Source: Selenomonas sp.
Lineage (GTDB): Bacteria; Bacillota; Negativicutes; Selenomonadales; Selenomonadaceae
Direction: 5' to 3'
Assembly: GCA_018052705.1 (NCBI GenBank)
Contig: JAGPMW010000008.1
Location: forward strand, 1 to 64,000
DNA length: 64,000 bases
Of the stretch, positions 1-64,000 are shown in pieces. Within the stretch, counting starts at the first letter, position 1; every line of letters starts with the position of its first letter. The notes under the pieces are model-generated. The model had not been told where the DNA came from. It searched no databases and saw nothing but the letters and a program-made list of their open reading frames with translations. The translations under genes were made by a program, and so were the position numbers.

Positions 1-10
1 TCAATAATAT

Positions 11-124
11 CCAGTGACGATAGCTGAGTGGTACCACCTGTTCCCATACCGAACACAGTAGTTAAGCACTCATACGCCGAAAGTACTTGTCTGGAAACGG
101 GCTGGGAGGATAGGGCGTTGCTGG
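11..124 (+). rRNA. rrf: 5S rRNA, first copy
   Basis: Contains the conserved 5S core (GGTACCACCTGTTCCCATAC then CCGAACACAGTAGTTAAG) and complementary ends (CCAGTGACG with CGTTGCTGG, with wobbles). It is the end of an rRNA operon whose 23S gene would lie upstream of the window. Confidence 0.95.
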
Positions 125-131
125 TTTGAAT

Positions 132-245
132 CTAGTAGCGATAGCTGAGTGGTACCACCTGTTCCCATACCGAACACAGTAGTTAAGCACTCATACGCCG
201 AAAGTACTTGTCTGGAAACGGGCTGGGAGGATAGGGAGCTGCTAG
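132..245 (+). rRNA. rrf: 5S rRNA, second tandem copy
   Basis: Identical to the first 5S through its interior. Only the terminal helix differs (CTAGTAGC pairing with GCTGCTAG), so the helix is kept by paired changes. Only seven bases separate the two copies. Confidence 0.95.
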
Positions 246-271
246 TTCAGAACTGGTTTTACCAGTATGAT

Positions 272-347
272 TCCTCGATAGCTCAGCCGGTAGAGCACCT
301 GACTGTTAATCAGGCTGTCGCAGGTTCGAATCCTGCTCGAGGAGCCA
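272..347 (+). tRNA. tRNA-Asn(GTT)
   Basis: Full cloverleaf with encoded CCA; anticodon loop CTGTTAA. First of 15 tRNA genes following the 5S genes. Confidence 0.96.
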
Positions 348-370
348 ATATGTTAATACCCTGGGGTGAT

Positions 371-447
371 TGGGGTATAGCCAAGTCGGTTAAGGCACGG
401 GACTTTGACTCCCGCATCCGCTGGTTCGAATCCAGCTACCCCAGCCA
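371..447 (+). tRNA. tRNA-Gln(TTG)
   Basis: Acceptor TGGGGTA pairs with TACCCCA (U-A at the first pair, as in many Gln tRNAs); anticodon TTG; CCA encoded. Confidence 0.95.
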
Positions 448-452
448 GATAT

Positions 453-528
453 GGTTCACTAGCTCAGTTGGTAGAGCACCTGACTTTTAATCAGGGTGTC
501 CCGGGTTCGAATCCCGGGTGAGCCACCA
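453..528 (+). tRNA. tRNA-Lys(TTT)
   Basis: Acceptor GGTTCAC/GTGAGCC, anticodon TTT, CCA encoded. Confidence 0.96.
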
Positions 529-552
529 ATATATATCCACTTGATTGTTATT

Positions 553-627
553 GGCGCGTTGGTCAAGCGGTTAAGACACCGCCCTTTCACGGCGGCTTCA
601 TGGGTTCGAATCCCATACGCGTCACCA
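553..627 (+). tRNA. tRNA-Glu(TTC)
   Basis: Anticodon TTC in loop CTTTCAC; CCA encoded. This is the TTC partner of the three CTC isoacceptors near 49.6 kb. Confidence 0.96.
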
Positions 628-636
628 TTTTATCAT

Positions 637-712
<76 letters not shown>

Positions 713-718
713 TTTTAT

Positions 719-794
719 GGGCGATTAGCTCAGCTGGGAGAGCGCCTGCCTTACAAGCAGGATGTCAGCAGTTCGATCCTGTTATCGCCCACCA
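719..794 (+). tRNA. tRNA-Val(TAC)
   Basis: Acceptor GGGCGAT/ATCGCCC, anticodon TAC, CCA encoded. Confidence 0.96.
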
Positions 795-800
795 TTTTAT

Positions 801-877
801 GGCCCGGTAGTTTAGTTGGTTAGAATGCCGCCCTGTCACGGCGGAGGTCAAGGGTTCAAGTCCCTTTCGGGTCGCCA
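801..877 (+). tRNA. tRNA-Asp(GTC)
   Basis: Anticodon GTC, discriminator G typical of tRNA-Asp, CCA encoded. Confidence 0.96.
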
Positions 878-879
878 TT

Positions 880-908
880 TTGATTATTGCACTATTTAGT
901 GTTATAAT
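880..908 (+). promoter_or_regulatory. Internal promoter of the tRNA cluster
   Basis: TTGATT (880-885), a 17-base spacer and TATAAT (903-908) lie in the longest spacer of the cluster, just before tRNA-Phe. The downstream tRNAs can therefore be transcribed independently of the rRNA promoter. Confidence 0.7.
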
Positions 909-926
909 ATATTACTTGTAAAAAAT

Positions 927-1002
927 GCCTCGGTAGCTCAGTCGGTAGAGCAGGGGACTGAAAATCCCCGTGTCAGTGGTTCGATTCCGCTCTGAGGCAC
1001 CA
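927..1002 (+). tRNA. tRNA-Phe(GAA)
   Basis: Anticodon GAA; acceptor GCCTCGG/CTGAGGC; CCA encoded. Confidence 0.96.
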
Positions 1003-1011
1003 TTTTTTCAA

Positions 1012-1087
1012 GCTGGTGTAGCTCAATTGGTAGAGCAGCTGACTTGTAATCAGCAGGTTGGGGGTTCAATTCCTCTCGCCAGCTCCA
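1012..1087 (+). tRNA. tRNA-Thr(TGT)
   Basis: Anticodon TGT; acceptor GCTGGTG pairs with CGCCAGC; CCA encoded. Confidence 0.95.
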
Positions 1088-1100
1088 TTTTGCTTTCTAT

Positions 1101-1174
<74 letters not shown>

Positions 1175-1193
1175 TTTTGTTATTTTTGATACT

Positions 1194-1282
1194 GCCGGGG
1201 TGGCGGAACTGGCAGACGCAACGGACTTAAAATCCGTCGGTTGGAGACAACCGTACCGGTTCGATTCCGGTCCTCGGCACCA
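1194..1282 (+). tRNA. tRNA-Leu(TAA)
   Basis: Class II tRNA with a long variable arm; anticodon TAA; CCA encoded. Confidence 0.95.
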
Positions 1283-1317
1283 CCATTTGTATTGTCTCTC
1301 AATTAAATAGTTATTAT

Positions 1318-1404
1318 GCGGACGTGGCGGAATCGGCAGACGCGCTAGTTTCAGGTACTAGTGGTAGTGATATCGTGGAGGTTCAAGTCCTCTCGTCCGC
1401 ACCA
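1318..1404 (+). tRNA. tRNA-Leu(CAG), copy 1
   Basis: Class II; stem CTAGT/ACTAG around loop TTCAGGT gives anticodon CAG. Part of a tandemly duplicated segment. Confidence 0.94.
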
Positions 1405-1421
1405 TTTTTTTAGTTATGCAT

Positions 1422-1507
1422 GCGGTTGTGGCGGAATTGGCAGACGCGCTACTTTGAGGGGGTAGTGTTCACAAGACGTATGGGTTCAAGTCCCATCAAC
1501 CGCACCA
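1422..1507 (+). tRNA. tRNA-Leu(GAG), copy 1
   Basis: Class II; stem CTACT/GGTAG around loop TTGAGGG gives anticodon GAG; CCA encoded. Confidence 0.93.
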
Positions 1508-1560
1508 TATATATTTATGGTGTTTTTTATTGGTTAATCCTTCAATTAAATAGTTATTAT

Positions 1561-1647
1561 GCGGACGTGGCGGAATCGGCAGACGCGCTAGTTTCAGGTA
1601 CTAGTGGTAGTGATATCGTGGAGGTTCAAGTCCTCTCGTCCGCACCA
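1561..1647 (+). tRNA. tRNA-Leu(CAG), copy 2
   Basis: Identical to the copy at 1318. Confidence 0.94.
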
Positions 1648-1666
1648 TTTTTTGTAAGTTATGCAT

Positions 1667-1752
1667 GCGGTTGTGGCGGAATTGGCAGACGCGCTACTTT
1701 GAGGGGGTAGTGTTCACAAGACGTATGGGTTCAAGTCCCATCAACCGCACCA
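1667..1752 (+). tRNA. tRNA-Leu(GAG), copy 2
   Basis: Identical to the copy at 1422; last gene of the cluster. Confidence 0.93.
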
Positions 1753-1770
1753 TATATTATGAATTCAGCT

Positions 1771-1804
1771 CAGACGGGGATGTATTTCCGTTTGGGTTTT
1801 TTTA
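1771..1804 (+). terminator. Terminator of the rRNA-tRNA cluster
   Basis: CAGACGG pairs with CCGTTTG (one G-U) and is followed by GGTTTTTTT. Confidence 0.75.
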
Positions 1805-1852
1805 GTTATCTGTAGTTTATTCTTGTCTGATACCGATGTGGGGGCGATCTAT

Positions 1853-3181
1853 ATGTATTACTGGCGAATCCTGCTGCTGCTCGTTTTTATACTGCCCATT
1901 CGGTTGCCATTGATTGAGGCAGCAGCTACGAATCAGGCGGATCTTTATTTTCTTTCGGCATTGGTATCCATGGCGTCATATAGTGATGAATTGGATCTTA
2001 CGGCGCGTGATTGGCTTGAGGGAGCAGGCTGGACTTTTGAAAGCTATGAGACCGTATCGTCAGCAGCTGAAGGGCGATTCCATCTTGTGCACAGAGTATT
2101 GCCATCGGGCAACATAATGTATGTCCTGGCCTTTCCCGGAACGGAGCGCCTGAATGATGCTAAAGTAGATCTGAGGCTTTCCCGTGTGCCATTTGGCGGA
2201 AGCAATTCAGTTGAATTCCAAAAATTTGCGGGATTGCAGGATGTACCTGTGGGAACCCCCAGGGTTCATCGTGGCTTTAATGATTATACTAGTGCAGCGC
2301 TTTTTCAGGAACCGTTGAAAGCTTTTGAAGGGCAGACTGCCGGCGAACATATTGCGCATGAGCTGAAGCAGCATCCAAAGGAACGATTATATCTGACGGG
2401 ACATAGCCTGGGCGGTGCGGCAGCAACTTTAGCGGCTGCCAGACTGGCGGATATGGGGGTGGCGCCAGATCAGCTGCAGGTAGTTACTTTTGGTGCGCCA
2501 GCGGTAGGGGATAAATCATTTGCCAGACATTATCATTCGCGGATGAATTTGACACGTGTTGTTATCGATGGCGATCCGGTCAAGAGTGTATTGCAGTCTA
2601 TGTCTGGTCGATTTGCTCAGTTTGGTGAGACGGTAAGATGGGCTGAGAATCGAAATTCTGAACGATTTGCGCATGATATGACTGTCTATCTGGACCAGGC
2701 TTTGCGTAATTATTATAATTCGAAAAATGTGGCGCAACCTAAGGATACAGAATTATTGACGGGCAATGTAAAGAAAAAAACGGCAGGGATCTATGTCGCG
2801 CCATTTGCTATCCACCTTGATTCGCATATTGAATCAGATTTGCCATATATGAAGGCCTCCTTGCAGGAAGCGCTGGCGGCAGGCTATGCGAATATTACTT
2901 TTGCCCCAGCAACTGCAGCATCAGATACTATCGATGATTTATGCCATCAGGCAGCGTCTCAGGGGATGAACTATCTGCTCATCGAGCGCTTTCAAGGGCT
3001 GCGGATAAAGAATGAATCCTATAATTTCCGGTTGCAGATGGATGAAGAATTGTATGATATTCATGGTAATCTGCTTACGATGCAGTCAACCAGTACTACA
3101 GCCAGGAATCTGACGCCTATTGAGGGTATGTTATATCTTCAATATGCCGGAAGTGAGCAGCGGGGAAAGTTTATCCACTGA
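1853..3181 (+). CDS. Exported class 3 lipase-like hydrolase
   Basis: Predicted secreted or periplasmic alpha/beta hydrolase of the lipase class 3 family, acting on acyl esters of unknown identity. I chose the ATG at 1853 (442 residues) because a G-run sits about eight bases upstream and a hydrophobic signal sequence follows at once (residues 2-25, ending in AAA); a TTG ten codons earlier is possible. The nucleophile elbow GHSLGG is near residues 183-188. A downstream Asp in DGDP and a His in FAHDM fit the family's Ser-Asp-His triad. The last 130 residues are outside the lipase fold and I do not recognise them. It is monocistronic, behind the tRNA terminator. Confidence 0.8.
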   Translation: MYYWRILLLLVFILPIRLPLIEAAATNQADLYFLSALVSMASYSDELDLTARDWLEGAGWTFESYETVSSAAEGRFHLVHRVLPSGNIMYVLAFPGTERLNDAKVDLRLSRVPFGGSNSVEFQKFAGLQDVPVGTPRVHRGFNDYTSAALFQEPLKAFEGQTAGEHIAHELKQHPKERLYLTGHSLGGAAATLAAARLADMGVAPDQLQVVTFGAPAVGDKSFARHYHSRMNLTRVVIDGDPVKSVLQSMSGRFAQFGETVRWAENRNSERFAHDMTVYLDQALRNYYNSKNVAQPKDTELLTGNVKKKTAGIYVAPFAIHLDSHIESDLPYMKASLQEALAAGYANITFAPATAASDTIDDLCHQAASQGMNYLLIERFQGLRIKNESYNFRLQMDEELYDIHGNLLTMQSTSTTARNLTPIEGMLYLQYAGSEQRGKFIH

Positions 3182-3183
3182 TC

Positions 3184-3206
3184 AAGTGCTGCCTGAAACA
3201 GCACTT
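3184..3206 (+). terminator. Weak hairpin after the lipase gene
   Basis: AAGTGCTG/CAGCACTT with a 7-base loop directly after the stop codon, but no real U-run follows, so termination here is uncertain. Confidence 0.4.
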
Positions 3207-3249
3207 CTGCATATTGTATCTTGAATACAGATAATATTCTGAAATATTA

Positions 3250-3278
3250 TTGACAAACAGCAGGCAATAGGGTATATT
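3250..3278 (+). promoter_or_regulatory. Strong promoter of a short orphan transcript
   Basis: Perfect -35 TTGACA (3250-3255), 17-base spacer, TATATT (3273-3278). No gene of normal size follows before the terminator at 3394-3455. Confidence 0.7.
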
Positions 3279-3285
3279 ATAGATA

Positions 3286-3458
3286 AGCCAAAGGAAACAG
3301 CATCCAATGGCAGCCGACATGTAACCAGAAGCAAGGAGGAGATTCCAATGGGCAGGTAATACCCATGGAAGTATGAACATGGTGAATAAAACAGTACAAG
3401 GAAAATAACCATCAGCAGGTGACGAGAAAGCCGCTGATGGTTATTTTCTTTGTACATG
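3286..3458 (+). ncRNA. Predicted ~170-nt orphan transcript (sRNA or micro-ORF mRNA)
   Basis: Bounded by the promoter at 3250 and a strong intrinsic terminator. Inside it, AAGGAGG (3333-3339) lies eight bases before ATG GGC AGG TAA (3348-3359), a three-codon frame with an ideal SD. An 11-codon frame begins at 3373 without an SD. Function unknown; it may be a regulatory RNA that displays an SD, or a minimal-ORF leader. Confidence 0.5.
3394..3455. terminator. Strong hairpin terminator
   Basis: GTACAA and GAAAATAACCATCAGC are mirrored by GCTGATGGTTATTTTC and TTGTAC; one arm ends in a T-rich run. It would work in either direction. Confidence 0.85.
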
Positions 3459-3470
3459 AATACGAGCAAC

Positions 3471-3526
3471 CCTATAAATATAAGACGCATTCCTAGCCGT
3501 AAAGAAATGCGTCTTATATTTATAGG
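3471..3526. terminator. Terminator of the YvyF-like gene
   Basis: Perfect 21-base inverted repeat starting CCTATAAATATAAGACG, with a 14-base loop. It overlaps the stop codon of the minus-strand gene at 3520. Confidence 0.75.
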
Positions 3527-4011
3527 TCTCTTTCAACGCCGGGAATCCAGTGCAGGTGTATTTTCTTTTTACTGGTTGAATCTGGTTCGGTGTTTTTTAC
3601 ATGCGGCAAAGTTTTCCCTGCAGGGGCAGGCGCTGTCGGATATCGCTTCAAATTCTGACGTTCGTTGGCATCCTGGACCTCTTTCTCTAATCGGCTCAGG
3701 CAGCGCGGGCAATACATACCGTGCATGATTGGTTTGCCGCAGGCACTGCAGGGATAGGTTACATGCCCGCCCGTCGTAATAAATTGCCCGCGCTGCACCA
3801 TCTCGAGAACCAGATCATAGTCTGCGTCGATCTCATCACAGATCTGCTGAATGGTTGATTTCGGATGCGACCGTACGTAATCGAGAATCAGGTTTTCTTC
3901 TTCGCGGCGTTTATCGTAGCAGCTGGGGCAGATACCGAGGCCCATGTCAGTAAAAAGTTTGCCACAGACGGGGCAGTTACGTAATTTATTCTTGGTCAGC
4001 AAGTTTGACAT
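3520..4011 (-). CDS. YvyF-like zinc-finger protein (flagellar-operon family)
   Basis: About 163 residues. Two zinc-knuckle pairs are visible: CPVCGK/CPSCYDK near the N-terminus, and CSACGKPI/CPRCLSR around residues 92-110. A predicted helix-turn-helix-like segment lies between them (IQQICDEIDADYDLVLEMVQ). This layout matches the YvyF family found beside flgM in flagellated Firmicutes, whose function is poorly defined. I start at the second ATG (4011) because GGAAAGG abuts the first ATG at 4020 but lies nine bases from this one. No flagellar genes are visible nearby, so its role here is open. Confidence 0.65.
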   Translation of the reverse strand: MSNLLTKNKLRNCPVCGKLFTDMGLGICPSCYDKRREEENLILDYVRSHPKSTIQQICDEIDADYDLVLEMVQRGQFITTGGHVTYPCSACGKPIMHGMYCPRCLSRLEKEVQDANERQNLKRYPTAPAPAGKTLPHVKNTEPDSTSKKKIHLHWIPGVERDL

Positions 4012-4100
4012 AGTACTCATCCTTTCCGGTGCTGTCCGTTGCCTGAGCCGGCCAGGCCGCAGCTATGCAGCGTGCATTTAGTGATGCAATTTGAATTAGC

Positions 4101-4493
4101 TCAGGCTTTTGGGGTTGGATCTTCCTTTTCTCCGGCATATTTGAGGAGAATATGACCACTTTTTCGATTGGTTGCTAAAGGAATATTATGAACATCACAG
4201 AGGCGCAGCAGAGCATTGATGTCTGGCTCATGCGGCTGAGAGGTCAGTGGGTCCCGCAGGAAAATAACATAGTCGATCTGTTCTGTTGCGACCATTGCGC
4301 CAATTTGCTGATCACCGCCGAGGGGACCGGACATCATGGTTTCGACATTAAGGCCAAAGGTGTCACTGATGAGTGTACCTGTCGTATGGGTGGCAACCAG
4401 ATGGAATTTAGCCAGCAGGTCTTTGTGGTGACCGACGAATTCCAACATCTCATTTTTTTTCTTATCATGGGCAATTAAAGCAATAGTTTTCAT
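4101..4493 (-). CDS. mgsA: Methylglyoxal synthase
   Basis: Converts dihydroxyacetone phosphate to methylglyoxal and phosphate, a cytosolic bypass of lower glycolysis. The 130-residue length is typical. The N-terminal [10 protein letters not shown], the [11 protein letters not shown] segment carrying the catalytic Asp, and HNIPLATN near the C-terminus are all family signatures. The start has the SD AAAGGAG. A TTTACG-17-TATACT promoter lies upstream on the minus strand. The next minus-strand gene (3520) is about 90 bases downstream and could be cotranscribed. Confidence 0.95.
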
Positions 4494-4545
4494 AGCAGCA
4501 TCTCCTTTTGTTTTGTGTACTTAGATTATAAGTTGTCCTTATTTT

Positions 4546-4574
4546 AGTATAGTCTATTTTACTGAGAGCGTAAA
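4546..4574 (-). promoter_or_regulatory. mgsA promoter
   Basis: Minus-strand TTTACG (4574-4569), 17-base spacer, TATACT (4551-4546). Confidence 0.6.
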
Positions 4575-4670
4575 GAATTTTTCACTAATTTTATTGAATT
4601 CAGAATAATGATAGGCTTTTGATAGACTGTGGATAGAAAATTTAAGTTCAATAGCGGGAACTTTCTTTGG

Positions 4671-4856
4671 TATACTGATAATTAACAAACTAACCACTTA
4701 GACGATAGTGGCGGCAATATGAAGCGGGAAATCATACTAGTTAGGTAGTGAATTAATTTAAATAAGGGAGATTAAAGGATGGACATGAAACTTAAAGCAA
4801 CGCAGGCTGATGCGATCGACGAATAGGCCCAAGGAGGAATTCAAGGCATGTTTTAG
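4671..4856 (+). other. Gene-poor stretch with two micro-ORFs
   Basis: The space between mgsA and the gene at 4974 (about 480 bases) holds no ordinary gene. TATACT at 4671 could be a -10 but lacks a good -35. Two very short frames carry SDs: ATG 4779 to TAG 4826 (15 codons, preceded by GGGAG and AAAGG), and ATG TTT TAG at 4848-4856, preceded by AAGGAGG (4831-4837). Neither resembles a known peptide. Confidence 0.3.
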
Positions 4857-4901
4857 CGGCTGATATTTGGTTAATTTCACATTATAATTACGTGATTCCC
4901 T

Positions 4902-4928
4902 TAGAGTTTTAATGTACGTCCCCGATAA
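4902..4928 (+). promoter_or_regulatory. Possible sigma-28-type promoter
   Basis: TAGA (4902-4905), 15 bases, then CCCGATAA (4921-4928). The B. subtilis SigD consensus is TAAA-N15-GCCGATAT, so this matches at most positions. It lies about 46 bases before the start codon at 4974. Confidence 0.35.
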
Positions 4929-4973
4929 TGTAGCTACAGGATAGTTCCTGATATTGAAAAGGGGGTGTGCAGG

Positions 4974-5351
4974 ATGAGTGTTCGCGCCATTGCTGGAGCC
5001 AGCAGGACCAACAGCTTGTCATATAGAGCTCGATCGACGGCTTCATCTTCGCCTGTAAAGGCAAAGGCAGTCTCGGGGGCGTTCAGCGAAGTGCTGTCTC
5101 AATTTACGGGAACAGCGGGGACAGGCGATTTTGACCGTGAGGGTGTTGAAGATACAAGCAATGTAACGAAGATATTGCCGAACGGGCCGCTGGGTCTAAT
5201 GAAGAGGCAGGGAGCCAGAGAAATATCGGAGATGAGGTTTAGTGATGCCAGCGTGCAGCAGAATATACCGGCAGCCGCAAATACATTCACACAAGCCTAT
5301 TCGTCCGGCGATGATCTTTCGTCAGGTACCCTGTTCAGCGTGACTGTCTGA
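4974..5351 (+). CDS. Hypothetical Ser/Ala-rich protein
   Basis: A 125-residue protein I do not recognise. The ATG at 4974 is eight bases after GGGGG; a GTG nine bases upstream is too close to that SD. There is no signal peptide or membrane segment. The N-terminal 40 residues are rich in Ser, Ala, Arg and Thr, and the rest is Gly/Ser/Thr-rich with low predicted order, resembling small structural or export-apparatus-associated proteins. The possible sigma-28 promoter and the YvyF-like gene on the other side of mgsA hint at a flagellar regulon link, but that is inference. Confidence 0.5.
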   Translation: MSVRAIAGASRTNSLSYRARSTASSSPVKAKAVSGAFSEVLSQFTGTAGTGDFDREGVEDTSNVTKILPNGPLGLMKRQGAREISEMRFSDASVQQNIPAAANTFTQAYSSGDDLSSGTLFSVTV

Positions 5352-5461
5352 TGAAAGAGAACATCAGCTGCAGTGAAGAGTAGCTGGCACAATGAACATG
5401 TGTTGTATGGAATTTGTACCCAGCGAAGGGGAATTTAGAGATAATGGAATATCGAATCAAC

Positions 5462-5498
5462 AAATAGCCGTCAGAATTTTTGCTGACGGCTATTTTTA
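5462..5498. terminator. znuA terminator
   Basis: AAATAGCCGTCAG/CTGACGGCTATTT, a 13-bp perfect stem with A- and T-rich flanks; usable from both strands. Confidence 0.85.
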
Positions 5499-5515
5499 TA
5501 TGAAGGGGTGCGGTG

Positions 5516-6436
5516 TTATTGTAATGCTTTCCTGAGGGTGTCCATATTTTGATGCATGATGTCAATATAGGCGTTGAGTGCAGATTCATCGGCTTTGCCA
5601 GTTACGATGGGATCAAGCGCATAAATACTGGCGCCAGTCTCTCGGGCAATTGTCTGCGCCGAACTTGGTGAGTACTGGGGTTCCGTGAACAATATCTTGA
5701 CTGGCAGGGCATTGACCTGTCTGATGGTATTTTCGAGTTCCGTTGGGGTAGGCTCTGTGCCTGGTTCACGTTCAATAACGCTGATGATATTGAGTCCGAA
5801 TTCTTTGGCGAAGTAAGGAAAAGCTTCGTGGAAGGTGACGATGTCCTTGTTCGGGACCTGATCGAGAGCTGCATGCATCTCTTTTTTCAAAGCTTCAAGT
5901 TTGGTGACATATATATCAGAATTTGCCTGATAGGCATCGGCATGCTGTGGGTCAGCCGCTTTGAGCTGTTCCGTAATATTCTTGACCTGCTGGATTGCCG
6001 CCGTTACACTGAGCCAGACATGGGGGTTCTGTTCGCCATTCTCGCTCAGAAGCTCAATATTCTTTGACGCGTCAATGATTTTGAGGTTTTTCTGTTTTTG
6101 GATGACTTTGTCGAGGAAACTTTCCATTCCGGCACCATTGACTACAAAGGCATCGGCAGATTCCAATGTTTTCATATCTTGGGTGGTCAACTGGTAGTCA
6201 TGCAGACAGCCGGTCTGAGGCTTGGTCATATTGGTGACACTGACGCCGTCAATCCCGTGGGTGATATTGATGGTGGCAACGTACATAGGATAAAACGAAG
6301 TAACGACATGGAAAGAATCCTTCTGGGCAGTATTTTTCTGGCTGCTTCCCGACGTAGCGGGTGTGATCCCAGCGCAGCCAGTGAGCATCAGGCAAAAGAT
6401 TACGAGCAGGCAGAATAAGTTTCGATTGCATTTCAA
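5516..6436 (-). CDS. znuA: Zinc ABC transporter substrate-binding lipoprotein
   Basis: Captures Zn(II) outside the membrane for an ABC importer. The 306 residues begin with a lipoprotein signal ending in LMLTGC (lipobox Cys at 21). Metal-ligand histidines of the cluster A-I family are recognisable in CLHDYQ, NPHVWLS and TFHEAFPYF, with an acidic ligand in the LDPIVTG region. No His-rich loop is present. The start is TTG, supported by AGGAGG eight bases upstream. The permease and ATPase genes (znuB, znuC) are not adjacent: the downstream side ends in a terminator and the upstream gene is zur. Regulation by Zur is very likely from the operator at 6477. Confidence 0.92.
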   Translation of the reverse strand: MKCNRNLFCLLVIFCLMLTGCAGITPATSGSSQKNTAQKDSFHVVTSFYPMYVATINITHGIDGVSVTNMTKPQTGCLHDYQLTTQDMKTLESADAFVVNGAGMESFLDKVIQKQKNLKIIDASKNIELLSENGEQNPHVWLSVTAAIQQVKNITEQLKAADPQHADAYQANSDIYVTKLEALKKEMHAALDQVPNKDIVTFHEAFPYFAKEFGLNIISVIEREPGTEPTPTELENTIRQVNALPVKILFTEPQYSPSSAQTIARETGASIYALDPIVTGKADESALNAYIDIMHQNMDTLRKALQ

Positions 6437-6476
6437 GATAAAGACCTCCTGTATAGAAAAAAGACAGTAAAAAAAC

Positions 6477-6498
6477 TAAATAGTAAAATTACTATTTA
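6477..6498. promoter_or_regulatory. Zur operator
   Basis: Perfect 10-2-10 palindrome, TAAATAGTAA-AA-TTACTATTTA. The GTAA-N2-TTAC core resembles Gram-positive Zur boxes (GTAATnATTAC). It covers the predicted transcription start of znuA. Confidence 0.75.
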
Positions 6499-6500
6499 AT

Positions 6501-6529
6501 ATAATAGCACAGGTGTAGTATCATGACAA
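6501..6529 (-). promoter_or_regulatory. znuA promoter
   Basis: Minus-strand TTGTCA (6529-6524), 17-base spacer, TATTAT (6506-6501), placing the start inside the palindrome at 6477-6498. Confidence 0.7.
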
Positions 6530-6579
6530 GCAAAAAACGCAGTGGGAATTTCCCGCTGCGTTGAAATCGGATATAATTT

Positions 6580-7014
6580 TTATGGGTGGCTGTGTTTCTT
6601 TTGCTGGCAGTCATGGCAAAGACCATAGAATTCAAAGACATGTCCGGTAATTGTGAAGCCTTTTCTGGCGGCTTCCTGTTCGTAATGGTCGTTCATGGGG
6701 CAGATATCAATGCATTCCGTCTTACCGCATTCGGTGCAGACCAGATGATGATGATGATGTCCGGGCTGGGCTAATTCATAGACATTGCCGGCACTGCGAT
6801 AAATCTCATGAATGATATTCAGTTTAGTAAGCAGCGTGAGATTGCGGTAAATGGTGTCGAGTGATACATCCGGCTGCGTTTTTCGTACACTGGCCAACAG
6901 CTGCTGGGCGGTAGGGAAGCCGGAGAAATCTTCAAAGGCATTGAGGACAGCCCGCCGCTGTGGGGTAATTTTGTATCCTTGTGCCCGCAACTGGGCAAGA
7001 CTATCTGCTATCAT
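6580..7014 (-). CDS. zur: Fur-family regulator, probably zinc-sensing Zur
   Basis: A 144-residue Fur-family repressor. The N-terminal winged helix has YKITPQRRAVL and VSLDTIYRNLTLL. The HHHHHLVCTECGK...CIDICP region holds metal-site histidines and the first CxxC, and LCHDCQ near the C-terminus is the second CxxC of the structural zinc site. Sequence alone cannot separate Fur, Zur and PerR, but the position directly upstream of znuA and the operator between them favour Zur. ATG with AGGAG eight bases upstream. It has its own promoter (TTGCTT-17-TATCAT at 7080-7052). Confidence 0.85.
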   Translation of the reverse strand: MIADSLAQLRAQGYKITPQRRAVLNAFEDFSGFPTAQQLLASVRKTQPDVSLDTIYRNLTLLTKLNIIHEIYRSAGNVYELAQPGHHHHHLVCTECGKTECIDICPMNDHYEQEAARKGFTITGHVFEFYGLCHDCQQKKHSHP

Positions 7015-7051
7015 GCTACCATCTCCTGACTAATTTTTATGGACTGGTCTC

Positions 7052-7080
7052 ATGATAGCACAGCAATATGGGAAAAGCAA
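7052..7080 (-). promoter_or_regulatory. zur promoter
   Basis: Minus-strand TTGCTT (7080-7075), 17-base spacer, TATCAT (7057-7052). Confidence 0.55.
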
Positions 7081-7203
7081 AAAAAGGGACTACCGGCCGT
7101 GTCGGCAGGCTCGATGCAGTGCTTCAGAATGATGGGGCATTCGCTTTTGACCGGTTCGTGTTATACTTAAGACTGAGAACAATGGAGCGAAAGGATGGTT
7201 TGA

Positions 7204-7956
7204 ATGAAGATAGCCGCAACTGATTTTGATGGGACATTTTGTCCGATTGGCCAGCCGGTGCCAACTGCGAATCTGGCCGCTGTACATCAGTGGCAGGAAG
7301 CCGGCCATAAATTCGGCATTGCCACTGGACGGGGGTATTCTTTGATTTCACAGGCATTGGCACCGTATGATCTAGAAGTGGACTATCTGGTCTGCAACAA
7401 TGGAGCCGTGTCTGTTGATGCATCTGGGCGGATGCTTCATTGTCACGCGATTCCACCGGCTGTATTGGCGGATTTACTGGCCTTGCCAATCATTGCGGCA
7501 AAGGATGAGCCACTGCTGGTCTTTACGGCAACGCATGCGTACAGTGTGCGGCCGAATCCAGAGATGAATATGGGGCTGGTTGAGGAGATGGAACTGCAGG
7601 CTGTGCTTCAGCTGCAGGAGGTCGTGCAGGTCAGCCTGAAACTGTCAACGCCGGTTGAAGCGCAGCTGGTGTCAGATGACATTCACAGGCGGCTCCCCGT
7701 GCTGGGCGGGAATATCAATCGCAGTTATCTCGACATCAATTGCAGTGAGGCCGATAAAGGCTGGGGGCTTATGCAGATGATGGAATCATCCGGCTGGAAC
7801 GGCAGTGAGATTCTGGCTATCGGTGATGACAAGAATGATCTGTCGATGATTGCACGATTTGGTGGATTCACGATGACGACAGCCAAACCTTTTATGCAGA
7901 CTGCTGCCGTGAAGGCCTATGATAGTGTCGGACAGATGCTGTTGGAATATCTGTGA
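7204..7956 (+). CDS. HAD-family phosphatase (Cof-type)
   Basis: A 250-residue Cof/YidA-like HAD hydrolase; substrate unknown, probably a sugar phosphate or other small phosphate. Motif I is DFDGTF (nucleophile and acid Asp near residues 8-10), motif II is ATGRG, and motif IV is GDDKNDLSMI near residues 202-211. A type IIB cap lies between motifs II and III. ATG 7204 has AAAGGA upstream. One of five such phosphatases in the window; its C-terminus faces the glnK-amtB operon across a shared terminator. Confidence 0.85.
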   Translation: MKIAATDFDGTFCPIGQPVPTANLAAVHQWQEAGHKFGIATGRGYSLISQALAPYDLEVDYLVCNNGAVSVDASGRMLHCHAIPPAVLADLLALPIIAAKDEPLLVFTATHAYSVRPNPEMNMGLVEEMELQAVLQLQEVVQVSLKLSTPVEAQLVSDDIHRRLPVLGGNINRSYLDINCSEADKGWGLMQMMESSGWNGSEILAIGDDKNDLSMIARFGGFTMTTAKPFMQTAAVKAYDSVGQMLLEYL

Positions 7957-7961
7957 CAGCA

Positions 7962-8006
7962 AAAACGTGGGCGGTACTCCTGATAGCAGGGGTGCCACCC
8001 ACGTTT
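7962..8006. terminator. Shared terminator of the HAD gene and glnK
   Basis: AAAACGTGGG/CCCACGTTTT stem with an imperfect interior, between convergent genes. Confidence 0.7.
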
Positions 8007-8043
8007 TCGGGGGGAATATTAGGATACCAGGTTATTGGTTGGG

Positions 8044-8418
8044 TTATTTTTCGGCTTTTTCGCCGGGAATATCCATGATTGCTTCGGGGCCATGCTGCCC
8101 TGTGCGGATACGGACGGCATCAGTAAGTTCGGTAATGAAGATTTTGCCATCGCCGAAGTTGCCTGTGCGCAGGACTCGCTGAGCAGTATCGAGCACCTTG
8201 TCAACTGGAATTTCACAGATGATGGTTTCTACTTTTATCTTAGGGACAAGGTTGATATCATATTTCTTGCCACGATATACTTCCTGATGCCCCTTCTGCA
8301 GACCGCAGCCGAACACCTGGCTGACGGTCATGCCCAGCACACCGATTTCATTGAGGGCTTTCATCAGGTCATCGAGTTTGCTGGAACGGGTAATGATTTC
8401 GATTTTGGTTATTTTCAT
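8044..8418 (-). CDS. glnK: Nitrogen regulatory protein P-II (GlnK type)
   Basis: A 124-residue PII trimer subunit that senses 2-oxoglutarate and ATP/ADP and plugs AmtB. The T-loop reads KGHQEVYRGKKYDINLVPK; Tyr53 corresponds to the uridylylated Tyr51 of E. coli PII. The C-terminal VRIRTGQHGPEAI is the second PII signature. It lies eight bases downstream of amtB on the same strand, the reverse of the usual glnK-amtB order, but clearly one operon. Confidence 0.95.
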   Translation of the reverse strand: MKITKIEIITRSSKLDDLMKALNEIGVLGMTVSQVFGCGLQKGHQEVYRGKKYDINLVPKIKVETIICEIPVDKVLDTAQRVLRTGNFGDGKIFITELTDAVRIRTGQHGPEAIMDIPGEKAEK

Positions 8419-8426
8419 AGTACACC

Positions 8427-9734
8427 TCAGCCTTTCTCTGCCGCATGCATGACTCTATTGGCCAGCATCTCGCTTGAGTCTTCAAAAGCTCCCATCATTG
8501 GGCTGCCAGTGAGTACAGAGCGGGAATAGCCGCGCTCGCCATGCTCGACGATATCGAGACCCGTAAGTTCCTCGGCCTCATCGGCGCGAACATCGGTGAT
8601 GAGACTGACGATCTTGAACAGGATGTAGGAGCCGCCAATTGCCAGCGCATAAGCGACGACAATTGAGATGAGCTGAGCAGTGAACAGATGAGAATCGCCA
8701 TAGAACAAGCCATTGGCGCCCGTCGGGTTGACGTCGGTCGTGGCCCAGATGCCGGTAGCGATAGCACCCCAGGTACCACCGATGCCATGAACACCAAAGG
8801 CGTCAAGTGCGTCATCATAGCCCAATTTTTCTTTGAGTACGGCAACAGCGAAGTAGCAGACGATACCGCCAACCAGGCCAATGATGACGGCAGGCATCGG
8901 GGCTACGAAACCAGCTGCCGGGGTGATGGCAACAAGACCTGCGATGCAGCCGGAGGCAGCTCCCAGAATCGTCGGCTTACCGTTGATTTTCCATTCTGCA
9001 AGTACCCAGGAAAGTGTAGCGGCAGCGGCAGCAGCCTGAGACGTAACAAAAGCGTTAGCAGCCAGCGCATTGGCACCAAGGGCACTGCCGGCATTAAAGC
9101 CGAACCAGCCGAACCAAAGGAGAGCTGCACCAAGAACGGTCATTGGCAGATTATGTGGCAGCATAGCCGTACGGCCATAGCCACGGCGTTTGCCAAGCAG
9201 AATACAGAGTGTGAGACCGGATACACCAGAGAGGATATGGATAACCAGACCACCAGCGAAGTCAAGGGCACCAAGTCCGGCTAAGAAGCCGCCGCCCCAG
9301 ACCCAGTGGGCCATCGGGTTGTAGATGAAGATGGCCCAGAGCAGAATGAATAGCGCAAAGGCTCCAAATTTCATGCGCTCAGCGAATGCACCGGTAATGA
9401 GCGCTGGTGTGATAACCGCAAACATGCACTGGAAGGCAACAAAGGCCAGTTCTGGAATCGTGCCGTTTTCAAGGACGTTCATGCCAACCCCGGCCAGTCC
9501 AATCTTGTCCAGACTGCCGATGAAGCCATTGATATCGGTGCCGAATGTCATCGCATATCCAAGGAGAATCCATTCGACTGAGACCATTGCAACAATAAAG
9601 AAACTCTGCATAATGGTAGTAAGAACATTTTTGCTGCGGACCATGCCGCCGTAGAAGAAGCCCAGACCGGGGGTCATAAGGAAGACCAGAGCCGCACTGA
9701 TGAGGACCCAGGCCGTATCGCCCGTATCAATCAT
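8427..9734 (-). CDS. amtB: Ammonium transporter
   Basis: A 435-residue integral membrane ammonium channel of the Amt/Rh family with about 11 membrane segments. GDTAWVLISAALVFLMTPGL at the N-terminus, the HILSGVSGLT segment with the first pore histidine and the FGVHGIGG segment with the second are diagnostic. I start at ATG 9734 because GGAAAGGA lies about ten bases upstream and the family usually starts shortly before this motif; upstream in-frame starts would add residues without an SD. A ~210-base structured leader with a consensus promoter precedes it. Confidence 0.95.
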   Translation of the reverse strand: MIDTGDTAWVLISAALVFLMTPGLGFFYGGMVRSKNVLTTIMQSFFIVAMVSVEWILLGYAMTFGTDINGFIGSLDKIGLAGVGMNVLENGTIPELAFVAFQCMFAVITPALITGAFAERMKFGAFALFILLWAIFIYNPMAHWVWGGGFLAGLGALDFAGGLVIHILSGVSGLTLCILLGKRRGYGRTAMLPHNLPMTVLGAALLWFGWFGFNAGSALGANALAANAFVTSQAAAAAATLSWVLAEWKINGKPTILGAASGCIAGLVAITPAAGFVAPMPAVIIGLVGGIVCYFAVAVLKEKLGYDDALDAFGVHGIGGTWGAIATGIWATTDVNPTGANGLFYGDSHLFTAQLISIVVAYALAIGGSYILFKIVSLITDVRADEAEELTGLDIVEHGERGYSRSVLTGSPMMGAFEDSSEMLANRVMHAAEKG

Positions 9735-9796
9735 GGAAATCAAATCCTTTCCGATTACAGTCATAGAAATAATTGCAGGGGGCCAAAAACACAGAA

Positions 9797-9830
9797 TGCG
9801 CCTCATAGCGGGTAAAGCTATGAGACGCCT
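9797..9830 (-). promoter_or_regulatory. amtB leader hairpin 2
   Basis: On the minus strand GCGTCTCATAGC pairs with GCTATGAGGCGC (one G-U) around a 7-base loop. A T-run occurs only about eight bases later, so it is a weak terminator at best. Confidence 0.55.
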
Positions 9831-9844
9831 TTGTCTCTGGAAAA

Positions 9845-9855
9845 CAGGATACCTG
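9845..9855. promoter_or_regulatory. Operator-like palindrome, distal
   Basis: CAGGATACCTG, a CAGG-N3-CCTG palindrome inside the amtB leader. It is the inverse of the copy at 9962-9972, and the match extends to 12 bp. Confidence 0.5.
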
Positions 9856-9884
9856 ACAGATTCATCAAACCAAAGAGCACAGAA

Positions 9885-9920
9885 AGCCCCGCAGAATCCG
9901 GTACCTGATTCTGCGGGGCT
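9885..9920 (-). promoter_or_regulatory. amtB leader hairpin 1
   Basis: Perfect 14-bp stem (AGCCCCGCAGAATC with GATTCTGCGGGGCT) and an 8-base loop, followed on the minus strand by TTCTGTG. Very stable; could attenuate or protect the amtB transcript. Confidence 0.6.
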
Positions 9921-9947
9921 GCATTGCCTCCGTTTGTTGATGCTTTA

Positions 9948-9976
9948 ATTATAGACAGCGGCAGGTATCCTGTCAA
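9948..9976 (-). promoter_or_regulatory. amtB-glnK promoter
   Basis: Fully consensus on the minus strand: TTGACA (9976-9971), 17-base spacer, TATAAT (9953-9948). Confidence 0.8.
9962..9972. promoter_or_regulatory. Operator-like palindrome, proximal
   Basis: CAGGTATCCTG lies between the -10 and -35 boxes of the amtB promoter and touches the -35. Its centre is 117 bp from that of the copy at 9845. Confidence 0.5.
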
Positions 9977-10074
9977 TATGGCAGATTTATGTATACAGGA
10001 ATACAATCATGGAACATTACCTGCTGTCGTTACGTGGTATAATAAAAAGATAATAAGCGAAAGAAGGCAGTAAT

Positions 10075-10542
10075 TTGAATAACAACACAAAAAAAGATAT
10101 ATTGGCCACCGATGGACTGACTGAATTGCAGCAGCAGATCATACGGTTCTATCATAATAACCCATTTGTGGAATATCTGCATATTCAGGTCCAGCCAATG
10201 GCAACCGGGCGGGTGCGGCTGCAGCTGCAGGTTGAGGAGGAGCATACCAATCTTTATGGCATTGCACATGGCGGTGTACTAATGACTATGGCTGATACAG
10301 CCATGGGGGCGGCTTGTCTGGCCTGCAATAAAAAGGTCGTTACAATCAATCTAAGTACGGACTTTATGCATGCGGTGCCGCTGACTGAACGGATCATTAC
10401 AACCGCGCGTGTACTGCATGATGGCCGCCATACCATGACTTGTGAAAGTGAGCTCATAGGGGCTGATGGCAAGATATTTGCGAAGGCACACGCTACATTT
10501 TATGTGCTCGGCAAGTTCATCGATGATGATCCGGAAGAATAA
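10075..10542 (+). CDS. PaaI-type hotdog thioesterase
   Basis: A 155-residue hotdog-fold protein, probably an acyl-CoA thioesterase of the PaaI/YdiI group. The signature helix region YGIAHGGVLMTMADTAMGAA (residues 60-79) carries the HGG motif with the catalytic region. The start is TTG at 10075, with AAGAAGG about seven bases upstream; the next in-frame Met would cut into the fold. An extended -10 (TGGTATAAT) ends at 10043. Substrate unknown; it follows the amtB leader divergently. Confidence 0.8.
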   Translation: MNNNTKKDILATDGLTELQQQIIRFYHNNPFVEYLHIQVQPMATGRVRLQLQVEEEHTNLYGIAHGGVLMTMADTAMGAACLACNKKVVTINLSTDFMHAVPLTERIITTARVLHDGRHTMTCESELIGADGKIFAKAHATFYVLGKFIDDDPEE

Positions 10543-10651
10543 GCATAGCCACGAACTACGATGGTGACCGACACACGGACATAGACTGGGAGCGTCTGCT
10601 ATAGTAGACGCAGACGAAAGATAACAGTGTTTGGCAGGACGGAGTGGTTGT

Positions 10652-11533
10652 ATGGCGAAGGTTTTGATTATTGGCGCAGGGCCAGCCGGGATATCGGCTG
10701 CACTTTATGCCCGCCGCAGCGGGGCCGATGTTACTGTGGTGACAAAGGGGGCGGGAACGGGCGTTCTTGCTAAGGCAGAGAAGATCGAGAATTACTACGG
10801 TCTGGCCGAGCCTGTCAGCGGGCTGGAACTTGAGCGGCGAGGCATTGAGGGCGCGCGGCGTTTAGGTGTAAACGTGATTGAAGATGAGATTCTGGCGCTG
10901 TCGTTCAATGAGACCTTTACTGGATTCACCGCGGCGGCAAGAGAGCAGCAGCTGTCTGCCGACAGTGTGATTCTGGCCGCAGGCGCTTCCCGCAAGAGTA
11001 TCAGCCTGCCGGGAATTGCAGAATTTGATGGCAAGGGTGTCAGTTACTGCGCGATTTGCGACGCTCCGTTTTATCGTGGCAAGACTGTTGCTGTGATTGG
11101 TGCTGGCGGATATGCCCTGCATGAAGCGCAGGCGCTCCTGCCCCATGCAGCGCACGTTATCCTGCTGACGAATGGCATGCAGCCGGCACAGCCTGTGCCG
11201 GCTGTGATCGAGGTACGGACTGAACCGCTCACGGCCATCGAAGGCGAAGGACGAGTCGAGCGTGTCTGCTTTGGAGATGGTACGCAGCTTGAGCTTGCCG
11301 GCGTATTTCTGGCAATCGGTGTGGCGGGTAGTACCGAACTGGCCCGCAAGATTGGTGCACTGCTTGCAGGCAGCAGTATTAAAGTTGATGAGCATATGGC
11401 AACCAATGTCCCAGGGCTTTTTGCCGCCGGTGACTGCACCGGCGGGATGCTGCAGGTTGCCAAAGCTGTCTATCAGGGGGCAGAAGCTGGTCTCGCAGCG
11501 GTCCGTTATCTCCGCGGCAAAAGCGGGAATTGA
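10652..11533 (+). CDS. Thioredoxin-reductase-like flavoprotein, possibly ferredoxin-dependent
   Basis: A 293-residue FAD disulfide reductase. FAD-binding GAGPAGISAALYA is at residues 8-20, the redox-active CAIC at 133-136, and the C-terminal GDCTGGMLQVAKAVYQGA contacts flavin. The second nucleotide-binding site is abnormal: GAGGYALHEA replaces GGGDSAxEE, and the HRRxxxR motif that binds NADPH phosphate is absent. That pattern is known from ferredoxin-dependent flavin thioredoxin reductases of clostridia, which I consider more likely than a NADPH enzyme. I use ATG 10652 with the SD GGAG; a TTG 21 bases upstream has no advantage. No thioredoxin gene is adjacent. Confidence 0.8.
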   Translation: MAKVLIIGAGPAGISAALYARRSGADVTVVTKGAGTGVLAKAEKIENYYGLAEPVSGLELERRGIEGARRLGVNVIEDEILALSFNETFTGFTAAAREQQLSADSVILAAGASRKSISLPGIAEFDGKGVSYCAICDAPFYRGKTVAVIGAGGYALHEAQALLPHAAHVILLTNGMQPAQPVPAVIEVRTEPLTAIEGEGRVERVCFGDGTQLELAGVFLAIGVAGSTELARKIGALLAGSSIKVDEHMATNVPGLFAAGDCTGGMLQVAKAVYQGAEAGLAAVRYLRGKSGN

Positions 11534-11565
11534 GAGCATTACGGGCAGCTGCTGCAACAGCAATA

Positions 11566-11599
11566 GAGCCGGAACCAGATTTACATGGTTTCGGCTTTT
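11566..11599 (+). terminator. Terminator of the thioredoxin-reductase-like gene
   Basis: AGCCGGAACC pairs with GGTTTCGGCT (one G-U), followed by TTTTG. Confidence 0.6.
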
Positions 11600-11655
11600 G
11601 TGATACAATCAAGAGAGAGAAGAATGGAAAACGATTACTATAGAAAGGGAACACT

Positions 11656-12459
11656 ATGATAAAGTTGATTCTTTCGGATATGGATGGAACATTGCTCGAT
11701 GAGGAGGCAAAGCTGCCAGCAGAATTCGATGCGATGATGAAAAAACTCAGTGAACGCGGGGTTATGTTTGCTCCGGCGAGCGGGCGGCAGTATCATTCGC
11801 TGGTCGATACATTTCCCGGTTATGCTGATTCCTTCCTTTTTATCAGCGATAATGGCACCATGGTCAAGCAGCACGGCCAGGAACTATTTTCGGATGTGAT
11901 CGAGTGGCAGTGCGCCATGGATCTTCTGAACAGCGTGAATGAGACGGATGGTGTCTACAACGTATTCTGCGGCAAAGAAAAAGCCTATCTGCTGAAGAAA
12001 AAACAGCCCGAGCGCTACATGGGAGAATTGCAGAAATACTTCCGCGCCATAGAACTGGTGGATTGTTTTGAAGACGTTGCGGATGACCCCATCAAGGTAT
12101 CGTTCTTCACTGGTGCCGGCGATGCCGATACGAAGATATACCCGCTTATGGAACCGCATGCTGCAACGATGCAGGTTGTACTGGCCAGTGCCTACTGGGT
12201 CGATATCACCAACAAAGGCGCCAATAAGGGAATGGCTGTGCGGAAGCTCCAGGAACGTCTGTGTCTTGCACCAGAGGAATGTGCTGCTTTTGGCGACTAT
12301 ATGAATGACAAGGAAATGCTGGAGTCGGTCTATTACAGCTATGCGATGGCCAATGCTTATCCGGCGATTAAGGATGTTGCCCGCTTTGAAGCGAAAAGCA
12401 ATGCGGAGAACGGTGTTATGCGCCAGATTCAGACGTTCATCGATCAGGGACTTTGCTAA
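11656..12459 (+). CDS. HAD-family phosphatase (Cof-type), paralog A
   Basis: A 267-residue Cof/YidA-type HAD hydrolase. MIKLILSDMDGTLLD holds motif I, ASGRQY motif II, NKGANKGMAV the cap-to-core Lys region, and FGDYMNDKEML motif IV. It is the same length as the protein at 39672 and similar throughout, including the unusual QYHSLVD/QYFSLLD and FGDYMND segments, so the two are recent paralogs. ATG with GAAAGGGA upstream. Substrate unknown. Confidence 0.87.
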   Translation: MIKLILSDMDGTLLDEEAKLPAEFDAMMKKLSERGVMFAPASGRQYHSLVDTFPGYADSFLFISDNGTMVKQHGQELFSDVIEWQCAMDLLNSVNETDGVYNVFCGKEKAYLLKKKQPERYMGELQKYFRAIELVDCFEDVADDPIKVSFFTGAGDADTKIYPLMEPHAATMQVVLASAYWVDITNKGANKGMAVRKLQERLCLAPEECAAFGDYMNDKEMLESVYYSYAMANAYPAIKDVARFEAKSNAENGVMRQIQTFIDQGLC

Positions 12460-12643
12460 GCTTTCGTACCGTGAAAGTTTATGGGACAGAGTTCGCATTT
12501 GAATTTCCCGCTGTAATCCATAGTCATAGACAGTGATAATAAGTCAAAAGGACAAAATAACAAAAGTCCGTGATACGGGTTACCGACAAGCAGTCCGGAA
12601 TGCGTTAAGATAAGGCTATAAAAGAAATCCACACTGTATATGA

Positions 12644-13945
<1,302 letters not shown>

Positions 13946-13961
13946 GCTGTGAGGCTGAGGT

Positions 13962-14009
13962 AAAAAGGGCTGGTGCACAGATATAAAAAGTTTGTGTATC
14001 AGCCTTTTT
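13962..14009 (+). terminator. eno terminator
   Basis: AAAAAGGGCTG...CACAG pairs with TGTG...CAGCCTTTTT around an A-rich loop. Confidence 0.8.
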
Positions 14010-14159
14010 GGCGTAAATTTAAACGGTTCCGGCCGGAGGTATCAAAAATATTCATTTTGGATAACCAGTTTCTTGCCGTTGTAGCGCGATGGGGGCTTTT
14101 GGAGTACAATGAGGGGAGTTGAGTCAGAGACTGGATCGTGTATTGGAGAGGGGTTCTTT

Positions 14160-15035
14160 ATGATAAAGTTGATTGCCGCCGATGTTGACGGGACACTGCT
14201 GAACAGTCATCGTGAGATATCCGGTGAGACGTGCCGTATGATCCGGGAGGTGCAGCGGCAGGGAATCCGTTTCGCTATTGCCTCAGGACGTATGTACCGG
14301 GATATCTGTATTTTGCTCCAGCGCTATGGTATCGAGTGCGAATGTGTAACGATGAATGGTGCGGAGTATTTTGATGCACAGGGAAACTGCCTCGAAGGTA
14401 TTTATTTCTCGCCGGAGAAGGCGCAGGAAATCTATGAGCGGCTGCGGGGGGAGAAGAATTTCGCGGTAGAGATCTATACCAACCATGGCTGCTATACCGC
14501 GGATTCGCGGCTCAAGACTTTCCGTGGTCTGATGAAGCGGGCACGGACTTTTCGTCCTAATATTGGTACATGGAAGAGTATCTTTCATACGCTGAGAAAT
14601 GATCATCTGCGGAAGATGCATTATCTCAGTGATCTGCAGGAACTCTGGGACAGGGATATCCAGGTGGCGAAGTTCATTACGTTTGGTGATGAGGTCAGTC
14701 AGATAAAGGCCCTGAGGCAGAAGGTGGATCGCATTGACGGCGTAGCCGTGTCAGCAAGCTTCCGGACAAATATCGAGATTAATGCGGCGGCAGCAACTAA
14801 AGGTGCGATCCTCGCGAAGATTGCGGCCCGGGCTGGACTCCGGGAGGATGAGGTCATGGTCGTTGGTGATGGCAGCAACGACCTGTCAATGTTCCGAGCC
14901 TTTCCTACACATGCTGCAGCGATGGCCAATGCGATGCCAGAGATCCGCGCTGCGGCTGGTTTCATCACGGCCAGCAATAATGAAGATGGCGTAGCAAAGG
15001 CTATGGCAAGGGCTTTAAAGATCAATAAGGGATAA
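14160..15035 (+). CDS. HAD-family phosphatase (Cof-type)
   Basis: A 291-residue Cof-type HAD hydrolase with DVDGTLLN (motif I), ASGRMY (motif II) and GDGSNDLSMF (motif IV). The cap is longer than in its neighbours. It is more like YwtE/YxeH-type members than the 267-residue pair. I choose ATG 14160 with GGAGAGGGG upstream; upstream in-frame starts have no SD. Monocistronic as far as seen. Confidence 0.85.
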   Translation: MIKLIAADVDGTLLNSHREISGETCRMIREVQRQGIRFAIASGRMYRDICILLQRYGIECECVTMNGAEYFDAQGNCLEGIYFSPEKAQEIYERLRGEKNFAVEIYTNHGCYTADSRLKTFRGLMKRARTFRPNIGTWKSIFHTLRNDHLRKMHYLSDLQELWDRDIQVAKFITFGDEVSQIKALRQKVDRIDGVAVSASFRTNIEINAAAATKGAILAKIAARAGLREDEVMVVGDGSNDLSMFRAFPTHAAAMANAMPEIRAAAGFITASNNEDGVAKAMARALKINKG

Positions 15036-15179
15036 CAGGGCTTTTTAACTGCACCTTAAGAAAAATATAATGAAATACGCACGAGGGGTTAATGGTTTTC
15101 CAACGCGCAATCGTTATACTTACAGATGGTCGGGAGAGGAAATGTGTCTGACGGCTATTTGATGAAAAGGGGCAGAAAA

Positions 15180-15524
15180 ATGAAATTCAACAGGAAAAAT
15201 ATTACAGTGATGACTCTTGCCGGAATCATGAGTTTTGGCATCGCCACGCTTGCGCTGATGCCGGTATCTGAGGCAGCGCATCATCATAAAGAACAGCAGG
15301 AAAGCTTTGCTGACGGTACGTCGAATCCATACAGCCATCGTATGCATGAAGAGGAGACGACACATTATATGAATGTCCGTGCTATCCGTTATGAGCATCG
15401 TCAGGGTGAGCTCAATGATCACGGGTATGATCAGCGGCTGTCTGAAGAACAGAAACGTCATGACAAAGTGATGCAGGATATCAAAGAAGACTATGAAATT
15501 CATAATCCTCATAAAAGCAAATAA
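15180..15524 (+). CDS. Small exported His-rich protein
   Basis: 114 residues, unknown family. MKFNRKN followed by a hydrophobic stretch ending in VSEAA is a classic signal peptide (about residues 1-33). The mature part begins with HHHKE and contains over ten histidines plus many Glu and Asp residues, which suggests metal or proton buffering in the periplasm. ATG 15180 follows AAAGGGG by about six bases. Followed by a clear terminator, so it is monocistronic. Confidence 0.65.
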   Translation: MKFNRKNITVMTLAGIMSFGIATLALMPVSEAAHHHKEQQESFADGTSNPYSHRMHEEETTHYMNVRAIRYEHRQGELNDHGYDQRLSEEQKRHDKVMQDIKEDYEIHNPHKSK

Positions 15525-15543
15525 GGCAGCGATAAGCTGAATG

Positions 15544-15572
15544 ACCGCCAGGCATCTGTCTGGCGGTTTTTA
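15544..15572 (+). terminator. Terminator of the His-rich protein gene
   Basis: ACCGCCAG/CTGGCGGT stem followed by TTTTAT. Confidence 0.8.
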
Positions 15573-15665
15573 TTGCATATTGATTCTTGAGACGGTATAA
15601 TTTATAGTAGAGAACAATGGACAAGTATGCGTGTTAATAGCCGTTGTAAAGCAGGTGACAAAAAT

Positions 15666-16121
15666 ATGCCTTTAAAAGTAGATAGCATGACATCGCATGG
15701 GCCATCTTTGACGATGGTTCATGACAAGGATGATGACCGGGTTCAGGATGCCGATACCGATTTCAGTACCGAGCTTATGGATCAGCAGGACTCGTTGTCG
15801 ACGGATCAGATGGATAAACTGCTCAAGCAGATTGATGAACAGGGAGCCCGGCTCTCGAAGACGCCAACTTATGATGAATTGAAATCGTACCGGACACTCA
15901 TCAAGAATTTCGTTGGTGAGGCGGTCAATCATATGTATGAGCTGCATACGCAGTCGGGCTGGGACCGCATGGGGCGCCAGAAGGTATATACTACGGTGCG
16001 GAAAATTGACAAGAAACTCGAGGATATGGCGGAAAAGATCCGTCTGGGGCAGTCGGATCAGTTGGATATCGTAGCCAGTCATGATGCAATCCGCGGTATG
16101 CTGGTCGATCTGTACATGTGA
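15666..16121 (+). CDS. yaaR: YaaR/DUF327 family protein
   Basis: 151 residues, mostly helical. The segment LSKTPTYDELKSYRTLIKNFVGEAVNHMYELHTQSGWDRMGRQKVYTTVRKIDKKLEDM matches the YaaR (DUF327) family, which in Bacillus lies directly upstream of holB, as here. Its role is undefined. ATG 15666 has AGGTGA upstream. Its stop codon overlaps the next start (TGATG), which implies translational coupling with holB. Confidence 0.8.
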   Translation: MPLKVDSMTSHGPSLTMVHDKDDDRVQDADTDFSTELMDQQDSLSTDQMDKLLKQIDEQGARLSKTPTYDELKSYRTLIKNFVGEAVNHMYELHTQSGWDRMGRQKVYTTVRKIDKKLEDMAEKIRLGQSDQLDIVASHDAIRGMLVDLYM

Positions 16122-17125
16122 TGGAACTGAATGAAAAACAATTGATTGGGCATGACGAGCAGCGGGCTCAGCTGAGGCAGCTGCTCCGCGAAGGGCGCCT
16201 GCCTCATGCGCTGTTATTCAGCGGCCCGGATGGCATTGGCAAAAAGATGCTGGGACAGATGCTGGCGGCAGCGATCCTCTGCGGAGCAGAAGAAGCGCCT
16301 TGCGGCCATTGTGAGTCCTGTCGGGCAATGCGGCTGGACAGCCATCCCGATTATTATGAGGTCCTGCCGGAGAGCCGTGGCAAGTCCGCGAAGATTATTC
16401 GTATTGAGCAGATTCGTGAGATGCAGACGATAGCTTCACGCTATCCAGTTCTGTCGGACTGCCGGGTCGTGCTTATCGATGAGGCCGAGCGTATGAATGA
16501 GGCCGCGGCCAATAGCCTCTTGAAGACGCTGGAAGAGCCGGAGGGGCAGGTTACTTTTATTCTGATTACGAGCGCGCGCAGCTCGCTGTTGGACACGATT
16601 ATTTCCCGCTGCATGCCAATGGCTTTCGGGATGCTGCCGCTGGACGGGATGAAAGAGGCGCTGATCGGGCGTCAGATTCCGGATCATGAGGCGGCTGAGC
16701 TGGCTGCGCTGGCAGATGGAAGTCTCGGACGGGCAATCAGGCTCTATGAGAATGGTGGTCTGATGCTGCGCGATGATGCGCTGACTTTTCTGGAAAAATT
16801 GCCCGCGATGACGATGGAGGATGTCTGGGCACAGGCCAAGACGAAAAGCGAGCTCGACCGCGAAAAAATCATGGAGTGGTTTTTGTATCTTAATATGCTG
16901 CTGCGGGATATGCTGGTGCTTTATGAAGACGGTGCAAGCCCGCTGCTTTATCATCAGGACTGCCGGCAGCGGCTGGCAGCGCTGCTGTCAGGGGTTACGG
17001 AGCAGCAGATTTTTGCCATGCTGGCGCAGGTCCGCGAGACGCAGCGGCGCCTGCAGGCGAATGTGAATCTGCGGCTGCAGCTGGAAGGCTTTTTTATTCG
17101 CATACTGGATTGCCGCAAGGCATGA
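16121..17125 (+). CDS. holB: DNA polymerase III delta' subunit
   Basis: Clamp-loader subunit, 334 residues. The P-loop region GPDGIGKKMLGQML, the zinc module CGAEEAPCGHCESCRAM (four cysteines), VLIDEAERMNEAAANSLLKTLEEP and the SRC sensor (DTIISRCMPM) are all visible. The ATG overlaps the yaaR stop by one base; a GTG three bases earlier is also possible. It is part of the yaaR-holB-yaaT-yabB-rsmI order. Confidence 0.93.
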   Translation: MELNEKQLIGHDEQRAQLRQLLREGRLPHALLFSGPDGIGKKMLGQMLAAAILCGAEEAPCGHCESCRAMRLDSHPDYYEVLPESRGKSAKIIRIEQIREMQTIASRYPVLSDCRVVLIDEAERMNEAAANSLLKTLEEPEGQVTFILITSARSSLLDTIISRCMPMAFGMLPLDGMKEALIGRQIPDHEAAELAALADGSLGRAIRLYENGGLMLRDDALTFLEKLPAMTMEDVWAQAKTKSELDREKIMEWFLYLNMLLRDMLVLYEDGASPLLYHQDCRQRLAALLSGVTEQQIFAMLAQVRETQRRLQANVNLRLQLEGFFIRILDCRKA

Positions 17126-17157
17126 GTTTATATAGAAGAATCAATAGGAGGAGCATT

Positions 17158-18333
17158 TTGCAGAATATTATCGGGGTCCGCTTCAAGAAAGCGGGAAAGA
17201 TATATTATTTTGGTCCGGGGAACCTGGAGATCAAACAGGGCGATCGGGTTATTGTGGAGACGGCCCGCGGCATGGAATGCGGTCTGACCGTCCTTGGACC
17301 GCGTGAGGTCGAAGACAGCGAGATCACACCGCCCCTGAAGATTGTGCACCGGATTGCGACGGCGTCGGATATCCAGCGCATCGAGGACAACAAGAAGCGG
17401 GAGCAGGAGACGTTCGGGATCTGCGAGAAGAAGATTCAGGAGCACGGCCTGCCCATGAAGCTGGTCGAGGTGGAGTACACCTTCGATATGAATAAGATTA
17501 TTTTCTACTTCACGGCGGATGGGCGGATTGATTTCCGTGATCTGGTCAAGGATCTGGCCTCCGTATTCCGTACGCGCATCGAGCTGCGTCAGATTGGTGT
17601 GCGTGATGAGGCGAAGTTCATGGGCGGAATTGGCTGCTGCGGGCGGCCGCTGTGCTGTGCGACTTTCCTGGGAGATTTTGAGCCGGTGTCAATCCGCATG
17701 GCCAAAGAGCAGAATTTGTCGCTGAATCCGACGAAAATATCCGGGATCTGCGGACGGCTGATGTGCTGTCTGAAGTATGAGAATGATTGCTATTGTGGGG
17801 ACTGCCACAAGCGTCAGGCCAAGATTGTCCCACCGACTCAGGGCAGCCATGTTGTCGTGGCTGATGGCGAGGGCAAAGTTATCTCGCTGAATCAGCAGCG
17901 CCGGACTGCGACAATCCTGCTGGACAACAGCCGTACGGTCGTTGTCTCCTGGGAGGACGTGATTGAGAAAGACGAGACAGACGTGACGAAGATCCCGGCA
18001 GCAGAGACTGCCGGGACTGTCGATAAAGTGGATAAGACAGGGGAAAGCCCGCGCCGTGAGCGTGAGCCACGCGAGAAGCGCAGTCCGCGCCCACGTCGTG
18101 AGCGTAACAGCCGTCCTCAGGGTGACCGGGAGAATAGTCGTGAGGCGAAGGATCAGAGCGAGGGCGGTAATGAGAGCCGTGGTGGACGCAGTCATGACCG
18201 TGACCGCAGCAATAATGGCAACCGCCGCCGGCCACAGGATAATCGCGAGGGACGGAGCAATAACAGCAGTCGTTCCCGTCGTCCACGTGCGCCACGCGAG
18301 AATAAGGAAGGCGGCCGGGAAAATAAGGAATGA
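17158..18333 (+). CDS. yaaT: YaaT/RicT PSP1-domain protein with a basic low-complexity tail
   Basis: 391 residues from a TTG start, chosen because AGGAGG ends six bases before it. Residues 1-290 are the PSP1/YaaT core, with ten cysteines clustered at 160-216 (GGIGCCGRPLCC, GICGRLMCC, CYCGDC). In B. subtilis the related RicT joins RicA and RicF as a [4Fe-4S] complex that affects RNase Y maturation of mRNAs. Residues about 296-391 are an Arg/Glu/Asn/Gly-rich tail with repeated PRR, RER and RGG-like units, which the Bacillus protein lacks. It may bind RNA. Its stop overlaps the next start (ATGA). Confidence 0.9.
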   Translation: MQNIIGVRFKKAGKIYYFGPGNLEIKQGDRVIVETARGMECGLTVLGPREVEDSEITPPLKIVHRIATASDIQRIEDNKKREQETFGICEKKIQEHGLPMKLVEVEYTFDMNKIIFYFTADGRIDFRDLVKDLASVFRTRIELRQIGVRDEAKFMGGIGCCGRPLCCATFLGDFEPVSIRMAKEQNLSLNPTKISGICGRLMCCLKYENDCYCGDCHKRQAKIVPPTQGSHVVVADGEGKVISLNQQRRTATILLDNSRTVVVSWEDVIEKDETDVTKIPAAETAGTVDKVDKTGESPRREREPREKRSPRPRRERNSRPQGDRENSREAKDQSEGGNESRGGRSHDRDRSNNGNRRRPQDNREGRSNNSSRSRRPRAPRENKEGGRENKE

Positions 18334-19073
18334 GAACGTTCAGCCTGAAAGAAAATGAACGGCTGGACGACCTGATGAAGAGCGGGCGGCACATCATCCA
18401 GAATACGCAGGAGTTCTGCTTTTCGCTGGATGCGGTGCTTCTCGCCCATTTTTTAAGGTTCAAGAGCCGTCAGCGGGTGCTGGAGCTGGGCACGGGGACT
18501 GGTGTAATTCCGCTGCTCATTGCAGATGAGGTGGCGCGGGTTGATGCTGTGGAGCTTAGCCCGGTTATGGCTGATCTTGCTGCCCGGAATGTCTGCCTCA
18601 ATGAGCTCGAGGCCAAGATCTTTGTACGTGAGGGGGACTATCGCAGTATTCGGGAGCTTTATCCGGCCGAGTCCTTTGATGTTGTGCTGGCCAATCCACC
18701 CTATCGGCCTGTCGCACATGGACAGGTCAACAAGATGTCCGGTGTTGCGCGGGCGCGGCATGAGTTTACAGCGACGCTGGAGAATGTGGTGACTGCGGCC
18801 CGTTATGCGCTGCGGTTTGGCGGCCGCTTTGCAATGGTTCATCTGCCGGAGCGGCTCGGTGAGATCCTGGTGGCGCTGCACGAGCATCAGATGGAGGCCA
18901 AGCGGCTGCAGCTGGTCCAGCCCAAGCCGGGAAAAGCATCGAATATGATGCTGGTTGAGGCAGTTGTGGGAGCAGCACCCGGCGGGCTGAAGGTCCTGCC
19001 GCCACTGATCGTACATGAGGAAGATGGCAGCTATACGGAGGAAATCAAGCGGATCTATGGAATTACAAACTAA
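18330..19073 (+). CDS. YabB/TrmN6-like adenine methyltransferase
   Basis: A 247-residue SAM-dependent methyltransferase. VLELGTGTGVIPLL is SAM motif I and NPPY near residue 118 is the catalytic motif of amino-methyltransferases. By family and position (yabB in the Bacillus cluster) it probably modifies tRNA, as TrmN6 does at A37 of tRNA1-Val, but the exact target is inferred. ATGA overlap with yaaT; it overlaps rsmI by 17 bases. Confidence 0.85.
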   Translation: MRTFSLKENERLDDLMKSGRHIIQNTQEFCFSLDAVLLAHFLRFKSRQRVLELGTGTGVIPLLIADEVARVDAVELSPVMADLAARNVCLNELEAKIFVREGDYRSIRELYPAESFDVVLANPPYRPVAHGQVNKMSGVARARHEFTATLENVVTAARYALRFGGRFAMVHLPERLGEILVALHEHQMEAKRLQLVQPKPGKASNMMLVEAVVGAAPGGLKVLPPLIVHEEDGSYTEEIKRIYGITN

Positions 19074-19908
19074 AGGCACGTTGTATCTTTGTGCAACGCC
19101 AATCGGCAATCTGGAGGATATGACCTACCGGGCTGTGCGGATGCTGGGCGAAGCCGGGCTTATTGCAGCCGAGGATACACGCCATACCCGTCAGCTGCTG
19201 ACGCATTTCGATATCCATACGAAGCTCACAAGTTATCATGAGCATAATAAATTTGCCAAGGGCCCGGAGCTTATCGAGTATCTGCTGGCAGGGAATGACC
19301 TGATTTGTGTCAGCGATGCTGGTCTGCCGGGGATCTGCGACCCGGGCAGTCATCTGGCGGAGCTGGCTATTGAGGCTGGCATTCGCGTATCGCCGCTGCC
19401 GGGCTGCAATGCCGGCTTGTCGGCACTCATCTGCTCGGGGCTGGATACGACGCTGTTTACGTTCGTTGGCTTTCTGCCACGGACGGCAAAGAAGCAGCAG
19501 GAGATTCTGACGAAAATCCGATCCTATGAGGGGACGCTGATCTTCTATGAGGCGCCGCACCATTTGAAGGGCACACTGAAGCAGCTGGCAGCCGGCCTGG
19601 GGGATCGGCGGGCAGTTCTGGGACGTGAGCTGACGAAGAAATTCGAGGAGTTTCGCCGCGGTTCGCTTACGGAACTGCTCGCATGGTACCGCGAGCATGA
19701 TCCGCGCGGGGAGTATGTGATTCTCCTCGAGGGAGCTGGTGCTGAGATCGAGTCTGCTGTGCAGTCTGATCTGACACTGGACCCAGCGGAGTGCTGTCAG
19801 CTGCTTATGGCGCAGGGACTTGACAAGAAGGCAGCAATGCGTGAGACGGCGAAGAAGCTCGGGATCAGCCGCCGTGACGTCTATCAGGCGCTGTTGGAAC
19901 ATGAATAA
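19057..19908 (+). CDS. rsmI: 16S rRNA (cytidine-1402-2'-O)-methyltransferase
   Basis: 283 residues. LYLCATPIGNLEDMTYRAVR and AAEDTRHTRQLLTHF are RsmI signatures, and VSDAGLPGICDPG is the SAM-binding segment of this tetrapyrrole-methylase-fold enzyme. It methylates C1402 in the ribosomal decoding centre. The ATG lies inside the yabB reading frame with GGAGG about 15 bases upstream, so coupling is probable. A terminator follows. Confidence 0.95.
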   Translation: MELQTKGTLYLCATPIGNLEDMTYRAVRMLGEAGLIAAEDTRHTRQLLTHFDIHTKLTSYHEHNKFAKGPELIEYLLAGNDLICVSDAGLPGICDPGSHLAELAIEAGIRVSPLPGCNAGLSALICSGLDTTLFTFVGFLPRTAKKQQEILTKIRSYEGTLIFYEAPHHLKGTLKQLAAGLGDRRAVLGRELTKKFEEFRRGSLTELLAWYREHDPRGEYVILLEGAGAEIESAVQSDLTLDPAECCQLLMAQGLDKKAAMRETAKKLGISRRDVYQALLEHE

Positions 19909-19919
19909 CCGGAAAATAG

Positions 19920-19947
19920 GTCATCCTTGTCGGGATGGCTTTTTTTC
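19920..19947 (+). terminator. Terminator after rsmI
   Basis: GTCATCC/GGGATGGC stem followed by seven T residues. Confidence 0.75.
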
Positions 19948-20038
19948 ATGTAAGATTTGTTATATAATGAAAAGATAGCTCATCCGCTCAATTGTCCGAA
20001 TCATTAGCGGACTTCACATTTAAGGAGGATCATTTTCC

Positions 20039-21976
20039 ATGACAGAGAAGAAATCATTTTACATTACGACCCCGATCTATTATCCAAGTGCGAAACTGCA
20101 TATTGGACATGCTTACTGTACGACTATTGCGGACTCGATTGCCCGTTTCAAGCGTCTGGCCGGCTACGATGTGTTCTTTTTGACCGGGTCGGACGAACAT
20201 GGCCAGAAGATCCAGCAGAAGGCCGAAGAAGCAGGTATCCAGCCGATTGAATATACCGATAAGATCGTAGCAGGGTTTCAGAATCTCTGGCAGAAGCTGA
20301 ATATCAGCAATGACGATTTTATTCGCACAACACAGAAGCGTCACGAGAAAGTCGTTCAGGAGATCTTCAACCGGATCTACGCAAAGGGCGATATCTATAA
20401 AGGCTCTTATAAGGGGCTGTATTGTACCCCATGCGAGAGCTACTGGACGGAGCATCAGCTCGATGAGAATGGCTGCTGCCCGGACTGTCACCGCCCGGTC
20501 CAGGAAGTCGCTGAGGATGCCTATTTCTTCAAGCTGAGCAAGTATGCTGACAAGGTACTGGCTTATATTGAAGAGCATCCGGACTTCATTCAGCCCGTGT
20601 CGCGTCGCAATGAGATGATCAACTTCATCAAACAGGGGCTGGATGATCTCTGTATTTCCCGTACCTCCTTCAACTGGGGGATTCCGGTACCGATTGACCC
20701 GAAGCATGTGATCTACGTCTGGTTTGATGCGCTCACCAACTATCTGACACCAATCGGCTTCCTGGATGATCCGGAAAAGTTCAAGAAATTCTGGCCGGCT
20801 GATCTGCATCTGGTCGGCAAGGAGATTGTCCGCTTCCACAGCATCATCTGGCCGTGTATCCTCATGGCACTTGATCTGCCGCTGCCAAAGAAGGTCTATG
20901 GACATGGCTGGCTCATTGTCGATGGCGACAAGATGTCGAAGTCCAAGGGCAATGTCATCGATCCGATCGGTCTGCTTGATGAGTTTGGTGCCGATGCGAT
21001 CCGTTATTTCCTGCTTCGGGAGATTAATTTGGGACAGGATGGCAATTTCTCCCGCGATGCGCTGATCCAGCGTATCAACAGCGACCTGGCTAATGATCTG
21101 GGCAATCTGCTGCATCGTACGCTTAATATGATCGGCAAGTTCCAGGAGGGCGTGGTGCTTGCGCCACAGGGAGAAAGCGCGACGGATCAGTCTCTTAAGG
21201 CTGATGCGGCTGAGACGGTGCAGTTCTTCACGGAGAATATGGAAAAGATGGAATTGTCGCTGACCATTAAGAAGGTCTGGGCATTCATCAGCCGGGCGAA
21301 CAAGTATATCGATGAGACGGCGCCGTGGGCGTTGGCCAAGGATCCGGCGAAAAAGCAGGAGCTGGCCAATGTCATGTATAATCTGGTCGAGTCGCTGCGT
21401 CATATCAGCGTCATGGTGGCACCATTCATGCCGGTTACTGCCGAGCGTATCTGGCAGCAGCTCAACCTGCCGCAGGCATTTGCTGAGGTTCAGCTGGCCG
21501 ATATCCGCGAATGGGGCGGTACAACCGTTAACCGGAAAGTCGGGCAGCCGGAGCAGCTGTTCCCGCGTATTGAAGTTGAGAAGGATGAGAATCCTCAGCC
21601 GGCCAGACAGCCCAAGCCAAAGGCTGAAAAAAAAGAAAAGAAAGCAGCCGCACTGGATGGTGAGATTGCTTTTGAAGAGTTCTCCAAGATTCATCTGCGG
21701 GTAGTCAAAGTCCTGACGGCAGAGAAGGTGCCTGATACAGAAAAACTCCTGAAACTCACGGTCGATCTGGGCAGTGAACAGCGGGAGCTGGTCTCTGGTA
21801 TTGCACAGAACTATGAACCAGCCGATCTCATCGGCAAGAATGTCATCATGGTCGTCAATCTCAAGCCGGCGAAGATCCGGGGAATTATCTCGCATGGTAT
21901 GGTTTTGGCAGCTTCTCAGGGCAAGGATATGAAGCTTTTATCGGTAGATATGCCAGTGGGAGCTGTCGTCAAATGA
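20039..21976 (+). CDS. metG: Methionyl-tRNA synthetase with C-terminal tRNA-binding domain
   Basis: 645 residues; charges tRNA-Met. The HIGH motif is HIGHAY at about residue 21, a zinc knuckle CTPCESYW...CCPDCHRP follows in the connective domain, and DGDKMSKSKGN is near residue 298. After a Lys/Ala/Pro-rich linker (about 520-540), the last 100 residues (EFSKIHLRVVKV...MVLAASQG) form the EMAP/Trbp111-like domain that dimerises and binds tRNA. ATG with a perfect AAGGAGG. I see no T-box leader. Its stop overlaps the tatD start (ATGA). Confidence 0.98.
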   Translation: MTEKKSFYITTPIYYPSAKLHIGHAYCTTIADSIARFKRLAGYDVFFLTGSDEHGQKIQQKAEEAGIQPIEYTDKIVAGFQNLWQKLNISNDDFIRTTQKRHEKVVQEIFNRIYAKGDIYKGSYKGLYCTPCESYWTEHQLDENGCCPDCHRPVQEVAEDAYFFKLSKYADKVLAYIEEHPDFIQPVSRRNEMINFIKQGLDDLCISRTSFNWGIPVPIDPKHVIYVWFDALTNYLTPIGFLDDPEKFKKFWPADLHLVGKEIVRFHSIIWPCILMALDLPLPKKVYGHGWLIVDGDKMSKSKGNVIDPIGLLDEFGADAIRYFLLREINLGQDGNFSRDALIQRINSDLANDLGNLLHRTLNMIGKFQEGVVLAPQGESATDQSLKADAAETVQFFTENMEKMELSLTIKKVWAFISRANKYIDETAPWALAKDPAKKQELANVMYNLVESLRHISVMVAPFMPVTAERIWQQLNLPQAFAEVQLADIREWGGTTVNRKVGQPEQLFPRIEVEKDENPQPARQPKPKAEKKEKKAAALDGEIAFEEFSKIHLRVVKVLTAEKVPDTEKLLKLTVDLGSEQRELVSGIAQNYEPADLIGKNVIMVVNLKPAKIRGIISHGMVLAASQGKDMKLLSVDMPVGAVVK

Positions 21977-22746
21977 TTGAGATGGTCGACACGCATACCC
22001 ATCTGAATGATGCGAAATTTGACGGTCAGGAAAAAGAGGTCATTGAGCGGGCGCGGGCCGCTGGTGTGACGCGTCTGATCAATATGGGGGATACGCTGGC
22101 TTCTTCTCAGAAGGCCGTAAAACTGGCAGAAACCTATGACGGTGTTTTTGCCGGTGTCGGTATCCATCCAGAAGAAGCAATCGAGATGACGGCCAGGGAA
22201 GATGATATCCTGGCCGCCTGGACGGAACTGCCCGGAGTGGTGGCTATTGGCGAGATTGGTCTGGATTACTACTGGGAAAAAGATCCAGACAAGCGGCAGC
22301 TGCAGCAGCGGCTGTTTATCCGCCAGCTGGACTTGGCCCGGCAGCTGCATCTGCCAGTATGTATCCATGACCGGGAGGCACATGGCGATACCATGCGGAT
22401 ACTCAGGCAGGAAGGCCGGGGTATCCGGGGGGTCATGCACTGCTTTTCCGGGAGCTGGGAAATGGCACAGGAACTGCTGCGGATCGATTGGTTTATAGGT
22501 GTGGATGGTCCGCTGACGTTCAAGAATGCAGCGAAACTGCCAGATATTGTTTGTGCAGCTCCATTAGACCGGATTTTGGTGGAGACAGATGCACCTTACA
22601 TGACGCCTGTGCCGCTTCGCGGCCAGCAGAATGAGCCAGCTTATGTCCGTTATATAGCGGAGAAAGTAGCCGAAATCAAGGGGATTTCCTTGGCAGAAGT
22701 TGCTGAACAAACGTCACGGAATGCAGAAGAATTATATGCCCTCTGA
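21973..22746 (+). CDS. tatD: TatD-family metal-dependent deoxyribonuclease
   Basis: 257 residues. VDTHTHLN near the N-terminus gives the HxH metal site, GEIGLDYY the Glu ligand, CIHDREAH and MHCFSG further ligands, and LVETDAPYMTP the C-terminal Asp. Bacillus YabD is the positional homolog. ATG 21973 overlaps the metG stop; a second ATG nine bases on is equally near the upstream GGGAG. Confidence 0.93.
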   Translation: MIEMVDTHTHLNDAKFDGQEKEVIERARAAGVTRLINMGDTLASSQKAVKLAETYDGVFAGVGIHPEEAIEMTAREDDILAAWTELPGVVAIGEIGLDYYWEKDPDKRQLQQRLFIRQLDLARQLHLPVCIHDREAHGDTMRILRQEGRGIRGVMHCFSGSWEMAQELLRIDWFIGVDGPLTFKNAAKLPDIVCAAPLDRILVETDAPYMTPVPLRGQQNEPAYVRYIAEKVAEIKGISLAEVAEQTSRNAEELYAL

Positions 22747-22772
22747 AACGCGGATTTCGGGGTTTTTTTAAC

Positions 22773-22815
22773 AAAAGTGGTGGACATACTTAGAAATAAG
22801 TGGTCCACCACTTTT
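22773..22815. terminator. Terminator after tatD
   Basis: AAAAGTGGTGGAC/GTCCACCACTTTT, a 13-bp perfect stem. A smaller CTGAAA/TTTCGG hairpin with seven T residues precedes it at 22743-22768. Confidence 0.8.
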
Positions 22816-22939
22816 CTATTCCCATTTTTCAGCTTGTTTTCAGCCTAAAGTGGGAGAATAAAGTTGTTGAATTTGACAAGGATGTTACCTCATGGTATAC
22901 TTCTTAAAGTTCTTCACGAGAAACAGAAGGGGGCTTTTA

Positions 22940-23758
22940 ATGAGTTTAACAAAACTTTTAGCATTTAATACCAACGAGAAGAAAATCCTGCTGTGTGTGA
23001 TGCTCACGGCAATGATGATGCTGACGACGGGGTTTACCAATAGCAGCATTCCAACTGATATGCATCAGGTATCCATCGATGTTGATGGACATACGATTAC
23101 CACGAAAACGACCCATACGAGTCCGGATTATATCCTGGCCCGGGCTGGTGTGAAACTTAGCGCCAGTGATGAGTTCCATCTGGAAAAGATGGGCGAAAAC
23201 AACACGAAAATTACAGTCTATCGCGCGGTCCCGGTAACTGTATCGTATAAAGGTCAGAAACAGGAAGTTATGACCAGCAAGCAGACCGTAGGTGACGCCC
23301 TGATCGAGTTGGGCTATAATCTGGAGGATGTAGATGCAGCTCCAGGACTTGATACGAAAGTTCAGGCAAATTTAGACATAGCAGTAACTGACAGTGCCGC
23401 TAAACTTCAGGCATTGCAGCTTAAACGTGAAGAACAGATGAAACCCAAAGTACAGACCGATGCCGGCGTAATGAATTATACCGGGGTCTATACGATGGAA
23501 GCAACCGCCTACCTGCCGACCGACGGCAGCAGCACCGGCACAACGGCCATGGGAATCCCGGCCACATATGGTGTAGTTGCTGTTGACCCGAATGTGATTC
23601 CGCTTGGAAAACATGTGTATATTCCAGGCTATGGCACGGCGATTGCTGCTGATACTGGTGGCGCAATCCGCGGGGAGCGAATCGATCTCTGCATGGAGAG
23701 CTACGGTGCAGCCATGAATTTTGGCCGCCGGAATGTCACGGTATACGTCTTAGACTGA
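22940..23758 (+). CDS. yabE: YabE-like G5/DUF348 and 3D-domain cell-wall protein
   Basis: 272 residues, exported. A membrane/signal segment (residues 15-32) is followed by a DUF348 ubiquitin-like region (VSIDVDGHTITTKTTHTSPD and VTVSYKGQKQ), a spacer helix, and a C-terminal 3D domain (MEATAYLPT...VAVDPNVIPLG...IAADTGGAIRG...IDLCM) with the three Asp residues of the family. The fold resembles lytic transglycosylases; related proteins remodel peptidoglycan. ATG 22940 follows AGAAGGGGG. In B. subtilis yabE also follows yabD (tatD). Confidence 0.88.
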   Translation: MSLTKLLAFNTNEKKILLCVMLTAMMMLTTGFTNSSIPTDMHQVSIDVDGHTITTKTTHTSPDYILARAGVKLSASDEFHLEKMGENNTKITVYRAVPVTVSYKGQKQEVMTSKQTVGDALIELGYNLEDVDAAPGLDTKVQANLDIAVTDSAAKLQALQLKREEQMKPKVQTDAGVMNYTGVYTMEATAYLPTDGSSTGTTAMGIPATYGVVAVDPNVIPLGKHVYIPGYGTAIAADTGGAIRGERIDLCMESYGAAMNFGRRNVTVYVLD

Positions 23759-23763
23759 CGCAG

Positions 23764-23797
23764 AAAAACCTTCCGGATTTGTTCCGGAAGGTTTTTT
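23764..23797 (+). terminator. yabE terminator
   Basis: AAAAACCTTCCGGA/TCCGGAAGGTTTTT, 14-bp perfect stem with T-run. Confidence 0.9.
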
Positions 23798-23929
23798 GCA
23801 TTTGAGTTTATAATGTAGCAATCGGCAACTATTTGATGAGAAACTATGCTATAATTAAATGAGATTGGTTTCAAAACGACAGGTTATGACAGCCGCGACA
23901 GCACGTATTCCACGAAAGGACGAATATTG

Positions 23930-26062
23930 ATGGATCAGAGCAGTACAGTCGCCTTGACAAAAAAGCTTATTCGTGATTATTACGAATTTGGAAATATCGT
24001 AGATATCCGCCAGCTTCTTACCGAGGATGTGGTGGCTTTTGGCATAAAATCAGAGTGTTATAGTACGGGGCCAAAAGCCGTCGAGCAATTTCTAAGGAAG
24101 ATGCATCGGGCACTGGAGGCCTGCCGGGTCAACAAGATGAGCTGCGTGGAAAAAGCATCGGAGAGCGGAGTTACGGTCCGGGCCAATGTGGTCTATTCGA
24201 CGAATGAGCGCATGCGCAACATGCAGCAGGTACTAGTGATGTTCCGGGACACGGCTGATGGCTGGAGAATCTGTGGTCTGCATTTTCAACGTGATGTGCG
24301 CCATGAACTCACTTATCAGATGGTCAGCTCGCAAATGCTCAACCGCGGTGAGTCTGGCACAGAGTCGATGGATGAGGTTATGGATCTGGTCGCATCTTAT
24401 GTGAACTGTGCCTATGTCCAGTATCGCAATGAGAAGCAGCTGCCCATGGATTATTTCAGTGAAGAACTGTGGCGGATGCTGGGGTATGGCGCTGGAAAGG
24501 CGTTTGGTCTGGTGTCGCATGGGGATTTGGGCCCGCTGGTGCACGTGCAGGACCTGACCGTGAGCCGCGAGGAGATTCGACGACAGCTGTTCAAAGGGGA
24601 CAGCTATCAGGCTGAATACCGTCTGCGGCGGCGTGATGGCAGTTATATCTGGTGCATGGAATGTGGCCGTTATGTGCGGAATAAGGAGACGAGTCAGGGG
24701 ACGTTTAATGCGGTGATTACGAATCTTTCGCCGCTGAAGCAGACGCATACCTCATTTCTTCATAACCTTCAGCATGACAGGCTGACCAATCTATATAATA
24801 AGAAGACATTCTGCCGGCGGGTAGCAGAGACGATTGCCGACCATCCGGATATGACGTTTGAAATTATGAGGTTTAATATTGCCAGGTTTAAGGTCATCAA
24901 TGATTTGTTTGGTGAAGAAACCGGGGATAAGCTGCTCCGTTATGTGGCGCATTTTCTTAAGAGCATCCGGCTCGAAGCCTGTGTTTATGGGCGTCTCTAT
25001 GCAGATAATTTCATTCTCTGTTATCCGACAAAGGGAGAGGTGCGCTCCCATCTGATTCATTCCCTGCAGATGCTGGCTGAGTCCTTTGCCCTTGATTATC
25101 GGATTGATTTCTATTTTGGGGTCTATACTATCAGGGACAGGTCCCTGTCGGTAACGACGATGCTGGATCGTGCGGCGATGGGACTGTCCAAGGCAGCGCA
25201 CAACGGGCTGATTGTCTGTGGCGAATATGATGATGATATGCGTGACACTATTGTGACCGAGCAGGTCATCGTCAATAATATGCAGGGATCCTTGCGGCGC
25301 GGAGAGTTTATCGTCTATTTGCAGCCTAAATATGAACTGATGAGTGAGAAAATGGTGGGGGCTGAGGCGCTGGTCCGCTGGCGTCATCCGCAGCTTGGTT
25401 TTATTTCCCCGGCCCGGTTTATTCCTATCTTCGAGCAGAACGGTTTTATTTACCAGCTCGATAAATACGTCTGGGAGAAGACCTGCCAGATTTTGCGGAC
25501 CGATATGGATAAGGGGCGCCCGGTGCTGCCAATTTCGGTAAACGTATCCCGGATTGACCTTTATAGCCCGAATATCGTCAAGGTCTTTGAGGACCTCATC
25601 GAAAAATACAAACTTCCTCCGCATTTGTTGGAATTGGAGCTTACAGAGAGTGCTTATGTGGAGAATCCACAACAGATCATAGAGATTACAAAGGAACTTC
25701 AGTCCAAGGGGTTTCCAATCCTCATGGATGATTTTGGCAGCGGCTATTCCTCGCTGAACATGCTCAAGGATCTGCCAGTGGATATCCTCAAGATTGATTT
25801 AAAGTTTCTTGCGGATACGCACGAGGATGATCAGGGCCGTGGCAGCAACATCCTGACTTCGGTTGTCCGGATGGCCAAGTGGCTGCGTGTTCCTGTTATT
25901 GCAGAGGGCGTGGAGACGAAGAGCCAGGTCGATTTCCTGCGCCGAATCGGCTGCGAATGCGTGCAGGGCTTCTTTTATTCGCGGCCAGTGCCAGTTCCTG
26001 TTTATGAGGAAATGGTCACGAAAGGTTTTGAACTGACGGCTGGTGGAATGGAATCGGACTAA
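23930..26062 (+). CDS. c-di-GMP phosphodiesterase: NTF2-like, PAS, degenerate GGDEF, EAL
   Basis: 710 residues, no membrane segment. Residues about 10-125 look like a SnoaL/NTF2-type sensor, 160-270 like a PAS domain (FKGDSYQAEYRLRRRDGSYIW), 285-410 a GGDEF domain and 440-700 an EAL domain. The GGDEF signature is replaced by YADNF, so cyclase activity is unlikely. EAL catalytic motifs look intact: AEALVRW, NVSR, ELTES, MDDFGSGYSSL, KIDLKF and AEGVET. It probably hydrolyses c-di-GMP. ATG 23930 with GAAAGGA nine bases upstream; alone between terminators. Confidence 0.88.
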   Translation: MDQSSTVALTKKLIRDYYEFGNIVDIRQLLTEDVVAFGIKSECYSTGPKAVEQFLRKMHRALEACRVNKMSCVEKASESGVTVRANVVYSTNERMRNMQQVLVMFRDTADGWRICGLHFQRDVRHELTYQMVSSQMLNRGESGTESMDEVMDLVASYVNCAYVQYRNEKQLPMDYFSEELWRMLGYGAGKAFGLVSHGDLGPLVHVQDLTVSREEIRRQLFKGDSYQAEYRLRRRDGSYIWCMECGRYVRNKETSQGTFNAVITNLSPLKQTHTSFLHNLQHDRLTNLYNKKTFCRRVAETIADHPDMTFEIMRFNIARFKVINDLFGEETGDKLLRYVAHFLKSIRLEACVYGRLYADNFILCYPTKGEVRSHLIHSLQMLAESFALDYRIDFYFGVYTIRDRSLSVTTMLDRAAMGLSKAAHNGLIVCGEYDDDMRDTIVTEQVIVNNMQGSLRRGEFIVYLQPKYELMSEKMVGAEALVRWRHPQLGFISPARFIPIFEQNGFIYQLDKYVWEKTCQILRTDMDKGRPVLPISVNVSRIDLYSPNIVKVFEDLIEKYKLPPHLLELELTESAYVENPQQIIEITKELQSKGFPILMDDFGSGYSSLNMLKDLPVDILKIDLKFLADTHEDDQGRGSNILTSVVRMAKWLRVPVIAEGVETKSQVDFLRRIGCECVQGFFYSRPVPVPVYEEMVTKGFELTAGGMESD

Positions 26063-26074
26063 CTATTCCCGCGT

Positions 26075-26132
26075 GCACAAGAACTAAAAAGGAAGCCTTC
26101 GCTGCCGAAGGCTTCCTTTTTAGTTCTTGTGC
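26075..26132. terminator. Bidirectional terminator with 27-bp stem
   Basis: GCACAAGAACTAAAAAGGAA continuing to a perfect 27-bp inverted repeat around the loop CTGC. It serves both convergent genes, and the last codons of the minus-strand gene lie inside the stem. Confidence 0.92.
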
Positions 26133-26581
26133 AGATTCATGTCGCCATGATCGGCTTCGGCTTTTTGAATCATGAGTTTCAGCCGTTCGATGTTTTTCTT
26201 GTGCTGGTTGATCGCAAAACCAATGCGGATATGTTCTTCTTCAGTGAAGTCCGGGTTTTGGTAAGACTTTTCGATTCGCTGCAAGCGTTCTTCTACTTCC
26301 TGCAGCTCGTTCTTCAAGGGTTTTACATGCTCAAGGGCGAAGCCGTAGATGGAGCGGATCTGATCTTCGACGTATTTGGCATAGCCGGGTTCGCCGGATT
26401 CGCTTTCCAGCCACTTGGCTACATGCTGCAGGATATCAAACGGGCTTTCGGCGCTGTGAATCATATGGACCAGATCCATTTTGATCTGCTGCTGCTGACC
26501 ATGGGGCTGAGTCATGACGGGATTTATATGTTCTGGAGCAGCAGCCTCGTTGCCGGCTGGCTGCGGTGTTGTTTCATCCAT
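26120..26581 (-). CDS. Hypothetical coiled-coil protein
   Basis: 153 residues, not recognised. A polar, Pro/Gln-rich N-terminus (about 35 residues) precedes helices; residues 95-150 look like an antiparallel coiled coil (NELQEVEERLQRIEKSY and KKNIERLKLMIQKAE). No signal peptide or membrane segment. ATG with AGGAGGT upstream is convincing. The stop codon lies inside the shared terminator stem. Confidence 0.65.
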   Translation of the reverse strand: MDETTPQPAGNEAAAPEHINPVMTQPHGQQQQIKMDLVHMIHSAESPFDILQHVAKWLESESGEPGYAKYVEDQIRSIYGFALEHVKPLKNELQEVEERLQRIEKSYQNPDFTEEEHIRIGFAINQHKKNIERLKLMIQKAEADHGDMNLHKN

Positions 26582-26690
26582 AATATAGAGACCTCCTTCT
26601 GGTAATGGATCGCGAATGGTTGTTTATAGTATAGCAGAAAATGATGCGGTCTTAAAGTTTACGTGTTTACATAGAAAAATTAGAAAGGTG

Positions 26691-26720
26691 TTGCATGGAA
26701 ACGCACATGTATGCTATAAT
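26691..26720 (+). promoter_or_regulatory. Promoter upstream of the brnQ attenuator/short RNA
   Basis: TTGCAT (26691-26696), 18-base spacer, TATAAT (26715-26720). Confidence 0.6.
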
Positions 26721-26726
26721 GTCTCT

Positions 26727-26785
26727 ATCCTTAAAGCGGTGAAGCCTTGGTTCATGTTCAGAACGGCGGGAACATGAATTTTTTT
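26727..26785 (+). ncRNA. Predicted ~58-nt RNA, brnQ leader or sRNA
   Basis: Runs from the promoter at 26691 to an intrinsic terminator: TTCATGTTC (26751-26759) pairs perfectly with GAACATGAA (26770-26778), followed by seven T residues. It is too short for a T-box or known amino-acid riboswitch. A second possible -10 (TATAAA near 26812) could serve brnQ itself. Confidence 0.5.
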
Positions 26786-26850
26786 GTGCTTTCCGATGTA
26801 CACTATAAATGGACAGAAGACTGTATAAATGAGAGAAGAGAGTGATTGCT

Positions 26851-28191
26851 ATGAATACGATGAGCAAAGGTGAGATCATCACCGTTGGCTTTATGATGTT
26901 CTCCATCTTTTTCGGAGCGGGGAACCTGATCTTTCCACCAGCCTTGGGACAGGCGGCAGGAGACCATCTGGTGCCCGCTATTCTGGGATTTCTGACGACA
27001 GGTGTCGGCCTCCCGCTGATGGGAATTGCGGCCATTGCCTTTAAAGGCGGCAAGTACATCGAGTTTATCCGTGAGAAGACCTATCCGTGGTTTGCGACGA
27101 TGCTGCTCGTTATCCTGTATCTTAGTATTGGACCATTGTTTGCCCTGCCGCGTACAGGGGCGGTTTCCTTCGAAATCGGTATCCGGCCGTTCCTGACGGA
27201 CAGCACGCTGCTGGCCGGTCAGATCGGCTATACGGCGATGTTCTTTGGACTATCCTACTATCTGGCCTTGAATCCGAACAAGCTGATTGACCGTGTCGGC
27301 AAACTGCTGACACCAGCGCTGCTGTTTGTGCTGGCAATCCTGTTCGTGAAGTCTTTTGCCTCGCCGCTTGGTGATATCCTGACGCCGACGGGCAGCTATG
27401 TGGATGCACCTTTTGCGCAGGGATTCCAGGATGGCTACCAGACGATGGATCTGCTGGCATCGATTGCCATCGGTACACTGGTGGTCAACTCTGTCCGCAT
27501 GCGCGGGGTCACAGGCAACCGTGCGATCGGCAAGGTCTGCATCATGGCCGGACTCATTGCCCTGTTTCTCATGGCCTGTGTCTATGGCTCATTGTCCTAT
27601 CTGGGTGCGACCAGCGCCAGTGTGCTCGGACATTCCGTTAATGGCGGACAGCTGCTGGCCGATGCAGTCGGCATATTCTTTGGTCCGGCTGGCAATGTCA
27701 TTCTGGCAATCATTATCGGACTGGCCTGCCTGACGACCTGCTGCGGTGTTGCTTCAGGCGCTGCCTGGTATTTCAATAAGCTGTTCAAAAACAAAATTTC
27801 CTATGAGCGCCTGCTGCTCATTATCAGTCTGTTCAGCTTTGCCGCCTCCAATATTGGGCTGACACAGATTATCGCACTGGCAGTACCATTCCTGGTCATG
27901 ATCTATCCCCTGGTTATTGTGTTTGTTGTACTGTCGCTGCTCGATAGATTCATCGGCGGGCGTAAGCGTGTCTATCGCTGGGCCTGCGATATTACGCTGG
28001 CTTTTGCAGTAATCGACGGCCTCAATGCGGCTGGCGTGCAGGTACCAATTCTCAATGCGGTGCTGGCGGACTATGTGCCATTCTACAGCATTATGCTGGG
28101 GTGGCTGATCCCGGCGATTGCCGGCGCGGTGATCGGCTGGGTGGTCTCGCTATTCCAGACCGCGTCTGTTGAAGATACGGCAAAAGAATAA
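26851..28191 (+). CDS. brnQ: Branched-chain amino acid transporter, BrnQ/LIVCS family
   Basis: 446 residues with about 12 membrane segments. The N-terminal TVGFMMFSIFFGAGNLIFPP and GVGLPLMGIAAIA match the cation-coupled Leu/Ile/Val carrier family. I use ATG 26851, nine bases after AGAGAAGAGAG; a GTG at 26842 is the alternative. The short promoter-terminator unit directly upstream suggests attenuation or a separate small RNA. A strong terminator follows. Confidence 0.93.
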   Translation: MNTMSKGEIITVGFMMFSIFFGAGNLIFPPALGQAAGDHLVPAILGFLTTGVGLPLMGIAAIAFKGGKYIEFIREKTYPWFATMLLVILYLSIGPLFALPRTGAVSFEIGIRPFLTDSTLLAGQIGYTAMFFGLSYYLALNPNKLIDRVGKLLTPALLFVLAILFVKSFASPLGDILTPTGSYVDAPFAQGFQDGYQTMDLLASIAIGTLVVNSVRMRGVTGNRAIGKVCIMAGLIALFLMACVYGSLSYLGATSASVLGHSVNGGQLLADAVGIFFGPAGNVILAIIIGLACLTTCCGVASGAAWYFNKLFKNKISYERLLLIISLFSFAASNIGLTQIIALAVPFLVMIYPLVIVFVVLSLLDRFIGGRKRVYRWACDITLAFAVIDGLNAAGVQVPILNAVLADYVPFYSIMLGWLIPAIAGAVIGWVVSLFQTASVEDTAKE

Positions 28192-28201
28192 CAAAAATGC
28201 G

Positions 28202-28237
28202 AATAAGCGGTCCGGAATTGTCCGGACCGCTTATTTT
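28202..28237 (+). terminator. brnQ terminator
   Basis: AATAAGCGGTCCGGA/TCCGGACCGCTTATT, 15-bp stem, then TT. Confidence 0.9.
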
Positions 28238-28309
28238 ATCCACAGATTGCTTGTGCATTTTGGGGGAAAACGGTGGATAACTTGTGGAGGATGGCTCGAG
28301 TTATCCACA
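28236..28309. promoter_or_regulatory. DnaA-box cluster 1
   Basis: Two exact consensus boxes TTATCCACA (28236-28244 and 28301-28309, + strand) and one near-match on the minus strand (TTATCCACC, 28280-28272). The intergenic stretch otherwise holds only the brnQ terminator and the upstream region of the next gene. Confidence 0.65.
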
Positions 28310-28399
28310 AATGGGAAAATGTAACAAAAGTTCCTGCCTGAATTAGTCATGGTATGTTATGCTGGTCGTCGATAGAAAAAATGGTTAAGGGGGCATATC

Positions 28400-28729
28400 G
28401 TGGATATCGAGAAGAAACGACAGCGGGAACAGGCAACGGTCCGCCAGATTGTCCGGATCTATTGCCGGGGACATCACCATGTGGTGGGCCCTGGCGGGCA
28501 GCTGTGTCCGGACTGTGAAGCGATTGCTGCCTATGCGGCGTCCCGGATTGCGGGTTGTCCGCGTATGGCTGTAAAGACGTTCTGCAGTGTGTGTCCAATC
28601 CATTGCTATGCCCGCCCACAGCAGGAGCAGGTTCTCCGGATCATGCGCTATGGTGGTCCCCGCATGCTGCTGCATCATCCGTTGCTGACATTACAACATA
28701 TGCTGTTGGACTGGTGGTCGCACCATTGA
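28400..28729 (+). CDS. Nitrous-oxide-stimulated promoter family protein (YgbA-like)
   Basis: 109 residues with CRGHH, LCPDCEAIAAYA, CPRM, FCSVCPIHCY and RYGGPRMLLHHPLL in the order found in E. coli YgbA. Conserved Cys pairs suggest metal or cluster binding. YgbA is linked to nitrosative-stress growth, but its biochemical function is unknown. The start is GTG with AAGGGGG upstream. It has its own terminator and lies directly after a DnaA-box cluster. Confidence 0.85.
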   Translation: MDIEKKRQREQATVRQIVRIYCRGHHHVVGPGGQLCPDCEAIAAYAASRIAGCPRMAVKTFCSVCPIHCYARPQQEQVLRIMRYGGPRMLLHHPLLTLQHMLLDWWSHH

Positions 28730-28741
28730 TGCCGGCTGTTT

Positions 28742-28779
28742 GCCCTGTCCCTTGACGCGCTCATGGGACAGGGCATTTT
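28742..28779 (+). terminator. Terminator of the YgbA-like gene
   Basis: GCCCTGTCCC/GGGACAGGGC, 10-bp stem followed by ATTTTT. Confidence 0.88.
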
Positions 28780-28901
28780 TAGTTCGGATTTTCGGATCGT
28801 TTTGCAGGATTGCGGCTGGTTCGGCGAGAATTGCTTTTGTATAGTTAAAACAATAATAGTTCTGGAAAAACAACAGAGAAGCATAAAAGGGGGAAATGTG
28901 C

Positions 28902-29939
28902 ATGAAAATCAGGGAACTGGCTGTCGCCATGCTGGCAGTTGTCGTACTTACTATCGGTCTGACCGGCTGCAGTGATATGCAGCAGACGAGCGTCAGCAGC
29001 GGCGATGATGCTGACAAGGTCGTCGTTTACTGTCCGCACCCGCTGTCATTCATCAACCCGCTCGTCGATGCGTTTGAGCAGGAAAGCGGTATTCAGGTCG
29101 AGGTGGTAACCGCTGGCGCGGGTGAGCTGCTCAAGCGCGTGGAGTCGGAGCAGGGCAACCCGCGGGGCGATATATTCTGGGGCGGTATGCTCTCAACGAT
29201 GGAGACGAAGGCCGCGTTGTTCGAGCCATATACCTCGGTCAACGAGAGCCATGTACAGGCTGTATTCAAGAATGAGGAAGGCGCGATGACCCGCTTCACC
29301 GATATCCCGAGCGTGATCATGGTCAATACGAATCAGGTCGGCAATATCAGGGTTGAAGGCTATGCGGACTTGTTGAATCCGGCTCTCAAGGGCAGGATTG
29401 CCATGGCAGATCCTGCGAAATCTTCTTCGTCCTATGCGCATCTAATCAATATGCTGTATGCGATGGGCAAGGGAAATCCAGACCAGGGGTGGGATTATGT
29501 GGAGAAGTTCTGCCGGAATCTGGATGGCAAGCTGCTTGCCAGCTCGGCAGATGTCTATAAAGGCGTAGCTGATGGTGAGTATGCTGTCGGCTGCACGTTC
29601 GAGGAAGGCGGTGCGAAGTATGTCGCCGATGGTGCACCGGTCAAGTTAGTCTATATGCGGGAAGGCGTCATTTCGAAACCGGATGGCATCTATGTGATCA
29701 AGAATGCCATACATATGGAAAATGCCAGGAAATTCATTGATTTCATCACCGGCAGGGAAGCCCAGACGATCATTGCTCAGAAACTGCACCGCCGCAGCGT
29801 CCGCGATGATGTCGCTCCACCGGTCGGCCTGCTTGAGAAGAAAGATATCCGGATTATCCATGATGACGAGGACGTTGTGAACGAGAATATGAAAGCCTGG
29901 CTCGACAAGTTTAAGGCTATATTTACGGGCGTTCAGTAA
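28902..29939 (+). CDS. ABC transporter substrate-binding lipoprotein, iron(III)/phosphonate type
   Basis: 345 residues, lipoprotein signal ending in IGLTGC. The mature part (VVVYCPHPLSFINPLVDAFE, RGDIFWGGMLST, GYADLLNPALKGRIAMADP) is typical of family 1 binding proteins such as AfuA/FbpA or the 2-aminoethylphosphonate group. Ligand cannot be fixed from sequence. ATG 28902 is about eight bases after AAGGGGG; an ATG six bases earlier is too close. No permease or ATPase gene is adjacent. A TTGCTT-17-TAATAG promoter may precede it near 28834. Confidence 0.82.
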   Translation: MKIRELAVAMLAVVVLTIGLTGCSDMQQTSVSSGDDADKVVVYCPHPLSFINPLVDAFEQESGIQVEVVTAGAGELLKRVESEQGNPRGDIFWGGMLSTMETKAALFEPYTSVNESHVQAVFKNEEGAMTRFTDIPSVIMVNTNQVGNIRVEGYADLLNPALKGRIAMADPAKSSSSYAHLINMLYAMGKGNPDQGWDYVEKFCRNLDGKLLASSADVYKGVADGEYAVGCTFEEGGAKYVADGAPVKLVYMREGVISKPDGIYVIKNAIHMENARKFIDFITGREAQTIIAQKLHRRSVRDDVAPPVGLLEKKDIRIIHDDEDVVNENMKAWLDKFKAIFTGVQ

Positions 29940-29956
29940 GCTGAAAATCCGAAAGG

Positions 29957-29985
29957 AAGAGGCTGTTCCGTGGGCAGCCTCTTTC
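29957..29985 (+). terminator. Terminator of the binding-protein gene
   Basis: AAGAGGCTG/CAGCCTCTT followed by TCTTCTG. Confidence 0.7.
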
Positions 29986-30103
29986 TTCTGCGTTAAAATA
30001 CCGGTATAATGATAGAGAAAAGACCTATTGCAGCGAGGCAAAAGACAGTCTCATTATCATGCCGCAGGCGGCAGGCAGACTGCTGCTGGAAGGAGAAAAA
30101 AAC

Positions 30104-30949
30104 ATGAGTCATAGACCCTATGAAACATATATGCTGATTACTGATCTGGATGGTACGCTGATTCCGCGCGGTGGAGTCGTCTCGGAGGCGAACCGGGCTG
30201 CTATTCGTTCCTTTGTTGATGGCGGCGGCTGTTTCGGCATTGCGACCGGCAGAACACCTGAAGCGGCTGCCGGTTACGTAGAGGGGCTGCCAATCAATGC
30301 GCCCTGTGTATTCTTCAACGGATCGATGTTGTATGACTGGGGGGAGCAGCAGGTGCTCGCAACCCGTCCCCTGCCACCGGCGGCCGGTGGTGATAAAACC
30401 ATCTGGCCCCGTTTTGCCCGGACCTGTCTGGAACGGTTCCGGGAGGCCTGCATCGAGGTCTATACTGCTGACAACTGCCATATCATTAGTCCAGCCGCCT
30501 ATGATGATCCGCGGCTGGCGCATGAGTACTACCAATATGAGCATTGCGCCATCGATAAACTGGCAGATATCGATCAGACGCCATGGCTGAAGTTCTTTGT
30601 CAATGCGGAGCCGGCAGTGCTGCGGCAGCTTGAGCAGCTGGCCGCTGATTTCGGGATAACGGAGCTGGCCGACAGTTTCTACTCCGAGGTGAATTATTAT
30701 GAGTTTGTGGCGAAGGGCGCGTCGAAAGGCGCAATGCTGGAAGAAGTACGGAAACTGCCGAAGTATGAGCAGCTCTCAATCATTGCGGCCGGGGACTATC
30801 TGAACGATAATGCCATGCTGCATTTGGCTGATATCGGCGTGGCTTCGGGCAATGCTCATGCGCTGACAAAAGCAGCTGCCGATCGGGTCGGCTGTGATGC
30901 GCAGGAGCATCTGATGGCCTGGATTATGAAAAATGTAGTGGCGTGTTAA
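30104..30949 (+). CDS. HAD-family phosphatase
   Basis: A 281-residue Cof-like HAD hydrolase. TDLDGTLIP is motif I, ATGRTPEAA motif II, and AAGDYLNDNAML motif IV. It is only distantly similar to the 267-residue pair. ATG 30104 follows GGAAGGAG. The asparaginase gene starts 13 bases after its stop, so the two probably form an operon. Confidence 0.83.
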   Translation: MSHRPYETYMLITDLDGTLIPRGGVVSEANRAAIRSFVDGGGCFGIATGRTPEAAAGYVEGLPINAPCVFFNGSMLYDWGEQQVLATRPLPPAAGGDKTIWPRFARTCLERFREACIEVYTADNCHIISPAAYDDPRLAHEYYQYEHCAIDKLADIDQTPWLKFFVNAEPAVLRQLEQLAADFGITELADSFYSEVNYYEFVAKGASKGAMLEEVRKLPKYEQLSIIAAGDYLNDNAMLHLADIGVASGNAHALTKAAADRVGCDAQEHLMAWIMKNVVAC

Positions 30950-30962
30950 GGAGGGACAAACG

Positions 30963-31955
30963 ATGAGAAAAAAGAAGATTTATGTACTGGCTACTGGCGG
31001 GACCATTGCCGGCCAGGCGGCAGATAAGACGGCGACAACAGGCTATGAGGCTGGAACAATCGGCATCGAGACATTGCTGGCTGCCGTGCCCGAGATTCAC
31101 AATATTGCCGAGATTGCTGGTGAGCAGCTGGCTGGTATCGACAGCAAAGATATGACCGAGACAATCCAGCTGCAACTCGTGAAGCGCTGCAATGAACTGC
31201 TCGCTTTTGAGCAGGCGGATGGGATTGTCATTACGCACGGGACGGATACGATGGAGGAGACGGCCTATTTGCTGAGCCTGCTGGCCTGTACGGACAAGCC
31301 TATCGTGCTGACTGGAGCGATGCGTCCGGCTACGGCGATCAGTGCGGATGGTCCGCTGAATCTGCTCGATGCGGTAAGGGTTGCGGCCAGTGATAAGGCG
31401 CATGACATGGGGGTCATGGTGGTCATGAACAATCAGATCGATGGTGCGCATGATGTGACCAAGAGCCATACGAGCGCGGTGCATACCTTCCAGTCGCCCA
31501 ATGGCGGCTCGCTGGGCTGTATTAATGATGGTATCGTAGAATTTCAGCGTCAGCCCTTGCAGACTCATCTGCCAAACAGCCTGACGCTCAGCGAAAATTT
31601 GACGGTCCTGCCATCAGTGGTTGTTCTCTATGGTTATGCCGGTGATGATGGGCGGCTGGTGGCAGCGGCTATCGCTGCCGGAGTGAAAGGAATTGTTTAC
31701 GCTGGCATGGGCAATGGCAGTATTCCGGTACCAGCCGAGCGCGAACTGGCCCGGGCTGTGCGGACAGGTGTGACGGTAGTGCGCAGCAGCCGCAGTTATG
31801 CTGGCTGTGTCACGTCAGCGGAGGATTCGTATATCCGGGCAGGATTTCTGGAAGCTGGTGCACTGAATCCCGCTAAAGCAAGGATTCTGTTGCAGCTGGC
31901 CCTCGCTGAGTCGAAATGTCCGGCGGCGATTCAGGCGATGTTCCGTCAATATTAA
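30963..31955 (+). CDS. ansA: L-asparaginase
   Basis: 330 residues; hydrolyses asparagine to aspartate and ammonia. VLATGGTIAGQA contains the first catalytic Thr and ITHGTDTMEETAYLL the second Thr-Lys-Asp set. Similarity is to type II enzymes (EAGTIGIETLLAAVP), but no signal peptide is present, so I place it in the cytosol. AAGGAGG precedes the ATG. Likely cotranscribed with the HAD gene at 30104. Confidence 0.93.
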   Translation: MRKKKIYVLATGGTIAGQAADKTATTGYEAGTIGIETLLAAVPEIHNIAEIAGEQLAGIDSKDMTETIQLQLVKRCNELLAFEQADGIVITHGTDTMEETAYLLSLLACTDKPIVLTGAMRPATAISADGPLNLLDAVRVAASDKAHDMGVMVVMNNQIDGAHDVTKSHTSAVHTFQSPNGGSLGCINDGIVEFQRQPLQTHLPNSLTLSENLTVLPSVVVLYGYAGDDGRLVAAAIAAGVKGIVYAGMGNGSIPVPAERELARAVRTGVTVVRSSRSYAGCVTSAEDSYIRAGFLEAGALNPAKARILLQLALAESKCPAAIQAMFRQY

Positions 31956-32085
31956 TTATTTCTTTATCTTGTTTTGCTTCGTTATCATAAAGTTTTCATA
32001 GTCAATCAGTCTCTTTTTAGATTCAGCTGTTAAAATAGAGGTTGTAATGAACCAATAGAACCGAAATGGTCTGGAGGGAACTATA

Positions 32086-32991
32086 ATGAAAACAGTAAAA
32101 GATAATCCTGAGATAACGAATGGCCAGCGAATCGAGGAAAATGGACTGGGGACGGCTCCCTGTCATGCACAAAAAAGATTCCACAAGTTCCGGTCCAGGT
32201 ATTACTCACATAAGATGATGAATACAGGCTGGACGTTGCGGTCTTTGACGGCGGCCATCCTGATGGTGCTGATGGTGCTGGCTCCGGTCAGTATGACCCG
32301 CAGTCTGGCGGCGCCAGCCTCAGATCCACAGGATTCCATGGGGACTGGAACGGTAATCGGTGAAATGGCCGACATGCGGTCATCCCGTGGTGAGAGCCGG
32401 CTGACAAAACGTCAGCGCGCGCAATTGCTGGCTTGGGAATTGCTCGGGCGCGCCGATGGAGCTGAACCGCTGGTGACCGCTGATATGAAGGCTCTGGAGC
32501 AGGGCTCGACACGCCTTCAGGGACTGGAGTATCGCATCAAGGGCGAGGACAGCCTGGTGCGCAAGATCCTTGCTGATGCCGATGAGGCACAGGTCAGCCT
32601 TGATCAGGCGGCGGCAGAGATCAGCGATGTTCTCCGCTATACGCTCATCTGTCCGGATGATGCCTACAGTCAGGAGGTGCCTGCAGCAATAGCACAACTG
32701 ACGGCACGCGGCTATACGCTGACGAAATTCAGGAATGCCTGGGGCGGGAAATTCTATCAGGGTGTGAATGTACAACTGATGAGTCCTGAGGGCGTCCGGG
32801 TAGAGCTGCAGTTTCATACGCCGCAGTCATTTGCCATAAAACAGGCCTCGCATGAGGTCTATGAGATACGCCGCAGTCCGGTTTCGACCCCGGAGCAGGT
32901 GGCTGAAGCGACACGTCGAAGCATCGAATATAATGCTCAGGTGTCAGTGCCGGTTGGAGCCAGAGCAATCTGCTGGCCTAAAGCGGCCTGA
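32086..32991 (+). CDS. Exported protein with a RelA/SpoT-like nucleotidyltransferase domain
   Basis: 301 residues. GGAGGG six bases before the ATG fixes the start. A polar 43-residue N-terminus precedes a hydrophobic segment (52-68) ending in RSLAAPAS, so the protein is probably exported or anchored. Residues 145-262 resemble the (p)ppGpp-synthetase fold: YRIKGEDSLVRK (R150, K152, S156, K160), ISDVLRYTLI (D181), YQGVNVQ (224-230), and VELQFHTPQSF with E240, then a terminal His-Glu (256-257). These match the synthetase G-loop, metal Asp and catalytic Glu positions as I know them. No HD hydrolase, TGS or ACT domain is present. The LRYT and ELQFHTP wording is closer to toxin-type RelA/SpoT domains than to housekeeping Rel. 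No obvious immunity gene is adjacent. Function is inference. Confidence 0.6.
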   Translation: MKTVKDNPEITNGQRIEENGLGTAPCHAQKRFHKFRSRYYSHKMMNTGWTLRSLTAAILMVLMVLAPVSMTRSLAAPASDPQDSMGTGTVIGEMADMRSSRGESRLTKRQRAQLLAWELLGRADGAEPLVTADMKALEQGSTRLQGLEYRIKGEDSLVRKILADADEAQVSLDQAAAEISDVLRYTLICPDDAYSQEVPAAIAQLTARGYTLTKFRNAWGGKFYQGVNVQLMSPEGVRVELQFHTPQSFAIKQASHEVYEIRRSPVSTPEQVAEATRRSIEYNAQVSVPVGARAICWPKAA

Positions 32992-33027
32992 CGCGATAAA
33001 AAATTAGTTCTGCCAGAAATTGGACAG

Positions 33028-33102
33028 TTATCCACAGAATTATCCACATACCGGTGGATAAGTTGATAAATGTGTGGGTAAATTAAATAAATATGTGGAT
33101 GA
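33028..33102. promoter_or_regulatory. DnaA-box cluster 2
   Basis: Two exact TTATCCACA boxes (33028-33036, 33040-33048) and three minus-strand near-matches at 33053-33061 (TTATCCACC), 33073-33081 (TTACCCACA) and 33094-33102 (TCATCCACA): five in 75 bases, beside AT-rich sequence. Confidence 0.7.
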
Positions 33103-33255
33103 GTGGATGGCGATGGCAGGAAATTATAGGCCTGCAGGAATAATTCAAAGAAAATGTAAAAAACGCTTGACAATATCGGGTGAAATAGTTAAAATATATT
33201 TTGTCAGTCAGCGACAGAGACAGCCATCTGGTTGCTTCGTTGTTGGAAGGCAAAT

Positions 33256-33330
33256 GCGGAAATAGCTCAGTGGTAGAGCACCACCTTGCCAAGGTGGGGG
33301 TCGCGAGTTCGAGCCTCGTTTTCCGCTCCA
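33256..33330 (+). tRNA. tRNA-Gly(GCC), copy 1
   Basis: Anticodon GCC in loop TTGCCAA; acceptor GCGGAAA pairs with TTTCCGC; encoded CCA. Confidence 0.95.
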
Positions 33331-33334
33331 TATT

Positions 33335-33409
33335 GCGGAAATAGCTCAGTGGTAGAGCACCACCTTGCCAAGGTGGGGGTCGCGAGTTCGAGCCTCGTTT
33401 TCCGCTCCA
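33335..33409 (+). tRNA. tRNA-Gly(GCC), copy 2
   Basis: Exact tandem copy of the preceding gene, four bases away. Confidence 0.95.
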
Positions 33410-33439
33410 TATTGTTTGCAAGATTCTCTTGTGGAGTCT

Positions 33440-33516
33440 GGGCCTATAGCTCAGTTGGTTAGAGCAACCGGCTCATAACCGGTCGGTCCTTGGTTCGAGT
33501 CCAAGTGGGCCCACCA
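33440..33516 (+). tRNA. tRNA with CAT anticodon (Met, or lysidine Ile2)
   Basis: Loop CTCATAA within stem CCGG/CCGG. Sequence alone does not settle whether this is elongator tRNA-Met or tRNA-Ile with modified C34; I favour Met slightly. It has a full acceptor 1-72 pair, so it is not initiator tRNA. Confidence 0.85.
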
Positions 33517-33544
33517 TTTACATTAGATCTTACATATACATCAT

Positions 33545-33622
33545 GACTCAGTAGCTCAGCTGGATTAGAGTATCTGACTACGAATCAGAGGGTCGGGGGT
33601 TCGAATCCCTCCTGGGTCACCA
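33545..33622 (+). tRNA. tRNA-Arg(ACG), copy 1
   Basis: Loop CTACGAA; acceptor GACTCAG pairs with CTGGGTC; CCA encoded. An identical copy lies in inverse orientation at 36234-36311. Confidence 0.93.
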
Positions 33623-33628
33623 TGATGT

Positions 33629-33714
33629 GGGTAGGTGCCCGAGTGGTTAAAGGGAACAGACTGTAAATCTGTCATCTTCGGATTACGATGGTTCGAATCC
33701 ATCCCTGCCCACCA
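33629..33714 (+). tRNA. tRNA-Tyr(GTA)
   Basis: Class II tRNA with a long variable arm; loop CTGTAAA gives GTA; acceptor GGGTAGG/CCTGCCC; CCA encoded. Confidence 0.94.
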
Positions 33715-33724
33715 CTGAAATCAC

Positions 33725-33749
33725 AGCGTCGCGCAAGCGGCGCTTTTTT
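33725..33749 (+). terminator. Terminator of the tRNA cluster
   Basis: AGCGTCGC/GCGGCGCT with loop GCAA, then TTTTT. Confidence 0.85.
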
Positions 33750-33770
33750 CGTATATGATTTTGAGCGTGA

Positions 33771-33796
33771 AAAAGCTCCTCTGCAAGCGGAGGAGC
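33771..33796 (-). terminator. Terminator of the minus-strand hypothetical gene
   Basis: On the minus strand GCTCCTC/GAGGAGC followed by TTTTTC. Confidence 0.75.
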
Positions 33797-33802
33797 ACCA
33801 GA

Positions 33803-34192
33803 TTATTCTTTTACCGGGCAGGAAACGGATTCGGAACCGCGCTCTGCGGTATGCTGGCCCTCGAACAAAGCCTGGCTGACGCGCCGCATGAGCTCGTCTT
33901 CCTCGGCGGCAGCTGAGAAGACAACCTGCTTCTCGGCTGACAGGCATTCGCCGTCCAGTTCCGTAATGGCCAGCTGCAGACGATGGGCCCTGTCCTTGCG
34001 GAACGAGTAACTGAGCCGTGTTGTGAGCCATTCCGTGATCATCTCGATGTTTTGGAATGATGCGACCTTGTTGTAGCCTTTATAGATCTCAGCTGCGATT
34101 GCCGCGGCTTTTTTCTTGTCTTCGGTTGCACCGATGATGGAGAAGGTATTATTCTGGTTCTCGGTGACCAGACTGGTGATAATATACAGCAT
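33803..34192 (-). CDS. Hypothetical protein
   Basis: 129 residues, unrecognised. A small alpha/beta protein with no signal peptide or membrane segment: MLYIITSLVTENQNNTFSIIG, then a helix rich in Ala and Lys, and an acidic C-terminal half. AGGAAGGAA precedes the ATG, and a good terminator follows the stop, so it is a real single-gene unit. Confidence 0.6.
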   Translation of the reverse strand: MLYIITSLVTENQNNTFSIIGATEDKKKAAAIAAEIYKGYNKVASFQNIEMITEWLTTRLSYSFRKDRAHRLQLAITELDGECLSAEKQVVFSAAAEEDELMRRVSQALFEGQHTAERGSESVSCPVKE

Positions 34193-34637
34193 GGATAAGT
34201 TCCTTCCTAATTATGTGAATGTATTATTCGTTATATGAGCTATTGTAGCAAATTCTGTTCAGATGTCAATTTCCGGTGTTCATTGCCGCCGGCTTTTCTG
34301 CTGGCTTTGTGTATACATATTATGGACATTGCTGAAAAATGTCCATAATGAAAAACAGGATTACAAAAATGGTAAAATTTTTGTTTTATTTTACAGAAGA
34401 AATAGTTATATAGAGAAGATGAACAGGCATGGTTTGAGTGATTTGTATTAAAAATATAGACTATATGTATTTATTTTATAGAAAAGGCACTCTGCACAGG
34501 CTGGTTGTAACAGTTTTTACAGTTTGTATCGCTTTTATAATGCTTTTATTTGTGCTATAATGTCCTCTGGTAAAGAACAATAAATAGGCTCAGCAGGGGA
34601 TATGCATTCTGCTGAAGGAACAGTTAGGAGATTTATT
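34193..34637. other. AT-rich intergenic region
   Basis: About 445 bases with no convincing gene. It contains a perfect 12-bp inverted repeat with a 7-base loop (ATTATGGACATT at 34319-34330, AATGTCCATAAT at 34338-34349), long AT tracts, and near its right end two TATAAT boxes (around 34535 and 34556) that could drive the transporter. A 62-codon open frame at 34263 lacks an SD and spans the hairpin, so I do not call it. Confidence 0.5.
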
Positions 34638-36128
34638 ATGGTTGAATCACATCCAGTAAACCGTAAGAAAGCGTTCAATATGCTCTTTTTCCTGGAGTTC
34701 TGGGAACGTTTCGGGTACTATGGACTGCAGGCTGTGCTGGCTTCGTTCTTCGTGAAGAGCCTGGGCATGGAGGATGCAGAATCATTCGTTGTTTTCGGCG
34801 CTTTCAGTGCCATGGTCTATGGTTATGTTTCTATCGGCGGCTATCTGGGCGACAAGGTGCTGGGAACGCAGCGCACAATCACGCTCGGGGCAATCGTGCT
34901 GACTATCGGCTATGCGCTGATGGCATTTGCCGGTGCGGACAAGACTCTGGTATTCCTCGCTCTTGGTGCGATTGCCTGTGGTAATGGTATCTTCAAGGCG
35001 AACCCGTCATCATTGTTGTCCAAACTATACGAAGGCGACGAGAAACATCTGGACAGTGCTTTCACGATGTATTACATGTCTGTGAATATCGGCTCCTTCC
35101 TTTCGATGCTGCTTGTACCAATTGTTGGCGGCCGCTATGGCTTGTCCCTGGGCTTCTCTATCTGCGCCATGGGTCTGGTGCTGGCAGTCGGCAGCTTTAT
35201 CGGTTTCCGCTATCTGGTCAAGGGGATTGACTCGCCGGCTGGTGCGAAGCCATTGTCGCTGCCAAAACTCGGCGTGACAATTGTTGGTGTTATCATAATG
35301 ACAGTGTTCTCGGCATGGATGCTTTCGCATCTGTCGGTTGCCCACTGGCTGCTGCTGATCATCGGTCTGTGTGTATTCGGCGTGTTTTTCAAGATGATCT
35401 TCCAGTCGCATGGTGCAGAGCGCAGCAAGATGATTGCGGCCATGATCCTCATCGTGGAAGCTATCGTATTCTTCACGCTGTATCAGCAGATGCCGACCTC
35501 GTTGAACTTCTTCGCAATCAAAAACGTCGAGCATGAGCTGTTGGGCATTACGATCTCGGATGCTGAGGTGTTCCAGACGCTCAATCCATTCTGGATTATG
35601 CTGGCCAGTCCGCTGCTTGCCTGGATGTATTCGCATTTTGGCGATAAAGGAACGGACCTTTCCATGCCGGCCAAGTTTGCGCTGGGCATGCTGCTGACGG
35701 CGGGATCATTCTTGGTGGTCGGTCTGTCAGCTGACTTTGCAAACGAAGGCGGCATCGTATCGGCTTGGTGGCTGGTGGGGTCTTATTTCCTGTCGAGTAT
35801 TGGCGAGCTGCTGATCAGCGGCCTGGGCCTCTCGATGATTTCGAAGCTGGTTCCGCAGCGCCTGATCGGTTTTCTGATGGGGGCATGGTTCCTGACAACG
35901 TCTATCTCGGCTGTGCTCGGCGGCTGGGTCGCTGCATTGACCACTGTACCGAAAAGTGTTGTTGATCCAGTCCAGACGCTGGCTGTATACTCACATGTAT
36001 TCATGCAGATCGGTTTGGTGACGTTAGCAGTGACTGTGGTTATGGCTTTGACTGTACCGGTGCTGAACCGTCTGATCAACAAATCGGATGAAAGCGAGCA
36101 GGATACTGAAGTTGCTGCTGGACACTGA
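34638..36128 (+). CDS. Proton-dependent oligopeptide transporter (POT/PTR2)
   Basis: 496 residues, about 14 membrane segments; imports di- and tripeptides with protons. The POT signatures are present: FLEFWERFGYYGLQAVL in the first helix (the ExxER region) and FKANPSSLLSKLYEGDEKHLDSAFTMYYMSVNIGSF (family pattern GIFKANPSS... and FxxFYxxINxG-like). The ATG has TTAGGAG eight bases upstream. Monocistronic, within the segment bounded by inverted tRNA-Arg genes. Confidence 0.93.
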   Translation: MVESHPVNRKKAFNMLFFLEFWERFGYYGLQAVLASFFVKSLGMEDAESFVVFGAFSAMVYGYVSIGGYLGDKVLGTQRTITLGAIVLTIGYALMAFAGADKTLVFLALGAIACGNGIFKANPSSLLSKLYEGDEKHLDSAFTMYYMSVNIGSFLSMLLVPIVGGRYGLSLGFSICAMGLVLAVGSFIGFRYLVKGIDSPAGAKPLSLPKLGVTIVGVIIMTVFSAWMLSHLSVAHWLLLIIGLCVFGVFFKMIFQSHGAERSKMIAAMILIVEAIVFFTLYQQMPTSLNFFAIKNVEHELLGITISDAEVFQTLNPFWIMLASPLLAWMYSHFGDKGTDLSMPAKFALGMLLTAGSFLVVGLSADFANEGGIVSAWWLVGSYFLSSIGELLISGLGLSMISKLVPQRLIGFLMGAWFLTTSISAVLGGWVAALTTVPKSVVDPVQTLAVYSHVFMQIGLVTLAVTVVMALTVPVLNRLINKSDESEQDTEVAAGH

Positions 36129-36145
36129 TTTACTATAGAGAAGAG

Positions 36146-36176
36146 TGCTGCTGCCGTTGGCGGTGGCATTTTTTTT
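36146..36176 (+). terminator. Terminator of the peptide transporter
   Basis: TGCTGCTGCC/GGCGGTGGCA with G-U pairs, followed by eight T residues. Confidence 0.75.
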
Positions 36177-36192
36177 ACATCATTTTTGCAAC

Positions 36193-36221
36193 AAAAAAGA
36201 GCTCATCCAACGGATGAACTC
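36193..36221 (-). terminator. Terminator of tRNA-Arg copy 2
   Basis: On the minus strand GAGTTCATCC/GGATGAGCTC then TTTTTTG. Confidence 0.8.
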
Positions 36222-36233
36222 TAAATTTCAAAA

Positions 36234-36311
36234 TGGTGACCCAGGAGGGATTCGAACCCCCGACCCTCTGATTCGTAGTCAGATACTCTAATCCAGCTGA
36301 GCTACTGAGTC
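36234..36311 (-). tRNA. tRNA-Arg(ACG), copy 2
   Basis: Same 78 bases as the gene at 33545, on the opposite strand. Flanks differ beyond a few bases, so only the tRNA itself was copied or kept identical. Confidence 0.93.
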
Positions 36312-36444
36312 ATTTTCTTGGCTGATCACTTGCGCAATCAACGTATATTATAATAGCATCCATTGGTGATTGTGTCAACACTTTTTTAAAAAAATATTGG
36401 ATGCGTTTAATTAAATAAAAATATGAATATAGTTCATCTTTTGC

Positions 36445-36473
36445 TTTTCAGCGGGAGGAATTTCCGATATAAT
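36445..36473 (+). promoter_or_regulatory. Promoter of the TetR gene
   Basis: TTTTCA (36445-36450), 17-base spacer, TATAAT (36468-36473). Confidence 0.55.
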
Positions 36474-36543
36474 AGTAAGAAGTGAGCAATCGGAGAAGCG
36501 CAGCGTATGGCTGCGAGGCTCTTGCAGGTTGGAGGCGATTGGT

Positions 36544-37158
36544 ATGGAAGAAAAGATGGGTCGGCGGGAGCGGAAAAAACTGCTTTCACGCAGGGCAATC
36601 CTGGATGCAGCAGTGTCACAGTTCAGTCAGAAGGGCTTTCGTGAGACTTCCGTAGCGGACATTATGAATGCGGCCGACCTTGGGATCGGGACATTCTATA
36701 ATTATTTTCAATCAAAAGAAGAAATACTTATGCACCTGTTGGGGCGCATGGTAACAGAAGTTGATGATGCGTTGGCTGAACTGCGGGCAGCGAAGCGCCC
36801 GGCCCGTGAGCAGCTGGCTGTTGGCTGCCGGATTACGGCAAAGTTTCTCGATGAGAACCGCTATGTCCTGCCGCTTTTTCTGTCGGCGGCAGATAAATCG
36901 GGCATGCCGGAGGAACAGCAGCATAAGTCGGAGATGCCGGCGCCGGGATTCAAGCCGGTGTTCGAGCGTATCCTGCGTGCGGGGCAGGCGGCTGGCGAGG
37001 TTCGCCGGGATGTGGCACCGGAGCTTATTGCTGAGATGTTCCATACCATTTATCAGGCCGCAGCGTTCAGCAAGCTGCCAGTGCCGTTTCAGGAGAATGT
37101 AGCCATGAAGACGCGGCTGCTGCTGGATGGAATCAAGACGGAAAACGAAAACAAGTGA
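36544..37158 (+). CDS. TetR/AcrR-family regulator
   Basis: 204 residues. The N-terminal helix-turn-helix is typical: RRAILDAAVSQFSQKGFRETSVADIMNAADLGIGTFYNYFQSKEEIL. The C-terminal ligand domain is not assignable. ATG 36544 is nine bases after GGAGG. It ends 48 bases before the radical SAM pair, with no terminator seen, so it probably belongs to that operon and may regulate it in response to a tetrapyrrole or related ligand (inference). Confidence 0.85.
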   Translation: MEEKMGRRERKKLLSRRAILDAAVSQFSQKGFRETSVADIMNAADLGIGTFYNYFQSKEEILMHLLGRMVTEVDDALAELRAAKRPAREQLAVGCRITAKFLDENRYVLPLFLSAADKSGMPEEQQHKSEMPAPGFKPVFERILRAGQAAGEVRRDVAPELIAEMFHTIYQAAAFSKLPVPFQENVAMKTRLLLDGIKTENENK

Positions 37159-37206
37159 GCCGGAAATTTGCCGGCTGGATCGATATTATATTTAGGAGTA
37201 GGATCA

Positions 37207-38394
37207 ATGATTAGTGTAACAAAACTTTTATTTGCCAGAGAATATTTCGGAGATAGTCTGCGTTATACGAAGACTGCTCATAGCATGCGCAATGGTGCCG
37301 GTGAGGGGATGGGGCCAGTGGTGGTCTGGAACTCAACCAAGACTTGTAATCTTAAATGCATCCATTGCTATATGAAATCTGACGCGCAGAAATATAAGAA
37401 TGAGCTGACAACGGATGAGGCCAAGAAATTCATTGATGACCTGGCTGAATTCCATGTGCCGGTGCTGCTGTTTTCGGGCGGTGAACCGCTGATCCGCCCG
37501 GATTTTTTCGAGCTTGCTGAGTATGCACAAAAGGCAGGGGTCCGTCCGACGCTGTCGACGAATGGAACGCTGATTACCCGTGAGGTTGCTCAGCAGATCA
37601 AAGACATTGGTGTGGGCTATGTCGGTATTTCACTGGACGGGCTCAAGGATGTCAACGATAAGTTTCGCGGGGCTGAGGGCGCCTATGAAAAGGCCATGAA
37701 GGGCATTGAGAACTGCGTAGCCGTAGGACAGCGGGTTGGCCTGCGTTTTACGATCAATCACCATAATATACAGGAACTGGACCGGATCTTTGACTTCATC
37801 GAGGAAGAGCAGATCAACCGGGTCTGCTTCTATCATCTGGTTTATTCCGGCCGTGGTGAGGCAATGGTCAATCAGGATGTTACGCCAGCCGAATCCCGTC
37901 AGGCGATGGATACGATCATCCGCCGGACCAGGGACTTCGAGGAGCGCGGTCTGGAAAAAGAGATTCTGACCGTTGACAATCACTGTGACGGTGTCTACAT
38001 GTATCTGAAGGCACTCGCGGCAGGGGAGGATGAGACGGCGGCCCAGATCAAGAAGTTCATCTCGATGAATGGTGGCAATCGTTCCGGCATTGCCTTCGGT
38101 GAGGTTGATCCGCTGGGGTATGTCCATCCAGATCAGTTTACGCAGCATCACACCTTTGGCAATGTGCGGGAGCGCAAGTTCGGCGATATCTGGTCGGATA
38201 CCTCTAATCCAATCATGGCTGGACTCAAGGACCGTAAACCGCTGCTTAAGGGGCGCTGTGCAAAATGCAGGTTCCTTGACAACTGCAACGGCAACTTCCG
38301 GACGCGGGCTGAGGCCTGCACGGGCGATTTTTGGGAGTCGGACCCGTCCTGCTATCTGACGGATGAGGAAATCGGCTTGACGGAGGGGAAATAA
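37207..38394 (+). CDS. Radical SAM protein NirJ1/AhbC-like
   Basis: 395 residues. The radical SAM cluster motif CNLKCIHC is at residues 47-54, FSGGEPL follows, and a second Cys cluster lies near the C-terminus (CAKCRFLDNCNGNFRTRAEAC). This matches the NirJ1 group of Firmicutes, related to AhbC, which removes acetate side chains from didecarboxysiroheme, and to heme d1 NirJ. ATG 37207 follows TTAGGAGTAGG. The next gene starts directly at its stop. With NirJ2 it probably works in siroheme-derived heme synthesis; ahbA/B are not in view. Confidence 0.87.
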   Translation: MISVTKLLFAREYFGDSLRYTKTAHSMRNGAGEGMGPVVVWNSTKTCNLKCIHCYMKSDAQKYKNELTTDEAKKFIDDLAEFHVPVLLFSGGEPLIRPDFFELAEYAQKAGVRPTLSTNGTLITREVAQQIKDIGVGYVGISLDGLKDVNDKFRGAEGAYEKAMKGIENCVAVGQRVGLRFTINHHNIQELDRIFDFIEEEQINRVCFYHLVYSGRGEAMVNQDVTPAESRQAMDTIIRRTRDFEERGLEKEILTVDNHCDGVYMYLKALAAGEDETAAQIKKFISMNGGNRSGIAFGEVDPLGYVHPDQFTQHHTFGNVRERKFGDIWSDTSNPIMAGLKDRKPLLKGRCAKCRFLDNCNGNFRTRAEACTGDFWESDPSCYLTDEEIGLTEGK

Positions 38395-39393
38395 ATGAAA
38401 ATTATATCCTGGAATACGACCAATGCCTGCAACATGTACTGTGCTCATTGTTACCGCGATGCCGGCTGCAAGGCAGAGGAGGAGCTCAATACCGACGAGG
38501 CCAAGAAACTCCTGCGGGAGATTGCCAAAGCCGGCTTTAAGATCATGATCTTCTCTGGCGGCGAGCCGTTGACCCGTCCGGATATCATTGAGCTGGTGCA
38601 ATACGCATCAGACCTGCACCTGATTCCGGTGTTTGGCACCAATGGCACGCTGATTACGCTTGAGATGGCGCAGAAGCTCAAGGATGCTGGCGCCAAGGGG
38701 ATCGGCATATCTCTTGACTCGCTTGACAAGGCGAAGCATGACAAGTTCCGCAGCTTCCCAGGTGGCTGGGATGGTGCCGTACAGGGCATGAAGAACTGCC
38801 GGGCCGTTGGGCTGCCGTTCCAGATTCATACGACGGTCATGGACTGGAATCAGCATGAGCTTGAGGCCATGACTGACTTTGCCGTCGAGATCGGTGCCAA
38901 GGCTCATCATTTCTTCTTTCTTGTCCCGACCGGCCGGGCCAGCACTATCGAGGCGGAATCCCTGCGCGCTGAGCAGTATGAGGATGTACTCACGCGTATT
39001 ATGCGCAAGCAGGAGCAGGTCGACATTGAGCTTAAGCCGACCTGTGCGCCCCAGTTCCTGCGCATTGCCGATCAGATCGGCGTCAAGACGCGCTTCCATC
39101 GCGGCTGTCTGGCTGGACTTTCCTACTGCATCATCAGCCCGCGCGGCAAGGTGCAGCCCTGTGCTTATCTCAATATGGAGCTTGGCGATGTGCGCGAGAC
39201 TCCTTTTGATGAAATCTGGGCGAATAATGAAGTTTTCAAAAAGCTGCGCACGATTGAATACAGCGGCGGCTGCGGCTCGTGCGATTACAAAGGCGCCTGC
39301 GGCGGCTGCCGTGCGCGTGCTGCCTGCTATCATGATGGCGACTACATGAGCGAAGAGCCATGGTGCCTCTACCATGGCCGCCGTGGTGAGTAA
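38395..39393 (+). CDS. Radical SAM protein NirJ2/AhbD-like
   Basis: 332 residues. The radical SAM motif CNMYCAHC is at 12-19, FSGGEPL follows, and the SPASM-like C-terminus carries CGSCDYKGACGGCRARA, characteristic of AhbD/NirJ2. AhbD decarboxylates Fe-coproporphyrin III to heme. The ATG directly follows the previous stop (TAA ATG) with GGAGGGG upstream, so the two are coexpressed. Exact substrate is inferred from the pairing. Confidence 0.87.
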   Translation: MKIISWNTTNACNMYCAHCYRDAGCKAEEELNTDEAKKLLREIAKAGFKIMIFSGGEPLTRPDIIELVQYASDLHLIPVFGTNGTLITLEMAQKLKDAGAKGIGISLDSLDKAKHDKFRSFPGGWDGAVQGMKNCRAVGLPFQIHTTVMDWNQHELEAMTDFAVEIGAKAHHFFFLVPTGRASTIEAESLRAEQYEDVLTRIMRKQEQVDIELKPTCAPQFLRIADQIGVKTRFHRGCLAGLSYCIISPRGKVQPCAYLNMELGDVRETPFDEIWANNEVFKKLRTIEYSGGCGSCDYKGACGGCRARAACYHDGDYMSEEPWCLYHGRRGE

Positions 39394-39401
39394 GCAGAAA
39401 G

Positions 39402-39659
39402 ATGAAAGAGTTTTTGCCAGGCTTTCTGGCTGCAATGAATGTTGCGGCCTTTGCTGCCTACGGCAGTGATAAATACAGATCCCGGCATGGGCAGTGGCGG
39501 ATCAGGGAGCGGACGCTGCTGCTGCTGGCACTGCTCGGCGGCAGCGCCGGTGCCTGGCTGGGCATGCAGGTGTTCCGGCACAAGACGCAGCATCTGAAGT
39601 TCAAATACGGAGTGCCGGTTATTTTTCTGATTCAGCTGGCTGGTGCAGTCTGGTTCTGA
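39402..39659 (+). CDS. DUF1294 membrane protein
   Basis: 85 residues, three predicted membrane segments. The FAAYGSDKYRSRHGQWRIRERTLLLLALLGGSAGAWLGMQVFRHKTQH block is the DUF1294 signature. Function unknown. It starts nine bases after NirJ2, so it is likely in the same operon. Confidence 0.85.
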   Translation: MKEFLPGFLAAMNVAAFAAYGSDKYRSRHGQWRIRERTLLLLALLGGSAGAWLGMQVFRHKTQHLKFKYGVPVIFLIQLAGAVWF

Positions 39660-39671
39660 AAGGGTGATCAT

Positions 39672-40475
39672 GTGATTAAGCTGATTTTATCGGATATGGA
39701 TGGTACACTGTTGGATGATGATGGCCAGGTGCCGGAGGGGTTCGATACGGTAATCGGGCAGCTCCGGGAGCGCGGGGTGATCTTTGCGCCATGCTCGGGG
39801 CGGCAGTATTTCTCCTTGCTCGACAGCTTCAAAGGCTATGAGGATGAATTCCTGTTCCTGGCGGAGAATGGAACAATGGTACGCTATCGTGGGCAGGAAT
39901 TATTTTCCAGTGCGATGAGGCGTGAAACTGGTCTGCAGGTTCTGGCAACCGCGCAGTCTTTGCCGGGAACCTATCAGGTGTATTGTGGCAAACAGGATGC
40001 CTATATCCTGGAGGAGCAGCATACGCCTGAGCTTCAGGCGGAACTCAGCAAGTACTATACTCATTCCGCCATTACAAGCGATTTTGAGCATTTAGACGAT
40101 GAACTGATCAAGGTGTCTGTATTTGATCCGACCGGTCATGCCGCAGCTACGATCTATCCGCTATTAGCCAAATATGACGGTCCGCTGCAGGTGGTGCTGT
40201 CGAGCGACTATTGGGTGGATGTCATGAATTTCGGCATCAATAAAGGTATTGCCATCCAGCAGGTGCAGAAGAAGTTGCATATTGCTCCCAATGAGTGTGC
40301 CGCGTTTGGTGATTATATGAATGATGCAGAGATGATGAGCTCGGTTTACTACAGTTTCGCAATGGCGAATGCACATCCGAAGATTAAGGAACTGGCGCGC
40401 TTTGAGACGGCAAGCAATCAGGAGCATGGGGTCCTTAAGGGAATCCAGTGGCTGATGGACCAGAAGCTCTGCTGA
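39672..40475 (+). CDS. HAD-family phosphatase (Cof-type), paralog B
   Basis: 267 residues, similar end to end to the protein at 11656. SDMDGTLLD, CSGRQYFSLLD, NFGINKGIAI and FGDYMNDAEMM give the HAD motifs. The start is GTG with GAAAGGGTG upstream, 12 bases after the DUF1294 stop. Substrate unknown. Confidence 0.86.
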   Translation: MIKLILSDMDGTLLDDDGQVPEGFDTVIGQLRERGVIFAPCSGRQYFSLLDSFKGYEDEFLFLAENGTMVRYRGQELFSSAMRRETGLQVLATAQSLPGTYQVYCGKQDAYILEEQHTPELQAELSKYYTHSAITSDFEHLDDELIKVSVFDPTGHAAATIYPLLAKYDGPLQVVLSSDYWVDVMNFGINKGIAIQQVQKKLHIAPNECAAFGDYMNDAEMMSSVYYSFAMANAHPKIKELARFETASNQEHGVLKGIQWLMDQKLC

Positions 40476-40495
40476 ATATCCTATAATATGTATGT

Positions 40496-40543
40496 AAAAC
40501 TGTAACTTTTGTGGTGGCTGTGCTACAATGAGGTTACAGTTTT
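40496..40543 (+). promoter_or_regulatory. Inverted repeat around the PHP-phosphatase promoter
   Basis: AAAACTGTAAC (40496-40506) and GTTACAGTTTT (40533-40543) are perfect inverted arms; the 26-base loop holds an extended -10 (TGCTACAAT, TACAAT at 40524-40529). T-rich sequence follows, so the same arms could also terminate the HAD transcript. Confidence 0.5.
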
Positions 40544-40565
40544 ATTTTTTGAGAGGATGTGCGAT

Positions 40566-41414
40566 ATGAAGATTGACTACCATATGCATTTTGAAAAGGG
40601 TTCCTATGATAAAAACTGGGTGGAGGGGTTCTTCACCGCAGCCAGTCAGCGTGGTCTTTCCGAGATCGGTATCTCCGAACATTCGCATACATTTCCCGAG
40701 TTCAGGGATCTTTATTACGAGGATCTGGTGCTTGATGATTCCTTTATCGGGCGGTTTCAGCAGCAATGGCTGAAAGCAAACAAATTCAAGTATACGCTGG
40801 CTGATTATTTCCGTTTCATGGCGGAGCTGCAGAAAACGCATACAGTCAAGACGGGCATTGAAGTATGTAATTTCCAGAATCAGGCGAAGGTCCGCGATAT
40901 CTTGTCAGAATACGATTTCGACTATGTCATCGGGTCGGTGCATTTCATTCGCGGCTGGGCCTATGATTCGGCGGAAATCAAGGCTGAGTGGGATCGTCAT
41001 TCGCTGCAGGATATCTATGAGTGGTATACGGAAGAGATTGAGAAGCTCGCAGCGGCAGGGCTCTATGATGTCCTGGGGCATCCGTTCAATATCCGTCTGT
41101 TCCGGATTCTGCCGGATTTCGATGTGACACCCTATCTGACGCGGGCGGTCAAGGCCCTGAAGTCTGCTGATATGGTGGTCGATGTGAATACGGGAACGCT
41201 TTATCGTTATCCGATTGCGGAAATATCACCATATCCGGATTTCATGCGATTGGCCGCGGAATATGATTTGCCAGTCATTCTGACTTCTGATGCACATCAG
41301 CCGGCAGATTGCGGGGCGTATCATCAGGAGGCGGCAGATTATGCAGCGTCTTTTGGATATACGAAAACCGTTCAATTTACTCATCGGCAGCGCAAAGTTA
41401 TTGCACTGGAATGA
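40566..41414 (+). CDS. PHP-domain histidinol-phosphatase-like protein
   Basis: 282 residues. DYHMHFEKGS, ISEHSHTFPE, GSVHFI, VLGHPFN and SDAHQP supply the His/Asp metal ligands of the PHP domain; order and length fit HisJ-type histidinol phosphatase. No other histidine genes are nearby, so another phosphoester substrate is possible. ATG 40566 follows GAGAGGA. Confidence 0.8.
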   Translation: MKIDYHMHFEKGSYDKNWVEGFFTAASQRGLSEIGISEHSHTFPEFRDLYYEDLVLDDSFIGRFQQQWLKANKFKYTLADYFRFMAELQKTHTVKTGIEVCNFQNQAKVRDILSEYDFDYVIGSVHFIRGWAYDSAEIKAEWDRHSLQDIYEWYTEEIEKLAAAGLYDVLGHPFNIRLFRILPDFDVTPYLTRAVKALKSADMVVDVNTGTLYRYPIAEISPYPDFMRLAAEYDLPVILTSDAHQPADCGAYHQEAADYAASFGYTKTVQFTHRQRKVIALE

Positions 41415-41459
41415 TGTTATATTTATAATTTATAGATATGATAAAATAACAGATATCTA

Positions 41460-41488
41460 TTGACAGAAAAACAATTCTGGCCTATAAT
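41460..41488 (+). promoter_or_regulatory. Consensus promoter of the 76-residue protein gene
   Basis: TTGACA (41460-41465), 17-base spacer, TATAAT (41483-41488). A leader of about 220 bases follows. Confidence 0.8.
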
Positions 41489-41511
41489 AAAAGTGTACCA
41501 AGAGAAGTGTT

Positions 41512-41709
41512 TTGGTTGAGCCAAAGCTGGAAATTTCCAATATTCTTGTTACGCGAGCTTAAGTTTTTTATGAGATTACTCGATATAACTTGCAACAAAG
41601 AGTAACTGCAGGCGACATTGCAGCTGCGTTGATTGACGATAGGCAAAAAGAGGCTGTGGATGGCTTTTATATATTTGTCATTGCAATCATAATTTGGGGC
41701 AAGGAGTGA
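41512..41709 (+). pseudogene. Interrupted small reading frame in the leader
   Basis: From TTG 41512 (AAGAGAAG upstream) a 65-codon frame with protein-like composition runs to TGA 41707-41709 but is broken by one in-frame TAA at 41560-41562. The part after the stop (for example VTAGDIAAALIDDRQKEAVD) looks like a folded protein ending in a hydrophobic tail. The final TGA lies inside the SD of the next gene. Either a decayed gene or chance; not recognised. Confidence 0.35.
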
Positions 41710-41714
41710 TCATC

Positions 41715-41945
41715 ATGAAGGTACAGATTTATTCACAGTGGATGGAAGATGTTTATATTCCTGTACGAGTAAAACAGTTCACAAAAGCAGCGAAGCTCAT
41801 GGGACATAATGGTTTTAAGGCTTATGCTGAAGGTCATGACGTGGTCGATCTGGCTCAGACAGACCGCAAATCTGATGAGCGTCAGGTAGTAGCAATGTGG
41901 CTCGATAACCGTGAGAATGACATCGTGGCAAAAGGCGTTGCGTAG
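41715..41945 (+). CDS. Hypothetical 76-residue protein
   Basis: A short soluble protein, unrecognised: MKVQIYSQWMEDVYIPVRVK, then a charged middle with VVDLAQTDRKSDERQVVAMW. AAGGAGTG eight bases before the ATG is a strong SD, and a consensus promoter lies 230 bases upstream, so expression is probably high. Followed by its own terminator. Confidence 0.7.
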   Translation: MKVQIYSQWMEDVYIPVRVKQFTKAAKLMGHNGFKAYAEGHDVVDLAQTDRKSDERQVVAMWLDNRENDIVAKGVA

Positions 41946-41961
41946 CAGAATATGGAATAAT

Positions 41962-41999
41962 GGCGTCCCTGATGAATTAAGCAGGCGGCGCCTTTTTTT
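41962..41999 (+). terminator. Terminator of the 76-residue protein gene
   Basis: GGCGTC...CCTG pairs with CAGG...GGCGCC, then seven T residues. Confidence 0.75.
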
Positions 42000-42015
42000 G
42001 TGCAGACTCGATCAG

Positions 42016-42055
42016 AAAAGTCCCGGCAGCCATCAAAATAGCTGCCGGGACTTTT
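42016..42055. terminator. Terminator of the minus-strand gene at 42066
   Basis: AAAAGTCCCGGCAGC/GCTGCCGGGACTTTT, perfect stem with a 10-base loop. Confidence 0.9.
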
Positions 42056-42065
42056 GGTCGTGGAA

Positions 42066-42641
42066 TCAGTGTGTAGTTTTGGGCGGCGTGGGGATGGTGA
42101 TGTCGAGTTTTACTTCCTGGACGGCAGCCGCCTCCTGCCGCATCTGGGCAGCGGTCTTCTGGCTCCAGACCTGCTGGACCTTTTTGATATAGCCATCTTC
42201 AGAGAACGGCTTATCCTGCTGGTGCCTGACGTGTTTTCTGAGTATGTCCATGAAACTGCTGTTTACAGGGACATCGCGCTGGGCCAGCAGGATCTGCAGT
42301 GTGGTGTCGACCAGATAGAGATGGATCGTTTCATCACGAAGACTTTTTTCAGTGGGCTTAAGTTCCGGCTGGATGCCAGTCAGTGAGAATGGAGCGTCGC
42401 CCCAGCCTTCTTTGAAGATGCCGTCAATCTGATAGAGGAAAAACAGCAGTCCAGCCTGCTCATAGAGGGCCAGTTCCATCTTGCCCGTGCGGAAGGCTTC
42501 AATGGCGATGAGATCGGTACGCGAGAGCTGCAGGATGAACATGCAGCCGTTGGCGTCGATCTGGAACATGCCGCCGTCCTGCTGTGTTTTTATCGGCAGT
42601 GGAAATTTATCGCCAATCTGGAAATTCATATAGTCGCTCAT
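42066..42641 (-). CDS. Hypothetical protein
   Basis: 191 residues, unrecognised, soluble. The N-terminal 100 residues read as beta-rich (GGMFQIDANGCMFILQLSRTDLIAIEAF), the C-terminus as helical and Gln/Ala-rich, with a Pro/Thr tail. AAGGAG precedes the ATG and a strong terminator follows. Transcribed alone and divergent from hydF. Confidence 0.6.
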   Translation of the reverse strand: MSDYMNFQIGDKFPLPIKTQQDGGMFQIDANGCMFILQLSRTDLIAIEAFRTGKMELALYEQAGLLFFLYQIDGIFKEGWGDAPFSLTGIQPELKPTEKSLRDETIHLYLVDTTLQILLAQRDVPVNSSFMDILRKHVRHQQDKPFSEDGYIKKVQQVWSQKTAAQMRQEAAAVQEVKLDITIPTPPKTTH

Positions 42642-42750
42642 GAAAAAACTCCTTCATAATTCTAGGTTTTGCGTATAACAACAGTGTACCATATTTTCAG
42701 GGGATTGTGCTATACTGAAGGCAGCAGGTACGGATAAGGAGTGATGAATC

Positions 42751-43950
42751 ATGAGTCTCAATGATACGCCGCGGGCGAATCGTCTGCATATCGGCCTTTT
42801 TGGCCGCCGTAACAGTGGTAAGTCATCGCTGGTCAATGCGTTGACGGGACAGCAGGTGGCAACGGTATCCGCTGTGCCGGGGACAACGACAGATCCAGTG
42901 TATAAAGCGATGGAGCTGCACGGAATCGGTCCGGTAGTGTTCATCGATACGGCCGGTTTCGATGATGAAGGGCTGCTCGGGAAGCTTCGGGTCGAAAAAA
43001 CCGAACTGGCCGCGAAGGAAACCGATATTGCCGTTGTGCTCTTTAGTAATAAGGATATGACGGAGGAGCTCGGCTGGGTAGAGCGCTTTCGCCAGGCGAA
43101 GACACCGGTAATTGCGGTGATCAGTCAGACTGATGATATGGCTGATGGCGGGCAGGCCCTCGCGCGAGCAGTCAGCGAGGCGCTGACGATGACGCCGCTG
43201 CTGGTCAGTGCCCGTCAGGGCACTGGTCTTGATGCCCTGCGCGGTGAGCTGATCCGTCAGCTGCCGGAGGACTATGAGCAGCGCGGGATTACAGGGGCAC
43301 TTTGCGCTGCGGGGGATACGGTTCTGCTGGTGATGCCACAGGATATTCAGGCACCGAAGGGCCGGCTGATTCTGCCGCAGATGCAGACTTTGCGGGAGCT
43401 GCTGGACAAGAAGTGTCAGGTGATGTCCTGTACGACAGACTGCATGGAGAGCGCGCTGGCGGGACTCCGTGAGCCGCCGGCTCTGATTATTACGGATTCG
43501 CAGGCATTTCGCACGGTGCATGCGCTTAAGCCCGCGGCAAGCCGGCTGACCTCATTTTCGGTGTTGTTTGCCGGTCATAAGGGCGATATCCGCTACTTCA
43601 CCGAGTCGGCGCAATCCATCGGCGAACTGCCCGCAGAGGCGCATATCCTGATTGCGGAGGCCTGCACCCATCGGCCGCTTAGTGAAGATATCGGACGGAT
43701 CAAGCTCCCGCGTCTTTTGCGCCAGCGGCTGGGGGACGGCATCCATATCACGGTGACAGCTGGCCGGGATTTTCCCGAGGATCTGTCGGGGATTGATTTT
43801 GTCATCCATTGCGGTGCCTGCATGTTCAATCGCAAATATGTCCTGAGCCGGGTGGAAGCCTGCCGGACGCAGGGAATTCCGATGTCCAACTATGGGATTA
43901 CGATTGCGGCTTTGCTCGGAATCCTTGATGATGTAGCTCTGCCGGAATGA
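42751..43950 (+). CDS. hydF: [FeFe]-hydrogenase H-cluster maturation GTPase
   Basis: 399 residues. The P-loop GRRNSGKSS is at 18-26, and FIDTAGFDDEG is the switch region. The C-terminal cluster-binding part has EACTHRP and IHCGACMFN, which supply the His/Cys ligands of the HydF scaffold. HydF carries the 2Fe subcluster precursor to apo-hydrogenase. AAGGAGTG precedes the ATG. hydE lies 2.8 kb downstream; hydG and the hydrogenase are not in view. Confidence 0.95.
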   Translation: MSLNDTPRANRLHIGLFGRRNSGKSSLVNALTGQQVATVSAVPGTTTDPVYKAMELHGIGPVVFIDTAGFDDEGLLGKLRVEKTELAAKETDIAVVLFSNKDMTEELGWVERFRQAKTPVIAVISQTDDMADGGQALARAVSEALTMTPLLVSARQGTGLDALRGELIRQLPEDYEQRGITGALCAAGDTVLLVMPQDIQAPKGRLILPQMQTLRELLDKKCQVMSCTTDCMESALAGLREPPALIITDSQAFRTVHALKPAASRLTSFSVLFAGHKGDIRYFTESAQSIGELPAEAHILIAEACTHRPLSEDIGRIKLPRLLRQRLGDGIHITVTAGRDFPEDLSGIDFVIHCGACMFNRKYVLSRVEACRTQGIPMSNYGITIAALLGILDDVALPE

Positions 43951-44027
43951 TTTGCCGTCAGCTGGGAAATACGATACAATGGACATAATTGAAGAAATCA
44001 AGGAATTACGATACGAGGTGAATTGTA

Positions 44028-44924
44028 ATGAAGAAGCAAATCATTCATTGGCTGGGCCTTGGTGTGCTGATGTTCTGGCTGCTAGCCGGGCAGACCGTTC
44101 TGGCGGCTGCAGCCCAGCAGCCGGGCTGGTACTGGCTGAGTTCGGATGACAATTATAGCAAATATTTCGATCCGGAGTCGGTTGTGGTGACCAACTCGGT
44201 GCTGACGGCTCATGGGCCGGTGCCGACAGAGATTCAGGTCTGGACCAAGACCGCGTACAGCTATAGTGGGGCGCAGGAGACACTGAATGCCTATGGACTG
44301 GCCAATAAGTTCAACGATCCTGGCAAATTGTCCTACAGTACGGCACAACTGCTGATTAAGCCACAATATCGTACGGTGCAGTATCAGGAAGAGCATTTCT
44401 ATGATGCGCAGGGAACGGTGATCTGGTCCAAGGCAGATCCGGCGCCCAAGGAAAAAGAAATCAATTCCCAGCAGTTTGATGAGGCATTCTATACGGCTGC
44501 CGTCGATCAGGCCTTTCACCAGTCGACAGAAACGGAGCGGGCCAAAGCTGAGAATCGCTGGACCACTATTTTTGATGTGACGACACCGGAGGGCGCGCGC
44601 ACCCATACGACCGCGGATACAACGACAATGCGCATGCGGGGCGACAATCTGATCTTCTGGGAGTGGCAGGAGACGAAAGATGCCAACGGCAAGGTAGTTG
44701 AGATCAAATTCCTCAAGATGGCAGTCAATCTGCCCCAGGCGACGGAGAAAGTTGTCAGCGGCAAATACTGGACCGCTCAGTCTGGCTGGCAGTCACTGGA
44801 CGACAGTCTTGACGGGCAGTACCGCATGGTCAGCAAGACCTCGAATGAGTATAAGACCATTACGGCGCTGCGGGAATATGTAGATCGGAATGCTGCCTGG
44901 GTCAACCGGTATGCCCTGGAATAA
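44028..44924 (+). CDS. Exported protein, possibly Adhesin_E-like
   Basis: 298 residues. The signal peptide (MKKQIIHW... to AAAAQQ) is clear. The mature N-terminus, WYWLSSDDNYSKYFDPESVVV followed by IQVWTKTAYS, resembles the surface-adhesin protein E repeat, in which W...YYD and VW.K motifs recur. The rest is not recognised. AGGTGA precedes the ATG. Its neighbours are hydF and metA, with which it has no obvious link. Confidence 0.6.
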   Translation: MKKQIIHWLGLGVLMFWLLAGQTVLAAAAQQPGWYWLSSDDNYSKYFDPESVVVTNSVLTAHGPVPTEIQVWTKTAYSYSGAQETLNAYGLANKFNDPGKLSYSTAQLLIKPQYRTVQYQEEHFYDAQGTVIWSKADPAPKEKEINSQQFDEAFYTAAVDQAFHQSTETERAKAENRWTTIFDVTTPEGARTHTTADTTTMRMRGDNLIFWEWQETKDANGKVVEIKFLKMAVNLPQATEKVVSGKYWTAQSGWQSLDDSLDGQYRMVSKTSNEYKTITALREYVDRNAAWVNRYALE

Positions 44925-44947
44925 TCGAATCGTGTCATGATGTTTTT

Positions 44948-44985
44948 ATCGGCCTGTCCATTTCGCGTATAAAGGACAGGCCGAT
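44948..44985 (+). terminator. Terminator before metA
   Basis: ATCGGCCTGTCC/GGACAGGCCGAT followed by TTGTGTT; moderate U-run. Confidence 0.7.
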
Positions 44986-45055
44986 TTGTGTTATAATGTA
45001 AACACGTATATTCATTGCAACTGACGATGAGAACAATAATGAAGGATGTGGTTCA

Positions 45056-45991
45056 ATGCCAATTAAGATACCTAATCAATTACCGGCGGCACATATACTC
45101 GAAGGCGAGAATATCTTCGTCATGGATGCTGACCGGGCCTATAGTCAGGATATTCGTCCGCTGAAGATCCTGATCCTGAACCTGATGCCAATCAAATATA
45201 TAACCGAGACGCAGCTGCTGCGTCTGCTGGGCAACAGCTCCCTGCAGGTTGAAGTGGATTTTATCTACACGGAAAGCTACACACCCAGCCATACATCTAT
45301 GGATTATCTGGCGCAATTCTATGGGACTTTTGACGAGGTCCGGCATAAGAAATACGATGGGATGATCGTTACGGGCGCGCCAGTGGAGAATATGCCTTTC
45401 GAGGAAGTGGCGTACTGGGATGAGGTGGTCGAGATCATGGAGTGGAGCAAGACACATGTCTACTCGGTATTCCATATCTGCTGGGGGGCGCAGGCGGGAC
45501 TCTACTACCATTATGGCGTGCCGAAGTATCAGGTTCCGGAGAAAATATTTGGCGTATACAAGCATCATCTTTGTGTGGAGCATGAAAAGCTGCTGCGGGG
45601 ATTTGACGATGAGTTCTATGTGCCGCATTCCCGGCATACCGAGGAGCACCGCGAAGATATCCTGAAAGCCCCGGAACTGACTATTCTGGCTGAGGCTGAA
45701 GGGGCCGCAGGACCGTATATCATGGCGAATCTTGAGAAACGGCAGTTCTTTATCACGGGCCATGCAGAATATGATCCGAATACCTTGAAGCAGGAATATG
45801 ACCGCGATGTTAAGGCGGGCATGAATCCGAGTATACCATTGAACTACTATCCGGATGATGATCCGTCCCGTGAGCCGATTGTCCGGTGGCGCAGCGTGGC
45901 GCATCTGCTGTTTGCCAACTGGCTGAACTACTATGTCTATCAGGAAACGCCTTATGAACTGGATGAGCTTTATAAGGAGCAGGAAAACTGA
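45056..45991 (+). CDS. metA: Homoserine O-acetyltransferase (MetA family)
   Basis: 311 residues; acylates homoserine in methionine synthesis. The catalytic Cys is C142 ([10 protein letters not shown]) and the His-Glu set lies in the HSRHTEE region. Position 111 is Glu (TGAPVEN); in studied MetA enzymes Glu111 goes with acetyl-CoA and Gly111 with succinyl-CoA, so acetyl transfer is predicted. I see no SAM riboswitch upstream. AAGGATG precedes the ATG. Confidence 0.94.
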
Positions 45992-46041
45992 GCCGTCCTG
46001 CTTGTTCAGTGTGTTTTCAGTTAAATCTGATAAAGTATGAA

Positions 46042-46068
46042 AGTATTTATACTACCGGTAGTAATACT
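46042..46068. promoter_or_regulatory. Palindromic operator candidate
   Basis: A perfect 14-bp palindrome TACTACCGGTAGTA (46050-46063), flanked by AGTATT and AATACT arms, about 25-45 bases before the start codon of the exported protein at 46092. Confidence 0.5.
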
Positions 46069-46091
46069 CAAGTAACAGGGGGATTTTACTT

Positions 46092-46730
46092 ATGAAGATG
46101 CAATGGGGCGCAGCTCTTATGGCCGCAGCAATGATTTTTGTGACCGCACCACAGGCAGACGCAGATGAGGCAATTCCGGAGACTGTTTATCAGTGGGTAC
46201 AGTCAACATCCCGTCAGAATTACTATTTCAATAAACAGCAAATGTATTTTGCTGCTGATGCACAGGGGAATATGAATGTTGATGTCCTGTTGGTGCCAAT
46301 TTTGAAGACTTACGATCAGGTCCAGAAGCAGGATGTTATTTCAAAGCGCCGCTGGAAGATGCTGTCGACTGATGGCTATGACGATTTGGTGGGCGATGCA
46401 GAATATCTGTCATTCAATCTTAAAGATCAGACGGTTCAGGTAACAAGGCATGAAGATCTCGATTCGGAGTGGGGGGTTCTGGCGACGACGAATCCCACTG
46501 CGGTGACGAAGATTTCGGACCTGTCCGATAAAGATGTGGATGGCGTCTTTTATCGGGCGATCCTGAACTATGCAAACAGTCATATTGATGAAATCGTGGA
46601 ACGGACCCAGTCGTCCAATAAAGCTCAATTGACGGATGCCGCTAGAGCTAAGCTGGCTGCTATGAAGAACCCGGCTGGGGATAAGGCCGGGCGGGCGCTC
46701 AGGACGACCGCAGGCACCAGACGCAACTGA
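46092..46730 (+). CDS. Hypothetical exported protein
   Basis: 212 residues with a signal peptide ending around PQADADEA. The mature part begins YQWVQSTSRQNYYFNKQQMYF, a pattern (W...yyfn, then a line of beta segments) like short surface/periplasmic proteins of this group, and similar in style to the protein at 44028. Unassigned. GGGGG precedes the ATG. hydE follows after 19 bases. Confidence 0.6.
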   Translation: MKMQWGAALMAAAMIFVTAPQADADEAIPETVYQWVQSTSRQNYYFNKQQMYFAADAQGNMNVDVLLVPILKTYDQVQKQDVISKRRWKMLSTDGYDDLVGDAEYLSFNLKDQTVQVTRHEDLDSEWGVLATTNPTAVTKISDLSDKDVDGVFYRAILNYANSHIDEIVERTQSSNKAQLTDAARAKLAAMKNPAGDKAGRALRTTAGTRRN

Positions 46731-46749
46731 CGGAGGAGAGGGCGATTAG

Positions 46750-47802
46750 ATGACAAGGACAGCGGAGCTGATTGTCAGGGCCGAACGAACGCATGCCTTG
46801 GCCTGCGAAGAGATTGTGGAGTTGCTGGCTGATCGGGCCGGCGAAGAGGCGCTGGCGGCTGCGGCTGACCGGGTCCGCCACGCTTATGTCGGAGATGGAG
46901 TCCATTTGCGCGGACTCATCGAGTTTTCTAATATCTGTCGCCGGAACTGTTGTTATTGCGGTCTTCGCCAGGAGAATGAGGCGATTGAGCGCTACCGGCT
47001 GTCGCCGGCGGAGATTGTCGAGCTGGCACGTAAGGCGCGGGGCTATGGCTATCGTACGGTAGTTCTGCAGTCCGGCGAGGATATGTATTTTACGGCCGCG
47101 GTGTTGTCTGATATCGTTCGTCAGATCAAGGGCCTCGGTCTTGTTATCACTCTGTCCGTCGGCGAGCGCAGCTATGAAGAATACAAGGCGTTTCGTGAGG
47201 CGGGGGCTGATCGGTATCTGCTGCGCATCGAGACCACCAATCGGGAACTTTATGAGGCGATGGACCCGGGAATGCAGCTTGCGCAGAGGATGCGTTGTAC
47301 GCAGGATCTGCGGGCGTTGGGGTATGAGGTAGGTACTGGCACGCTGGTGGGGCTGCCGGGGCAGACGCTGACGATGATTGCCCGCGATATTCTCTGGTAT
47401 CAGTCCATTGATGCAGATATGCTGGGCGTTGGGCCGTTGATCCCCAATGCCGATACGCCGCTGGGACAGGCTGCACCTGGCGACTGGAACCTGACCCGAC
47501 GGCTGGTTTCGCTTTTGCGGCTGTTACTGCCGGAGGCCAATATCCCGGCAACCACCGCAATGGAAACTTTGAGGCCGGGGGGCCGGGAAATTATCCTGCG
47601 TTCAGGGGCCAATGTGGTCATGCCTAATGTGACCGAGGGGGACTATCGGCGCAAGTATGCGCTTTATCCGGGCAAGATATGTGTGGCGGATACGCCGGCT
47701 CATTGCCGGTCCTGCATGGGCGGCCGCATCCAGACGCTGGGGCGTTTTGTCTCTTCTGATGCGGGTTCTCGCCGGCATGGGAAGCAGGGGGGTAGGAAAT
47801 GA
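46750..47802 (+). CDS. hydE: [FeFe]-hydrogenase H-cluster radical SAM maturase HydE
   Basis: 350 residues. The radical SAM motif CRRNCCYC fits CxxxCxxC, GLRQENEAIERYRL is typical of HydE, and TTAMETLRPGGRE and GANVVMPNVT lie in the barrel's C-terminal half. HydE acts with HydG and HydF on the diiron subcluster. GGAGGAGAGGG precedes the ATG. Its stop overlaps the ROK gene (ATGA). Confidence 0.95.
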   Translation: MTRTAELIVRAERTHALACEEIVELLADRAGEEALAAAADRVRHAYVGDGVHLRGLIEFSNICRRNCCYCGLRQENEAIERYRLSPAEIVELARKARGYGYRTVVLQSGEDMYFTAAVLSDIVRQIKGLGLVITLSVGERSYEEYKAFREAGADRYLLRIETTNRELYEAMDPGMQLAQRMRCTQDLRALGYEVGTGTLVGLPGQTLTMIARDILWYQSIDADMLGVGPLIPNADTPLGQAAPGDWNLTRRLVSLLRLLLPEANIPATTAMETLRPGGREIILRSGANVVMPNVTEGDYRRKYALYPGKICVADTPAHCRSCMGGRIQTLGRFVSSDAGSRRHGKQGGRK

Positions 47803-48698
47803 AGTATTACGTAACGTTAGATATTGGCGGGACAGCCATAAAATATGGTCTGGCGGATGCCGAGGGGCATTTTCTGGAGAAACGCAGCCGGCCGACGCTC
47901 GCGCGCGAAGACGGCGGCATGGGAATTGTCCACAAGGCCGCAGCGATTGTGCAGGCATATCAGCAGCGCTATGATATTGCGGGTATAGCGGTTGCTACCG
48001 CCGGGATCGTGCGGCCAGATGCGGATGGTGAGATCATCTTTGCTGGTGAGGAAAGTTTCCCCGGGTATAGTGGCATAAAGTTCGGTCAGCTGCTGCGGGA
48101 AGCCTGCGGCGTGCCGTGTGTGGTGGAGAATGATGTGAACGCGGCAGCACTGGGTGAGTATTGGCAGGGGGCTGCTCAAGGAGCTGGATCGGCCTTTGTC
48201 ATGACGGTTGGCACAGGGGTCGGCGGCTGCTTCATCCTTGATGGCCGGATCTGGCATGGTGCGAGTTTCAGTGCCGGCGAGGCTGGATTTATGCGTGTTC
48301 ATGGCGATCACCGGATCTTTGAGGAGCTGGCTTCAGCCCGGGCTATGCTGTTGGAGGCGGCTGCCTCGCACAATATGAGTCCGGCTGAGCTCAGTGGCGA
48401 GACTGTGTTTCAGTGGGCGCTTGGCGGTGATGCCGATGCCGTTCTTGCCATCGAGCATATGGTGGATAATCTCAGTGAAGGGCTGGCCACAGTCTGTTGT
48501 CTGCTAAACCCGGCGGTCATTGTGCTGGGCGGCGGTATCATGGCGCAGCAGGACTATCTGCGGCCGCGAATCCTGCAGCGTCTCGAGGAGCTCGTGGTTC
48601 CGGCGATGCGCATCAATACGCAGCTGACTTTTGCCCAGCTGGGCAATGATGCCGGGATGATCGGTGCTCTTTACCGGCTGTTGCAGCAGGAAGCATAA
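47799..48698 (+). CDS. ROK-family sugar kinase-like protein
   Basis: 299 residues. The ATP-binding DIGGTAIKYG is at 8-17, ENDVNAAALGEYW in the middle holds the catalytic Asp, and VGTGVGGCFI and GGGIMAQQDY follow. The zinc motif (CxCGxxGCxE) common in ROK glucokinases and repressors is missing (GEAGFMRVHGD instead). Sugar substrate unknown. Its start overlaps the hydE stop, with GGGGGG TAGG upstream. Confidence 0.87.
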   Translation: MKYYVTLDIGGTAIKYGLADAEGHFLEKRSRPTLAREDGGMGIVHKAAAIVQAYQQRYDIAGIAVATAGIVRPDADGEIIFAGEESFPGYSGIKFGQLLREACGVPCVVENDVNAAALGEYWQGAAQGAGSAFVMTVGTGVGGCFILDGRIWHGASFSAGEAGFMRVHGDHRIFEELASARAMLLEAAASHNMSPAELSGETVFQWALGGDADAVLAIEHMVDNLSEGLATVCCLLNPAVIVLGGGIMAQQDYLRPRILQRLEELVVPAMRINTQLTFAQLGNDAGMIGALYRLLQQEA

Positions 48699-48735
48699 AA
48701 ATACGCTTCGCTTTGAAAAGCGAAGCGTATTTTTT
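48697..48735. terminator. Bidirectional terminator between the ROK and TauE genes
   Basis: AAAAATACGCTTCGCTT/AAGCGAAGCGTATTTTT, 17-bp perfect stem. Confidence 0.92.
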
Positions 48736-48744
48736 ATATCCGTA

Positions 48745-49503
48745 TCAGCGGCACAGGAACATGATGATGCCGCCGATTGCCGGCATACCGACAATGCAGG
48801 CTTTGAGAATGGGCAGCGGTGCCAGATGGGTGCCCTTCGCGCCGAACCAGGCTCCAATCATGAGCCCTGTAAGTGTCTGCAGAAAAATCGGGATGTCCAG
48901 ACGGCCATTGAAGAGATATCCCAGGCCGCCAGCAACGGAAATTGGCAGGATGATCATCATGCAGGTGCCGATGGATTTCAGCAGAGGTACGCCGAAGATG
49001 ACCATGAGGGAAATCTGGATAAACGCAGCTGCCCCGATGCCGAAAGCACCAGACAGGAAGCCGTTGATTATGCCGCAGAGGATGCCATAGCTCCAGAGCT
49101 TACGTCCTGTCAGCAGACTTTGACGCATCGGCGTGTGCCGGGCCAGCCATTCGGCATGGTAGAGCTTGGTATAGAGGATGATGGCGCTCAGGGAAATCAT
49201 GAGTGCCGTCATGAAGCTAAGTCTTTCTGCCGGCATCAGATTGGAGGTGTTAGCGCCGACGAAAGCGCCGATGATTCCGCCGAGGCCGATGACAGCTCCT
49301 GTCCGGAGGATGATTTCATGTTCGCGGAAATGGCTGACAGCACCGGAGAGCATCGTAAAGACCATCGAGGCCAAGGCAACGGCCAGCGCCGTATGGATCG
49401 GAACGCCGAAGCCAACGGTCAGCAGGGTGATGGTGACGCCGGCACCGCCTGCACCGACAAAGCCGATAAGTGCACCGAGCAGCAGCATGGATAAGAATAG
49501 CAT
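48745..49503 (-). CDS. TauE/SafE-family anion permease
   Basis: 252 residues, about eight membrane segments. LLLGALIGFVGAGGAGVTI and GIINGFLSGAFGIGAA are the two inverted-repeat signatures of the family, which exports or imports sulfite, sulfoacetate or related anions. I start at ATG 49503 (AAGGAGCG six bases upstream); a longer frame would run through the tRNA terminator and into tRNA-Glu, which rules it out. Confidence 0.87.
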   Translation of the reverse strand: MLFLSMLLLGALIGFVGAGGAGVTITLLTVGFGVPIHTALAVALASMVFTMLSGAVSHFREHEIILRTGAVIGLGGIIGAFVGANTSNLMPAERLSFMTALMISLSAIILYTKLYHAEWLARHTPMRQSLLTGRKLWSYGILCGIINGFLSGAFGIGAAAFIQISLMVIFGVPLLKSIGTCMMIILPISVAGGLGYLFNGRLDIPIFLQTLTGLMIGAWFGAKGTHLAPLPILKACIVGMPAIGGIIMFLCR

Positions 49504-49522
49504 AGAAACGCTCCTTACATAC

Positions 49523-49550
49523 AAAAAAGCCAGGATCGAAATCCTGGCTT
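49523..49550 (-). terminator. Terminator of gltX-tRNA-Glu
   Basis: On the minus strand AAGCCAGGAT/ATCCTGGCTT with loop TTCG, then TTTTT. Confidence 0.9.
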
Positions 49551-49559
49551 GAATTATCT

Positions 49560-49634
49560 TGGTGACTCCTATGAGATTCGAACTCATGAACCCGCCGTGA
49601 GAGGGCGGTGTCTTAACCACTTGACGAAGGAGCC
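49560..49634 (-). tRNA. tRNA-Glu(CTC), copy 3 in transcription order
   Basis: Anticodon loop CTCTCAC; acceptor GGCTCCT/AGGAGTC; CCA encoded. Confidence 0.93.
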
Positions 49635-49636
49635 GA

Positions 49637-49711
49637 TGGTGACGCCTATGGGATTCGAACCCATGAACCCGCCGTGAGAGGGCGGTGTCTTAACCACTTG
49701 ACGAAGGCGCC
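49637..49711 (-). tRNA. tRNA-Glu(CTC), copy 2
   Basis: Same anticodon arm, but the acceptor is GGCGCCT/AGGCGTC and the T-arm TGGGTTCGAATCCCA. Both changes keep pairing on both sides of the stems. Confidence 0.93.
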
Positions 49712-49716
49712 GAATT

Positions 49717-49791
49717 TGGTGACTCCTATGAGATTCGAACTCATGAACCCGCCGTGAGAGGGCGGTGTCTTAACCGCTTGACGAAGGAGCC
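49717..49791 (-). tRNA. tRNA-Glu(CTC), copy 1
   Basis: Acceptor and T-arm as in copy 3; one D-arm base differs (GCGG against GTGG). Starts 24 bases after the gltX stop with no terminator between. Confidence 0.93.
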
Positions 49792-49815
49792 ACATAACTG
49801 ACTTGTATTATTATA

Positions 49816-51276
49816 TTACAGCGTTTCTAAATATGCAAGACTTTTTTTCAGTCGGGCTAAAGAATTTTCTTTTCCCAGGATGGAAAGCAGTTCCGTAGCA
49901 CCGCCTGGCGTGACCTTCTGGCCAGCTACACCGATGCGCAGCACCCACATGACCAGGCCTTTTTTCAATCCGGATTCCTCAATGAAGGCTTCCAGTTTGG
50001 CGTAGAGAGCGTCGTTGTTCCATTCAGTCTCCGCAATCGGCTCCAGGAGTCCAATCAGCTGCGGCATGATTTCGGCTGATTTTTCCGGCGTTACTTTGTT
50101 GCGCTTGTTGTTGTAGAGGTCAGCATCAAAAGCTGGCAGGTCGACGAGGAAGGCAATCTCAGCTGGAACCTCACTGAAGTACTGCACACGGGTCTTGAGC
50201 AGTGCTGCCAGCATTTCCCAGTTCTTTTCCAGGCACTCCGGCAGGTCGCCGGCATAGGCATGAGACTGACTGGCAAAGTCGGCATCGGTCATATTTTTGA
50301 AATATTCGCCGTTGATCCAGCCCAGCTTGTCATAGTCAAAGACTGCTGGCGATTTGGACAGGCCATCGAGGCTGAAGTATTTGATGAGCTCGTCCATCGA
50401 GAAGATTTCCTGATTAGTCGTTTTTGGATTCCAGCCGAGCAGGGCCACATAATTCGTGATAGCTTCCGGCAGATAGCCGAGCTTGACGAGATCGTCAAAA
50501 GATGTTGCACCATGACGTTTCGAGAGCTTTGAGACCGAGCCGTCTTCATTCTTGCCCATGACTGGTGCCAGATGAATGAAGGTCGGGACATCCCAGCCAT
50601 ACGACTGATAAAGCAGGATATATTTCGGTGTTGAGGTGATGAACTCGGCCCCACGCATGATGTGGGTGATCTCCATGAGATGGTCATCAATGACGTTGGC
50701 AAAGTTGTAAGTTGGCATGCCATCACGTTTCAGCAGGACCTGATCTTCAAGCTCGCTGTTCGGGATCGTGATATTGCCATGCAGTACATCAAAGTAGGTT
50801 GTATTCCCGTCGAGCGGCATCTTTTGACGGATGACGTAGGGATCGCCATTTTTGATATGAGCATCGATTGTTTCCTGCGGCAGGTCGCGGCAGGTACGGT
50901 CATAGCCGCCGAATTTGCCGGCTGAGTGATCTTCGTCCGGGTCACAGAAACAATAATAGGCATGACCGCTCTGTACCAGTTCCTCGGCGTATTTCTTGTA
51001 AAGATCCATGCGCTCGCTTTGTACATAGGGGCCGTAGCTGCCACCAAGCGCCGGACTTTCATCTGGAATGATGTGGGCCATATCCAGGGTATGATTGATG
51101 AAATCAACCGCATCAGCAACGTAACGGGTGCGATCGGTATCCTCAATCCGCAGGATGAAGTCACCATTCTGTGACTTGGCATAGAGATAGCCGTAGAGTG
51201 CGGTACGCAGGTTGCCGATGTGCATGTATCCCGTCGGGCTTGGTGCGAATCGGGTACGGATTTTTTTATCAGTCAA
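49816..51276 (-). CDS. gltX: Glutamyl-tRNA synthetase
   Basis: 486 residues; charges tRNA-Glu. RFAPSPTGYMHIGNLRTALY carries the HIGH motif (HIGN) and SKLSKRHGA the KMSKS motif. Zinc-site residues are partly visible (CFCDPDE). The start is TTG, with AGGAGG eight bases upstream. Downstream, three tRNA-Glu(CTC) genes follow on the same strand with no terminator until 49550, so enzyme and substrate are probably cotranscribed. Confidence 0.97.
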   Translation of the reverse strand: MTDKKIRTRFAPSPTGYMHIGNLRTALYGYLYAKSQNGDFILRIEDTDRTRYVADAVDFINHTLDMAHIIPDESPALGGSYGPYVQSERMDLYKKYAEELVQSGHAYYCFCDPDEDHSAGKFGGYDRTCRDLPQETIDAHIKNGDPYVIRQKMPLDGNTTYFDVLHGNITIPNSELEDQVLLKRDGMPTYNFANVIDDHLMEITHIMRGAEFITSTPKYILLYQSYGWDVPTFIHLAPVMGKNEDGSVSKLSKRHGATSFDDLVKLGYLPEAITNYVALLGWNPKTTNQEIFSMDELIKYFSLDGLSKSPAVFDYDKLGWINGEYFKNMTDADFASQSHAYAGDLPECLEKNWEMLAALLKTRVQYFSEVPAEIAFLVDLPAFDADLYNNKRNKVTPEKSAEIMPQLIGLLEPIAETEWNNDALYAKLEAFIEESGLKKGLVMWVLRIGVAGQKVTPGGATELLSILGKENSLARLKKSLAYLETL

Positions 51277-51402
51277 TTGTTATTCCTCCTATTTATAGCA
51301 GGCAGATGCAAGGCAAACAAAAAATTTCTTCTATGTGAGTATACTACAATCTGCAGAAATAGAAAAGCCTCCCCGGAGCGGGAAGGCGATGTTTTCGTGT
51401 TT

Positions 51403-52026
51403 TCAGCGTTTCAGGAACTGGTAGAGCGCACGGTACATGATCATAGAGCTGACGGCTCCCGGATCTTCAATGCCGATGCTGCGCTCGCCGACCAGACTGG
51501 CGCGGCCCTTGCGGGCGGCAATGGTCTTCGTGAAATTAACGCCATCGCCAGCAGCCTTTGAGGCTTCCTGCAATACCTCAAACAGGGTCTTTTCGGCGGT
51601 ATTATCCGGCAGGAAACATTCATGGATCGGGATGAGTACATCCAGCATGGTTTTATCGCCCTTATCCGCACGGCCGCGCGCCTGAATTGCCTCGATGGCA
51701 ATGCGCAGCAGTTTCTCCATGCTGGCGACATTCATCTTCGTGTCATCGTCACAGGCTTCGCCTGCCTTGACAAAGCCGGTGCCGTAGAGTGGCCCGGCAG
51801 CACCGCCGACATTCTGGATCAGTGCCTTGCCGATGGTCTGGAGAACCGGTCCTGGCCTGGTCGTATCCTCCATGTCTTCGACGGCTTCCTGAGCGGCGCG
51901 GAAACCGCGGGCCATATTCAGACCGTGATCGCCATCACCGGTTTTGGCATCAAGGTTTGTCAGATACTCTTTCTGAGCGATGATGGCAGCGGCAACTGCA
52001 TCTAACGCATCTTTTATTCTGGTCAT
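51403..52026 (-). CDS. dhaL: Dihydroxyacetone kinase subunit L
   Basis: 207 residues. TGDGDHGLNMARG (residues 29-41) is the ADP/Mg-binding motif, NVGGAAGPLYGTGF the helix-barrel signature, and RADKGDKTMLDVL, SLVGERSIGIEDPGA complete the family. DhaL transfers phosphate to dihydroxyacetone held by DhaK. Neither dhaK nor dhaM is adjacent, which is unusual. ATG 52026 has AAAGGAG upstream. A TTGACA-18-TACAAT promoter with an embedded inverted repeat precedes it. Confidence 0.92.
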   Translation of the reverse strand: MTRIKDALDAVAAAIIAQKEYLTNLDAKTGDGDHGLNMARGFRAAQEAVEDMEDTTRPGPVLQTIGKALIQNVGGAAGPLYGTGFVKAGEACDDDTKMNVASMEKLLRIAIEAIQARGRADKGDKTMLDVLIPIHECFLPDNTAEKTLFEVLQEASKAAGDGVNFTKTIAARKGRASLVGERSIGIEDPGAVSSMIMYRALYQFLKR

Positions 52027-52055
52027 TGCAAAACTCCTTTGTAAAAAAATAAAAC

Positions 52056-52087
52056 TCATTGTACTTTGCACAATGAATAATTGTCAA
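52056..52087 (-). promoter_or_regulatory. dhaL promoter with operator
   Basis: Minus-strand TTGACA (52087-52082), 18-base spacer, TACAAT (52063-52058). TCATTGT (52056-52062) and ACAATGA (52070-52076) form a perfect inverted repeat covering the -10. Confidence 0.6.
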
Positions 52088-52227
52088 CTATATAGACCTC
52101 CATATATTATAACACGAAGGCGATAAATCACAAGTGTGAATTAACAGAAATATAGGATAAAAATTACAACTTTACAGTAATGCTCAAAGGGGGATCAGCT
52201 AAAACTATAAAATTAAGGGAAAAAACG

Positions 52228-52268
52228 TTGCCTATTTTGGGCAAAAAAAGTATAATAGTCGTACGACT
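52228..52268 (+). promoter_or_regulatory. lysR promoter with palindromic operator
   Basis: TTGCCT (52228-52233), 17-base spacer, TATAAT (52251-52256), followed at once by the perfect palindrome AGTCGTACGACT (52257-52268) over the expected start site. Confidence 0.65.
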
Positions 52269-52309
52269 TATATAAGACATGTAAAAAATGCTATAGAAAG
52301 AGGTAGGAA

Positions 52310-53203
52310 ATGGAAATCAAGGATATGCGGGCCTTTTATGCCATTGTTGAGGAAGGAAACATCAGCCATGCGGCCCAGCGGCTGGACATTGCCCAGCCGG
52401 CACTTTCCCGTCAGATGAAGCGTCTGGAGACGGCGCTCGGCGTACAGCTCTTTGAGCGTGGCAGTCGCCGCATCCGTCTGACGGACGCGGGACGGGTGAT
52501 GTATTCCCGGGTAGAGCACATTCTTGGCATGGTTGATGGGACCGTCCGTGAGATTACAGAGATTGGCTCCGGCGTAGCCGGCTCGATCCGGCTGGGGACC
52601 ATTACGACATCGGGAGCGATGCTGCTGCCCGAACTGATCTCAGAGTTCCATTCCCGCTATCCCAATGTGACCTATCAGATCTGGGAGGCCGAAGGCGCAC
52701 GCATTCTTGAACTGCTGGACAATCGCGTTATTGAGGTCGGCATTACCCGGACACAGGTGGATTCGAAAGTCTATGAGTCCATTGTGCTGCCGAATGAACC
52801 GCTGGTGCTCATCATGAACCGGGAACATGAGATTGGCACGGCTCCAGACAAGGTCCTGCTGGAAGAACTGAAGGATGTTCCGGTCATTATTCCTTTGCGC
52901 TGGCAGTCTGTGTTTGTAGCGAACTGCCGCAAGCAGGGCTTTGAACCCAATGTCGTCTGTGTCAGTGACAGCATTGTGCAGGATCTCCTATTGACGAAAA
53001 TGGGGATGGGAATGTCCTTGCTGCCGGTATCCTCCAAGACACTTCTGACGGATGGCAACCTCATCTATAAGAAGCTGGTGGAACCGGAGATGAGTACGCA
53101 TACCGTGATTGCCTGGTTGAAGAACCGTACGCTGTCCTCTTCAAGCGAGCATCTGATTCGTCTGTTCCGCGAGATATTCCTCAATGAAAGGAGTGCTGAC
53201 TGA
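52310..53203 (+). CDS. LysR-family regulator
   Basis: 297 residues. The N-terminal winged helix (MEIKDMRAFYAIVEEGNISHAAQRLDIAQPALSRQMKRLE) is textbook LysR; a periplasmic-binding-like effector domain follows from about residue 90. It resembles the group with AmpR/CysL-like effector folds, but the effector is unknown. AAGAGGTAGG precedes the ATG. It is divergent from dhaL, though a link is not shown, and is followed by a thioesterase within two bases. Confidence 0.92.
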   Translation: MEIKDMRAFYAIVEEGNISHAAQRLDIAQPALSRQMKRLETALGVQLFERGSRRIRLTDAGRVMYSRVEHILGMVDGTVREITEIGSGVAGSIRLGTITTSGAMLLPELISEFHSRYPNVTYQIWEAEGARILELLDNRVIEVGITRTQVDSKVYESIVLPNEPLVLIMNREHEIGTAPDKVLLEELKDVPVIIPLRWQSVFVANCRKQGFEPNVVCVSDSIVQDLLLTKMGMGMSLLPVSSKTLLTDGNLIYKKLVEPEMSTHTVIAWLKNRTLSSSSEHLIRLFREIFLNERSAD

Positions 53204-53204
53204 G

Positions 53205-53600
53205 ATGGATTTTGACAAGATAACGGTTGGCCTGAAACATATTGTATCCGAATCTGTGACGGCGGGAAATACTGCCCGGGCAATGGGCAGCGGGACGCTG
53301 CCTGTCTATGCGACGCCGGCAATGACCTGCCTGATGGAGCGGGCCGCGGCCGAATTGCTCGAACCGCTGCTGCCCGAAGACTGGACTACTGTAGGAATAT
53401 CCTTGCAGGTTCAGCATAAGGCGCCAACACCGGTAGGAGCTGTGGTGCGGGCTGAGGCCGAGGTTATCGCTGTGGACGGGAGAAAAGTCACGTTTTCTGT
53501 ACGGGCTTTTGATGACCGCGAGGAAATCGGCAGCGGGCAGCATGAGCGTTTTGCCGTGCAGTCGGAAAAGTTCCTCGCTAAAGCTATGGCAAAGCGCTGA
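53205..53600 (+). CDS. FlK-like hotdog thioesterase
   Basis: 131 residues. VTAGNTARAMGSGTLPVYATPAMTCLMERAA and GISLQVQHKAPTPVG follow the fluoroacetyl-CoA-thioesterase-like group, with the catalytic Thr (TP) and the Glu of the MERAA helix. Natural substrates of such enzymes are usually unknown short acyl-CoAs. I choose ATG 53205 (AAAGGAG 11 bases upstream); an ATG at 53184 would overlap lysR by 20 bases. Probably cotranscribed with lysR. Confidence 0.82.
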   Translation: MDFDKITVGLKHIVSESVTAGNTARAMGSGTLPVYATPAMTCLMERAAAELLEPLLPEDWTTVGISLQVQHKAPTPVGAVVRAEAEVIAVDGRKVTFSVRAFDDREEIGSGQHERFAVQSEKFLAKAMAKR

Positions 53601-53744
53601 GCGGAATGTCCCAAATGATTATTTTTGAATTAGAATTAAACGGCAAGGCTTTTCATGTCTTGCCGTTTGTTATATTATAATAGTAAGGTTTTGGACGTTA
53701 TTGCAGCGGACGCTTGGATATAGCATTAGATGGAGGGAATTGAA

Positions 53745-54431
53745 ATGGGGAAAACACGCATTTTTATTGTAGAAGATGAACGGCGTATTGCCCGCTTTCT
53801 GCAGATTGAGCTCGAGCATGAAGGGTATGAGACAGCCACGGAGGAAAACGGCCTGCGTGCTTTTGAACGCATCGCGCAGGAGGACTACGACCTCGTTTTA
53901 CTTGACATCATGCTGCCGGAGATGGACGGCATGACCATCTGCCGCAAGGTGCGTGAGATCTCAAATATCCCGATCATTATGCTGACTGCGCGTGATGATG
54001 TCGAGGATAAGGTCAACGGTCTGGATATCGGTGCTGATGACTATATGACGAAGCCATTTGCCATTCAGGAACTGCTGGCCCGCGTCCGCAATGTACTCCG
54101 CAAACATCGGGCCGACAATGAGGATATAGATGGCGAAAAGCTGCAGGTCAAGGATCTCATCATGTATCCGACCCGTTATGAGGTAACCGTGCAGGGGGAA
54201 GAGGTCCAGCTGACAAAGAAAGAATATGCTTTACTGGAGTATCTGCTCCGCAATAAGCGGAATGTCCTGACTCGTGACCAGATCCTGCAGGAAGTGTGGG
54301 GGTATGACTATACGGGCGATACGAATGTGGTTGACGTATATATTCGTTACCTGCGTGCAAAAATCGATGATCATTTCAATGCGAAATATATCTATACGGT
54401 TCGAGGCGTAGGATATGCGGTCAAGGAGTAA
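53745..54431 (+). CDS. OmpR-family response regulator
   Basis: 228 residues. Receiver domain with acidic pair ED (10-11), phosphoacceptor D54 (LLDIMLPEMDG) and the Lys of MTKPFA; the winged-helix effector (LTKKEYALLEYLLRNKRNVLTRDQIL...YIRYLRAKID) occupies the C-terminus. Closest in style to ArlR/CiaR-like regulators. ATG 53745 has GGAGGG upstream. The kinase gene overlaps its end. Confidence 0.94.
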   Translation: MGKTRIFIVEDERRIARFLQIELEHEGYETATEENGLRAFERIAQEDYDLVLLDIMLPEMDGMTICRKVREISNIPIIMLTARDDVEDKVNGLDIGADDYMTKPFAIQELLARVRNVLRKHRADNEDIDGEKLQVKDLIMYPTRYEVTVQGEEVQLTKKEYALLEYLLRNKRNVLTRDQILQEVWGYDYTGDTNVVDVYIRYLRAKIDDHFNAKYIYTVRGVGYAVKE

Positions 54432-55887
54432 GGCCTGGCTGCATCATCCGCTGATGATGCTTAACCGATTGCGCTATGCGCGGATTTCAACGAAAATAAC
54501 GTGTTTCTATGCAGCCGTCCTGCTGCTGGTCCTTATCCTGACGAGTGTACTGACAGGGCTGGGCGTATATTTTTCCTTCTATCATCAGGCCGAGGTCGAA
54601 CTGGAAATCAGTATGAATCATGTCCTGCAGCGGATGGATCAGGGGATGCCGCTTGGTCCTGAGGTATTGGGGGATGATCCGGTGATGCCGGGGGTCGTGC
54701 TGCGGATCACCGATCTGACGGGGCAGGTAGTTTATGAAAATGACTCCCATTATCCGTCAACCCAGAAGATTGAGAAAGCAACGCTGGCGAATCCACCGTT
54801 CTGGGCCAACAAGTCCATGCAGGTGGCCCAGGTCAAAAATATGACGCTGTATCATGCCAAGATGGATGTAGAGTATCGTGGGCAGCTCTATCAGATGCAC
54901 TTTTTTAAGACCATAACCGCTGAAAAGCATTTTTTGGAAACACTGCAGAAGATCCTGTTCCTGATGACGATACTGGGATTCGTGCTGGCATTGGCTGCTG
55001 GCTATTTTGTCAGCAAACGTATTCTGCAGCCTATCCGCGATATGACAGCAACAGCCCGGAAGATTGAGATTGAGAAGATGGATCGCCGGATTGTGGTGCC
55101 GCCGGTCCGCGATGAGCTCTCGGAACTGGCGGATACATTCAATCATATGCTGGAACGTCTGGAGACAGGATTCAGGCAGCAGCAGCGGTTTGTTTCGGAT
55201 GCGTCCCATGAGCTGCGGACACCCGTCACGGTTATCCTCGGCTATTCGGACCTGCTCTCGCGCTGGGGGCGTTCCGATGAGGAGGTCCTGGATGAGGGCA
55301 TCTCCTCAATCCGCTCGGAAGCGGAGGACATGCAGCAGTTGATAGAGAAGCTGCTTTTCCTGGCCCGGGCAGACCAGCAGCGTCAGGTCCTCCATAAAGA
55401 GAATATGGAACTGTCTGAATTAGTAGGAGACGTTATGCGCAAGATGAAGCTGGTGACCAGGACGCATTCGGTTGAGCTGCTCGAAAATGAGGACGGCGTT
55501 ATCTTTGCCGATCAGGTGACCATGCGTCAGATGATGCGGATCTTCCTGGAAAACAGTACCAAATACACACCTGTTGGCGGGCATATCACGGCCCGTTCCC
55601 GCCGGACGCCGGACGGGAAGTTCATGCAGATGGAACTGGCCGATGATGGCATCGGTATAGCCAGGGAAGATCAGCAGAAGGTGTTCGACCGCTTCTATCG
55701 TGTCGACTCATCAAGGACAAAAGCGCAGGGCGGGGTCAGTGGCACCGGGCTGGGGCTTTCCATTGCGAGCTGGATCGCGGAACAGCATGGCATCGAGATC
55801 TCGATGGAGAGTGAACTGGGGCAGGGTACGAAGATGATACTGCGAATCCCGCTGGTACACCAGAAGATCAGGCAGAACAACGAATAA
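54415..55887 (+). CDS. Sensor histidine kinase (ArlS-like)
   Basis: 490 residues. A first membrane segment near residues 30-55, an extracytoplasmic sensor of about 130 residues, a second segment near 180-200, a HAMP domain (KRILQPIRDMTATARKIE), HisKA with H265 (SDASHELRTPVTVILG) and a HATPase domain with N, G1 (DDGIGIA) and G2 (GTGLGLSI) boxes. The start overlaps the regulator gene by 17 bases; GAGG lies upstream. Signal unknown. Confidence 0.93.
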   Translation: MRSRSKAWLHHPLMMLNRLRYARISTKITCFYAAVLLLVLILTSVLTGLGVYFSFYHQAEVELEISMNHVLQRMDQGMPLGPEVLGDDPVMPGVVLRITDLTGQVVYENDSHYPSTQKIEKATLANPPFWANKSMQVAQVKNMTLYHAKMDVEYRGQLYQMHFFKTITAEKHFLETLQKILFLMTILGFVLALAAGYFVSKRILQPIRDMTATARKIEIEKMDRRIVVPPVRDELSELADTFNHMLERLETGFRQQQRFVSDASHELRTPVTVILGYSDLLSRWGRSDEEVLDEGISSIRSEAEDMQQLIEKLLFLARADQQRQVLHKENMELSELVGDVMRKMKLVTRTHSVELLENEDGVIFADQVTMRQMMRIFLENSTKYTPVGGHITARSRRTPDGKFMQMELADDGIGIAREDQQKVFDRFYRVDSSRTKAQGGVSGTGLGLSIASWIAEQHGIEISMESELGQGTKMILRIPLVHQKIRQNNE

Positions 55888-55894
55888 AGCAGGG

Positions 55895-55928
55895 GCACAG
55901 CGCCGTATAACGGCTGCTGTGCTTTTTT
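55895..55928 (+). terminator. Terminator of the two-component operon
   Basis: GCACAGC/GCTGTGC with inner GCCG/CGGC, followed by TTTTTT. Confidence 0.85.
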
Positions 55929-56029
55929 GCAATAACCGGGGATAAAAACATAGCCGGCTGTGCAGGAACTTGGCAGAGGATGACGAATAAAATAGAGTGG
56001 AATGGATAACAGAAAGGATGAGCATACGA

Positions 56030-56878
56030 ATGAAAGTTTTGGTGACTGGCGTTACAGGGCAGCTGGGATACGACTGCGTGAAGGAACTGGAACGCCGTGG
56101 GGTTGAGGTGCGTGGTGTATCCAGTAAGGTATTTTCGCTGACCGATTACGAAGCGGCACGAGACTATATTACGACATGGAGGCCGGAAGTGGTCATCCAT
56201 TGCGCAGCCTATACCGCGGTGGATCAGGCGGAAGACGAAGCGGAACGCTGTGAGGCCGTAAACAGTGGGGGAACACGGAATCTGGCCGAAATCTGCCGGG
56301 ATATTGATGCCAAAATGATCTATATCAGTACGGATTACGTATTCCGGGGCGAAGGCGACCAATTTTACGAGCCGGCCGCTGAGAAAGATCCACATAATGT
56401 GTATGGCCGTACCAAATTACAGGGAGAGCTGGCAGTGCAGGCTCTGCTGGAAAAATATTTCATTGTCCGGATCTCCTGGGTATTCGGGGTTAACGGCAGA
56501 AATTTCATCCGGACGATGCTGAAACTCAGCGAGACACATGATGAACTTACGGTGGTGGACGATCAGGTCGGGTCGCCAACCTATACACGTGACCTCGCGG
56601 TGTTATTGGCTGATATGGCGGCGAGCAGCCGCTATGGTGTTTATCATGCGACCAACGAGGGAGTCTGTTCCTGGGCCGAACTGGCGGCAGAGGTATTCCG
56701 TCAGGCGGGGCGGCCGACGAAGGTCACGCCGGTATTATCGAGTGCTTATCCAACGAAAGCGATTCGTCCGAAGAACTCCCGTCTGAGCAAAGATTGCCTG
56801 GATGAGGCCGGCTTCCAGCGTCTGCCACGTTGGCAGGATGCGGTAGGACGTTATCTGATTGAGCTTTGTGCAAACTAA
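56030..56878 (+). CDS. rfbD: dTDP-4-dehydrorhamnose reductase
   Basis: 282 residues; last step of dTDP-rhamnose synthesis. The NAD(P)-binding GVTGQLG is at 7-13, AAYTAVDQAE follows, STDYVFRG carries the catalytic Thr and the YGRTKLQGE segment supplies YxxxK. ATG 56030 is 11 bases after GAAAGGA; an ATG at 56018 overlaps that SD. The rest of the rfb pathway is not here, so the gene is an orphan. Confidence 0.92.
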   Translation: MKVLVTGVTGQLGYDCVKELERRGVEVRGVSSKVFSLTDYEAARDYITTWRPEVVIHCAAYTAVDQAEDEAERCEAVNSGGTRNLAEICRDIDAKMIYISTDYVFRGEGDQFYEPAAEKDPHNVYGRTKLQGELAVQALLEKYFIVRISWVFGVNGRNFIRTMLKLSETHDELTVVDDQVGSPTYTRDLAVLLADMAASSRYGVYHATNEGVCSWAELAAEVFRQAGRPTKVTPVLSSAYPTKAIRPKNSRLSKDCLDEAGFQRLPRWQDAVGRYLIELCAN

Positions 56879-56894
56879 AATCTTTTATATACGT

Positions 56895-56940
56895 ACAGCG
56901 CGGATGTGTCTATTGACATTGTACGCGCTGTTTTGTTTTT
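56895..56940 (+). terminator. rfbD terminator
   Basis: ACAGCGCG/CGCGCTGT around a 21-base loop, then TTTGTTTTTT. Confidence 0.8.
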
Positions 56941-56983
56941 TAGTAAAAAGTGCACGCTGAAAACACGTTTTCATTAAAGTAAC

Positions 56984-57012
56984 TTGCAAATGTGTAATGC
57001 TTAGCGTATACT
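56984..57012 (+). promoter_or_regulatory. sstT promoter
   Basis: TTGCAA (56984-56989), 17-base spacer, TATACT (57007-57012). TATACT and AGTATA (57007-57024) form a small inverted repeat over the start site. Confidence 0.6.
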
Positions 57013-57079
57013 AACAAAAGTATATTATAGGAACCGGAATAATTGTTATATTTTTGTTAGATGACCAAGGAGGGGTTTC

Positions 57080-58333
57080 ATGTTTAAAGCCATCGAGAGA
57101 AAATATCAGGAAACGGCACTCATAAAGCTGATTGCGGTAGGTCTGATTGTTGGTATTATTTTGGCCATAGTGCTCCCCGAGAGCGTACCGGCCGTATCAA
57201 TTTTGGGAGATCTCTTTGTCCGTGCCCTCAAAGGGGTGGCGCCGATTCTGGTGTTCGTGCTGGTCATGAACGCCATGGCCCAAAAGAAAGAGGATGCCGG
57301 TGCATCCATGGAACCAATCGTAAAACTGTATCTTATAGCGACCTTCTTGGCGTCAGTCATCGCTGTCGCCTGTTCGTTCGCCTTTCCAACGACACTACAG
57401 CTGCAGCTTGCTGATGCGAAACTCGCTCCGCCGAGCGGCATCCTGGAGGTACTGCACAATCTGATTCTGAGTGTGGTCGATAATCCGCTCAATGCTCTGG
57501 TCAGCGCCAACTATATCGGCATCCTTGCCTGGAGTGTGCTCTGCGGCATCGCCCTGCGTGGTGCCTCTGAGAAGACAAAGGCAGTCATTAATGATCTGGC
57601 GGATATGGTAACGAACATTGTGCAGTGGGTTATTCGCTTTGCACCGTTCGGGATCATGGGACTTGTCGCCAATGCCATCGGTGCGAGCGGTCTCGGCGCC
57701 CTTATGGGTTATGTGCATTTGCTGGCTGTCCTGCTCGGGGCCTTCTTTGCGGTAGCACTTATCATGAACCCGCTGATCGTTTACTTGCAGATTCATCGAA
57801 ACCCGTATCCGCTCGTCTGGGCTACCCTGTGCGAGAGCGGTCTGTATGCCTTCTTCACGCGCAGTTCGGCGGCGAATATCCCCGTGAATCTCTCGCTCTG
57901 TGAGCGTCTTGGTCTCAATGAAGACACCTATTCAATCTCAATTCCGCTTGGTGCGACCATCAACATGAGCGGTGCAGCTATCACCATCGCAGTTCTGTCG
58001 CTGGCCTGTGCCTATACGATGGGGATTGCTGTCGACCTGCCGACCGCTCTGCTGCTCTGTATCATTTCTACAGTCGGCGCCTGTGGCACATCGGGCGTTG
58101 CTGGCGGCTCGCTGCTGCTAGTTCCTGTCGCCTGTGCCTCGTTTGGCATCAGCAATGATATTGCCATGCAGGTGGTTGGTGTCGGCTTCATCATCGGCGT
58201 CCTGCAGGACTCCTGTGAAACGGCCCTCAACAGTTCCAGTGATGTTCTTTTCACTGCGACGGCCGAGTTTGCTGAGCGTGCCAAAGAAGGCCGTCTGACG
58301 GCTGTCGACCTGGTTCCTGCGACTAAGGAATAA
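57080..58333 (+). CDS. sstT: Serine/threonine:Na+ symporter
   Basis: 417 residues, dicarboxylate/amino acid:cation symporter fold. [43 protein letters not shown] and [20 protein letters not shown] are SstT signatures, with re-entrant loop serines and the NMSGAA motif. AAGGAGGGG precedes the ATG. Confidence 0.95.
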
Positions 58334-58342
58334 ACAATGCTG

Positions 58343-58369
58343 AAAAGCCCTCCTGCGTGGAGGGCTTTT
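58343..58369 (+). terminator. sstT terminator
   Basis: AAAAGCCCTCC/GGAGGGCTTTT. Confidence 0.9.
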
Positions 58370-58416
58370 GTCTTGGTCCTGCATTTGCTTCTGTAATAGT
58401 TGAAAGGAAGTTTTTT

Positions 58417-59550
58417 ATGACAATGATTGATAAGAAACGCGTTTTGCAGGAATTCCTGGAACTGGTCCGGATTCCCTGCCCAACCCATGGGGAGCGGGAA
58501 ATCGGGGATCTTTTGACACAGCGCCTGATTAGTCTTGGGGGCACTGTCCATGAGGATAAGGCTGGCGAGGCACTGGGCGGGAACTGCGGCAATCTGGTGG
58601 CAGATTTTCCGGGCACTGTGCCGGATGCGCCGGTCATCATGCTCACCGCTCATATGGATTGTGTAGAGCCATGCCGGGGCATCGAGCCAATCCTTGAGGA
58701 CGGCATTATCCGTTCAGATGGCACGATTATTCTTGGTTCTGATGACAAGGCCGGCGTTGCCGCGATTCTTGAAACCCTGCGCCAGCTTCATGAGCAGTCC
58801 ATTCCACATGGGCCGCTGCAGGTCGTATTCACGATAGCCGAGGAAAACGGTGTTCACGGCTCCCAGCACCTGGCGAGCAGTCTGCTTCATGCCGACTATG
58901 GCTATACACTCGATACGCATGGACATCCGGGGACGATGAGCTTCAAAGCGCCGGGGAAGAATCAGATCTGCATCCGTCTGCAGGGCAAAGCCGCTCATGC
59001 CGGCGTTGAACCGGAAAACGGCATCAATGCGATACAGGCGGCAGGGAAACTCATCGCCACCGCACCACAGGGGCGCATTGATGATGAGACCACCTGCAAT
59101 ATCGGGCGGATTATCGGTGGCAGCGCAACAAATATCGTCGCTGAGACCTGTGAGATATTCTATGAATCCCGCAGCCGCGATAAGGAGAAACTCGATCGGA
59201 TTACCAGCCGGATCACGGAGCATTTTCAGCAGGGGGCGCCGGCGCTCGGGTGTCAGGCAGCCATAGAAGTAAGTCCGGACTATGGTCCGTACTCGCTGTC
59301 TATGGATTCGCCGGCCATTGAGCTGGCGCGACAAGCCGCCGAGGCACTGGGCTTTCCCGTCGAGCTTGAAGAGTCCGGCGGCGGTTCTGATGCCAATCAT
59401 TTCAATACCTACGGTGTGCCGACTGTCGTCCTTGGTGTCGGTATGACAAACTGCCATACCAGGGAAGAATATATCGAAGAAAAAGACCTCTACAATGCCG
59501 CCCGCTGGACCCTGCAGATCGTGAAGGATGCGGGGCAACGGAAAGAATAA
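58417..59550 (+). CDS. M20-family peptidase, peptidase T-like
   Basis: 377 residues. Zinc ligands lie in LTAHMDCV, GSDDKAGVAA, AEENGVHG and near the C-terminus in GGGSDANHFN; the dimerisation lid occupies roughly 180-290 (GKAAHAGVEPENGINAI). The layout fits PepT-like tripeptidases of Firmicutes. ATG 58417 follows GAAAGGAAG. It lies next to an amino acid transporter, consistent with peptide use. Confidence 0.88.
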   Translation: MTMIDKKRVLQEFLELVRIPCPTHGEREIGDLLTQRLISLGGTVHEDKAGEALGGNCGNLVADFPGTVPDAPVIMLTAHMDCVEPCRGIEPILEDGIIRSDGTIILGSDDKAGVAAILETLRQLHEQSIPHGPLQVVFTIAEENGVHGSQHLASSLLHADYGYTLDTHGHPGTMSFKAPGKNQICIRLQGKAAHAGVEPENGINAIQAAGKLIATAPQGRIDDETTCNIGRIIGGSATNIVAETCEIFYESRSRDKEKLDRITSRITEHFQQGAPALGCQAAIEVSPDYGPYSLSMDSPAIELARQAAEALGFPVELEESGGGSDANHFNTYGVPTVVLGVGMTNCHTREEYIEEKDLYNAARWTLQIVKDAGQRKE

Positions 59551-59702
59551 TAAACTGCTGACTATTCAACGCGTGCTTTTTTCAGATCATGTGAGCAGGT
59601 TTTAGCATATGCTGAAAATTAACGGTGCAGGCAACACCTTGAATACAGTAGGTAATGCCAGTTGGATTGATGGGAACGACGGTTGAAAGATGGTTTGAAA
59701 AT

Positions 59703-59740
59703 AAAGCAGAGACTGAGATTTTTTCGCAGTCTCTGCTTTG
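59703..59740 (+). terminator. Terminator
   Basis: AAAGCAGAGACTG/CAGTCTCTGCTTT, 13-bp perfect stem, then GCTTT. Confidence 0.8.
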
Positions 59741-59853
59741 CTTTACATGGTGGGATAGCGTAGAAAGGATGGTCTGCCGTTAGTTAAATAGTCCCGATGA
59801 AGCACTAGGTCCATTCTGTTAATTGTTATCGTCAAAATATAGCCGGAAAGTAC

Positions 59854-59882
59854 TCGACAATTTAATTGATAAATGGTATCAT
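59854..59882 (+). promoter_or_regulatory. Promoter of the DUF3793 gene
   Basis: TCGACA (59854-59859), 17-base spacer, TATCAT (59877-59882). Confidence 0.55.
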
Positions 59883-59894
59883 CTAGTTAGTGAA

Positions 59895-59909
59895 TGATAA
59901 TATTTATCA
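59895..59909. promoter_or_regulatory. Fur box of the DUF3793 gene
   Basis: TGATAATATTTATCA matches the 7-1-7 Fur consensus TGATAATnATTATCA at all but one position, just after the predicted start site. Confidence 0.7.
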
Positions 59910-59929
59910 ATTAACTACGGAGGTCGAGG

Positions 59930-60496
59930 ATGAATAGGGAAGAATTTGAACAATTAATGGGAATGTGTTGTGCACCAACGTTTGCGGGGCTGAAATCAGG
60001 CAGTCTGATTTCTTTTCCCAAGAATAGATTCGCCAATGTTGATCTGCTTTTGGAAGAATATGAGCCCTGTTTTCACTGCAAAGGGATTTCTATCATGTCT
60101 ATGGTAGACAATCCGCGGTATCGAGTTGACTTTTTTTATCGGCCTGCAGCCTTGAGTCGATTGCTGGAAGCATCTGGTGCAAAAGATATCTTAAAGAAAT
60201 CAGGCTATCCGTTAGAAAGTACGCTGCATGAAAAGTTAAGTTGCCTGCGGATGAGAATGTCGCAAAATAACGGATTTCCACATGAGATTGGCTTATTTCT
60301 GGGGTATCCACCGGATGATGTCCGTGGCTTTATTGAACATCAGGGCAAGGATTTTCTCTTTTGTGGTTATTGGAAAGTTTATGCGAACGAGAAGATAGCA
60401 CGCGAGCTGTTTCAATGTTATACTCAATGTACCGAGAGATTTTGTTCCAAACTGCAGTGCGGCGTTCCCATTCAGGAGTTACTGCAGGCGATTTGA
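59930..60496 (+). CDS. DUF3793 family protein, predicted Fur-regulated
   Basis: 188 residues. CAPTFAGLKSGSLIS near the N-terminus and HEIGLFLGYPPDDVRGFIEHQGKDFLFCGYWKVYAN are DUF3793 hallmarks. The family often lies beside flavodoxin in anaerobic Firmicutes, as here; function unknown, with conserved cysteines (CC at 13-14, CFHC at 48-51). GGAGGTCGAGG precedes the ATG. The Fur box upstream predicts induction under iron limitation. Confidence 0.85.
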   Translation: MNREEFEQLMGMCCAPTFAGLKSGSLISFPKNRFANVDLLLEEYEPCFHCKGISIMSMVDNPRYRVDFFYRPAALSRLLEASGAKDILKKSGYPLESTLHEKLSCLRMRMSQNNGFPHEIGLFLGYPPDDVRGFIEHQGKDFLFCGYWKVYANEKIARELFQCYTQCTERFCSKLQCGVPIQELLQAI

Positions 60497-60513
60497 TGCA
60501 ACAAAGGGATTCA

Positions 60514-60575
60514 GCAATAAATAAGGACAGCCCAGGTTCTTTTGGCGTGGAACCCGGGCTGTCCTTATTTATTGC
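60514..60575. terminator. Shared terminator of DUF3793 and flavodoxin
   Basis: 26-base arms starting GCAATAAATAAGGACAGCCC, one mismatch, 10-base loop; the flavodoxin stop codon is adjacent. Confidence 0.92.
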
Positions 60576-61010
60576 TCAGAGCAGACTTTTAGCAAAAGCA
60601 GCACCTAACTGGCTGCATGCTGATAAATCATCCTTTTTGGGACTGTTCTCTATGGCAAGGCCATCATTAAAGAGTTTGGCGCCGGCTTTGCGCGTGCGGT
60701 CAGCCCAGAGTTTCATCCAGGCTCCACCGCCCCAGCCATAGGAGCCGAAAAGTACAACTGGCACATTTTTGATATGTTTTTCTGCTTCTGCAAAAAAGGG
60801 CTCAAATGAGGATTCTTCTAATACCTCGTCGCCCATAGCGGGACAGCCAAAGGCAAAACCGTCGAAATCCTTGATGTCAGCTGCCGTGAATTGTTCTACT
60901 TCAAAGCATTGCGCGTCGGCGCCGCTCTGCTTCATTCCTTCCAGAATAGCCGTTGCCATTTGCTCCGTGTTGCCTGTGCCTGACCAGTAAACGATGGCTA
61001 ATTTGTTCAT
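60576..61010 (-). CDS. Flavodoxin
   Basis: 144 residues. The FMN phosphate loop is YWSGTGNTEQMA at residues 8-19, and LFGSYGWGGGAWM gives the isoalloxazine loop. Acidic, short-chain type. Flavodoxin replaces ferredoxin when iron is scarce. ATG 61010 has a perfect AGGAGG. Its promoter (TTGTAA-17-TATAAT) overlaps a 14-bp palindrome at 61087. Confidence 0.95.
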   Translation of the reverse strand: MNKLAIVYWSGTGNTEQMATAILEGMKQSGADAQCFEVEQFTAADIKDFDGFAFGCPAMGDEVLEESSFEPFFAEAEKHIKNVPVVLFGSYGWGGGAWMKLWADRTRKAGAKLFNDGLAIENSPKKDDLSACSQLGAAFAKSLL

Positions 61011-61084
61011 AAAAATTCCTCCTATGATGTGTTGCCTGTCTGTTAGGAAAACGGGCGTATTGAAAAATGTTATCATATAAGAGT

Positions 61085-61113
61085 ATTATATTGCAATATA
61101 TTCTCAATTACAA
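61085..61113 (-). promoter_or_regulatory. Flavodoxin promoter with palindrome
   Basis: Minus-strand TTGTAA (61113-61108), 17-base spacer, TATAAT (61090-61085). TATATTGCAATATA (61087-61100), a perfect palindrome, overlaps the -10 and spacer. Confidence 0.6.
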
Positions 61114-61136
61114 GGATGATAACAAAAATAAAGATA

Positions 61137-61165
61137 TTGACAATCATTATCAATGATGTTATATT
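61137..61165 (+). promoter_or_regulatory. Promoter with embedded Fur box
   Basis: TTGACA (61137-61142), 17-base spacer, TATATT (61160-61165). TGACAATCATTATCA (61138-61152) matches the Fur consensus TGATAATnATTATCA at all but one position and covers the -35. Confidence 0.75.
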
Positions 61166-61171
61166 ATAAAA

Positions 61172-61258
61172 GAATTCAATAAACCATTTCAGTTTATCCC
61201 TCCTAACCATATAATACACACGAAAAAAGACCGCGTTGCTCATACGTCGGTCTTTTTT
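61172..61258 (+). ncRNA. Predicted Fur-controlled small RNA (~87 nt)
   Basis: No open frame fits between the promoter and the terminator. The RNA would have a 5' hairpin (ATAAAC 61179-61184 with GTTTAT 61192-61197), a CU-rich unpaired segment CCCTCCTAACC (61198-61208) complementary to Shine-Dalgarno sequences, an A/C-rich linker, and an intrinsic terminator with six U residues. This is the layout of iron-sparing sRNAs such as FsrA, with which I see no direct homology. Confidence 0.65.
61223..61258. terminator. Terminator of the predicted small RNA
   Basis: AAAAAAGACCG/CGGTCTTTTTT, 11-bp stem with A and T tracts. Confidence 0.9.
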
Positions 61259-61368
61259 GGTAGGTTGTTGTTTGGAGATACTAACGTTGTAACGTTCAGG
61301 GATAGTCTGCTAAAATCAAATTATTGGCGGCACTTGCCGATAAATTCACTTCATCAGTAATATCGAAA

Positions 61369-61396
61369 GAGGCTTCGGAATTTCTTCCGAAGCCTC
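61369..61396 (-). terminator. Terminator of the tRNA-Ser pair
   Basis: GAGGCTTCGGAA/TTCCGAAGCCTC, 12-bp stem with a 4-base loop, downstream of the tRNAs on the minus strand. Confidence 0.8.
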
Positions 61397-61410
61397 TGCT
61401 TTATTTTTCG

Positions 61411-61501
61411 TGGCGGAGTGGGAGAGATTCGAACTCTCGCACCGGTTACCCAGCCTAACGATTTAGCAAACCGTCCTCTTAAGCCGCTTGAGTACCACTC
61501 C
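61411..61501 (-). tRNA. tRNA-Ser(GCT)
   Basis: Class II; acceptor GGAGTGG/CCACTCC; loop TTGCTAA gives GCT; CCA encoded. Confidence 0.94.
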
Positions 61502-61505
61502 ATTA

Positions 61506-61594
<89 letters not shown>

Positions 61595-61695
61595 GTTACT
61601 GACAGTAATAATTATAGCAGGAAAGAGCCGATTTAGTCAAGAAAATAAAGAAATAACTGTCGGCTTTTCCAGTGGAAAACCGGTGTCGATGATGC

Positions 61696-61838
61696 TATAA
61701 TACTCTTTAGTGTTGTAATATACGGCAGGTGGCCAGTGTTGCCCCTGAAATGAGGTGATGCCTGTTCGTTGGCAGCACCTTTATTCTTGTTACTATCGCA
61801 TCCCTGTCCTGCTTTTTATAGGACAGGGAACGTTTTAG
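61696..61838 (+). promoter_or_regulatory. Structured murI leader with a 26-codon ORF
   Basis: An extended -10 (TGCTATAAT, TATAAT at 61696-61701) starts a leader of about 155 bases. GAGGTG precedes ATG 61758, a 26-codon frame (start MPVRWQHLYS) ending at TAG 61838. AGGTG-GCC and GGC-CACCT can pair around 61753-61780, hiding that SD. CCCTGTCCT/AGGACAGGG (61802-61828) forms a second hairpin inside the frame, followed by GTTTT. Confidence 0.5.
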
Positions 61839-61862
61839 CCAATCTACTGGGGGATGACAGCA

Positions 61863-62642
61863 ATGAAGATTGCGTTTTTTGATTCAGGTATAGGCGGTTT
61901 ATCCGTCATGCATCATGCGATGAAGGTATTGCCGCAGGAGCAGTTTGTTTTCTATGCGGATGAGGATAATGTGCCGTATGGTACGAAGCCCAAAGAGCAG
62001 GTTATGGAGTATGTGCGGACTGCGTTTGATTTCCTGATGACACAGGATGTCAAGGCAATCGTGACAGCCTGCAATACGGCGACGTCGGTGGCAGTGGCGG
62101 AAATGCGTCGCCGTTATAGTGTTCCTATTATAGGAATGGAACCGGCAGTTAAGAAGGCACTGGACCTGGACGCAGAGCATCGCGTACTGGTGACAGCAAC
62201 GCCGATTACGGTCAGCGGCCGCAAGATGGAGCTGCTGATCGAGAAGGTGGATAAGGACAATCTGATTGACCGGCTGGCTCTGCCGGAGCTGGTGCTGTTT
62301 GCAGAGCGGCAGGAGTTTCGCTCGCCAGCGGTGACGGAATATCTGCGCGAGCAGTTTGCAGCCTATGATTTTGCCGATTATTCGGCAATCGTGCTCGGCT
62401 GCACGCATTTTAATTATTTTAAGGATACGATGCGCGAGATTGTACCGGATCATATCCGCTTCGTGGATGGGAATGAAGGGACGGTCCGGGAACTGGTCCG
62501 CCGCCTGCAGGAACGCCATGGACTCGAGCAGCTGCCGCAGTCGGTGGAGTACTTCTACTCGGGACATGCGGTTACGGGTGCGGCTGAGCTGGAGCGGGTC
62601 AGTCAGTTCATGCTCCGGCTGGATCAGATGTATGCGATTTAG
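61863..62642 (+). CDS. murI: Glutamate racemase
   Basis: 259 residues; makes D-glutamate for peptidoglycan. FFDSGIGGLSV at the N-terminus, TACNTATS with catalytic C70, and GCTHFNY with the second catalytic Cys are present. I start at ATG 61863, nine bases after GGGGG; the ATG at 61854 abuts that SD. A structured leader precedes it. Confidence 0.95.
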   Translation: MKIAFFDSGIGGLSVMHHAMKVLPQEQFVFYADEDNVPYGTKPKEQVMEYVRTAFDFLMTQDVKAIVTACNTATSVAVAEMRRRYSVPIIGMEPAVKKALDLDAEHRVLVTATPITVSGRKMELLIEKVDKDNLIDRLALPELVLFAERQEFRSPAVTEYLREQFAAYDFADYSAIVLGCTHFNYFKDTMREIVPDHIRFVDGNEGTVRELVRRLQERHGLEQLPQSVEYFYSGHAVTGAAELERVSQFMLRLDQMYAI

Positions 62643-62728
62643 ACCTTGACTTTAGCCGGTATTTGTTCTAGGCTATACATTGTGTGTTTACATTAGTGAA
62701 AGAAAACTTTTCCGACAGGAGGGATTAC

Positions 62729-63148
62729 ATGCCAGTCGTTACGGAGCATCATGTGAATTTCTATGATACGGATGCTATGGCTGTGGTGCACCATTCCAAT
62801 TATATCCGTTGGTTTGAGATTGGGCGGGTGGAGTATCTGCGTGCAATCGGCATTACGCTGAATGAGCTGATGGAGGATGGATTCGTGTTTCCGATTACGG
62901 AAGTGCGGGCGAAGTATGTTTCTCCGGGGAAATTTGACGATGTGGTGCAGATTGAGACGACGGCAACGGCACTGACAAAAGCAAAGATGGCTTTTGACTA
63001 CCGTATTCTGCGCAAGTCCGATGGTGAACTGATGGTGATGGGACATTCGCAGAATGTATTTACGCGCCAGGATACCGGAAAGATTACGCGTCTGCCGGAT
63101 AAGTATTATACGCTGCTGAAAGCTGCAATGGATAACGAAAAAGCCTGA
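62729..63148 (+). CDS. YbgC/4HBT-type acyl-CoA thioesterase
   Basis: 139 residues, hotdog fold. FYDTDAMAVVHHSNYIRWFEIGRVEYLR holds the Asp of the 4-hydroxybenzoyl-CoA thioesterase signature (YxDTDxxGxVHHxxY). Substrate unknown. ATG 62729 follows AGGAGGG. It is followed in tandem by two more genes with short gaps. Confidence 0.88.
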   Translation: MPVVTEHHVNFYDTDAMAVVHHSNYIRWFEIGRVEYLRAIGITLNELMEDGFVFPITEVRAKYVSPGKFDDVVQIETTATALTKAKMAFDYRILRKSDGELMVMGHSQNVFTRQDTGKITRLPDKYYTLLKAAMDNEKA

Positions 63149-63182
63149 CAGGGCTGATAGATGTGCTAGGGAGGAAATCATT

Positions 63183-63734
63183 GTGACCGTTTTGTATGTG
63201 ATTGTTGGGCTGATCGTGCTGGCCGTTGTACTGGCCAGACTGTATCTGGCTGCTGCTGGTATCGAGGATATCCGGGTCGATATGAGTGCACCAGTCGTGG
63301 CAGATTCTCAGGACGATGGCAGTATTGTGCTGTCAAAGAAGCTGACATTCTATAATGAAGGAAAACAGTGTGCGACGATCATGGACGCAATCTGCCGTTC
63401 GCAGCTGCCATACGAGCAGTATGATGGTATTGAGGTTCGCGGCAAGGCGGAGCGCGAAGGCGAGCCGCGTGAAGATGATTACTTCGAGGCGGTATTGATT
63501 CAGAAGAAGGGCGATCGCAATGGCGAGGACAAGCTGAATCTTTTCGCCAAGGTAAGGCTGACGCCGCGCAAGGGCGAAACTCTCAAGACGGCACTTTCGC
63601 ATATGGTTGATCTGCCACTGGATTTCATCTGGATGGAGACGGGCCGTACGCCGTGGCATTATCGTAAGGTCCGTCTGGTATTGACGGCGGAAGAGATTGC
63701 GAAGCTGGCGGATGTCCAGCTGGTACAGGACTAA
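63183..63734 (+). CDS. Hypothetical single-pass membrane protein
   Basis: 183 residues, unrecognised. One N-terminal membrane segment (residues 3-25) is followed by a soluble beta-rich domain with many charged residues (VLSKKLTFYNEGKQCATIMD...YRKVRLVLTAEEIAKL). The GTG start follows GGGAGGAAA. It lies between a thioesterase and a CofE-like gene, 16 bases before the latter, so it is part of that operon. Confidence 0.6.
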   Translation: MTVLYVIVGLIVLAVVLARLYLAAAGIEDIRVDMSAPVVADSQDDGSIVLSKKLTFYNEGKQCATIMDAICRSQLPYEQYDGIEVRGKAEREGEPREDDYFEAVLIQKKGDRNGEDKLNLFAKVRLTPRKGETLKTALSHMVDLPLDFIWMETGRTPWHYRKVRLVLTAEEIAKLADVQLVQD

Positions 63735-63749
63735 GGAGGCAGCGAAACA

Positions 63750-64000
63750 ATGGCAGAAGAATTAGAACTCATCCCGGTGCCAACGCGCATCCTGACAGAA
63801 AAAGATGATATCGTAGACAGCATTGAGCGTTATACGAAAGATAAGATTGGCGAGAATGATCTGCTTTGCTGCGCGGAGAGTGTTGTGGCGATCACGCAGG
63901 GCCGCTTTGTCCGTCCGGAGGATCTGAAGATCACCCGTGTCGCGCAGTTCTGCTGCCGGTTTATTCCGGATTATGGTTCACTGGCATCGCCACACGGCAT
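63750..64000 (+). CDS. CofE-like (F420-0:gamma-glutamyl ligase family) protein, partial
   Basis: Runs off the right edge; 83 residues are visible. [20 protein letters not shown] followed by [17 protein letters not shown] corresponds to the N-terminal IPT...GDD...D..vvaskvVs..EGR pattern of the CofE-like fold. True coenzyme F420 synthesis is not expected in this group, so it is probably one of the CofE-like proteins of unknown ligase activity. AAGGAGG precedes the ATG. Confidence 0.65.

Follow-up and report, generated by a model that had tools for sequence, protein, structure and literature searches.

A stretch of 64,000 nucleotides of Selenomonas DNA (the window), from a genome of 2.17 Mb, contains at positions 61172-61258 of the + strand what is very probably a Fur-controlled, trans-acting small RNA of the iron-sparing kind represented by FsrA and RyhB; Fur binding, transcription, repression and the targets of this particular copy are inferred. 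The RNA belongs to a family absent from Rfam, which we rate as new and, by inference, as one of the iron-sparing class of sRNAs. At the level of sequence, the analysis establishes its parts, their conservation, the covariation of its terminator and its complementarity to the translation starts of iron proteins. Less certain, and likewise inferred, is which targets are regulated by the window copy and which by the canonical copy in the same genome.

The predicted non-coding transcript, about 87 nt long, was delimited by promoter spacing and by its terminator; it contains no start codon and matches the covariance model of the family over 61190-61258. It comprises a 5' hairpin (AUAAAC/GUUUAU, 61179-61197), standing where the family has a GGCUUU/AAAGCU hairpin, an unpaired pairing segment, CCCUCCUAACCAUAUAAUACACA (61198-61220), and an intrinsic terminator hairpin followed by a U run (61223-61258), whose loop, UGCUCAU (61237-61243), is invariant in the family. 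The pairing segment consists of an anti-Shine-Dalgarno (anti-SD) part, CCCTCCTAACC (61198-61208), found exactly where the sequence-only reading that preceded this analysis had located it, and a 3' part, AUAUAAUACACA (61209-61220), identical to that of the family. The same reading had described an ORF-free unit of about 87 nt made of a hairpin, an unpaired segment and a terminator; folding agrees with this layout, which recurs in 22 of 22 Selenomonas genomes, and the fold of 61172-61260 has a z-score of -4.7, with none of 200 shuffles being equally stable. Judged from the DNA alone, the RNA is thus a short, self-terminated, stand-alone unit, as members of this class are.

Its putative promoter, the top promoter-like site of the region, is of the sigma-70 type and matches the consensus at 11 of 12 positions (61137-61165, + strand; TTGACA at 61137-61142, a 17-nt spacer and TATATT at 61160-61165). 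Overlapping the -35 element is a Fur box, TGATAATNATTATCA (that is, TGACAATCATTATCA; 61138-61152, + strand), with one mismatch to the 7-1-7 consensus, and so the promoter with a near-consensus Fur box that had been proposed earlier is indeed present. Only two Fur 7-1-7 sites with at most one mismatch occur in the whole window. The other, also with a single mismatch, lies at 59895-59909, upstream of a DUF3793 gene (59930-60496, + strand). Among 60 distinct copies of the family, 59 carry a Fur-like box (at least 10/14) over the -35 element, and the spacing from box to -10 is constant in nearly all copies; as a measure of chance, 4.4% of random 150-mers score 11/14. A Fur box in the sRNA's own promoter, characteristic of the class, is therefore evident from sequence, without binding data.

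Related stretches were detected by blastn in many genomes of the genus, sharing a core, GGCUUUCGUUAAAGCUCUCCUAAAAUAUAAUACACA, and the terminator with its loop, CUGCUCAU. A covariance model (R1), built from ten relatives with the window sequence excluded, found matches in all 22 Selenomonas genomes and in 113 of 151 sampled Selenomonadaceae genomes (22 of 30 genera), with up to about 6-7 clear copies in a single genome (G002). Nearly all matches in a sample of the class fell in Selenomonadaceae, and in a sample of the phylum weak matches (32.8-36.7 bits) turned up in no more than 3 of the 196 genomes from outside the Negativicutes. The window copy was recovered by this window-free model at 34.9 bits (genome-wide E=2e-4), so that the covariance search suggested by the sequence-only reading led both back to the locus and to a family. 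Since 3 of 196 control genomes reach 32.8-36.7 bits, this score is not decisive alone; membership rests on a match at the predicted place together with the Fur box, the identical AUAUAAUACACA, a complete terminator and its identical UGCUCAU loop. Relatives retain the promoter, the Fur box, the pairing segment and the terminator, whereas their loss would have counted against the original proposal. The terminator stem covaries: among 33 distinct aligned sequences, 13 of its 15 base pairs show changes on both sides (109 both-side cells compared with 26.5 in shuffles, a count made somewhat favourable by an alignment fitted to the structure), while the loop UGCUCAU remains unchanged.

The pairing segment differs in some genera, reading CUCCUAAAUACAAUACACA in one (g3) and CUCCUAAGAUAUAAUACACA in another (g11). 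Four matches (L173, L174, L175 and L176) have a different 5' part but retain the terminator, with a loop of the GCUCAU type; perhaps they represent a further kind of sRNA that arose from the family. S. ruminantium TAM6421 has another copy, without annotation, on its plasmid pSRC1; there (L368, 3001-3590) it adjoins a gene for a C_GCAxxG protein, a family of which other members are predicted targets. Neither the window copy nor the canonical copies reached the gathering score of any sRNA family in Rfam 15, and relaxing the threshold to E<=10 brought up nothing beyond chance matches. No description of such an RNA was found in the literature on Selenomonas or Negativicutes, of which few subscription papers were covered; the keyword-matched passages of a study listing Negativicutes motifs describe the cis-regulatory motifs gltD, ldh2, ilvD and potE (PMC8632094).

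A predicted target lies in the window itself. The gene nirJ1 (37207-38391, + strand), encoding a radical SAM protein of heme/heme d1 biosynthesis (TIGR04054 rSAM_NirJ1, 698 bits, above cut-off), has TTTAGGAGTAGG ahead of its ATG at 37207 and a predicted pairing site, TATTATATTTAGGAG, at 37184-37198 (+ strand) in its translation start. With the canonical segment of the family this start forms a duplex of -18.5 kcal/mol and ranks first in a background of 206 SD-bearing starts, drawn from loci that had not been selected for targets (mean -10.2, sd 2.7; the runner-up reaches -17.9). The window copy's own segment reaches -16.4 and ranks 20th of the 206. The suggestion that the SD at 37207 is a local target is supported for the canonical segment; for the window copy in particular, generic SD pairing is all that speaks for NirJ1, and the attribution was not upheld. 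The NirJ1 site is kept across 21 Selenomonas genomes despite shifting sequence and spacing (for example TGTGTATTGTGTTTTAGGAG), with duplexes of -18 or better in 19 of the 21 and up to -30.2 kcal/mol. For many genomes, no shuffle of the segment that kept its anti-SD part equalled the native pairing in 300 trials; the excess over shuffles is absent in two genomes (L267 and L286).

An exact search for the segment complement, TATTTTAGGAG, in 22 genomes, with a sample of the sites read out and their genes identified by Pfam, extended the predicted targets well beyond NirJ1. The translation starts at these sampled sites are dominated by iron proteins: rubredoxin, three types of rubrerythrin, a 4Fe-4S ferredoxin, [FeFe]-hydrogenase, a DUF362/4Fe-4S protein, a DHODB-type Fe-S reductase subunit, a NUBPL/Mrp iron-transfer ATPase, ThiC, a B12/radical SAM protein, C_GCAxxG proteins, a fumarate-reductase-like flavoprotein and SdhC. 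Sites were also found upstream of non-iron genes (MFS transporters, PTS IIA, the glyoxalase family, Lgt), generally with weaker energies. For most targets the extended match beats shuffles that preserve the anti-SD part. The start of SdhC, TTATTTTAGGAGGTAYAGAATG, hardly varies among 21 genomes, but it pairs over a short stretch (11 contiguous pairs), with no clear excess over shuffles. In the window's own genome, where target lists came from pattern searches only, sites at sdhC, rubrerythrin (-20.3), hemB and thiC are mixed with unrelated genes, and the targets pair less strongly than those of relatives.

The heptamer AUGAGCA, the exact complement of the UGCUCAU loop, stands at the start codon of a rubrerythrin gene and of the [FeFe]-hydrogenase gene (L298, L331, L325); none of the 206 background genes starts in this way. 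A tentative extension, which we regard as speculative, is that the RNA makes two contacts, the unpaired segment on the SD and the UGCUCAU loop on the start-codon AUGAGCA of some targets, and that paralogues like the window copy evolved shifted target sets, giving a many-copy system that tunes both dose and target choice.

The complementarity to iron-protein starts expected of such an RNA is clear for the canonical segment of the family and less so for the window copy's own. The canonical copy of the same genome scores 99.1 bits (G000:C19:49773-49850, model R1) and sits between a methyltransferase gene and a convergent MFS gene. Compared with it, the window copy, by sequence a diverged paralogue of the multi-copy family, carries CC where the canonical pairing segment reads AA, and its 5' hairpin is different. 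No close relative of the window copy was found, and the closest relative of the genome (G020) has the canonical copy with no model match at its flavodoxin locus, which makes the window copy look lineage-specific. As it pairs more with GGAGGG starts and is less specific for NirJ1, it may be a retargeted or a dose-adding paralogue. A stronger version of this thought, that the window copy, while genuinely a Fur-regulated sRNA, has been retargeted by its CCCUCC/CC changes to GGAGGG starts, unlike the canonical copy, remains possible but is doubtful: the strongest background duplexes of the window segment do fall mostly on GGAGGG starts, yet this segment still pairs well with the genome's own rubrerythrin start (-22.2), and its 3' half is unchanged.

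The window copy lies next to a flavodoxin gene (60579-61010, - strand; Pfam Flavodoxin_1), transcribed divergently from it. Flavodoxin is an iron-sparing substitute for ferredoxin, and gene and sRNA probably share a Fur-controlled intergenic region. The Fur box and promoter might then mainly serve the flavodoxin gene, with the sRNA-like stretch being a decaying paralogue, a pseudogene of the canonical copy. We consider this improbable. The flavodoxin gene does have a promoter-like site of its own (TTGTAA-17-TATAAT, 61113-61085) and the window copy is strongly diverged (34.9 bits, as against 99.1 for the canonical copy), but the Fur box sits exactly on the sRNA's -35 element with the spacing seen in other copies, and the hairpin, the unpaired segment, AUAUAAUACACA, the UGCUCAU loop and the terminator are all intact, unlike the outcome of random decay; a box shared with flavodoxin is moreover compatible with an sRNA. 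The reading that the RNA acts in cis, as leader or attenuator for a gene that follows it, which the terminal intrinsic terminator and the co-directional downstream gene of some copies could have indicated, was rejected on gene orientation, as only convergent tRNA genes follow the window copy (the next + strand gene begins at 61854), the nearest downstream gene lies on the opposite strand in 24 of the 50 copies with a downstream gene seen, and no gene follows the family consistently.

Several further features of this neighborhood were recorded. A copy of the sRNA lies just 3' of flavodoxin in five relatives (L034, L038, L041, L043 and L049). Flavodoxin as a constant neighbor of the sRNA was nonetheless rejected, since few relatives share the arrangement and the sRNA is missing from the vicinity of most Selenomonas flavodoxin loci. 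A DUF3793-like frame in relatives continues straight into a flavodoxin gene on the same strand, whereas the flavodoxin gene of the window is inverted. Identity between the window flavodoxin and its counterparts in the genus is only 57-68%, compared with 88-96% for NirJ1, and the flavodoxin/sRNA locus may therefore have been replaced or acquired. Positions 1-1750 of the window hold a tandem pair of 5S rRNA genes and a long tRNA cluster.

With the stand-alone, trans-acting sRNA remaining the preferred reading, the following mechanism is proposed. Iron-loaded Fur would repress the RNA at 61172-61258; at low iron Fur would leave the -35 box, and the RNA would be made and end at its own terminator. 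Its segment (CUCCUAA..AUAUAAUACACA) is predicted to pair with the SD and the bases just upstream of it in mRNAs of iron-containing or heme-related proteins, putatively NirJ1, fumarate reductase/SdhC, rubrerythrins, rubredoxin, ferredoxin, hydrogenase and others. Such pairing would block ribosome binding and spare iron, while the neighboring flavodoxin would replace ferredoxin.

Iron-sparing sRNAs have been characterized mainly in Proteobacteria, Bacillus, Staphylococcus and Mycobacterium. That the present RNA is an independent member of the RyhB/FsrA class, as first surmised, is supported by its conserved parts and its complementarity to iron-protein starts, without transcript data. FsrA of Bacillus subtilis is under Fur repression and uses a C-rich motif to bind the Shine-Dalgarno sequence (PMC9410917); the Selenomonas RNA resembles it in these predicted properties and in its predicted iron-enzyme targets, but is unlike it in sequence and structure, is multi-copy and has a predicted pairing that reaches about 15 nt beyond the SD on the upstream side. 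IsrR of staphylococci is a Fur-controlled non-coding RNA whose unpaired C-rich regions act on iron-protein targets, including Fe-S enzymes (PMC9410917), and it has three stem-loops, three C-rich regions and two Fur boxes where the Selenomonas RNA has a single hairpin, a single segment and a single box. RyhB, PrrF1-2 and NrrF of Proteobacteria share the function class, are duplicated in some species (PMC9410917) and include a repressor of sdhCDAB, NrrF (PMC5586341); no sequence relation between them and the Selenomonas RNA was found at Rfam thresholds, and the predicted target set is that of a fermenting anaerobe (hydrogenase, rubrerythrin, NirJ1). The known iron-sparing sRNAs FsrA, RyhB, PrrF and IsrR are themselves mutually unrelated (PMC9410917).

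If the proposal is true, the Negativicutes hold a further, apparently independent solution to iron sparing, spread across a dominant rumen and gut family and supported by comparative evidence for sRNA targets that is unusually clear. The target list, with hydrogenase, ferredoxin, rubredoxin, rubrerythrin, fumarate reductase and NirJ1 of the heme pathway, is typical of a fermenting anaerobe, and it yields a testable model in which the amount of iron available could determine how hydrogen and propionate are metabolized in the rumen.
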